DNA from: a bacterium
Lineage (GTDB): Bacteria > SZUA-79 > Acidulodesulfobacterales > Acidulodesulfobacteraceae
Length of the DNA stretch: 34,803 nt
Reading direction: 5' to 3'
Assembly: GCA_021825865.1 (NCBI GenBank)
Contig: JAKAFU010000020.1
Location: forward strand, 1-34,803
The notes below the pieces were generated by a model. It worked only from the letters and a program-made list of their open reading frames with translations, was not told where the DNA came from and did no database searches. Position 1 is the first letter of the stretch. Every line of letters begins with the position of its first letter. The translations under genes were made by a program, and so were the position numbers. Shown here one piece after another: positions 1 to 34,803 of the stretch.

Positions 1-622
1 TATTTAAACCTTGACCGTTAGCTACCGGACCGACCGAATTCCAATCCATCATCTGTCTATAGAAATATGGGCTTGCAGTTGTGACGACACCCATTTTAAG
101 GTTAAGCAAATGCGGAGCTATACCGAAACCTGAGCCTAAACCGTTAAGAGATGCCCAGACCTGGTTATTTTTTATAGCGCTACCGTTTGTTGCTCCGGTA
201 TGCACATAAAAAGATATAGAATTTGATAACGGCGAATAGATTTTAAAAGCTCCGCCGGCAACTATACCTAATTTGTTGTAGAAAGTGTCAGTTTGGCTAC
301 TAAGAGCCTCATTTCCCTGATGCAGATAGGCAATGTTTGCCTCAATCATGATAGGCACAGGCCATGGATTCGGCAATGACAGACCCTTTGTGATCTGTGT
401 TGCGTCTGCAGGCGTTCCGTTGGTGCCGGGAAGTCTGAAACCGTTTCTCCAGAATGCTCTTCCGAACGGGTTTAAATTTGGAAATACTGTGTGACAGACT
501 GCGCATGAAAAATGATACTTTTGCGCAAAAGCAGGGATTGCGTTTGCTTTCTTAGGGACGATTGCGAAAGAAACCCCCAGCACAAACAAAGCAATCAAAA
601 ACACTGTAAGTTGCTTTTTCAT
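1..622 (-). CDS. Outer-membrane monohaem cytochrome c-porin fusion (Cyc2-like), 3' end cut by the window edge
   Basis: About 207 codons are visible, starting at the ATG at 622 behind a good ribosome site (AGAGGAG). Residues 1-28 form a signal peptide ending ANA. A haem-binding CAVCH follows at residues 40-44, inside a segment (PAFAQKYHF...FPNLNPFGRAFWRNGFR) typical of fused cytochrome-porins. From about residue 85 the protein alternates short amphipathic beta-strand-like stretches rich in G, N, S and aromatics, as in an outer-membrane barrel. The known arrangement is one haem plugged into or next to a porin, carrying electrons across the outer membrane; Cyc2 iron oxidases are the best-known members. 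Whether this protein handles iron, or is another haem-porin, cannot be decided from the visible half. It stands alone behind two promoters and a long leader. Confidence 0.75.
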   Translation of the reverse strand, partial: MKKQLTVFLIALFVLGVSFAIVPKKANAIPAFAQKYHFSCAVCHTVFPNLNPFGRAFWRNGFRLPGTNGTPADATQITKGLSLPNPWPVPIMIEANIAYLHQGNEALSSQTDTFYNKLGIVAGGAFKIYSPLSNSISFYVHTGATNGSAIKNNQVWASLNGLGSGFGIAPHLLNLKMGVVTTASPYFYRQMMDWNSVGPVANGQGLN

Positions 623-939
623 AATTCTCCTCTCTTTTAATTAATGATTAAATTTAATTTTAAAACGTTTAATAAATATAAAAACAGTTAATAAATAAGA
701 ATTAAATAACCTTTAGTTGTATGCCAGAGCATTTTTAAACATACCTGCGATTTATTAATATTTTCACCTCCGATATAAAATCTCGGTATATAAAATTATA
801 TTAACATATACATAAAACGAGCTTTTAAAAACATTATATCACTTAATTTCTATTTGTAAATATGTTATATGCTATTTAAATAAAATATTAAATAAAATAA
901 ATTATCTTTCATTGAATACAGTTAAATTCACAGATTATA

Positions 940-968
940 TTTATATCGCAAATTAATACCGATGTCAA
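940..968 (-). promoter_or_regulatory. Sigma-70 promoter P2 of the cytochrome-porin gene
   Basis: On the minus strand TTGACA (968-963) is followed by a 17-base spacer and TATAAA (945-940). The expected start near 933 gives a leader of about 310 nt. The spacer ends TTTGCGA, as in P1. Confidence 0.65.
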
Positions 969-1103
969 TATTAAATCTTTTCGCTTTAATTAATTTATAT
1001 ATATTCTATTTTATACTTGAAATAGCAATCTATATCATAAAATATGGGGCACAAACAATCTAATATGCGATTATTCGGTCGTGCGAATATATTTCATATA
1101 TAA

Positions 1104-1132
1104 TATATATCGCAAAGCTATTATATTGTCAA
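1104..1132 (-). promoter_or_regulatory. Sigma-70 promoter P1 of the cytochrome-porin gene
   Basis: On the minus strand TTGACA (1132-1127) is followed by 17 bases and TATATA (1109-1104). It shares TTAATATTGAC-N11-TTTGCGATATA with P2, including the spacing, while the 11 bases between differ. Confidence 0.6.
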
Positions 1133-1203
1133 TATTAATTTACTGCCATTTTAGCAATTTTCTGATATCTATTTGATAATATTTATATTTTTTTATTATT
1201 TTT

Positions 1204-1428
1204 TTATTTTTTCACGTAAACGGTGTATTCCGGTTCGGCTACATCATAGGAAAGGAATTCGTGACCTGTTTTTTTACAGTAGCTTTTTAAATCTTCTATT
1301 ATGCCCTCGTCTGAAGCCGTAACTTTTAAAACTGAGCCGTCCGGAATCTTTTTAAATTCTTCCGCTACTTTCATTATAGGAACCGGACAGCTCAATCCGA
1401 ATGTATCTAATTCATAATCGTAATTCAT
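1204..1428 (-). CDS. tusA: TusA/SirA-family sulfur carrier protein
   Basis: This 74-residue protein matches the full length of the TusA fold. The family signature GLSCPVPIMK lies at residues 11-20, with the sulfur-accepting cysteine at 14 in CPVP. TusA-family proteins carry persulfide between a desulfurase or sulfurtransferase and acceptors in tRNA thiolation, molybdenum cofactor assembly or dissimilatory sulfur metabolism. It follows iscU and the iscS-like gene on the same strand but has its own promoter (1675-1703) and a leader with a 17-bp hairpin. Since the neighbouring desulfurase homologue looks inactive, the sulfur source for this TusA is uncertain. Only a weak GAAGA stands before the ATG. 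Confidence 0.88.
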   Translation of the reverse strand: MNYDYELDTFGLSCPVPIMKVAEEFKKIPDGSVLKVTASDEGIIEDLKSYCKKTGHEFLSYDVAEPEYTVYVKK

Positions 1429-1476
1429 AATTTGTCTTCAATGAAAAATTGTAAATTAAATTAAAACAAATTCAGA

Positions 1477-1519
1477 ATATCTTTTTCGGATATTCGTCTT
1501 AGATATCCGAAAAAGATAT
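1477..1519. repeat. Perfect 17-bp inverted repeat with 9-base loop in the tusA leader
   Basis: The arms 1477-1493 (ATATCTTTTTCGGATAT) and 1503-1519 are exact reverse complements around loop 1494-1502. It lies 48 bases upstream of the tusA ATG and inside the transcript predicted from the 1675-1703 promoter. There is no clean T-run on the minus-strand exit side, so a simple intrinsic terminator is not supported. A leader attenuator, RNA-stability element or dimeric protein site are alternatives. Confidence 0.8.
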
Positions 1520-1674
1520 AATTTATAATTTATTTCATTATAAAATGCGGCTGCATATAAATATATGTCATATTTATATAATACTATATAATACTATAGA
1601 TATATGTCTATGCCGTATCTATATAATAATACAGTATAGTATATAGCATACGTATTCAACATAATAGTATATAT

Positions 1675-1703
1675 TATATAATTCTAAATTATATAATTGT
1701 CAA
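1675..1703 (-). promoter_or_regulatory. Sigma-70 promoter for tusA
   Basis: On the minus strand TTGACA (1703-1698) is followed by a 17-base spacer and TATATA (1680-1675). It starts directly before the iscU stop codon at 1705-1707 and would give a leader of about 240 nt. Confidence 0.55.
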
Positions 1704-1704
1704 A

Positions 1705-2151
1705 TCAGGCATGCTCCAGCTCGTCTAAGCCCTCATGCTCATGGTCGCAGGTCTCAACCTTGGCAATATGACCTTTGCCGGCTTTTACCGATTTGTAATC
1801 TTCGATTGCAAGATGAAGCGCATCGGCGGCTAAATTGGAACAGTGCATCTTAACCGGAGGCAGTCCGTCAAGAGCCTCCGCTACGGCGGCATTTGATATT
1901 TTTTCGGCTTCTTCGAGCGTCTTGCCCTTAACCAGCTCCGTAACCATAGAACTTGTTGCAACGGCTGCGCCGCATCCGAATGTTTTAAATTTTACGTCTT
2001 CAATTTTATCGTCTTTTACTTTAATATAAATTTTCATTATATCGCCGCAAGTGGGATTTCCTAATTCGCCTATCCCGTCGGCGTCCGTTATTTCACCTAC
2101 ATTTCTTGGATGCTGAAAGTGATCCATTACTTTTTCAGAATATACAGGCAT
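1705..2151 (-). CDS. iscU: IscU/NifU N-terminal-type iron-sulfur cluster scaffold
   Basis: The protein has 148 residues, the length of a stand-alone IscU plus a short tail. The three cluster-ligand cysteines are all present: C35 in NPTCGD with the stabilising Asp at 37, C60 in FGCGAA, and C104 in KMHCSN with its preceding His. This scaffold builds [2Fe-2S] or [4Fe-4S] clusters and passes them to apoproteins. The tail after about residue 130 is rich in His, Glu and Asp with one Cys (TCDHEHE), a possible metal-binding extension. The ATG has a good ribosome site (TAAGGAG). It lies 255 bp downstream of the iscS-like gene, its expected partner. Confidence 0.92.
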   Translation of the reverse strand: MPVYSEKVMDHFQHPRNVGEITDADGIGELGNPTCGDIMKIYIKVKDDKIEDVKFKTFGCGAAVATSSMVTELVKGKTLEEAEKISNAAVAEALDGLPPVKMHCSNLAADALHLAIEDYKSVKAGKGHIAKVETCDHEHEGLDELEHA

Positions 2152-2406
2152 ATTAATTTCTCCTTATTTTTTCATATGTTATTTGATTAATTATATTTAA
2201 ATTATTACAACTTAATCTTTTATAGTTATATCTTTTATACTTATATCTTTTTATACTGCGTATTATATTTAATTTTTATTGCTTTATTTAATTTTTTTAT
2301 CTTTTTTTACTTATTTTAATTTAATGCTTCAATACAGATACAATACTTTAATGTATGCACTTTAATATATATAAGATTGAGACGAAGCTTTAATTTAATT
2401 TAATTT

Positions 2407-3588
2407 CTATTTACCGCTTTTAGCTTCTTCATACAGCGGCGACATTTCTCTTAATTTCTGAACTATGGGAGGCAGCTGCTCCGTAAAATACCTAGCGTCT
2501 TCCATAGTATTGTCTTCTCCCAGCGATATAAGCAGCGAACCCTGCGCTAATGCGGCATCGACGCCTATCGCCGTCAATACATGGGAAGATTTAAGTATTT
2601 TAGAAGTGCAGGCAGACCCGCTCGCGACCATTATACCGCTGTTGTTAAGCCACATGAGGATAGATTCTCCTTCTATATATTTTATGACAAAATTTATATT
2701 ATTCGGAAGCCTGTTCGTCCTGCTGCCGTTGAGATACACCTCGTCAATCGACGATAAAACGGTGTCTATGATGTGTTTTTGAATAGGCAGAAGATATTCG
2801 CGTCTTTTATTTAATTCATTTTTTGCGAGCTCGCACGCTGCGCCTGCTCCGGCTATTGCCGCAACATTTTCCGTTCCGGCCCTCCTTCCGAATTCCTGCA
2901 CTCCTCCGTCTATCAGAGGCATTATGCGCGTACCTTTTTTCAGATAAAATAAACCGGCTCCTTTAGGACCGTAAAATCTGTGTGGAGCTGCCGACAGCAT
3001 ATCGACGCCTAGCTCTTTGACGTCGGTTTCTATAAATCCGCACGAAGTATTAGCGTCGGTATGCATATATGCTCCGCTGCCAAATCCGTGAACTATCTCG
3101 GATATTTCTTTTATATTCTGTATAGTGCCTATTTCGTTAGAAGCGTGTGTTATGCTGACTAAGATTGTATCTTTCCTCATAGCGTTTTTAACGTCGTCGG
3201 GATTCACAAAACCGTCCTTGTCAACCGGAAGAGCCGTAAACTCAAATCCGAGCTTTGTAAGCGATTTAACGGCGTTTAAGACGCTGAAATGTTCTATGCC
3301 GGAAACAATTATGTGTTTGCCTTGAGCCATACGCGCAAAAGCGGCGCCTTTTATAGCCAGATTGTTAGATTCCGAACCGCTTGAAGTAAATATAACTTCG
3401 TTAGAAGCGCAGTTAAACAACGAAGCAGCCTGAACGCGGGCTTTATCTAACGCCTCTCTGGGCGCATCGCCGAGATTATGTATGCTCTGAGCATTTCCGT
3501 ACTCCTCTATAAAAAAAGGCTCCATAGCCGACTTTACTTCCGGTCTCATTTTTGTTGCAGCAAAATGGTCAAAATTTATAGTTTTCAA
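2407..3588 (-). CDS. NifS/IscS-like protein lacking the PLP lysine; probable inactive desulfurase partner of IscU
   Basis: The fold is that of a class V aminotransferase/cysteine desulfurase (about 393 residues). I place the start at the TTG at 3588 because GGAGG stands 5 bases before it; the in-frame ATG at 3600 has no ribosome site and would overlap that GGAGG. Numbered from the TTG, conserved features are His100 (GIEH), Asp178 (HTDA), RRAGTENVA and the mobile-loop Cys327 (GSACTS). The Schiff-base lysine of the usual SAHKxxGPKG is replaced: SAAPHRFYGPKG puts Arg204 there (codon AGA at 2979-2977). The substrate-carboxylate Arg is also gone (GSLLISLG, Leu353), and the PLP-contacting Gln is Thr181. 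Normal desulfurase chemistry is therefore not expected. The IscS of Archaeoglobus fulgidus is a known precedent for a lysine-less, desulfurase-inactive partner of IscU. Confidence 0.85.
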   Translation of the reverse strand: MKTINFDHFAATKMRPEVKSAMEPFFIEEYGNAQSIHNLGDAPREALDKARVQAASLFNCASNEVIFTSSGSESNNLAIKGAAFARMAQGKHIIVSGIEHFSVLNAVKSLTKLGFEFTALPVDKDGFVNPDDVKNAMRKDTILVSITHASNEIGTIQNIKEISEIVHGFGSGAYMHTDANTSCGFIETDVKELGVDMLSAAPHRFYGPKGAGLFYLKKGTRIMPLIDGGVQEFGRRAGTENVAAIAGAGAACELAKNELNKRREYLLPIQKHIIDTVLSSIDEVYLNGSRTNRLPNNINFVIKYIEGESILMWLNNSGIMVASGSACTSKILKSSHVLTAIGVDAALAQGSLLISLGEDNTMEDARYFTEQLPPIVQKLREMSPLYEEAKSGK

Positions 3589-3660
3589 TTTTACCTCCAT
3601 AATGACAAGTAACAATCAAGTAAAAAAATATATCAATACATTGCTTTATTTTAATTTATT

Positions 3661-3745
3661 TATTTTAATTACTTTTAATTACTTTTAATTACTTTTAATT
3701 ACTTTTAATTACTTTTAATTACTTTTAATTACTTTTAATTACTTT
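3661..3745. repeat. 10-bp tandem repeat with helically phased A/T tracts
   Basis: Seven exact copies of ACTTTTAATT run from 3671 to 3740, with degenerate copies on both sides. The 10-bp period places the TTTT/AATT tracts on one helical face, which would make the DNA intrinsically curved. It lies upstream of the iscS-like gene, between that start and the 3809-3844 terminator. Confidence 0.9.
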
Positions 3746-3808
3746 ATTTATTTATTCCTTTATAATTATTAGTAAAACATACATTACTAAATTAGTCAAG
3801 TATTATTG

Positions 3809-3844
3809 AAAAAAATGAGGGGCAAATTAAAGTTTGTCCCTCAT
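3809..3844 (-). terminator. Rho-independent terminator after the cytochrome c gene
   Basis: On the minus strand ATGAGGGACAAA (3844-3833) pairs with TTTGCCCCTCAT (3826-3815) except for one mismatch, around a 6-base loop. Seven T residues follow at once. It ends the transcript about 100 bp past the cytochrome stop at 3947. A weak TTGACT just downstream (3799-3794) could begin the next promoter. Confidence 0.8.
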
Positions 3845-3946
3845 TTATATTATAAAATTTATGCAAACCTTGTATTTTTCTTTATTGCTAATTTATTGTT
3901 ACCAGTTTGCTTCTATTCAACTTATTGCTTACTTATTCATTGCCTA

Positions 3947-4336
3947 TTATTTTAAAGAATCTAAATACGAAGCAAGTTCAAACAATTCTTTTTTGTTAAG
4001 CATTTTATGGTCAGGCATAATAGCCATAAAGGTTTTACCGTTTATTTTTACCATAGAACCGGATTTAAAATGTTTTCCGGGCGTAGCTATCTGTGTTTCA
4101 ATCCATTTAATAGAATGTTTTGCAAGACCTTCCTTTGAAAGATTAGGTCCGACGTTGCCGCCTTTGCCGTCTATCGTGTGGCATGCAAAGCAATCAATAC
4201 CGGGTTTATGAGAATGGATAAGCTCGCCTCCTAACTGAGCGGCGCTTAATTTAACCGGAGCAGTTAAAGCATGAACGGTAATATAACCGAAAACTATTAC
4301 TAAAACAATAAATACGACTGTAATTCCTTTTTTCAT
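3947..4336 (-). CDS. Small class I monohaem cytochrome c, exported
   Basis: The 129-residue protein begins with a hydrophobic segment (about 5-22) that is either an uncleaved membrane anchor or a signal peptide ending near VHA. The haem motif CFACH lies at 49-53, followed by GKGGNVGPNL. The distal Met ligand is probably M107 in AIMPDHKML, the usual position in small electron-carrier cytochromes c. It would act in the periplasm, shuttling electrons between membrane complexes; the partner is not visible here. The ATG has an AAGGGGG ribosome site. It lies downstream of apt with a small hairpin between them and is closed by the terminator at 3809-3844. Confidence 0.85.
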   Translation of the reverse strand: MKKGITVVFIVLVIVFGYITVHALTAPVKLSAAQLGGELIHSHKPGIDCFACHTIDGKGGNVGPNLSKEGLAKHSIKWIETQIATPGKHFKSGSMVKINGKTFMAIMPDHKMLNKKELFELASYLDSLK

Positions 4337-4356
4337 GTTTCCCCCTTAAAAATAAA

Positions 4357-4370
4357 CGGATAAAAATCCG
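4357..4370 (-). other. Small leader hairpin followed by T-rich stretch before the cytochrome c gene
   Basis: CGGAT-TTTT-ATCCG on the minus strand is followed by TTTATTTTT and then the AAGGGGG ribosome site. It could be a weak terminator of the apt transcript or a leader element. The stem is only 5 bp. Confidence 0.35.
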
Positions 4371-4495
4371 CAATGTATTTTATTTAAATTAATTTATTGA
4401 TTTCGATTATTATTTAATTATTAAACTAATATTATAGCTATGTTATACATATTATATATATTAGATTAGCAGTTATTATATTAAATCAGTACGGA

Positions 4496-5029
4496 CTAAT
4501 ACGATATCAAAGAAAATACCCCGTACGGTTTTAATTTTTCTCTGCCGTTTAAGAAAGTTAATTCTGCCAGAAAAGCAGTCTCTACTACTTCTGCTTTAAA
4601 TTCAGATATAAGTCCGGCAACGGCGGCAGCGGTACCCCCTGTTGCAAGAACATCGTCCGCTATGACAACCCTGTCGTTTTCTTTAAGAGCGTCTTTATGA
4701 ATTTCGAGCGTTGCGCTGCCGTATTCAAGGTCATAACTCATGGCATTGCACTCTGCCGGAAGTTTACCGGGTTTTCTTACAAGTATAACGCCGCAGCCAA
4801 GTTTATAGGCAAGCGCCGAACCGAAAACGAAACCTCTGGCCTCGACGGAAACAATATAGTCTATCGATTCGCCTATATAACGGTTTGCAAGCATATCAAT
4901 CGTATAATTGAAAGCCTTGGAATGCGCAAGTAAAGTAGTTATATCATAAAAATTAATTCCTTTTTTAGGAAAATCAGGTACTTCGCGGATATAACTTTTT
5001 AACTCTTCAGGATTTTTTATGTTTTTCAT
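4496..5029 (-). CDS. apt: Adenine phosphoribosyltransferase
   Basis: This 177-residue protein has the usual Apt length. It converts adenine and PRPP to AMP in cytoplasmic purine salvage. The PRPP-binding loop is [13 protein letters not shown] at 121-133. Other family signatures are [11 protein letters not shown] near the N-terminus (15-25), EARGF at 63-67, RKPGKLP at 85-91 and SYDLEYG at 98-104. The ATG has no clear ribosome site. Transcription probably starts from the consensus promoter at 5231-5259, leaving a leader of about 195 nt that contains a 26-bp direct duplication. Confidence 0.95.
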
Positions 5030-5052
5030 TGTTTTTTCGGTTTAATTTATAT

Positions 5053-5108
5053 TTACATTTATTTGATGTATATTAACTTAACTTACATTTATTTGATGTA
5101 TATTAACT
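5053..5108. repeat. 26-bp direct repeat, period 30 bp, in the apt leader
   Basis: Identical copies lie at 5053-5078 and 5083-5108 (core ACATTTATTTGATG, then TATATTAACT). Degenerate TTTATATTGATT-like units continue to about 5190. Confidence 0.8.
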
Positions 5109-5230
5109 CAAGTTATATTGATTAAATTTATATTGATTTGATTTATATTAACTTAATTTATATTGATTTAATCTATGTTGATTTTATTTGTTCGTCTGGC
5201 TGTTTAATGTTATATCTGATTTATTTTGTA

Positions 5231-5259
5231 ATTATAAAACATCAATTTTTTTATGTCAA
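5231..5259 (-). promoter_or_regulatory. Full-consensus sigma-70 promoter for apt
   Basis: On the minus strand TTGACA (5259-5254), a 17-base spacer and TATAAT (5236-5231) match the consensus at all 12 positions. Transcription should start near 5224. Confidence 0.75.
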
Positions 5260-5301
5260 TAATTTAATGCTGTATATATATAAATATATACGTTAATCAA
5301 T

Positions 5302-5516
5302 GATGGACACCTATAATTAATTAGAAACTTATTAATCAGGAACAGATGCCGATAACTTACGAAATATGGAAAACTTAATCTATCTATATAATATATGTAT
5401 ATGTTTAATTAATTTAGAGATAGACGCATATAATTAATTACAGAAATAATTAATTTAGAAACAGATGCCTATAATTTAAAAATTAAATTTATTTATATAA
5501 TATATACTTATATATA
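5302..5516. repeat. Diverged direct duplication of about 100 bp
   Basis: 5302-5400 and 5419-5516 align in order: GATgGAC/GATaGAC, then TATAATTAATTA, then AACAGATGCC, then TATATAATATAT. The offset is 117-119 bp. It lies downstream of the GT2 gene and upstream of the apt promoter. Confidence 0.55.
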
Positions 5517-5522
5517 TTATGT

Positions 5523-6350
5523 TTATTTATATATTCCCAGTCTGAGTTTTAATACAGTAAAAAATGCTTCAAAGATAATAGACTTAGACATTTTAGATTT
5601 GCCGAATGTTCTTTCATAAAAAATTATAGGTATTTCTTTATATGCACATTTCTGTTTTATAATTCTGTATTTCATTTCTATCTGAAAAGCGTAGCCTTTA
5701 GATTTTATGCCTTTCAAATTTATTTTCTTAAGACATTCCGCGCTATATGCGTTAAATCCTCCGGTCAAATCGGTTATATCCGAGCCTGTAATAAATTTAG
5801 CGTATATATTGGCGAAATAAGAAATCAAAAGCCTGCTCATTTTCCAGTTAATAATCCTTATACCGTCTTTATAGCGTGAACCTACAACCATACCGCATTT
5901 TTCATTTCCTATTGTTTCAATAAATTTTTTTATTTCTTCAGGGTCATGGGAAAAATCGCAGTCCATTGTTATTACATAATCGTAATCATTATCAGCCGCA
6001 AATTTGAAGCCCTGTACGTAAGCCGTCCCTAAGCCTAATTTTGACGGTCGTTTGAGCAAAAACAGCCTGTCCGCAAAAACATATTTCCCGTCTTTTTTTT
6101 TATTTTTTAAATCTAAAATGATTTCCGCCGTCCCGTCCGGAGAATTATCATCAATAATCAGGAGATTTATTGATACATTATCATTGCCGCTATTCCTGCC
6201 GCTATCCTTGTCTTTGTCCCTGTAATTTTCCGTATCGGCTGAAAAATTGCTTTTCGCCGCATTTTCAAATGATAAAGACAAAACGGCATTTATCATTTTT
6301 TCTATATTATCTTTTTCGTTATATGTCGGAATAACCGTCAATATTTTCAT
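5523..6350 (-). CDS. DPM1-like polyprenyl-phosphate glycosyltransferase (GT2)
   Basis: The 275-residue protein has the GT2 fold of dolichol/polyprenyl-phosphate mannosyl- and glucosyltransferases: IPTYNEKDNI at 7-16, DDNSPDG at 67-73, the metal-binding MDCDFSHD at 129-136 and GSRY further on. It transfers a sugar from a nucleotide sugar to a lipid phosphate at the inner membrane face. It has no C-terminal membrane segments, so it is the soluble, DPM1-type form. Residues about 29-59 are a polar, repeat-like insert (DKDKD, SGRNSGND) not expected in the family. It follows a GT39-type gene by 54 bp. The likely pairing is that this enzyme makes the lipid-linked sugar and GT39 uses it. The sugar is not predictable. 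Confidence 0.85.
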   Translation of the reverse strand: MKILTVIPTYNEKDNIEKMINAVLSLSFENAAKSNFSADTENYRDKDKDSGRNSGNDNVSINLLIIDDNSPDGTAEIILDLKNKKKDGKYVFADRLFLLKRPSKLGLGTAYVQGFKFAADNDYDYVITMDCDFSHDPEEIKKFIETIGNEKCGMVVGSRYKDGIRIINWKMSRLLISYFANIYAKFITGSDITDLTGGFNAYSAECLKKINLKGIKSKGYAFQIEMKYRIIKQKCAYKEIPIIFYERTFGKSKMSKSIIFEAFFTVLKLRLGIYK

Positions 6351-6404
6351 CGTTGAGCAGAGAAATTTAATTAAAGAATGATATTATTTTTTCAGTATAA
6401 TTTG

Positions 6405-8312
6405 TCAGTATAATCTTTTAGACAGATGCCTAAGCGCATATTTTGCGTCAAAATCCTTCATGAGATAAATATAAAATTCCCTGACCGGCATAAATTTACG
6501 ATAAATATCAAGTCTTCCGATAAATACAATGGATTTAAAATATTTTAAATAAGTCGAAACAGGGTTGAGCATATATTTATTATCCATAACAAACATAGCG
6601 TCTTTGCCGTTCAATCCTAAAATCTTGCTTTTGTTCTGCCATATATCATACTGATTTAAAAAACCTGAAATATTATATATATTCGCTTTCTTATTAAAAG
6701 CAGGTTTAAAATTCCCGTAAAAAACAAGTTCGTCGCTTATAGCATAGTGATGTGTGAGCAAAAATAGAGAATGATATTTGTTTTTATATCCTGAATATAC
6801 AATTTTAAGGTCTTTTGCGGAAGCCGTCCATCCGAACAAATCATCCGTAATATTTGCTGTTTTAGCTTTGCCGGGTATGTGCGGAATCAGTTTAAAGATA
6901 CCGCCTTTATGCAATTTATGTTCTTTATCTACATAGCTTATTATTTTTGCGACAGGTATAAAATTATAATAAATCTGGTAATAGAGAACCATGCTCATGA
7001 AAAATCCGGTAAAAAGAGAAAGATATAAAAAAGATTTAAACGCATAAAGTTTAAATCTTCCCAATATGTTTTTATTATTGCCTTGAGCTCCGCCAATGCG
7101 GCGAGTGCCGTTGATATTGCCGCCCTTATGCGGCTTTGCAGAATTTTCATAACGTTTTATAAAGGAACTTGCGAAAAAACCTGCAAGCGGAAAAGCGGCT
7201 AAATAACCGATGTCAGGCCAGTGAAACAGTATCCTGTGAGCATAGCCGTTTGCGATAAAAAAAACAAGTATAGGCACTGACATACTTAAGGCATACAATA
7301 TGCTTTCATTGAAAATATTTTTATTGTAAATAATGAAATAGATGAAAACAAAAAATAAAATAATATATATCAAAGGACTCATCGCAACAAATTGTTCAAG
7401 CCAGTTTTGAAAAAATAAAACGGCATTAGGAGCAGGACTGGAAAAACCGTGCGACAACTGAAATTTAAAAGAAATGAAATTATGCTCTATATTCCAGTAA
7501 ATTACAGGAGAAAACACAATAATGGCTATTATAAGAGTAAAGTATGGATAAATTGTTTTCAGCAGGTGTCTGTTCTTATTAGAAAATAAAAGATACAGCA
7601 ATGCGGAAGGCGGTATTAAAGCAGCCGTATATTTGCTTAAAAATGATAATCCAAGAAAAATACCTGCTATGAGCCACCACTTGATATTTTCCTTGATGCT
7701 ATGATTATTAATCTTATCATTAATATTATTATTAATAATCTTATTATCATCAATCTTATTATTAACAATTCTATCGTTATTATTCGCCGTCTTGCTTACC
7801 GCAATATAAAAACTTATTAAAAAAAGCAGATAAAAGAACAGCAGCGGGGTATCAGGCAAAATCATCACTGAGAGCACAAGACCAAAGATAGGGGAGCATA
7901 AAAAAAACAAGAATGCAAAAAAAGCGGCTCGTTTATCTTTAAATAATAGTTCACTAAAATAATATATTAAAAAACCGTCAAAAAAAGAAAATATAATAGC
8001 GGTTAATCTCGCCGTCAGTTCGCTTTTACCAAAAATATGCGTAAAAAAATAAATACAGTATGCAACAAGCGGGGCATCGTCAAGATAACCGGCTGAGGGA
8101 TGAAGCGACCATACATAATAGTGCGCCTCGTCATTTCCAAGATTTAAAGTAGCGGCAAGATGCTCATGGATAAAAAAAGCGATAACTGATAAAATTACAA
8201 GCCATATTTCAAATTTATATGACCCTAAATAATCTAAAATTTCATTGGACTTTTCTTCTGCCGCATCACTTATTATATTTATTTTTTTAAAAATATTCTT
8301 CAAATTTCTCAC
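6405..8312 (-). CDS. GT39/ArnT-like integral-membrane glycosyltransferase
   Basis: This 635-residue protein is a PMT/ArnT-type enzyme with about 10-12 membrane segments. The first large periplasmic loop has the expected acidic motif (NDEAHYYVW at 60-68) and SAGYLDDAP, and LPDTPL lies at 152-157. Such enzymes take a sugar from a polyprenyl phosphate and add it to lipid A, protein or another envelope acceptor on the periplasmic side. Residues about 173-209 form an Asn-rich insert in a loop between membrane segments, encoded by an ATT/AAT-type simple repeat. The long soluble C-terminus (after about 450) is a typical periplasmic domain. The start is GTG at 8312 without a clear ribosome site. The donor is probably made by the downstream GT2 gene. 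Confidence 0.8.
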   Translation of the reverse strand: MRNLKNIFKKINIISDAAEEKSNEILDYLGSYKFEIWLVILSVIAFFIHEHLAATLNLGNDEAHYYVWSLHPSAGYLDDAPLVAYCIYFFTHIFGKSELTARLTAIIFSFFDGFLIYYFSELLFKDKRAAFFAFLFFLCSPIFGLVLSVMILPDTPLLFFYLLFLISFYIAVSKTANNNDRIVNNKIDDNKIINNNINDKINNHSIKENIKWWLIAGIFLGLSFLSKYTAALIPPSALLYLLFSNKNRHLLKTIYPYFTLIIAIIVFSPVIYWNIEHNFISFKFQLSHGFSSPAPNAVLFFQNWLEQFVAMSPLIYIILFFVFIYFIIYNKNIFNESILYALSMSVPILVFFIANGYAHRILFHWPDIGYLAAFPLAGFFASSFIKRYENSAKPHKGGNINGTRRIGGAQGNNKNILGRFKLYAFKSFLYLSLFTGFFMSMVLYYQIYYNFIPVAKIISYVDKEHKLHKGGIFKLIPHIPGKAKTANITDDLFGWTASAKDLKIVYSGYKNKYHSLFLLTHHYAISDELVFYGNFKPAFNKKANIYNISGFLNQYDIWQNKSKILGLNGKDAMFVMDNKYMLNPVSTYLKYFKSIVFIGRLDIYRKFMPVREFYIYLMKDFDAKYALRHLSKRLY

Positions 8313-8352
8313 TATTTATATTTAATTTTATTTTATTCCGATTAAATTCCTA

Positions 8353-10605
8353 TTAACCCCGCATCTTAAGTAATTGCGCTAATACACAGTTATATCTGTC
8401 TTTTAATTCAATAGACGCGTCTATCGTTAAAACAGCTGCGCCGCCAGACTGTGAAACCGGTTCGTCAAGGGTTTTCTTCATTCTCAAATAGACTTCTTCA
8501 TCTGCATCTGAATAATCTTTAGTAAAATCATTTGATTTAGAATTCCCTTCTGAATAATCTTTGGCAAAGCCGTCTGTTTTAGAATTCCCTGCGGTTTGAC
8601 AGTCTGTATGGAGGCTGCGGTCAACAGGGCACTCGAAAGACTCTGACGACTCTGCAGATTTAAAATCAGATTTTGTCTTTCTGCTTTTAAGCCGCTCAAT
8701 AATTATATTTTCATTTTCTTTATATATTTTAGAGTAAATAACAATAAAATTACAGTATTTTTTAGTAAAATAATCAATAAATATTTTTCTATGCCCGGCT
8801 TCCAAAAATGTTGCATCCATGACAACGTTTTTTTTAAGTTCGACGGCTTTCTTGGATTCCTCGAATATATATTCGTAAACCCTCCGGCTTATAGACTTGT
8901 CATATAAATATACGTCTTTTGATGCAAATAATTCTTTTCTTATTTTATCGGAAGTTAACAATGAAGCATTTAAATATCGGCTTAAAAGAAAAGAGAGTGC
9001 GCTTTTCCCGCTTCCCGGAAGTCCTACGTTCATTACAATAACGGGTTTTGCCAATAACTCGGCATAAAACATAGCTAAATTAAAATAATTTGCTGCTTCG
9101 TTAAGTTTATCCGCAACGTTTTCTTTGCTGTCATTGTTCTCTTTGTTTTCTTCTGTCTTATGATTTTTATTATTATTTTTATTATATTTGTATGATGTTA
9201 TTTGAGCCGCGCTACCTTGCTCTGTCTTATTATTTTCACCGTGTGTTTGCAGAATAGCGATTTTGCATCTGACAAGAGCCCTGTACAATTTATATGCTAA
9301 AATTACTTTAAATTCATATTCCTGAAACAGATTAATTAAACCGGCGCTAAAATAATTTTTGTAATATTCAAATATTTTACCGGATTCATAAAAATATCCT
9401 CTGTGCTCCATATCCATCAGCAGAAAGGCAAAATCTAAATAAACATCCTGAAACCTTAATTTTTCGCTGAATTCTACGCAGTCAAGAATGCATATGCCGT
9501 TGTTCTTAGAAATATTTCCGATAACTATATGTTCCATTCTTAAATCGCCGTGACAATCCTTAACTAACCCTTTGCTTATTCTTAATGTTATATATTGTGC
9601 AAATTCATCGGAATTTATAAAATCATAAAAAATATTATTCAGTTTTTTAAGATTATTCTGATTATTCTGATTATTTATTTTTTTTAGAGCATTTAAATAA
9701 TTTATATTGTTTACATTATTTATCTTATTGATACTATTTGCGCTGTTTGTATTATTTGTGTTATTTGCGCTGTTTATGTTATTTATCTTATCTTCTGCGT
9801 TATCTATATTATTTATATTGTTTAACGCATCAAAATTTAATTCTTTTTCTTCGCTGATAAAATTATAGACGGCTGAATAATTATCGTCAAAATTCTCTTT
9901 TAGTACATCAATCTTTCCGAACATGGAAATTCTTTTTGAACTATTTGCGTTTTTATGAAAAAGATAAATCCTTTTAGCTGTTTTTTGCAGAATTTTATCA
10001 ATATCAGTATAAATATCAGCATCGGTTTCAGTTTTAATATCAATATAGGTATTATTATTAACATTAGTTTCAGTTTCAATGTTAATATCAGTATTACTGT
10101 TAATAACAATATCATTAACATTGTCAATATTATTAATATCCTCGCCTTTGTCATCAAATCCGCATCGTTTTTTACCCCGTTTTTCTTTATCTTTAGCAAG
10201 AATAGCGTCTAAAAATTGAACATCCGCAACACGTTTCATCCTTACCAAATAATCGATAATTTTTCCTTTTTTATATCCCAGCAGCAGACTGCCGTCATTC
10301 TTTAGCCTTAATTCAGGCATATCAAGGTATATTCCGGCACACGACCTTCTATTGAGCGACAGTTCTTTTCTGCAGTAAAATTTTCTTTTTTCTAAAGACG
10401 TGTAGTCTAAAAATCCGAAATTAACTTTTTTCTTTTGTTTATATGCGAATTTTTGGGTGAGATAGATTGACGAAATGTGAGTTTCGATAACTTTTATTTT
10501 ATTAATGTTATCGGGATTTATCGGTTTTTTTTCAAACTTTATAATGGCTTTAATAACATCTGCGCTATTTATTTCATAGCTGTTTAGTATATCTGTATCC
10601 TGCAT
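8353..10605 (-). CDS. Fused APH-like kinase and P-loop kinase with Asn-rich inserts
   Basis: The protein is 750 residues long, while the usual bifunctional aminoglycoside phosphotransferase-like/ATP-binding proteins have about 500-550. The N-terminal two thirds carries the APH-type catalytic core, with HGDLRMEH at 352-359 and the metal-binding ILDCVEF at 373-379. The C-terminal part is an AAA-type small-molecule kinase with Walker A GLPGSGKS at 528-535, TSDKIRKELF and MDATF. The excess length comes from low-complexity inserts at about 154-206, 258-325 and 456-500, rich in N, I, D, T and K, and a 14-residue in-frame repeat at about 672-699. Substrates are unknown; antibiotic resistance should not be assumed. 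It lies between rpoS (39-bp gap) and the GT39 gene (40-bp gap), probably in one operon. Confidence 0.78.
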   Translation of the reverse strand: MQDTDILNSYEINSADVIKAIIKFEKKPINPDNINKIKVIETHISSIYLTQKFAYKQKKKVNFGFLDYTSLEKRKFYCRKELSLNRRSCAGIYLDMPELRLKNDGSLLLGYKKGKIIDYLVRMKRVADVQFLDAILAKDKEKRGKKRCGFDDKGEDINNIDNVNDIVINSNTDINIETETNVNNNTYIDIKTETDADIYTDIDKILQKTAKRIYLFHKNANSSKRISMFGKIDVLKENFDDNYSAVYNFISEEKELNFDALNNINNIDNAEDKINNINSANNTNNTNSANSINKINNVNNINYLNALKKINNQNNQNNLKKLNNIFYDFINSDEFAQYITLRISKGLVKDCHGDLRMEHIVIGNISKNNGICILDCVEFSEKLRFQDVYLDFAFLLMDMEHRGYFYESGKIFEYYKNYFSAGLINLFQEYEFKVILAYKLYRALVRCKIAILQTHGENNKTEQGSAAQITSYKYNKNNNKNHKTEENKENNDSKENVADKLNEAANYFNLAMFYAELLAKPVIVMNVGLPGSGKSALSFLLSRYLNASLLTSDKIRKELFASKDVYLYDKSISRRVYEYIFEESKKAVELKKNVVMDATFLEAGHRKIFIDYFTKKYCNFIVIYSKIYKENENIIIERLKSRKTKSDFKSAESSESFECPVDRSLHTDCQTAGNSKTDGFAKDYSEGNSKSNDFTKDYSDADEEVYLRMKKTLDEPVSQSGGAAVLTIDASIELKDRYNCVLAQLLKMRG
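8507..8590. repeat. Two tandem 42-bp in-frame units
   Basis: 8507-8548 and 8549-8590 share TCTGAATAATCTTT at the start and TTTAGAATTCCCT at the end. They encode two 14-residue copies of the pattern NSKxDxFxKDYSxG near the end of the kinase gene. Confidence 0.8.
9631..9834. repeat. Intragenic simple-repeat expansion encoding Asn-rich insert
   Basis: Codons about 258-325 of the kinase gene consist largely of 6- and 9-base variants of ATTATT/TTTATATTG on the plus strand, read as AAT and ATA/AAC codons on the coding strand. The product is a run of NN, NI, NT and NS pairs between otherwise conserved kinase segments. A similar tract lies at 9988-10146. Confidence 0.7.
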
Positions 10606-10644
10606 TTTATTAACAAAACTTTAAAGTTATGCGCTGTTTAGCCG

Positions 10645-11541
10645 CTATTTTTCCAACACGCCTGATTCTTTAGCCATTTTTTGCAATTTACCCATTGCTT
10701 TTGATTCTATCTGCCTTATTCTTTCTTTAGTAAGATTAAAAATACCGGCAATTTGGTGTAATGTCATAGGTTTTTCATAATTCAATCCGTATCTCAGCGT
10801 AATAATTTTTCTTTCGTTTTCTTTTAATGAAAAAAGCCAGTTGTTTAATAAATTTATAGTTTCGATTTTATTTAATATTTCATAGGGAGATGTACGTTCC
10901 TCGTCTTCTCTGACAACATTGTTTAAAGACATATTCTGGTCGTCTTCATTCTGCGAGAGCGAATAATCTAACGATGTTATACTGGCGATAGACCCGTAAA
11001 TTTTTTCGACTTTATCGGAATTTATGCCTATATATTCTGCAATATCATCAGTATTCGGTTCATAACCGTTTTCCTTCTCCAAATTTTTTGAAGCTTTTGA
11101 AATTTTAAACATACTTTCGGAAATATGTATGGGAATCCTGATAAGACGTGCAGAATTCAATATTGCTCTTTCTATCGCCTGCCTTATCCACCATGTAGCG
11201 TAAGTTGAAAATCTAAATCCTTTAGACGGCTGAAATTTTTCAACAGCTTTCATAAGTCCGATATTTCCATCTTCTATTAAGTCTTCAAATGGAATACCCC
11301 TTCCAAGAAATCTTTTCGCAACCTGAATTACTAATCCGAGGTTTGACTGTATCATCAAATCCCTGGCTTCTCTGTCGCCGTTCTGAGCCTTTATGCTGAG
11401 TTCATATTCTTCATCCTTAGTTAAAAGCGGGTGTTTATGAATATTTTTTAGATATTGTGTATAAATATTATTATTATTAAGCTCCTGATACTCAGTTTTG
11501 GGTTCTTCAGAATATATTGTATCATTATTATTGTCTGTCAT
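10645..11541 (-). CDS. rpoS: RpoS-like sigma-70 family sigma factor
   Basis: The 298-residue protein has regions 1.2, 2, 3 and 4 but no long region 1.1, as in RpoS. Region 1.2 is visible at about 28-60 (LKNIHKHPLLTKDEE). Region 2 spans about 66-130 (SNLGLVIQVAKR, DLIEDGNIGLMKAVEKF, FRFSTYATWWIRQAIERAI). The region 4 helix-turn-helix is at about 258-285 (LHQIAGIFNLTKERIRQIE). RpoS directs stationary-phase and stress transcription. The order surE-pcm-rpoS matches the surE-pcm-nlpD-rpoS order known from Proteobacteria, without nlpD, and is the main reason for choosing RpoS over another group 2 or 3 factor. An in-frame TAA lies just before the ATG, so no N-terminal extension exists. No ribosome site is seen next to the ATG. 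Confidence 0.85.
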   Translation of the reverse strand: MTDNNNDTIYSEEPKTEYQELNNNNIYTQYLKNIHKHPLLTKDEEYELSIKAQNGDREARDLMIQSNLGLVIQVAKRFLGRGIPFEDLIEDGNIGLMKAVEKFQPSKGFRFSTYATWWIRQAIERAILNSARLIRIPIHISESMFKISKASKNLEKENGYEPNTDDIAEYIGINSDKVEKIYGSIASITSLDYSLSQNEDDQNMSLNNVVREDEERTSPYEILNKIETINLLNNWLFSLKENERKIITLRYGLNYEKPMTLHQIAGIFNLTKERIRQIESKAMGKLQKMAKESGVLEK

Positions 11542-11739
11542 AATATTTTATATAATTATTATTATTTTAATTTTTATAATTTTAATTTTGTTTAATTATA
11601 TTAATGAACTGTACCCTCCTAAGAGGCGGGAAATTTCTTGCTTATTTTTTTGATAAAATAATTATTACAATACAATTAAAATTAGAATTAAAAAATTAAT
11701 ATAATGTATTTAATTTTAAATATAATTAATATAATGAAA
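11542..11739 (-). other. rpoS leader with an unused Shine-Dalgarno inside an imperfect hairpin
   Basis: This 198-bp pcm-rpoS gap contains CCCGCCT-CTT-AGGAGGG on the minus strand (7-bp stem with one mismatch, about 11614-11630). It carries the strong site TTAGGAGGG about 75 nt before the rpoS ATG, with no ATG, GTG or TTG in range. The rest is A/T. Confidence 0.45.
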
Positions 11740-12384
11740 TCAGCTTGCAAAACCTGATTTACCTATGAGTTTTACAAAATTTGCCGGCGCTATAATTTTT
11801 TTTTCTATCTTTCCGCTATTTTTCCTAATTACATAAATATTCTGTTTGCGGTCAAGCTCAAGCGGCATTACCATAATACCGCCGTCTTTCAGCTGAGCGA
11901 GCAGCGGTTCAGGTATTTCAGGAGAACATGCGGTAACAATAATTCGGTCATAAGGGGCATATTCCTTGAAACCTATAGAGCCGTCGCCGATTATAAAAGT
12001 TATATTTTTACAATTTAAACCGTCAAGGATTGTCCGCGATTTTAAAGATAACTCTCTGATTCTTTCTATTGTATAAACTTCCGATGCCAGATTTGAAAGG
12101 ATTGCGGTTTGGTAACCGGAGCCTGTTCCTATTTCTAATACTTTATGTTCTTTATTGAGTTCAAGAACCGAAGTCATCAATGCAGCCGTATATATTCCGG
12201 ATATTGTCTGTTTATGCCCTATCGGCAGCGGAGCATCGCTATAGCTCAATTCGCTAAAAGATTCTTCAACAAAAACATGACGCGGAATAGACCTTATCGC
12301 GCCTATAATATCTGCATCGCAAATACCTTTAGATACGATATACGAATTAATCATTTTTTCAATCAAATTTTTATAATTTGCCAT
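11740..12384 (-). CDS. pcm: Protein-L-isoaspartate O-methyltransferase
   Basis: The 214-residue length is standard. It repairs isoaspartyl residues in aged proteins using S-adenosylmethionine. The SAM-binding motif is VLEIGTGSGYQTA (motif I). The family segment RHVFVEE...YSDAPLPIGHKQTIS is clear, with HKQTIS where many members have GQTIS. The motif II region reads APYDRIIVTA. It lies 43 bp after surE and before rpoS in the conserved survival operon. Confidence 0.95.
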   Translation of the reverse strand: MANYKNLIEKMINSYIVSKGICDADIIGAIRSIPRHVFVEESFSELSYSDAPLPIGHKQTISGIYTAALMTSVLELNKEHKVLEIGTGSGYQTAILSNLASEVYTIERIRELSLKSRTILDGLNCKNITFIIGDGSIGFKEYAPYDRIIVTACSPEIPEPLLAQLKDGGIMVMPLELDRKQNIYVIRKNSGKIEKKIIAPANFVKLIGKSGFAS

Positions 12385-12427
12385 AAATAAAAATATAAAA
12401 TTAAAATAATAAATTATTTCCGATTAA

Positions 12428-13237
12428 TTAATCTTTAAACGAAAAATCTATATTTTTAAACTTTTCGATAGCGTTATAATTTGTCAGGTCAATCTGAATA
12501 GGCGTTATAGAAATAAAACCTGCATGAACTGCCTCGTAATCACTATTTTCAATATCTTCAAACTTTATATTTTTACCGCCTATCCAGTAATATTTCCTGC
12601 CTCGCGGGTCTTCTTTTTCTACAACAAAATCTTCAAAGTATCTTTTGCCCTGCCTTGTTATTTTATATTCAAAATCCGGTGATTGTATAATTGTCTGCGG
12701 AATATTAACATTCAAAAAAGTAAATTTAGGAAGTTCTATTGCTGCTACTATATTGGCAAGACTGACTGTAAATTTTGCGGCTTTTCTGAAAGAAAGCTCA
12801 AGATCGTCTTCTAAAGCAGGGTCTTTAAGAAGATAGCCGCCGCCTTTATTTACGACTAAGGAAACAGCTATTGATTTTATACCCATTATAGCGCCTTCCA
12901 TAGCGGCGGAAACCGTACCGGAATATGTTACATCGTCGCAAATATTTCCGCCATAGTTTATGCCGGAAACAATAAGGTCGGGTTTATATTTTAATATTGA
13001 GTTAACGCCTATATTTACGGCATCGGTTGGAGTACCGTCAACTGAATAAATTCCGGATTTAATCTCATGAACTCTCAACGGTCTGTCAAGAGTGAGAGAA
13101 TGCGAACTGCCGCTTCTTTCCCTATCCGGAGCTACTACGACGGTATTAAAATTTTTTCCGGAGGATTTAAATTCATCCAGCAATATATTTATTCCTGATG
13201 CAAAAACTCCGTCATCGTTTGAAATAAGAATGTTCAT
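12428..13237 (-). CDS. surE: 5'/3'-nucleotidase SurE
   Basis: The 269-residue protein has the SurE hallmarks: ISNDDGVFASG with metal ligands D8 and D9, APDRERSGSSHSLT, DGTPTDAVNIG and VSGINYGGNICDDVTYSGTV. It is a metal-dependent phosphatase acting on nucleoside monophosphates, linked to stationary-phase survival. It lies between merR and pcm; 68 bp separate it from merR. No ribosome site is visible before the ATG. Confidence 0.96.
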   Translation of the reverse strand: MNILISNDDGVFASGINILLDEFKSSGKNFNTVVVAPDRERSGSSHSLTLDRPLRVHEIKSGIYSVDGTPTDAVNIGVNSILKYKPDLIVSGINYGGNICDDVTYSGTVSAAMEGAIMGIKSIAVSLVVNKGGGYLLKDPALEDDLELSFRKAAKFTVSLANIVAAIELPKFTFLNVNIPQTIIQSPDFEYKITRQGKRYFEDFVVEKEDPRGRKYYWIGGKNIKFEDIENSDYEAVHAGFISITPIQIDLTNYNAIEKFKNIDFSFKD

Positions 13238-13305
13238 TAATTGAGGATAATCTTTCTATCGGCAGCAGAGAGATTATTAATATTGTTAGATGTTAAATTT
13301 ATCTT

Positions 13306-13908
13306 TTATTTATGGATATTTTGGGATAAAATATTTTTAATTATTCTCAACTCTTCGATAATTTCGTCTATGCGTCCTGAATTTTCGATTCCGGCTCTAT
13401 CTTTGCCGCTGCAATCAGTATCATCAGCGTAAACAGACTGTTTTTTATTAATAAATTCGGCATTAGTATCCTCAGCAGCTGTATTATTATTGCTGCGAGC
13501 ATTGCCGATGATATTATTGTTTTCCGCGCAATCTGCCGAAGTACAATCGATTGTTGCCGGATTATCCTGCAATACGGCATTGTTCAAACATTTTGAAACA
13601 TCAGATAAATCAGCGGCATCGTTAACGGCATCTGCATTAGCAGTTCCGGTTAATTTATAAAAACCGGATTTTAAAGCATTTCTGGCACCTTTAACGGTAA
13701 ATTTTTTGTCATAAAGTAAATCTTTAACGACTAAAAGTTTCTCTATCTCTTTTTTAGAATATAACCTGTGAGAACTGTTTAATTTTAAAGGCTTAATGAA
13801 TTTGAATTCTGTTTCCCAATATCTTATAACATAAGTTCCGACCTTTAAAATATCGGCTACCTCTCCAATCTTATAATAAACTTTTTCCTTTTCATCCTTC
13901 CAATCCAT
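13306..13908 (-). CDS. MerR-family transcriptional regulator with low-complexity tail
   Basis: Residues 10-82 form a MerR winged helix: YKIGEVADILKVGTYVIRYWE, then the wing with SSHRLYSKKEIEKLL and the second helix pair. The remaining roughly 115 residues are rich in N, D, A, S and T with several cysteines and no recognisable effector domain. A short amphipathic helix (IDEIIEELRIIKNIL) ends the protein. This type of MerR gene commonly follows ihfA in deltaproteobacterial translation operons. The start overlaps the 3' end of ihfA by 17 bp, indicating coupled translation. The target promoters are unknown. Confidence 0.85.
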   Translation of the reverse strand: MDWKDEKEKVYYKIGEVADILKVGTYVIRYWETEFKFIKPLKLNSSHRLYSKKEIEKLLVVKDLLYDKKFTVKGARNALKSGFYKLTGTANADAVNDAADLSDVSKCLNNAVLQDNPATIDCTSADCAENNNIIGNARSNNNTAAEDTNAEFINKKQSVYADDTDCSGKDRAGIENSGRIDEIIEELRIIKNILSQNIHK

Positions 13909-14191
13909 TTTGTCTATTTACTTTATTTTTTAATACATTAGAAGGTTTAAACTTAAGAACCTTTCTTTCGCTTATGTACATTACCTCGCCATTTTGGGGA
14001 TTTCTGCCTTTTCTTTTAGTCTTTTCTTTCACCGCGAAATTTCCGAAACCGGAAAATTTTAGCAATCCGGTTCTTTCGGCTTCAGATTTAACCATCTCAA
14101 AAAAAGAATTTACATATTTAAGCGAATCGTTATGAGAAATTCCAACCTTTTCATGAACTTTTGAAGAAATTTCCGATTTTGTTAAAGACAT
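13892..14191 (-). CDS. ihfA: Integration host factor alpha subunit (HU/IHF family)
   Basis: The 99-residue protein has the complete HU/IHF fold. FSGFGNFAVKEKTKRKGRNPQNGE and the DNA-clasping beta arm with its NP turn lie at about 47-70, followed by ISERKVLKFKPS. IHF-alpha pairs with IHF-beta and bends DNA at promoters and recombination sites. Position after rplT and before merR favours the alpha subunit over HU. In many Proteobacteria pheS and pheT stand between rplT and ihfA; here they are absent. Confidence 0.9.
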   Translation of the reverse strand: MSLTKSEISSKVHEKVGISHNDSLKYVNSFFEMVKSEAERTGLLKFSGFGNFAVKEKTKRKGRNPQNGEVMYISERKVLKFKPSNVLKNKVNRQNGLEG

Positions 14192-14282
14192 TGTTTATTT
14201 TTATTTTATATAAATTTATAGTTAGACTATTTTAAAGTTTTTAAATAAAATTTTATGAAAACCGCCTTGTTTAGTTTAAAAA

Positions 14283-14639
14283 TTATCTTGACTGAGCAGC
14301 TGCGGTTTTAACAATTTCTGAAAATCCTGCAGGGTCGGACAAAGCAAGTTCCGATAAAACCTTTCTATTTAATAATATATCATTTTTCTTCAGCATATTC
14401 ATAAAAACGGAATAAGAAATTCCATTTTTTCTGCATTCGGAATTAATACGCACAATCCATAACGCTCTGAATTGTCTTTTTTTAACTTTCCTATCCCTAT
14501 ATGAATATTTTAAAGCTTTATCGACAGCCTCCTGAGCAGTTTTAAAAAGTCTGTGCCTTGCGCCATAATAGCCTTTGGCCTGTTTCAATACTTTTTTATG
14601 TCTCTTTCTTACGGAAATTCCTCTTTTAACTCTCGGCAT
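14283..14639 (-). CDS. rplT: 50S ribosomal protein L20
   Basis: The 118-residue protein is full-length L20: [15 protein letters not shown] at the N-terminus, [13 protein letters not shown] and [15 protein letters not shown]. It binds 23S rRNA early in assembly and represses its own operon in several bacteria. Unusually, 320 bp separate it from rpmI and no ribosome site precedes its ATG, which may reflect special leader control. Confidence 0.97.
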
Positions 14640-14959
14640 TACTAAATCGTAAAATAAAATTTCTTGACAATATATAACAAATAATCAGTATTGAATTTTT
14701 ATTTATCCAAATTAATATTTACTATATACCGTGACAAAATATCTTATTTTGACGCCTCCTTTATTTTTAATTATTAAATTTAGTTTTATTTTAGATATTT
14801 TAAATAATTACTGCTATTATTTATTTTAATATGCGTCATTACATTGTCTTGCTTGCCTACTTGCATCAGTGAAAGCCGAAGGCTTAAAAAACAGAACCTT
14901 AAAAAAACAGTACAATAGAATAGTAAAGCAGCTCCATCCTTATAATAATTAATAATAAA
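14640..14959 (-). other. 320-bp rpmI-rplT spacer, possible L20 control region
   Basis: No protein gene is present. On the minus strand it contains two near copies of CTGTTTTTTTAAGG / CTGTTTTTTAAGCC, the small hairpin AAGCC-TTC-GGCTT, and a strong AAAGGAGGC (complement of 14754-14762) with no start codon in range. Next to this is an inverted repeat CAAAATA-AGA-TATTTTG. TTGTCA with TAATTT 17 bases away could be a weak internal promoter for rplT. Confidence 0.45.
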
Positions 14960-15163
14960 TTATAAATAAGGTATTAATTTCTTTATATTTAAAGAATCGA
15001 CTGCGTTGACGACCCCTTGCTTAGCTAATCTTTTTTTTCTTTTATGCGCTTTTGATGTTAATATGTGGCTTTTGCCGGCTTTATAGTGCATGACTTTACC
15101 GGTACCGGTAATTTTGAATCTTTTTTTTGCTCCCTTGCTGGTTTTAATTTTTATTTTTTTCAT
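14960..15163 (-). CDS. rpmI: 50S ribosomal protein L35
   Basis: This 67-residue basic protein has the L35 signature [19 protein letters not shown] and [14 protein letters not shown]. An AGAGGA ribosome site stands before the ATG. The gap to infC (111 bp) contains small GCAT- and GCAG-based stems on the minus strand. Confidence 0.95.
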
Positions 15164-15274
15164 TTTTATATCCTCTATTAAATATATTATTTTTAAATAT
15201 TAAATTTCAACACGCATTCCATTATTTGCATAAAATGCGCTGCATACGCAGTCTTATTGACATAATTAGTCAAA

Positions 15275-15826
15275 TTAATCCTTAGGCTTAGTCTGGGTAC
15301 GCGGCGTACTCTTCAACGGAGCGACTATTGCGCTGAATGTCCTTTTCGCATCGGGCTTAATTGGAGATTCCGGCGTCCCTATGTCTTTAATATCTTCAAT
15401 AACCCTCTGCAGCACCTTTACGCCAAGGTCAGTATGAATTATCTCTCTGCCCTTGAAGGCAATGGTCAACTTAACTTTATTTCCTTCTTTAAGAAAAGAA
15501 ATAATATTCTTTAATTTAAAATTATAATCGTGGTCATCGGTATTAGGCCTGAATTTTATTTCTTTAGTATGAATAATAACCTGTTTCTTCTTTGCCAGCT
15601 GGTCTTTTTTGTTCTGCTCGTATTTGAATTTTCCATAATCCATTATACGGCAAACCGGAGGCGTAGAATTTTTTGAAACTTCAACCAGGTCTAAAGATTT
15701 TTCTCTGGCAAGTTTAATAGCTTCCGATAAACCGATTATACCCAACTGTCCGCCCTCATCATTAACTACGCGGACTTCTTTAGCTTTAATTTCTTCATTG
15801 ATATCGAATTTTTTTTGGATATTAAT
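15275..15826 (-). CDS. infC: Translation initiation factor IF-3, with a non-AUG start
   Basis: The reading frame extends upstream of the TTG at 15745: the IF-3 N-terminal motif INEEIKAKEVRVVNDEGGQLG is encoded from about 15805. The frame is open up to a TAA at 15889-15887 and holds no ATG, GTG or TTG before this motif. The start is therefore ATT at 15826 or ATC at 15820. AUU is the known infC start in E. coli, where IF-3 rejects it and so controls its own level. The site AGAGAGG lies 3 bases before ATT and 9 before ATC, so the choice stays open. With ATT the protein has 183 residues. PPVCRIMDYGKF and the C-terminal domain are intact. IF-3 binds the 30S subunit and checks start codons. Confidence 0.9.
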   Translation of the reverse strand: MNIQKKFDINEEIKAKEVRVVNDEGGQLGIIGLSEAIKLAREKSLDLVEVSKNSTPPVCRIMDYGKFKYEQNKKDQLAKKKQVIIHTKEIKFRPNTDDHDYNFKLKNIISFLKEGNKVKLTIAFKGREIIHTDLGVKVLQRVIEDIKDIGTPESPIKPDAKRTFSAIVAPLKSTPRTQTKPKD

Positions 15827-15830
15827 ATCC
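15817..15830. promoter_or_regulatory. Perfect 14-bp palindrome over the infC start codon
   Basis: GGATATTAATATCC is its own reverse complement and contains both candidate starts (ATT and ATC), with its first G shared with the ribosome site. In RNA it could pair between transcripts or form a weak local structure. Confidence 0.7.
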
Positions 15831-15938
15831 CTCTCTTTTAATTTTATAATTATTTTATTTGCAATACTTAAATCATATTGACGGCTTTATTTACGGCCAA
15901 AAATATTTAATATAATAATATAAATATTTATTCTAAGG

Positions 15939-15968
15939 ATTATTACATAATTCGGTATAAATTGTCAA
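15939..15968 (-). promoter_or_regulatory. Promoter candidate for infC-rpmI-rplT
   Basis: On the minus strand TTGACA (15968-15963) follows the bamD stop. TAATAA lies 17 bases on, or AATAAT 18 bases on with a TG just upstream. The expected leader is about 105 nt. Confidence 0.5.
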
Positions 15969-15985
15969 GAATGATTTATAACCGT

Positions 15986-16729
15986 TCATGCCATTCTTTT
16001 TGTATATATACTTCCTGAAAAATGAGACAGAAGAATTTCTTTATATTTATCGGCTTCTATTTTATTCTTTAAATTCTTATAACATATATAGGTATAGTAT
16101 AAATCTTTAGGAATTATAGGATAGCCTCTATATTGTTTTAAAACAATTTTAAACATATAAGCCGCCTGTTTCCACATTCCGGCATTAAAGTAATATAATC
16201 CGGTAAAAAACGTATTTTTTGAAAGATGTATATTGATAATTTTTATCAATTTTAATGCTTCTTTTGAAAATTTGCTGTAAGGATATTTAGAAATAAGTTT
16301 TTCAAACTCAGCTTTAGCTTTTTTTGCCTGATTTTGAGACCTTCCGACCCCCATAATCCTTTTATAATGCGACATCCCTATATAAAACATTGCGAAAGAT
16401 GCTTCTTTAGAACGGGGATGAAGAACTAAAAAATCGGTATATGCTCCTCCGGCTTCAATATATTTCCCCTCAGAATAATAAACATCGCCCAATTTTAATT
16501 CAGCCTTTCGTGTATTGCGGTATGATGGATAGTTAGTTATAAGCGATTTAAAATTTTTCGCGGCAGCGGGATAATTTTTATTTTTTGCTTCGTATAAAGC
16601 TTTTTTATAATAAATCCGCGGAGGCAATATCTTTTTGGTATTTTTAGAAGCGCACCCCGAAAGCATAAAAGAAAAGGAAATAATAGAAACGAATATAGTA
16701 AAGAGAAATACAATTTTTAACTTTTTCAT
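15986..16729 (-). CDS. bamD: Outer membrane assembly lipoprotein BamD
   Basis: The 247-residue protein begins with a lipoprotein signal whose lipobox LSGC puts the acylated Cys at 26. TPR-like repeats follow: YYKKALYEAKNKNYPAAAK, then the PS/HP repeats, the BamD-type SHYKRIMGVGRSQ and FEKLISKYPYSKFSKEA. BamD is the essential TPR lipoprotein of the BAM complex that inserts outer-membrane beta-barrels, which would include the cytochrome-porin of this window. It starts 3 bp after the stop of the preceding lipoprotein gene, so the two are cotranslated. Confidence 0.88.
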   Translation of the reverse strand: MKKLKIVFLFTIFVSIISFSFMLSGCASKNTKKILPPRIYYKKALYEAKNKNYPAAAKNFKSLITNYPSYRNTRKAELKLGDVYYSEGKYIEAGGAYTDFLVLHPRSKEASFAMFYIGMSHYKRIMGVGRSQNQAKKAKAEFEKLISKYPYSKFSKEALKLIKIINIHLSKNTFFTGLYYFNAGMWKQAAYMFKIVLKQYRGYPIIPKDLYYTYICYKNLKNKIEADKYKEILLSHFSGSIYTKRMA

Positions 16730-16732
16730 ATT

Positions 16733-17635
16733 TTAATTTTTAAAGTTTTTACTTAATGTTAATTTGCTTCCTTTTGAAAGTTTGATAGTTATTTTAACAT
16801 TATACAAATAATCGTCAATATTAATTTTCAACGGAAGATAAATGCCGCTTTTCTTTATATATCTGCTAAACGTAATTGTTTCAATGAATTTTTTGTTTCT
16901 TATAGCTGCAATTTTATTTATAAGAAAATTGTTATTAACGTAAATATAATAATATTTTTGTTTTGTTCCGGCAAAAGCAGCAGCCTTCTTTTCTGCAAGT
17001 GTTTTATGTATTCCGTCTATATTGGATGCCTGCGGGTTATTACCGTTAAAAACGGTATTTTTAACGGTATATCCGCCATGATAAGCAGCCGGTTTATATT
17101 CAAAAAAGTATCCGTTTTCAGTATTATAAAAAATATCTGATTTATTTATTTTCTCGGTATTCTCCAAGTTAAGAATCAATCTGACCGATTTGAATATTCT
17201 TTTGTAAGAATTAATACTTTTAATTTTATATTTTTTATTAAATAAAACTTTTATTATAGAATTTGGATTTTTTTTAGTTCTGTGCGTATTGGTAAAAATT
17301 GCTCCGTTATTATTAATCTCAGATGAAAAGACGACATTTCCGTACATATCCATAATTGCAAATTTAAGACATTTCCCTTTTAAATACTTATAGAATACTG
17401 ATTCTTCGTAAGGCGTTCCATCGTAATAATACTGCATTTCTGCCCTTCCTGAAATATTCTTAAATCCTTTGTAATTTGCAGCCACGTTTTTTATAACGGT
17501 TTTTTCCGAAACAAAAATATTATTTTTACGTATAGGAACAAGCTTCTCTTTGATATTATTATAAGCGCACCCTGTTAAAAAATATGACGCGGAAACGATG
17601 AGGCATACGGCAAATATTTTAAAAAATAGCTTCAT
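16733..17635 (-). CDS. Outer-membrane lipoprotein, LolB/DUF4292-like
   Basis: This 300-residue protein has a type II signal with lipobox FLTGC (Cys23). The body, rich in beta strands, starts with a segment typical of LolA/LolB-fold proteins (FKNISGRAEMQYYYDGTPYEESVFYKYLKGKCLKF split over residues 58-92, then MDMYGNVVFSS). Such proteins handle lipids or lipoproteins at the outer membrane. Assignment as the LolB receptor itself is uncertain because sequence similarity is weak. The start overlaps the preceding glutaredoxin-like gene by 17 bp and bamD follows directly, supporting an envelope role. Confidence 0.6.
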   Translation of the reverse strand: MKLFFKIFAVCLIVSASYFLTGCAYNNIKEKLVPIRKNNIFVSEKTVIKNVAANYKGFKNISGRAEMQYYYDGTPYEESVFYKYLKGKCLKFAIMDMYGNVVFSSEINNNGAIFTNTHRTKKNPNSIIKVLFNKKYKIKSINSYKRIFKSVRLILNLENTEKINKSDIFYNTENGYFFEYKPAAYHGGYTVKNTVFNGNNPQASNIDGIHKTLAEKKAAAFAGTKQKYYYIYVNNNFLINKIAAIRNKKFIETITFSRYIKKSGIYLPLKINIDDYLYNVKITIKLSKGSKLTLSKNFKN

Positions 17636-17852
17636 TGAATGTTATGTCGTCTAATGTTATATTGCGATTATTTTCATCGATAATATAAGGCACGTCGGCA
17701 TTATGTCCTGCAATTATTAAAAATTCGTTATAAGCGTCTTTATCTGTTTCTATATTGTAAAGTTTAAAATTTATTCTTTTAAGAATCAATCCGCGTATAG
17801 CTTCGTTGCATTTTTTCGAACCGGAACTTCCGAATATTCTAATAATTTTCAT
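17619..17852 (-). CDS. Glutaredoxin-fold protein with SxxC in place of CxxC
   Basis: The 77-residue protein aligns with small glutaredoxins: strand KIIRIFGSS, active-site loop, helix NEAIRGLILKRINFKLYNIE, then DVPYIID with the cis-proline. The CPYC-type motif reads SKKC (residues 12-15): the normally nucleophilic first Cys is Ser and only the second Cys remains. It cannot perform dithiol redox cycling; a binding role or Cys15-based chemistry is possible. It lies 221 bp downstream of alaS and overlaps the next lipoprotein gene. Confidence 0.65.
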   Translation of the reverse strand: MKIIRIFGSSGSKKCNEAIRGLILKRINFKLYNIETDKDAYNEFLIIAGHNADVPYIIDENNRNITLDDITFNEAIF

Positions 17853-18073
17853 ATCTGTCTTTATGCTTTACAATGCTTTACGAGCTCTTTAGTATCTGCT
17901 GTCTTATACTTATAGTAATTTATAAAATCACAATGCCGCAAGTTCTATTGCGCGCTATGCAAATTAAAATCTGCGCACCGGAAGCTTTGATATAGGCATA
18001 GGATAATATACCGGAACCGGAACGCTGCGCTTTATATTTCTATTATATATGTTTATTATTAAAATTTAAATCT

Positions 18074-20770
18074 TTATTTCAAATAATTTTTTATAATGCC
18101 TTCGACGTCTGTTTCAAATTCCTCGTATTTAGATAAATTAGAAGTGCCGCCCTGAGCAAAATCTTTTTTGCCTCCGCCTTTTCCGTCAAGCTCTTCCGAT
18201 ATTAATTTTATTATTTTAGCAGCGTCTATGGAACCCTCGGTAACCGCAATATAAATTATTTTTTCGTTTTGATAAAATGAACCTAATATAATAATAAAAT
18301 TATTGCCGCCGGAATCACCTGCATTTACGCCTCCGCCTGCACTATATTTCGATTTTATTATATTTGCAAGCTCTTTAAGTTCATCAGGGGTAAAACTGTC
18401 TAATTTTTTTATTAAATATGAATAATTTCCTATTTTCTTAAATCCTTTGCATAATTCACCCGCTTTAAGCATAAAATTACTATGTTTAAGCTCTTTATTT
18501 TCTTTTTCTATAAACTCATAATCATAATAAAGCTTTATTATTTTATTATAGATATCGGCTTTGTTTGAATTTAAAAGGAGTATTATATTGTTCAGATTAT
18601 CTTCCTGAATATATACCGTATTAAGATAATTATAGCCTGTGACGGCTTCTATCCTTCTAATTCCTGAAGCAACCGAAGATTCGGATATTATTTTAAAAAA
18701 ACCTATTGAACCGGTGCTTTCAACATGGGTTCCGCCGCAAAATTCTTTTGAAACGCCTCCTATATTGACAATTCTTACTTTATCTCCGTATTTTTCATCA
18801 AAAAAATGCAGCGCGCCTGAATGCAGAGCTGTTTCCATTTCAGTTTCTTCAACCTCTACCGCATAATTGGAAAATATAAAATCATTAACCATAATTTCTA
18901 TTTTACGGATTTCCTCGTCTGTTAAAGGTTTAGAATAATTAAAATCAAATCTCAATTTTTCGGAATCCACATAAGAACCCTGCTGCGAAGAAGCGCTGCC
19001 GAGCACTTCTCTTAAAGCCGCGTGTAAAAGATGAGTAGCGCTATGATTTGACTCGGTCATTCTTCGTAATTTTGCGTCAACTTTAAAGAATGCCTTGAGG
19101 TGCAAGTAGTTACCGCAATTGCTCATGGCTCCGGTTTCCAATCCGGCGCTGTCTGCTATTCTGCCGTGATGCAAAAATATGCCTGATTTTGTCTTAATTG
19201 TCTTGTCAACTTTAAAATAGCCTGTCTGCCATTCTATGAGTCCTTTATCCCCCTCCTGTCCGCCGCTTTCGGCATAAAAAGGGGTTTTATCGGAAATTAG
19301 AAATCCGGTCGCGTTATTTTCAGGATTATTTAATAAATTGGCCTCTTCATCTAAAAAACCGATTATTTCTGCCTCTTCTTCAAGTTTATTGTAACCGGTG
19401 AACACGGTTGGATTTAAATTTAAATCCAGACCTGCAAAATCTATTTTACCCTTTTTCTGCTTTGAATAATTTTTTTGATTTTGCATTAATTTCTCAAAAC
19501 CCGTCAAATCAACATTTAAATTATTTTCGGCAGCCGCATCTATAGACAGGTCAACCGGGAAACCGTATGTATCATATAGTTTAAAAACAAAATCGCCGTT
19601 TATTGTTTTTATTTTTTCAGCTTTAAGACGGTTAATTTCGTCTTCAAGCAATTTTGTGCCGGAATTTAACGTTCCTTTAAAACGTTCAAATTCGTCCGAT
19701 ATAATCTTTTCAAATATACCGAAACTTTCCCTTATTTCCGGATAAAATGCAGCCATAGTTAAGACTACCGTATTGCCGATATAAACTAAATTGCTGATAT
19801 TAAGATTTAATTTCAAAGCGTATCTGAACAATCTTCTTAAAATCCTTCTGAAAACATATCCTCTTCCTTCATTAGACGGAAAAATTGACTCGGAGGAAAG
19901 AAAAACGGAAGTTCTTATATGGTCGCTTATAACCCTCGCCGCCGTGTCATAAATATCGTTCCCGTCCTGATATTTTATTCCGGTGATATTTTCAATTTCA
20001 CTTATATACGGCATAAAAACATCAGAATCATAATTTGATTTAACATTCTGAAGAACTCTTGCCATTCTCTCAAGTCCCATACCGGTGTCTATTGAAGGTT
20101 TAGGCAAATTTGAAAGTTTTCCGTTGTTATCTCTTTCAAACTGCATGAACACCAAATTCCATACTTCTAAATATCTGCCGCAATCGCATGTGACATCGCA
20201 CTCCGCATGTCCCCATTCTGAAAATCCGGTATCAAAAAATATTTCGCTTGAATAGCCGCACGGACCGACATCTCCCATCTGCCATAAATTAGTATCGTCG
20301 TCTAATTTATATATTTTTTTTTCATCTATTTTTATTTTATCTTTCCATATCAGATATCCTTCTTCGTCTTTTTTATGAACTGTCACAAAAAGTTTCTGCG
20401 CATCAATTTCAAGTTCGTTAATAAGAAAATCCCACGCAAAGTTAATTGCTTCATTTTTAAAATAATCTCCAAATGAAAAATTGCCGAGCATTTCAAAAAA
20501 GGTGTGATGTCTTGTAGTTTTTCCGACATTTTCCAGGTCATTATGTTTACCGCCTGCACGCATACATTTTTGGGCGGTCACGGCTCTGTTGAAAGACGGT
20601 TTTGAAATCCCCGTAAAATAATCCTTAAACTGCACCATACCGGCGTTAGTGAACATTATTGAATCATCGCCTGCAGGAATCAAAGACGAACTTGGAATAT
20701 GTTTATGTCCTTTTTCTTTGAAATAAGCAATAAATAATTCCCGAAGTTCATTAGAAAGTAGATATTTCAT
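18074..20770 (-). CDS. alaS: Alanine-tRNA ligase
   Basis: This full-length 898-residue AlaRS charges tRNA-Ala. The class II core begins LRELFIAYFKEKGHKHIPSSSLIP, with motif 2 around RHHTFFEMLGNFSFGDYFK. The editing domain has the zinc ligands HSATH at 576-580 and CGGTH at 678-682. The C-terminal oligomerisation domain (DHHA1-type) ends with a Gly-rich stretch (GGGVNAGDSGG). The usual LG-H-V motif before Q-GS reads LGSASSQQGS, so that His is lost, although the zinc set is intact. A ribosome site AAAGGA precedes the ATG. It is downstream of recX and may end the recA-pilT-recX unit. Confidence 0.96.
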   Translation of the reverse strand: MKYLLSNELRELFIAYFKEKGHKHIPSSSLIPAGDDSIMFTNAGMVQFKDYFTGISKPSFNRAVTAQKCMRAGGKHNDLENVGKTTRHHTFFEMLGNFSFGDYFKNEAINFAWDFLINELEIDAQKLFVTVHKKDEEGYLIWKDKIKIDEKKIYKLDDDTNLWQMGDVGPCGYSSEIFFDTGFSEWGHAECDVTCDCGRYLEVWNLVFMQFERDNNGKLSNLPKPSIDTGMGLERMARVLQNVKSNYDSDVFMPYISEIENITGIKYQDGNDIYDTAARVISDHIRTSVFLSSESIFPSNEGRGYVFRRILRRLFRYALKLNLNISNLVYIGNTVVLTMAAFYPEIRESFGIFEKIISDEFERFKGTLNSGTKLLEDEINRLKAEKIKTINGDFVFKLYDTYGFPVDLSIDAAAENNLNVDLTGFEKLMQNQKNYSKQKKGKIDFAGLDLNLNPTVFTGYNKLEEEAEIIGFLDEEANLLNNPENNATGFLISDKTPFYAESGGQEGDKGLIEWQTGYFKVDKTIKTKSGIFLHHGRIADSAGLETGAMSNCGNYLHLKAFFKVDAKLRRMTESNHSATHLLHAALREVLGSASSQQGSYVDSEKLRFDFNYSKPLTDEEIRKIEIMVNDFIFSNYAVEVEETEMETALHSGALHFFDEKYGDKVRIVNIGGVSKEFCGGTHVESTGSIGFFKIISESSVASGIRRIEAVTGYNYLNTVYIQEDNLNNIILLLNSNKADIYNKIIKLYYDYEFIEKENKELKHSNFMLKAGELCKGFKKIGNYSYLIKKLDSFTPDELKELANIIKSKYSAGGGVNAGDSGGNNFIIILGSFYQNEKIIYIAVTEGSIDAAKIIKLISEELDGKGGGKKDFAQGGTSNLSKYEEFETDVEGIIKNYLK

Positions 20771-20861
20771 TAAAATTAATCCTTTATTAATTAGGCTAAA
20801 TTAGGGACAAGCACCATTTTTATTGCCGCCGTTTATTTTATTTATTTATATTTTTAGATTT

Positions 20862-21350
20862 TTAAATTTTCCCATTTATTATATCTTCAACCACATTGGA
20901 AGAGAAACCTCTTCTTTGCAAAAAATCATACAGTTTTTTTTTGTATATTATTCTGTCTTCTTTATATTTTATTAGAGCGGGTTTCTTTTTTTCAAGAGCT
21001 TTTTCGGCAATCTGCCTTTCTTCTTCTGAAGTATATAGGCTTTCTAAAAGATTATTTATCAGTGAACTGTTTATTCCTTTAGTATGCATCTGATAAGCCA
21101 ATTTCATTTTACCCACCATTTTCAATTTGCCGACTCTTATCATATTTTCACCGTAGCTTTCATCGTTTATATAATTTAAATCCTTCAGTTTTTTTATAGT
21201 CTGGCTTATAGATGAAGTAGAAAATCCTTTCTTAATTAATTTTTGAGCCATTGAACTTTCTGAATATGATTTGATTGCCAGAAGTTTTAAAGCATGGTCC
21301 ATAGGAAGCTTTTCGGTATTGCTTCTTAGTACTTTCATTTTGTTTCCCAT
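20862..21350 (-). CDS. recX: Regulatory protein RecX
   Basis: This 162-residue protein shows the three-helix RecX repeats: ALKLLAIKSYSESSMAQKLIKKGF, then the second repeat around LKDLNYINDESYGENMIR and a C-terminal LYDFLQRRGFSSNVVEDII. RecX inhibits RecA filament extension and RecA-driven strand exchange. Its start overlaps the 3' end of pilT by 16 bp, placing it in a recA-pilT-recX transcript and keeping the frequent recA-recX linkage with pilT inserted. Confidence 0.85.
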   Translation of the reverse strand: MGNKMKVLRSNTEKLPMDHALKLLAIKSYSESSMAQKLIKKGFSTSSISQTIKKLKDLNYINDESYGENMIRVGKLKMVGKMKLAYQMHTKGINSSLINNLLESLYTSEEERQIAEKALEKKKPALIKYKEDRIIYKKKLYDFLQRRGFSSNVVEDIINGKI

Positions 21351-22537
21351 ATAGACTGGTTTGAAGACCCGGATCCGGAAGCAGAGTCTACGCCGGATAT
21401 AAGCAGAGCCAGGTCGTTAGGACTGGTCGATTCGGCTAATGCATCCTCATAAGTAATCAGATTGTTTTTATAAAAACCGTATAATGACTGGTCAAATGTC
21501 TGCATACCGTATTGCGTATTTCCTGCTTTTATATAATCCCGAATACCTGAAGTCTTGTCTTCATTTAGTATGCAATCCTTTATCGTTTCAGTGCCTATTA
21601 ATATCTCTGCGGCAGGAAGTCTGCCCTGTTTATCTGCTCTTTGAATAAGGCGCTGGGATATAACGGCCGTAATAACACTGCTTAATTGTATTCTTATCTG
21701 CTTTTGCTGATAAGGCGGAAAGACAGCTATAATTCTATTAATAGTTTCCTGAGCATCTAACGTATGTAATGTACTCATAACGAGGTGTCCGGTTTCGGCA
21801 GCGGTAATTGCGGTTTCTATAGTTTCAAGGTCCCGCATTTCTCCTACAAGAACAACATCAGGGTCCTGCCTTAACGCTTCTCTGAGCCCATGGGAAAATG
21901 AATACACGTCCATACCTATTTCACGCTGGTTTACTATGGATTTAATATCTTTATGAAGATATTCTATCGGGTCTTCTATGGTGATTATATGGACAGACTT
22001 ATTAGCATTAATATAATTTATCATTGAGGCCAGCGTCGTGGATTTTCCGCTTCCGGTAATACCTGTTACTAAAATTAGACCTCTTTCTTTTAACGCAACC
22101 GATTTGACAATAGGAGGCAAACTCAGCGTATCAATGGAAGGTACGCTGAACGGTATATATCTCATGGCAATACTTAAACTGTTTCTCTGAGAAAAAATAT
22201 TCACCCTGAATCTGCCGACATCGGCAAGACTATATGCGAGGTCAACGTCTTTATTTTCTTGAAAAACTTTCATCTGATACTTATCTATCATACTGAAAGC
22301 AATCTTATCTATAATTTCCTTTGAAAGCACCCCGAAAGCCGGTTGAACAACTAATTCTCCGTTAATTCTGAAAATAGGAGCGGAATTAACTTTCAAATGA
22401 ACATCCGAAGCTTTTTTATTCACTGAAAACGTCAGAATTTTTTCGATAAATGTAAGAGATTGTTTCTGCTGTTCTGAAACATTATTTTGCCGATCGCTAT
22501 TAATATTATTCGCATTATTTATATTATCAGTTTCCAT
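21335..22537 (-). CDS. pilT: Type IV pilus retraction ATPase PilT
   Basis: The 400-residue protein is a GspE/PilT-type hexameric ATPase. The PAS-like N-domain begins at about 28 (SLTFIEKILTFSVNKKASDVHLKVNS). Walker A is GITGSGKST at 159-167, and the Asp/His boxes and Walker B follow (TIEDPIEYLH, VVLVGEMRDLETI). The C-terminal GIRDYIKAGNTQYGMQTFDQSL corresponds to the PilT retraction motif region. It powers pilus retraction (twitching, DNA uptake). An extra Asn-rich N-terminal stretch (NINNANNINSDRQNN) is another example of the local low-complexity habit. No other pilus gene is in the window. Confidence 0.92.
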   Translation of the reverse strand: METDNINNANNINSDRQNNVSEQQKQSLTFIEKILTFSVNKKASDVHLKVNSAPIFRINGELVVQPAFGVLSKEIIDKIAFSMIDKYQMKVFQENKDVDLAYSLADVGRFRVNIFSQRNSLSIAMRYIPFSVPSIDTLSLPPIVKSVALKERGLILVTGITGSGKSTTLASMINYINANKSVHIITIEDPIEYLHKDIKSIVNQREIGMDVYSFSHGLREALRQDPDVVLVGEMRDLETIETAITAAETGHLVMSTLHTLDAQETINRIIAVFPPYQQKQIRIQLSSVITAVISQRLIQRADKQGRLPAAEILIGTETIKDCILNEDKTSGIRDYIKAGNTQYGMQTFDQSLYGFYKNNLITYEDALAESTSPNDLALLISGVDSASGSGSSNQSIWETK

Positions 22538-22584
22538 ATCAATCCATAATTAGATTATAATAGTATTTAATTAAGTTAAATTTT

Positions 22585-23688
22585 TTACGGTTTTAAATTA
22601 AAATGCTTCATTATTTTCCCCATTATTTCATTTTTTATAGCCGGGTTATTTCTAAGAAATTCTTTAGCGGCTTCTCTCCCCTGGCCCAGTCTTTCTTTTC
22701 CGTAGCTGAACCATGTTCCTGCTTTGTCGATGATTCCGCTTTCGGAACCTATGTCCACTATATCGCCTTCGGTAGATATGCCGCTGTTATATATTATATC
22801 AAACTCCGCTTCTTTAAACGGAGGGGCGACTTTATTTTTGACTATTCTTGCTTTTGTACGGGAACCTACTACTTCATCTCCTTTTTTGATAGAACCTATC
22901 CGCCGAATATCAATACGCACCGAAGCGTAAAATTTGAGAGCGTTCCCTCCGGTTGTAGTTTCTGGAGAACCAAACATAATACCTATTTTCATTCTGATTT
23001 GATTTATGAAAATCACGGCTGTATTTGATTTTGATATAGCCGAAGTAAGTTTTCTCAGTGCCTGAGACATCAATCTTGCCTGAAGTCCCATATGTGCATC
23101 ACCCATATCTCCTTCTATTTCCGCTTTCGGAACAAGCGCAGCAACGGAATCTATAACAAGAACATCTACCGAACCTGACCTCACAAGAGAATCGGCTATT
23201 TCTAATGCTTCTTCGCCTGTTCCGGGCTGTGAGACTAAAAGGTCATCTACATTGACGCCGATTTTTTTCGCATAATTTAAATCTAAGGCATGTTCTGCAT
23301 CGATAAAAGCAGCTATGCCGCCTTTTTTTTGCGCTTCGGCAATTATCTGCAAGGTTAAAGTAGTCTTTCCCGAAGATTCCGGTCCAAAAATTTCAATAAC
23401 TCTGCCCTGAGGTATACCGCCAATTCCTAGAGCTATATCTAAGGAAAGAGAGCCGGTTGAAATTGACGGTATGTTCTCCACTATCGGTTTACCGCCTAAT
23501 TTCATAATAGACCCCATGCCGAACTGCTTTTCTATTTGAGAAATAGCCAGCTCAAGCGCTTTTTTCTTTTGTTCGTTTATTGGATTTGCAATATTTTTGT
23601 CTTTGTCTTTCTCTTTTTCTTTGTATTTGTCTTCTTTTTCTTTGTCTTTTTCTTCCGAAATATCGGAATTGTTGATTTTAGCAGCCAT
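22585..23688 (-). CDS. recA: Recombinase RecA with a Lys/Glu/Asp-repeat N-terminal extension
   Basis: The core is typical RecA from about residue 41 ([22 protein letters not shown]), with Walker A GPESSGKT at 102-109, the [13 protein letters not shown] segment and the [13 protein letters not shown]2-proximal motif. It forms filaments on single-stranded DNA for repair and LexA cleavage. Two features are odd. The first 40 residues hold a charged repeat (about 11-31, [18 protein letters not shown]) encoded by a hexanucleotide-like purine tract (23596-23658), where most RecAs have a few residues. The protein also ends at HFNLKP without the acidic tail that tunes E. coli RecA. An 11-bp inverted repeat overlaps the probable promoter. 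Confidence 0.96.
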
Positions 23689-23722
23689 AATTTAATTTAT
23701 CCTCAATAATATATATAATTAT

Positions 23723-23754
23723 TTGATATTATATTATAAATTTTATAATATCAA
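23723..23754 (-). promoter_or_regulatory. recA promoter with 11-bp inverted repeat (candidate SOS operator)
   Basis: TTGATATTATA (23723-23733) and TATAATATCAA (23744-23754) are perfect reverse complements with a 10-base centre. On the minus strand the arms supply TTGATA and, after 17 bases, TAATAT, as -35 and -10 boxes. It lies 35-66 bp before the recA ATG. Confidence 0.5.
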
Positions 23755-23882
23755 GTTAAAATAATTTTAAAAATAGATTACATTATTGTTACATTATATT
23801 TACAATATTATTACATGAGCGTTACGCCGTTAATAAACTTAAGCTGTTTTAAAACTATTTAAAATTATTTCGGAACATTTTA

Positions 23883-25148
23883 TTATTTATCCGTTCCTGT
23901 ATCAGCCCCTGCATATGCCATAAGTCTATAAATCCAGAATAAAACCATTTTGGCGGTATAAATCTTTATTTCATTTCTTGTGCCTGAAAAATTATACTGT
24001 CTAACCTCTTGAATATTGTCGGAAGATAAAGCTATAAATACCGTTCCGACGGGATAGTTGTCCGACTCTCCCTTAGGTCCTGCAAAACCGGTTACTGCAG
24101 CGCCTATATCGGAATAGGCTTTTTTTCTTATATTTTCGGCCATTAGAATAGCACATTCCGAAGATACCGCTCCATTTTTTTCTATAATATCTTCATCGAT
24201 GCCCAGTTCATTTATCTTCGCAAAATTGGAATAAACTATCTCGCTTAAAATAAAATAAGCCGAAGCACCTGGCGGATCAGTCAATTTGTTAGAAATATAG
24301 CCTCCGGTGAGCGACTCCGCAATAGCTACGGTAATCCGGTTTTTTTTTAGCAAACCTGCACAAACTGTTTCTAATTCATCATCATCATATCCGTAAATAA
24401 AATTATTAAACTCTGTAAGTACAATATCGTCTATTACTTTGGTAGCGTCATGAAGTTTTTGAGTTGTAATGCCCTTTACGTAAATACTTAGAATAATTTC
24501 ACCATAAGAAAATTCAAATGAATATTTTAAATCCGCAAATTTGCCGCTTATACGCTTTAGGCGATTTTCAAACTTTTTTTCTTTAAGACCGAATAATTTA
24601 TATTTTCTTTTTTTTATAAAATAAGATATTCCCAATTTTCCTATCATTTTTCCGAGTACATGATTTTTAAACATTGCCTTTGCATCATCCGGCTCTAAAG
24701 GCATAGCGGCAAAAAAAACCGGTTCGGTCAAGTAAAAACCGGAAAGCCCGGAATTTTGATTAGGAATAATAAATGAATTCTTTGGAAAACAGCATGATTT
24801 TTCATAGGAAGATTTAAACGATTTACCTCTCGACTCATATACAAGTTTCATTAAATCCAGCGCATCTTTGCTTTTTACCATTTCTTTTTTTAACACATTT
24901 GATACCATTTCAGACGTAATATTCAAATCTTCTTTTAAACCGCCGCAAACCAATATTGCCGAAGAATCTCCCGTCAGCATATATGATAATACTTTATAAA
25001 TACTGTCTGATGAGTCGTCTGGAAGGCATACCGCTTCTTTAAATTTTAAATTATAATCGGCAAGCATATCCGAAAAATCTAAAAGAACCTCGCCTGCTTT
25101 TTTAAAATCGTAATTATCGGCAATAATTAATATCTTAATATCATCCAT
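23883..25148 (-). CDS. cinA: CinA-family protein: degenerate MoCF-like domain plus NMN amidohydrolase domain
   Basis: This 421-residue protein has the CinA two-domain layout. The C-terminal domain (from about 270) is well conserved: IAESLTGGYISNKLTDPPGASAYF, KNGAVSSECA and AAVTGFAGPKG...PVGTVFIAL. It should deamidate nicotinamide mononucleotide in pyridine-nucleotide recycling. The N-terminal COG1058 domain is eroded: the TGGLGPTxDD motif reads CGGLKEDLN, and the APGF region reads NQNSGLSGFY. Its pyrophosphatase activity may be lost. It stands between pgpA and recA; 194 bp separate it from recA. A competence role should not be assumed. Confidence 0.85.
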   Translation of the reverse strand: MDDIKILIIADNYDFKKAGEVLLDFSDMLADYNLKFKEAVCLPDDSSDSIYKVLSYMLTGDSSAILVCGGLKEDLNITSEMVSNVLKKEMVKSKDALDLMKLVYESRGKSFKSSYEKSCCFPKNSFIIPNQNSGLSGFYLTEPVFFAAMPLEPDDAKAMFKNHVLGKMIGKLGISYFIKKRKYKLFGLKEKKFENRLKRISGKFADLKYSFEFSYGEIILSIYVKGITTQKLHDATKVIDDIVLTEFNNFIYGYDDDELETVCAGLLKKNRITVAIAESLTGGYISNKLTDPPGASAYFILSEIVYSNFAKINELGIDEDIIEKNGAVSSECAILMAENIRKKAYSDIGAAVTGFAGPKGESDNYPVGTVFIALSSDNIQEVRQYNFSGTRNEIKIYTAKMVLFWIYRLMAYAGADTGTDK

Positions 25149-25205
25149 TAAGTTGTAAGAAATTATTTTAAATATATAGTCTGTATATTTTTATTATATA
25201 TATTA

Positions 25206-25330
25206 TTTATCTATCTATTTATCTGCCTATCTATTCTATTATGTACTTATCTATCTATATATTTACCTACATATATAGATTTATGTATTTGTCTATCTAT
25301 TTATTTACCTATCTATCTATTTATCTTTTA
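25206..25330. repeat. Imperfect tetranucleotide (CTAT/TTAT) microsatellite
   Basis: Imperfect CTAT, TTAT and ACAT units fill the cinA-pgpA spacer, including CTATCTATCTATTTATC-like runs. No gene is visible in this 258-bp gap. Confidence 0.85.
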
Positions 25331-25406
25331 TTTAATGAATCGTTTTTCATTTCTTCATTATTGTAATAAGATATAGCTTATTTATAATATTAATTAATAT
25401 TAATTT

Positions 25407-25898
25407 TCATAGCCCTACAATTATAACAATTATTAATCTTAAAAGCACTGCGGAAATAACCGCGGCTATGACATCGTCAAGCATGATGCCTATACCTCCG
25501 CCGATACGTTTGTCTGCGGCGCCGATAGGGAATGGTTTAATTATATCAAAAATTCTGAATAATAAAAATCCTATTAAAACATACAGTATCGAAAAAGGCG
25601 CCCAAAAAGCTCCGAGCATAGTGATTAAATAACCTTCAACTTCATCTATTACGACTTCGGAGGGGTCCTTTTTACCAATAATTTTTTCTGCTCTTGAAGA
25701 AAAAAATATTCCCGCAAAAAACAGCACGATACATAATATAATATAACCTGAAAAGGTTAGATAATGAAAAAAGAGAAAATATAAAACCATAGAGACAAAA
25801 GTTCCGGCAGTTCCGGGACCGTAGGGAAAATATCCGACATAAAAGAAAGTTGCAAAAAATATAGATACGCTGTCTAAAAAATTTTTATTTTTATCCAT
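25407..25898 (-). CDS. pgpA: Phosphatidylglycerophosphatase A
   Basis: The 163-residue membrane protein has the PgpA signatures PYGPGTAGTF near the N-terminus, VIDEVEGYLITM and KPFPIGAADKRIGGGIGIMLDDVIAA. The acidic residues of EVEG and MLDD bind the metal. It removes phosphate from phosphatidylglycerophosphate to give phosphatidylglycerol, a step in phospholipid synthesis, at the inner membrane. It follows rodA and precedes cinA, an order common in related genomes. Four or five membrane segments are visible. Confidence 0.93.
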   Translation of the reverse strand: MDKNKNFLDSVSIFFATFFYVGYFPYGPGTAGTFVSMVLYFLFFHYLTFSGYIILCIVLFFAGIFFSSRAEKIIGKKDPSEVVIDEVEGYLITMLGAFWAPFSILYVLIGFLLFRIFDIIKPFPIGAADKRIGGGIGIMLDDVIAAVISAVLLRLIIVIIVGL

Positions 25899-25981
25899 TA
25901 TTTTTATACCCTGCTTTTTATATCATGCTTTGTTTTATTAATTCGAAAATAATAGTAATAGCTATTTTAAAATTTTTTTTA

Positions 25982-27088
25982 CTATCCGGATTGATATTTA
26001 TATCGGCGCATTGATATGTTTAACAATATTGCTACGGCAGAGATATCTACAATCAGCGAAGTTCCTCCGTAGCTAAAAAATGGGAGCGGAACACCCACTA
26101 CCGGCAATAAACCGATAGCCATGCTAATATTAATAACCGTGTGCAAAGTAATTATAAATAAAGCTCCGGAACCCAGAAAAAATGCCGGCAGCCTTTTAGT
26201 ATTAGAGACTATTTTAAATCCTCTTATAATTAAAATGAAATATAATCCTATTAAAATTATCGAACCGATAAATCCGAACTGCTGTGCATAGGTAGAAAAT
26301 ATAAAATCCGTCTGTTTGGCAGGCAAAAAATTTAATATACTCTGGCTGCCGCGCCTGAATCCGTCGCCTAAAATTCTTCCGGCGCCGACTGCTATTTCAG
26401 ATTGTATAATATTATAACCCGCGCCTAAGGATGCTTTAGCCGGATGCAAAAATATAAGAATTCTGCTCTTCTGATAAGTTTTAAGATGTCCCCATATAAC
26501 GGGCAGCGCAACCATGGCAAAAAACAGGGCTGCTGCCATCGAAACTCTTTTAATGCCTGCAAGATAAACAATAATACATCCGACAAAAAAAACGATAAGC
26601 GATGTTCCAAGGTCCGGTTCTTTAGCTATAAGTAAAACAGGTATAATAATTATTAAAAAAGGAATCATTAAATCGGTTAATTTATAATATTTTTTTTTAG
26701 CGTTTGTAAAATATTTTGCTAAAGCAAGAATTAACGCTATTTTCATAAGTTCTGAAGGCTGTATTGTAAACAATCCTAAAGAAATCCACCTTGATGCGCC
26801 GTGTGATATTTTCCCCTTTATTAAAACTATAATTATTAAAATCAGAACAATACCGTAAATATAGTATGCAATATCTATAAGGGTATTATAATCTATTGAT
26901 ATTATTGCAAACAGCACAAAAAAAGAAATTCCGAACCATATAATCTGCCTCATAACATAAGAGTTAAGCAATTCATGATGATTAAGACTTAATGAACCAA
27001 GCAGATTAACTATCCCTAAAAAAGAAATTATTATTACCGTAAAGAATAAAATAAAATCAAAATTTTTAATGTTATCCGATAATTTCAT
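25982..27088 (-). CDS. rodA: Rod-shape peptidoglycan polymerase RodA
   Basis: The 368-residue SEDS-family protein has about ten membrane segments. The family motif FLPAKQTDFIFSTYAQQFGFIGS is clear, and PLPFFSYGGTSL marks the last loop. RodA polymerises lipid II during cell elongation and works as a pair with PBP2, encoded 67 bp upstream. Membership of RodA rather than FtsW follows from the mrdA-rodA pairing and the mre genes further on. Confidence 0.94.
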   Translation of the reverse strand: MKLSDNIKNFDFILFFTVIIISFLGIVNLLGSLSLNHHELLNSYVMRQIIWFGISFFVLFAIISIDYNTLIDIAYYIYGIVLILIIIVLIKGKISHGASRWISLGLFTIQPSELMKIALILALAKYFTNAKKKYYKLTDLMIPFLIIIIPVLLIAKEPDLGTSLIVFFVGCIIVYLAGIKRVSMAAALFFAMVALPVIWGHLKTYQKSRILIFLHPAKASLGAGYNIIQSEIAVGAGRILGDGFRRGSQSILNFLPAKQTDFIFSTYAQQFGFIGSIILIGLYFILIIRGFKIVSNTKRLPAFFLGSGALFIITLHTVINISMAIGLLPVVGVPLPFFSYGGTSLIVDISAVAILLNISMRRYKYQSG

Positions 27089-27155
27089 TTAAATATCAGT
27101 TATACTCTTAATTTATATTATATATATTTATAATTTTTGTTTTATATTGATTTTT

Positions 27156-29054
27156 CTAAAAACTTGTATAAATAAAACTTGGAAGATTTTTATTTTTATT
27201 ATTTTTTCTTTTTTTAAGAGACGGTTTCCACATGCCTTTCTGTTCAAGATATTTTTCAACTATTTTTTTTGCCACGACCGCCGCATGCGCTCCAAGAAAT
27301 TTTGCGTGCATTTCAAGAATCACTACGGCAATTTTTGGATGATTCATCGGAGCGAATCCGACAAACCACGCGTTATCCCTGTCTTTTCTCGGAATATATT
27401 TTGCATCGTAAATAGAATAAGTTTTTGAGATTATCTGCGCAGTTCCGGTTTTACCGCAAAATGAAATGCCCCTTATCCTTCCGTTAGTGGCAGTTCCGTT
27501 TTTTCCGTTTACTACTTCATACAGACCTTTTTTTATAGCTTTTACATAACTTCTTTTTAACTTAATCCGTCTTATTAATCTGCTTTTAATCTGTTTTACT
27601 ATCCTGCCCGAACTCGATACAATCCTGCTTACTATATAAGGCCGGTAAATATAGCCTCCGTTTGCGATAGCGCTGTACGCCTCAATAAGCTGTATAGGCG
27701 TAACGGAAACATAACTCTGTCCGATTATAGAGGACAATGTTGAACCTTTATACCATCTTCTGCGATAAACTTTATAAACTAATTTTCTTGTAGGAATAAA
27801 TCCGGGATTTTCCGCAGGCAGGTCAATTCCTGTCTTTTTGCCGAATCCAAGTAAATGCGCATAATAGGCTATCTGAGAAATATGAAGTCTGACGGCAATA
27901 GAATAAAAATAAGTGTCTACGGATTCTTCTAATGCGGTATATAAATTTATTTTTGAATCCTGATTGGGATTCCAGTTATAAAATACCGCGTCTCCCAGTT
28001 TAAAAGTAGGACCAGCAAAAATCTTTTTATTCGGTGTAATCAGATGCGTTTCAAGACCCGCCAGCGCACCGACAATTTTAAACGTGGAGCCAGGCGCCAG
28101 AGAATTTTGTATGGCTTTATTTTGAAGAGGATGCTCGTCATTATTTATAATTTTATCCCATTCTTTTGTTGAAATACCTTTAGAAAAATAAACAGGATTA
28201 AAAGAAGGAGTGGATACCATAGCAAGAATTTTACCGTTATTCGGATTCATTGCAATTACGGCGCCCTCTTTATTTTTCATAAGTTTATATGCAAGTTTTT
28301 CTAAAGTAAGATTTAGCGTAGTATAGATATTATCCCCCATTTTAGGTTTTTCGACCACGACTTTTCCTTCAGTTTTGCCGAACGAATTTACTACGACCCT
28401 TTTTTCTCCGTCTTTTCCGTGTAAATATTTTTGATAATAATATTCCAACCCTGTTTCTCCGATAATATCGGAAGGATTAACATATGAATATTTTTTCTCT
28501 TTTAATTGTTCAGAAGAGACTAAACCGACGTAGCCGAATATTTGCGCTCCCATATCTCCATATTTATAATGTCTTATAGGGATTTTTTCTATAAAAAAAC
28601 CGGGGAGATAGAGTTTATTAACTTCAAAAATAGATAAATTTTTTATAGACAAATTTCTTATCAAAACTATTGAATCATAATCAGGTATAAATTCTTCTTT
28701 TTTTACTATTTTGTATAATCTGGAATATTTTTTATGAAACATTGAAGCAATTAACTGAAGTTCTCCTTTTAATGACTTTACATGAGCTATAGTTACGGCA
28801 ATATTGAAAGACGATTCATTGTCAACCATAATCTTGCCTGTATTTGATAATATATATCCTCTCGGTGCCGGCAGATACATTATCCTTGTAGCATTATTTT
28901 TAGCAAGATAATAATAATAATTTCCATTGATAACCTGCAAAAAAAATATTCTTGCAATAATCAATAAACATATCACCGAAAAAATCAATGCAATAAAATT
29001 TAATCTTTTTTTCTGGCTGTTAAATATCCCGTTTTCGTTAAATGCAGAAGACAT
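27156..29054 (-). CDS. mrdA: Penicillin-binding protein 2, elongation transpeptidase
   Basis: This 632-residue class B PBP has one N-terminal membrane anchor (about 18-38), then the PBP dimerisation/pedestal domain (PAPRGYILSNTG at 63-74) and the transpeptidase domain. The active-site Ser is 323 in APGSTFK; the second motif is SVD at 378-380, as in E. coli PBP2 (SxD rather than SxN); KTGT begins at 535. It cross-links peptidoglycan in the elongasome with RodA and MreBCD. A basic tail (KKRKNNKNKN) ends the protein. The larE and PpiD-like genes separate it from mreD, which is unusual. Confidence 0.95.
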   Translation of the reverse strand: MSSAFNENGIFNSQKKRLNFIALIFSVICLLIIARIFFLQVINGNYYYYLAKNNATRIMYLPAPRGYILSNTGKIMVDNESSFNIAVTIAHVKSLKGELQLIASMFHKKYSRLYKIVKKEEFIPDYDSIVLIRNLSIKNLSIFEVNKLYLPGFFIEKIPIRHYKYGDMGAQIFGYVGLVSSEQLKEKKYSYVNPSDIIGETGLEYYYQKYLHGKDGEKRVVVNSFGKTEGKVVVEKPKMGDNIYTTLNLTLEKLAYKLMKNKEGAVIAMNPNNGKILAMVSTPSFNPVYFSKGISTKEWDKIINNDEHPLQNKAIQNSLAPGSTFKIVGALAGLETHLITPNKKIFAGPTFKLGDAVFYNWNPNQDSKINLYTALEESVDTYFYSIAVRLHISQIAYYAHLLGFGKKTGIDLPAENPGFIPTRKLVYKVYRRRWYKGSTLSSIIGQSYVSVTPIQLIEAYSAIANGGYIYRPYIVSRIVSSSGRIVKQIKSRLIRRIKLKRSYVKAIKKGLYEVVNGKNGTATNGRIRGISFCGKTGTAQIISKTYSIYDAKYIPRKDRDNAWFVGFAPMNHPKIAVVILEMHAKFLGAHAAVVAKKIVEKYLEQKGMWKPSLKKRKNNKNKNLPSFIYTSF

Positions 29055-29237
29055 ATAGAAATATAGTTAATAATAAAATACAAAAAATAAAATATAAAAA
29101 AATGCAGTTAAGTTTAAAAAAAGGACAATTTTTAAAATCGGGACAAAGCAGAAATACGGCAATATCTTCGCAATATCTTTATAGCTGCGGCGTATCGCAT
29201 ATTTATTATAATAAAATTTAATAAGATTAAATAAAAT

Positions 29238-30065
29238 TTATAAATTCAGTCCGCTGTGATTTATTCCTTCAATATCTACCGCAACTGTTTTAAATCCTAT
29301 TCCTTTTATTTTTGATATAATATCAGATAATGATTCATATTGCATTAAATTATTAATTTGCGCCGCAGGAACTTCAATTTTTGCCAATTTTCCATAATAT
29401 CTTACCCTTACTTCGTTAAATCCGTTTTGCGTCAGCACATCTTCAGCCCTTTCAACCATTTTAATTTTTTCTTCCGTTACAATGCTGCCGAACGGTATTC
29501 TTGAAGCAAGACAAGCCATTTGAGGTTTATCCCACGTATCAAGCTCAAAAAATTTAGAAGCGTTTCTTATATCGTTTTTAAAAAACCCGGCTTCTTTTAA
29601 AGGAGATATGACATTAAATTCTTTTTCGGCTTTCATTCCCGGTCTATCTTTAAAATTAGCTTCGTCTTCGGCATTAGTTCCGACGGATAATTTGTAGCCC
29701 TCTGGAATATAAGGTCTTATGGTCTTGAATAATGCAATTTTACAAAAATAACATCTTAAATAATCATTTTTTAAATATGATTCGTCTAAATACTCTTTAG
29801 TTTTAACTATAATATGTTTTACGCCTAATTCAAACGCCTTTTTTTTACAAAACTCGACTTCTCTGCCCGGTATTGTAAAGGAATTACCTGTAATAGCCAA
29901 TACATTTTCGGCGCCGAGCGTTTTTACGGCAATAAATAATAGAAAAGTTGAATCTGCTCCTCCGCTGTATGCAACGGCAATTTTTTTTTCACTGCCGAGA
30001 ATCAATTGAATCTTTTCTATTTTTTGCAACAAATCATCATCTATTGTATTTATATCGGTATTCAT
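29238..30065 (-). CDS. larE: LarE-type sulfur transferase of nickel-pincer nucleotide synthesis
   Basis: The 275-residue PP-loop ATPase has AYSGGADSTFLL at 32-43 and the LarE motif PQMACLASRIPFG around Cys185, the sulfur-donating or cluster-binding cysteine. Two more cysteines form RCYFCK (105 and 108). LarE thiolates the pyridinium biscarboxylate made by LarB; LarC then inserts nickel to give the cofactor of lactate racemase and related epimerases. LarE proteins with three such cysteines have been described as binding a [4Fe-4S] cluster that supplies sulfur catalytically. larB lies 1.2 kb away on the opposite strand; no larC or larA is in the window. Position between mrdA and the PpiD-like gene is odd. 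Confidence 0.85.
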   Translation of the reverse strand: MNTDINTIDDDLLQKIEKIQLILGSEKKIAVAYSGGADSTFLLFIAVKTLGAENVLAITGNSFTIPGREVEFCKKKAFELGVKHIIVKTKEYLDESYLKNDYLRCYFCKIALFKTIRPYIPEGYKLSVGTNAEDEANFKDRPGMKAEKEFNVISPLKEAGFFKNDIRNASKFFELDTWDKPQMACLASRIPFGSIVTEEKIKMVERAEDVLTQNGFNEVRVRYYGKLAKIEVPAAQINNLMQYESLSDIISKIKGIGFKTVAVDIEGINHSGLNL

Positions 30066-30107
30066 ATCGTTTGCATTTTTTATTTTTTATATCCTTGCAA
30101 TTCATTA

Positions 30108-31133
30108 TTAAACACGCTGCATTATTTTATTTATTAATTGAATATTATATTTTATATGCGATTTAGATTCAAGATATGTTACATAATCATCTAAAAATTC
30201 AGTCTGTTTCTCAAACATATAATTTCTATATACGGCAAACTTTTTTTGCGGCGCAAGTTTAAAAACAGGGAAATGAATATATTTTATTTTTAATACCGTA
30301 AATCCGGATTTTATAGAAATTGGAACTAATGAAATCTTGCCTTGAATACCGGATGACGCCGCTTGCAGCACAGCCCCGTTGAAGTTATATTTTTTAAATT
30401 TCTTCGAAGCAATCAATTGAGTATCCGTCTGTAATGGAAAATTAACAATCTTGGCTTTAAATTGAATTGCCAATTTTTTAAATCCGCTGTTAGAAAGAAC
30501 AATTTTTTTAATGAACTTGTAGGCAACGTTTTTAGTTTTGAAAATAGCTGCTTCAAAAGCAACGGATTTATTCTGCAATCTATAATTATCCGCAATCTGC
30601 TGTTTATTAAAACTAAAAGAACTCTGAATAATTGCACGCATAAAATGCCTGTTAATTTCGTGTTTATAATGTTTTTCAAAAATAGCCTGCGTCATATGAT
30701 TCTGTGCAAGGACAGAGGTAAAAATTTTATTGCTGAAATTTCCGTTTTTTTGAAATGCGTAAATACCCGCTATTTTATTTGCGAGATAATGCTTGGAAAC
30801 GCTGACCCCAAAATTATTAGCTCTATTTTCTAAAACTTTATCTGCGACAATAGAAGATAATGCTTTGCCGGCTATATATTTTTTCATAGTCTTATTAATA
30901 TTTTTGCCGTATAATTCTCTATAATAATTTTCAAGATTACCGTAATATCTATAAAATGCCGCTACCGTGACAGGTTTCCCGTCAACCATGGCTACATTCT
31001 GCGGAGATATAGCGCTGCCTCCTCCCACAATATACGGTAAAAAGCTAAAACCTACTATAAATAAAAATCCTACAACTATTGTCACTATCTTGCCAAATAA
31101 AGAACCGTAAAATCTTCTTAAAAACTCAAGCAT
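30108..31133 (-). CDS. PpiD/SurA-N-like membrane-anchored periplasmic chaperone, reduced parvulin region
   Basis: I place the start at the ATG at 31133 because AAAGAGGA precedes it by 7 bases and the product then starts like PpiD (MLEFLRRFYGSLFGKIVTIV). The frame itself extends further upstream. The 341-residue protein has one membrane anchor (about 14-34), VAMVDGKPVTVAAFYRYY, and a SurA_N-type helical region (VLENRANNFGVSVSKHYLANKI, FQKNGNFSN, VLAQNHMTQAIFEKHYKHEI). The following stretch resembles a parvulin domain only at its end (SGFTVLKIKYI); the usual ARHIL-type start is missing. It probably holds or folds exported proteins without strong isomerase activity. It is divergent to larB. Confidence 0.65.
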   Translation of the reverse strand: MLEFLRRFYGSLFGKIVTIVVGFLFIVGFSFLPYIVGGGSAISPQNVAMVDGKPVTVAAFYRYYGNLENYYRELYGKNINKTMKKYIAGKALSSIVADKVLENRANNFGVSVSKHYLANKIAGIYAFQKNGNFSNKIFTSVLAQNHMTQAIFEKHYKHEINRHFMRAIIQSSFSFNKQQIADNYRLQNKSVAFEAAIFKTKNVAYKFIKKIVLSNSGFKKLAIQFKAKIVNFPLQTDTQLIASKKFKKYNFNGAVLQAASSGIQGKISLVPISIKSGFTVLKIKYIHFPVFKLAPQKKFAVYRNYMFEKQTEFLDDYVTYLESKSHIKYNIQLINKIMQRV

Positions 31134-31245
31134 AAATAAATCCTCTTTTAATTTTTTAAAATTAAATATAATATATAATTTTATACGTCTTATGTTTTTA
31201 ATGCAAATAAAAAATAATTTAAAGGTTAAATCAAAGAGCAATTTT

Positions 31246-31965
31246 ATGGAACCTTTTGACGAAAATTTCACGGACAATAATACTTGCGCCGATACGAATT
31301 ATATCAACCTGCATTTTGCAAAATTAGATATTAACCGTCTAAAAAGAGCAGGCAAGCCTGAAGCAGTCTTATGCGACGGAAAAACCCCGGCAGAGATTTT
31401 AAAAATAGCAAAAACATTAGAAAGGATTGCAAATAACGTCATTTTTACGAGAGTAAATTATAAAATAAAAAATATCCTTCTTTCAAACTGCAAAAAAACA
31501 ATATACTACGACAAAGCAAAAATTATAGTATTAAATCCGCTGCAGCCGGAGGAATGCAAACTTAAAGGAAATATTCTCATCGTTACCGCAGGTACGTCTG
31601 ATATACCGGTTGCCGAAGAAGCCGCAGTTACGGCAGAAGTTTTGGGGAATAAAATATCTAAACTTTATGATATAGGAGTTGCCGGAACTCACAGAATTTT
31701 TGACAATATAGACAAAATTAAATCGGCTGACGTTATCATAGCCGTTGCCGGAATGGACGGCGTGCTTCCTACTTTTATTTCAAGTTTAGTCGATGCAGCG
31801 GTCATCGCAGTGCCTTCGTCTAATGGTTATGGAACCGGATTTAACGGAATATCGGCTCTTCTTTCTATGCTTAACAGCTGCTCCGGAGGTTTATTAACGG
31901 TAAACATAGACAACGGATTCGGCGCCGGCGTGGCAGCTAGCATCATTAATAAAAAAATTAAATAG
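31246..31965 (+). CDS. larB: LarB, pyridinium-3,5-biscarboxylic acid mononucleotide synthase
   Basis: This is the only clear plus-strand gene. It has 239 residues from the ATG at 31246, which has AAAGAG upstream; an in-frame ATG at 31192 lacks a ribosome site. The N-terminal LDINRLKRAGKPEAVLCDGKT and the AIR-carboxylase-like core (VTAGTSDIPVAEEAAVTAEV, GVAGTHRI, AGMDGVLPTFISSLVDA, VPSSNGYGTGFNGISALL, TVNIDNGFGAG) match LarB. It carboxylates and hydrolyses nicotinic acid adenine dinucleotide, the first step to the nickel-pincer cofactor. It diverges from the PpiD-like gene over 112 bp of A/T-rich DNA with TTAATTTT-TT-AAAATTAA, and converges with mreD. Confidence 0.88.
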   Translation: MEPFDENFTDNNTCADTNYINLHFAKLDINRLKRAGKPEAVLCDGKTPAEILKIAKTLERIANNVIFTRVNYKIKNILLSNCKKTIYYDKAKIIVLNPLQPEECKLKGNILIVTAGTSDIPVAEEAAVTAEVLGNKISKLYDIGVAGTHRIFDNIDKIKSADVIIAVAGMDGVLPTFISSLVDAAVIAVPSSNGYGTGFNGISALLSMLNSCSGGLLTVNIDNGFGAGVAASIINKKIK

Positions 31966-32018
31966 CTGCAGCCGTTTAGTTTTTAATTATTTAACTATTA
32001 TTCGATTATTCGGTATTA

Positions 32019-32555
32019 TTAAATTTTTAATCCTGTTTGCGCTCGTTTATATCTGTAATAATCTATTTTTCTAAAAAAATAAAATACTATCGGGGATACC
32101 ATAGAAGTAATAGCGCTAACCGGCAGCAGATAAAACAAAACATAATAAATCAAGTTATATCTGTACTTAAAATAAATAAAACTTACGGCAAATATTAAAA
32201 AATAATAGAGCGCAGACGATATAAACGTTATAAAAATATCGTAAATTATATTATCCGATAAAAATTTTTTCCATAAGTAAAAGGCAACCGTAAAAATGAT
32301 AACGCCTGCCATAGCATAAGTATACGGGTTCATAGCGGTAAAACATCCATATACGTAAAAGAATAAATAGGATGCGATGAGCCCGTTAAAAATATTAAAA
32401 TAAAGAGCAAAATAAATAATAGCAATAAGCGCAAAATTAGGTAAAATAAAAGGATTTTCAAAATAATTGGAAAAAATCAGGGTAAGTATAAGCAAAAAAA
32501 GAGAAAATAGCGTTATATAAACATTTCTTATTATTTTATCTCTCAATGAGAACAT
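32019..32555 (-). CDS. mreD: Rod-shape determining protein MreD
   Basis: The 178-residue protein is almost entirely membrane segments (about five), with the small MreD-like size. Sequence similarity in this family is weak; identity rests on its size, topology and overlap of 20 bp with the end of mreC. It links MreC and the elongasome at the inner membrane. Confidence 0.8.
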   Translation of the reverse strand: MFSLRDKIIRNVYITLFSLFLLILTLIFSNYFENPFILPNFALIAIIYFALYFNIFNGLIASYLFFYVYGCFTAMNPYTYAMAGVIIFTVAFYLWKKFLSDNIIYDIFITFISSALYYFLIFAVSFIYFKYRYNLIYYVLFYLLPVSAITSMVSPIVFYFFRKIDYYRYKRAQTGLKI

Positions 32556-33360
32556 TTTTTGAATTAAATAAATTTTTATGAGGCTCTACTATTATTTTTT
32601 TAAATATATCGTTAGGCTTGCTTATAACCTTAATTATATGACCGACTGGCAATCCTGCCGTAAACACTCCGCCTAGTCCGGAGGTCAAAATAGTATCCCC
32701 TATATAAGCCTTCTGGGTAGAAAAAATAAATTTAATTTTTAAATATCCGTTTCCTACACCTTTCGCTATACCTACAACCCCTGTTTTTGCATCAACTACC
32801 GAAAATGCACATTTTGGATTTGTAATAGCGATAGCTTTTGAAGAATAGCGCCCTGCTTTAATAATTCTTCCTATAACTCCGCTGTCCGAAACAATTCCTT
32901 CCCCGATTTTAATTCCGCTATGCTTTCCTTTGTTTATATAAAAACTTCTGAACCACGATTGTATGCCGTGAATTGTGATAACCGCAGATATAGTTTTTTT
33001 TGAAATAATATTTCTTTTTAAATTAAGAAGTTTTCTAAGCTCACTGTTTTCTATTTTATACGTATTTAATTTATAGAGTTTTTCTTTAAGAAGATTATTT
33101 TGTTTCAAAAGAATTTTATTGTCTTTTTTTATAGATATTAAATCAATATAGTTCGAAAAAATATTGGCAGATAACTTTACCGGATAATCCGCAATTTTAT
33201 AAATAAAATATATACTGCCGTAAATATGTCCGGACAAAACACCGTTATATTTCTTGCTGTTCAAGTGAGCTAAAAATATGACGGCGGCAATAATCACGAC
33301 TAATATTAGCAAAAAAATATCTTTATTTTTTTTAAAAAATTTTTTAAACCCTTTTTGCAT
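32536..33360 (-). CDS. mreC: Rod-shape determining protein MreC
   Basis: The 274-residue protein has one N-terminal membrane segment (about 13-32), a coiled coil (about 75-115, KKDNKILLKQNNLLKEKLYKL region) and the two beta-barrel domains of MreC (ITIHGIQSWFRSFYINKGKHSGIKIGEGI split over about 129-157; VVGIAKGVGNGYLKIKF; GDTILTSGLGGVFTAGLPVGHI). MreC activates PBP2 in the periplasm. It is followed by mreD with a 20-bp overlap, and a 197-bp repeat-containing spacer separates it from mreB. Confidence 0.92.
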   Translation of the reverse strand: MQKGFKKFFKKNKDIFLLILVVIIAAVIFLAHLNSKKYNGVLSGHIYGSIYFIYKIADYPVKLSANIFSNYIDLISIKKDNKILLKQNNLLKEKLYKLNTYKIENSELRKLLNLKRNIISKKTISAVITIHGIQSWFRSFYINKGKHSGIKIGEGIVSDSGVIGRIIKAGRYSSKAIAITNPKCAFSVVDAKTGVVGIAKGVGNGYLKIKFIFSTQKAYIGDTILTSGLGGVFTAGLPVGHIIKVISKPNDIFKKIIVEPHKNLFNSKNVLIER

Positions 33361-33383
33361 GGATATTTTTATTATATTGTCGG

Positions 33384-33510
33384 TATTAAAAACCTATAAT
33401 TACTATAATTAATAGAGTATTTTTGCAGTGAATTTTATTAATTTTTTATTGGCATTATTAGAAACCTATAATTAATAGAATCTTTTTTCAGTGAATTTTA
33501 TTAATTTTTA
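33384..33510. repeat. Imperfect direct duplication in the mreB-mreC spacer
   Basis: Two copies contain ACCTATAATTA...TTAATAGA and a 21-base identical core (33426-33446 and 33489-33509, beginning CAGTGAATTTTATTAA). The first copy carries an extra 9-bp TACTATAAT unit. Confidence 0.8.
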
Positions 33511-33557
33511 AATTAATAAATATTAATAACTATTGAATATTAATGACTATTTTTACA

Positions 33558-34628
<1,071 letters not shown>

Positions 34629-34660
34629 TTATAAATTTTAGATTAATTACAGATTAAATT

Positions 34661-34740
34661 TTAGATATACATATATATATTTATAATTATTAATTTATAA
34701 TTATTAATTAGATATACATATATATTTATAATTATTAAAT
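34661..34740. repeat. Direct repeat of about 33 bp upstream of mreB
   Basis: TTAGATATACATATATAT continuing into TTTATAATTATTAA occurs at 34661-34694 and 34708-34740, differing by one AT step. TATAATTATTAAT is repeated once more between them. A TTGATT-N17-TAATTA element just upstream could be the mreB promoter but is weak. Confidence 0.7.
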
Positions 34741-34803
34741 TGAGCTTTTAGAATCAACTTAGGCTATACGGCAAATATATATTAACAATAAGCATATTAA
34801 TAG

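Follow-up and report, generated by a model that had tools for sequence, protein, structure and literature searches.

Textbook Fe-S cluster assembly begins with a cysteine desulfurase, and a desulfurase that has lost both its PLP lysine and its substrate arginine is expected to be inactive. The locus described here encodes such a protein side by side with an IscU scaffold and a TusA-family sulfur carrier, and it raises the question of what the protein does there and where its sulfur comes from. The locus lies in a window of 34,803 nucleotides (the whole stretch of DNA that was analysed; contig JAKAFU010000020.1 of assembly GCA_021825865.1) from a bacterium of the family Acidulodesulfobacteraceae, hereafter the home family, one named member of which is Candidatus Acididesulfobacter diazotrophicus.

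An IscS-like protein without two catalytic residues

The protein, here called IscS*, is an IscS/NifS-like protein without the PLP lysine and the substrate arginine (Table 1). The segment SAAPHRFYGPKG is found in its translation, and positions 2979-2977 read AGA. A preliminary description of the locus had placed Arg at the PLP lysine, Leu at the substrate arginine and Thr at the PLP-contacting Gln, with the mobile-loop cysteine, His100 and Asp178 retained, and all of this is confirmed in the sequence. The fold of IscS* is given by solved relatives, with matches over the full length. Its TTG start at 3588 lies 5 bases after GGAGG, and close relatives have ATG at the same start position.

Table 1. 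Features of the iscS* locus, in coordinates of the window
Feature	Position	Strand	Remarks
iscS*	2407-3588	-	open 393-aa frame, IscS/NifS type, TTG start
Arg204 codon (AGA)	2977-2979	-	Schiff-base (PLP) lysine column; sequence read
Leu353 codon	2530-2532	-	substrate-carboxylate arginine column (GSLLISLG)
Thr181 codon	3046-3048	-	PLP-contacting Gln column (DANTS)
Cys327 codon	2608-2610	-	mobile-loop cysteine (GSACTS), kept in all relatives
MSPLY motif	2431-2445	-	C-terminal in IscS*; region that E. coli IscS needs for IscU binding
GGAGG	3594-3598	-	likely ribosome-binding site for iscS*; sequence
iscU	1705-2151	-	scaffold, NifU_clost type (TCGD, FGCG, LPPVKMHC); downstream of iscS*, same strand
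tusA	1204-1428	-	TusA-family sulfur carrier with CPxP; downstream of iscS*, same strand

Of the features that define an active group I desulfurase, IscS* has the mobile-loop cysteine and is without the PLP lysine and the substrate arginine. The combination of a loop cysteine with no PLP lysine is that of the non-desulfurase IscS of the Archaeoglobus fulgidus type. IscS* scores below the cut-offs of the curated NifS model TIGR03402 (436.8 vs 530.75) and the curated IscS model TIGR02006 (345.6 vs 643.2), which is a weak test, given that a Lys-less relative, L107, passes TIGR03402 and the Lys-containing IscS of the home genome fails.

The IscU encoded in the window scores 218 bits with TIGR03419 (cut-off 187.9) and has the three cluster cysteines and the Asp, and the TusA scores 73.6 bits with PF01206 (cut-off 28.6) and carries GLSCPVP. 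Just upstream of iscS*, at 3655-3745, the 10-mer TTTAATTACT is repeated in tandem about nine times to form an AT-rich array, and a gene for a small, weakly SoxX-like c-type cytochrome (3947-4336, minus strand) adjoins iscS*. Elsewhere in the window, the sacrificial sulfur transferase LarE (29238-30065, minus strand) is encoded close to LarB (31192-31965, plus strand); both belong to nickel-pincer cofactor synthesis, a further sulfur-using pathway in the same window. A 750-aa protein (8353-10605, minus strand) has a P-loop kinase-like domain (AAA_33) at its C-terminus and contains long Asn-rich tracts encoded by short DNA repeats.

The preliminary description had also allowed for a point error at the lysine codon. 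This is ruled out, since Arg stands at the lysine column in all same-family orthologues read (77-98% identical) and none of these close orthologues has Lys; of eight whose codon was checked, seven use AGA and the eighth AGG. A pseudogene is likewise ruled out by the dN/dS of iscS*, which is 0.025-0.07 (about 0.05) where dS is unsaturated, and a viral origin by the absence of relatives among viral contigs.

Loss of the substrate arginine marks a group of IscS-like proteins

A profile search of 386 genomes, together with the home family and Elusimicrobia, gave 128 non-redundant homologues. We counted the residues at the two columns, as the preliminary description had proposed: 51 homologues are without both Lys and Arg, 75 have both and 2 are without Arg only. 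In other words, Lys is absent from 51 of the 53 Arg-less proteins and present in every one of the 75 Arg-containing ones. The residues that replace Lys in the Arg-less set are R, V, Q, S, H, T and G. The retention of the loop cysteine, seen earlier in the single protein, extends to all 51 Lys-less proteins, and so does that of the Asp178 and His100 counterparts; the counterpart of Thr239 is kept in 49 of the 51, and the RxGTEN residues, donated across the dimer interface, are kept as well. The PLP-contacting Gln survives in 5 of the 51, and the His before Lys is often lost. Since Cys327, Asp178 and His100 are conserved throughout and dN/dS is about 0.05, IscS* is a selected protein and not a product of decay.

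In a tree built after removal of the trait columns, all Arg-less proteins, including that of A. fulgidus (4EB5), fall on one side of a branch with support 96/85. Although the tree is unrooted, this branch sets IscS* and A. fulgidus IscS together apart from canonical IscS, as expected from common ancestry; the A. fulgidus row is itself a long one, and no closer relative is supported for it. The Arg state requires one change on the tree and the Lys state two. Because it takes fewer changes, and because two families, f98 (L181/L182) and f263 (L271, L273, L274, L278, L282), are Arg-less yet keep the PLP lysine, loss of the substrate arginine is the better mark of the family. Both f98 and f263 have TusA nearby, and it is possible that their proteins are intermediates between active and Lys-less forms. 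A further bacterial Arg-less IscS (L231, genome G413) has Asp at the Lys column, like the A. fulgidus protein, and TusA nearby; the same genome carries a second Lys-less copy (L228) near IscU, TusA and DsrE2. The Arg-less group as a whole spans several phyla.

Sulfur carriers in the gene neighbourhoods

TusA and DsrE2 are carriers of persulfide sulfur. TusA is encoded no more than 1.5 kb away in 10 of the 15 Arg-less families compared with 0 of 41 canonical families (p=8e-8), and DsrE2 within the same distance in 7 of 15 compared with 0 of 41 (p=3e-5). The families counted are related rather than independent, and the canonical members were selected by their scores against an Arg-less profile. 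Linkage to IscU is alike in the two groups (12/17 Arg-less and 22/41 canonical families). The domains of the neighbouring proteins were confirmed by Pfam; the linked DsrE2 proteins all share a cysteine, and the linked TusA and IscU proteins keep their active cysteines.

The usual gene orders are nfu-dsrE2-iscS*-iscU-tusA, nfu-iscS*-iscU-dsrE2-tusA, iscS*-dsrE2-tusA and tusA-iscS*-iscU. The order varies within the home family too (iscS*-iscU-tusA or iscU-tusA-iscS*) while the linkage persists, and where a home-family locus has sufficient flank, IscU almost always adjoins iscS*. The phyla of G114 and G070 are represented by four genomes each, and the wider check used the phylum of G289, where IscU is found at 29 of 29 Arg-less loci and TusA at 27 of 29. 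In one iscS* operon (L104), a haem-NO-binding (HNOB) gene (4825-5343, minus strand) stands between dsrE2 and tusA, a hint that the pathway may respond to nitric oxide through a sensor.

In E. coli, Cys328 of IscS lies opposite Cys19 of TusA, some 4 A away (PMC2854127). Among the residues of that TusA interface, the counterparts of Glu49 and Asp52 are kept in IscS* and those of Trp45 and Arg237 are not; acidic residues at the interface positions are also seen where relatives have no linked TusA.

No TusA gene was found in six Arg-less genomes (G084, G227, G095, G564, G565 and G567), of which the first three are 98-99% complete. TusA as a universal donor is thereby ruled out. Since it is absent from these genomes, another donor must serve there, be it sulfide, canonical IscS or another carrier. 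SufB/D was not found in 16 of the 20 Arg-less genomes checked, and therefore in many of them the IscS*-IscU pair may do a large part of the work.

The likely partner of IscU in the home genome

The search for a Lys-containing IscS elsewhere in the genome, also proposed in the preliminary description, found one canonical copy on contig C59; it keeps both Lys and Arg and shares 35% identity with IscS*, so the possibility that the home genome is without such a protein is ruled out. Across 19 home-family genomes, the canonical iscS has cysE and an iscR-like gene of the Rrf2 type as neighbours; in almost every one of them, mnmA and a gene for a radical-SAM methylthiotransferase-like protein are also near. 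No TusA was found near it in any of the 19. The canonical IscS of these 19 genomes has no SPLY tail, its C-terminus stopping before the motif. The iscS* and canonical iscS genes are apart in every home-family genome.

A search for NifU_N genes in the home genome found just the iscU of the window, and no SufB/D match was found in this assembly, which is 90.5% complete; neither a second IscU nor SufB/D was thus found as another scaffold for the Fe-S work. Seven genes of the genome score above the cut-off for the TusA family, and two strong DsrE2 genes are present as well. In E. coli, IscS no longer binds IscU once residues 374-404 are removed (PMC2854127). Given the gene linkage and the C-terminal tail, it is likely that IscS*, not the canonical IscS, is the IscU partner in the home genome. 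In the home family, then, a protein that appears to be desulfurase-dead accompanies the only IscU found.

Possible routes of sulfur to IscU

We propose, at a probability that we would put just short of even, that IscS* is a desulfurase-dead partner of IscU, that the two form the main Fe-S pair, and that Cys327 is loaded with sulfane sulfur, mostly from TusA. Judging by its residues and by the A. fulgidus protein, IscS* would perform no cysteine desulfurase chemistry. It would bind IscU, the only one of the genome, and form with it the cell's main Fe-S assembly pair; since both the loop cysteine and the tail are kept, IscU docking and a role for the cysteine are likely. The linkage of TusA and DsrE2 to Arg-less genes suggests sulfane sulfur from carriers. 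Cys327 may accordingly be pictured as taking up sulfane sulfur of outside origin, usually delivered by the TusA of the same locus, with a DsrE2-TusA relay as the probable supply in other lineages, and as handing it to IscU or helping to ligate the nascent cluster. The putative flow from TusA to IscS* would be the reverse of that in E. coli, where IscS loads TusA. The preliminary description had left TusA short of a donor; in the better reading, TusA is itself the donor. Without an IscU-binding tail and encoded near iscR, cysE and tRNA-modification genes, the canonical, Lys-containing IscS would provide for tRNA thiolation and other needs for cysteine-derived sulfur.

A more general form of this proposal is an ISC branch independent of cysteine, with the loss of Arg as its mark and with members in several bacterial phyla and in archaea, in which sulfur would pass from DsrE2/TusA through a dead IscS to IscU and which might be the sole cluster route in some lineages. 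We regard this generalization as somewhat more doubtful than probable.

The source of sulfur favoured in the preliminary description was different, namely free sulfide, with IscS* docking on IscU, Cys327 acting as a cluster ligand and, in the form considered here, TusA linked for some other reason. A. fulgidus IscS, in which both residues are lost too, is indeed inactive as a desulfurase and its cysteine ligates the cluster on IscU (PMC7585200, PMC9769115), and E. coli IscU obtains sulfur from H2S without IscS under anaerobic conditions (PMC13015791); genomes with IscS* and without TusA also occur. However, the linkage of both TusA and DsrE2 is not predicted by a sulfide-fed pair, which we consider rather unlikely. 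Of the earlier interpretation, the view of an IscS-like, IscU-partnered and probably non-desulfurase protein resembling A. fulgidus IscS is upheld by the shared residue losses and the grouping in the tree, whereas free sulfide as the source is not established. Cysteine could still be the origin of the sulfur if IscS* were a dedicated adaptor that receives it from the canonical IscS, directly or as a mixed dimer, on behalf of IscU. Where further IscS copies of Arg-less genomes were read, most of these genomes also hold a canonical IscS, which would fit such a role, as would the adjacency of both genes in several Endomicrobia and the conserved cross-dimer RxGTEN residues. The separation of the two genes throughout the home family, the low identity of the pair there (~35%) and the structure of the A. 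fulgidus protein, solved as an (IscS)2(IscU)2 complex (PMC9769115), speak against it, and we find such an adaptor quite improbable.

PLP may still bind to IscS*, and some PLP chemistry is possible, because Asp178 and His100 are always and Thr239 is almost always kept. That IscS* uses PLP for another reaction, or that another lysine substitutes for the missing one, nevertheless seems to us very improbable. The conserved contacts to the pyridine and the ring (Asp178 and His100 in all, the Thr239 counterpart in 49/51) and the Lys retained in the Arg-less families f98 and f263 would agree with it, but the Gln and the His preceding Lys are often lost. The GPKG lysine is disfavoured as a substitute: it is also present in active enzymes and varies among relatives (GPAG in L148, GPRG in L076, GPLG in L231). 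Returning to the proposal of a carrier-fed IscS*, the TusA link makes the sulfur source of such systems directly testable.

Comparison with known systems

An IscS without the PLP lysine is already known from A. fulgidus and from Methanosarcina acetivorans (IscS1). The A. fulgidus IscS2-IscU system (4EB5, 4EB7) shares with IscS* the loss of Lys, substrate Arg and Gln, as well as the loop cysteine, the SPLY tail and the IscU partner; the sequence that we used equals 4EB5 over 382 residues, with Lys replaced by Asp and Arg by Leu. It differs in being archaeal and in having Asp rather than Arg in place of Lys, and a TusA link is unreported for it in the open literature examined. M. acetivorans IscS1-IscU1 also has no essential lysine and is encoded by an iscSU gene pair (PMC7585200), but it is archaeal and is likened to IscS* by description, not by sequence. 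The MIS system (MisS-MisU) is similar as a minimal pair of IscS and IscU homologues (PMC12442378), although MisS is described as a cysteine desulfurase (PMC11559095). The E. coli IscS-TusA-IscU hub has the same fold, partners and loop cysteine (PMC2854127), but its IscS desulfurates cysteine and loads TusA, whereas IscS* is without the catalytic residues.

In the open literature, most subscription papers lying outside this scope, we found no report of a bacterial Lys-less clade, of the coupled loss of Arg or of the TusA-DsrE2 link. An entire clade, uncultivated to a large extent, appears to have kept the desulfurase fold and partner while the chemistry is gone, which suggests that bacteria with IscS* build their Fe-S clusters from sulfur supplied by another route. 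Automatic annotation can call such proteins cysteine desulfurases despite the two missing catalytic residues. One case is the Lys-less L107 (5992-7176, plus strand), which passes the NCBIfam model 'cysteine desulfurase NifS' (540 vs 530.75); because this cut-off is passed, public annotation will name it an active enzyme.
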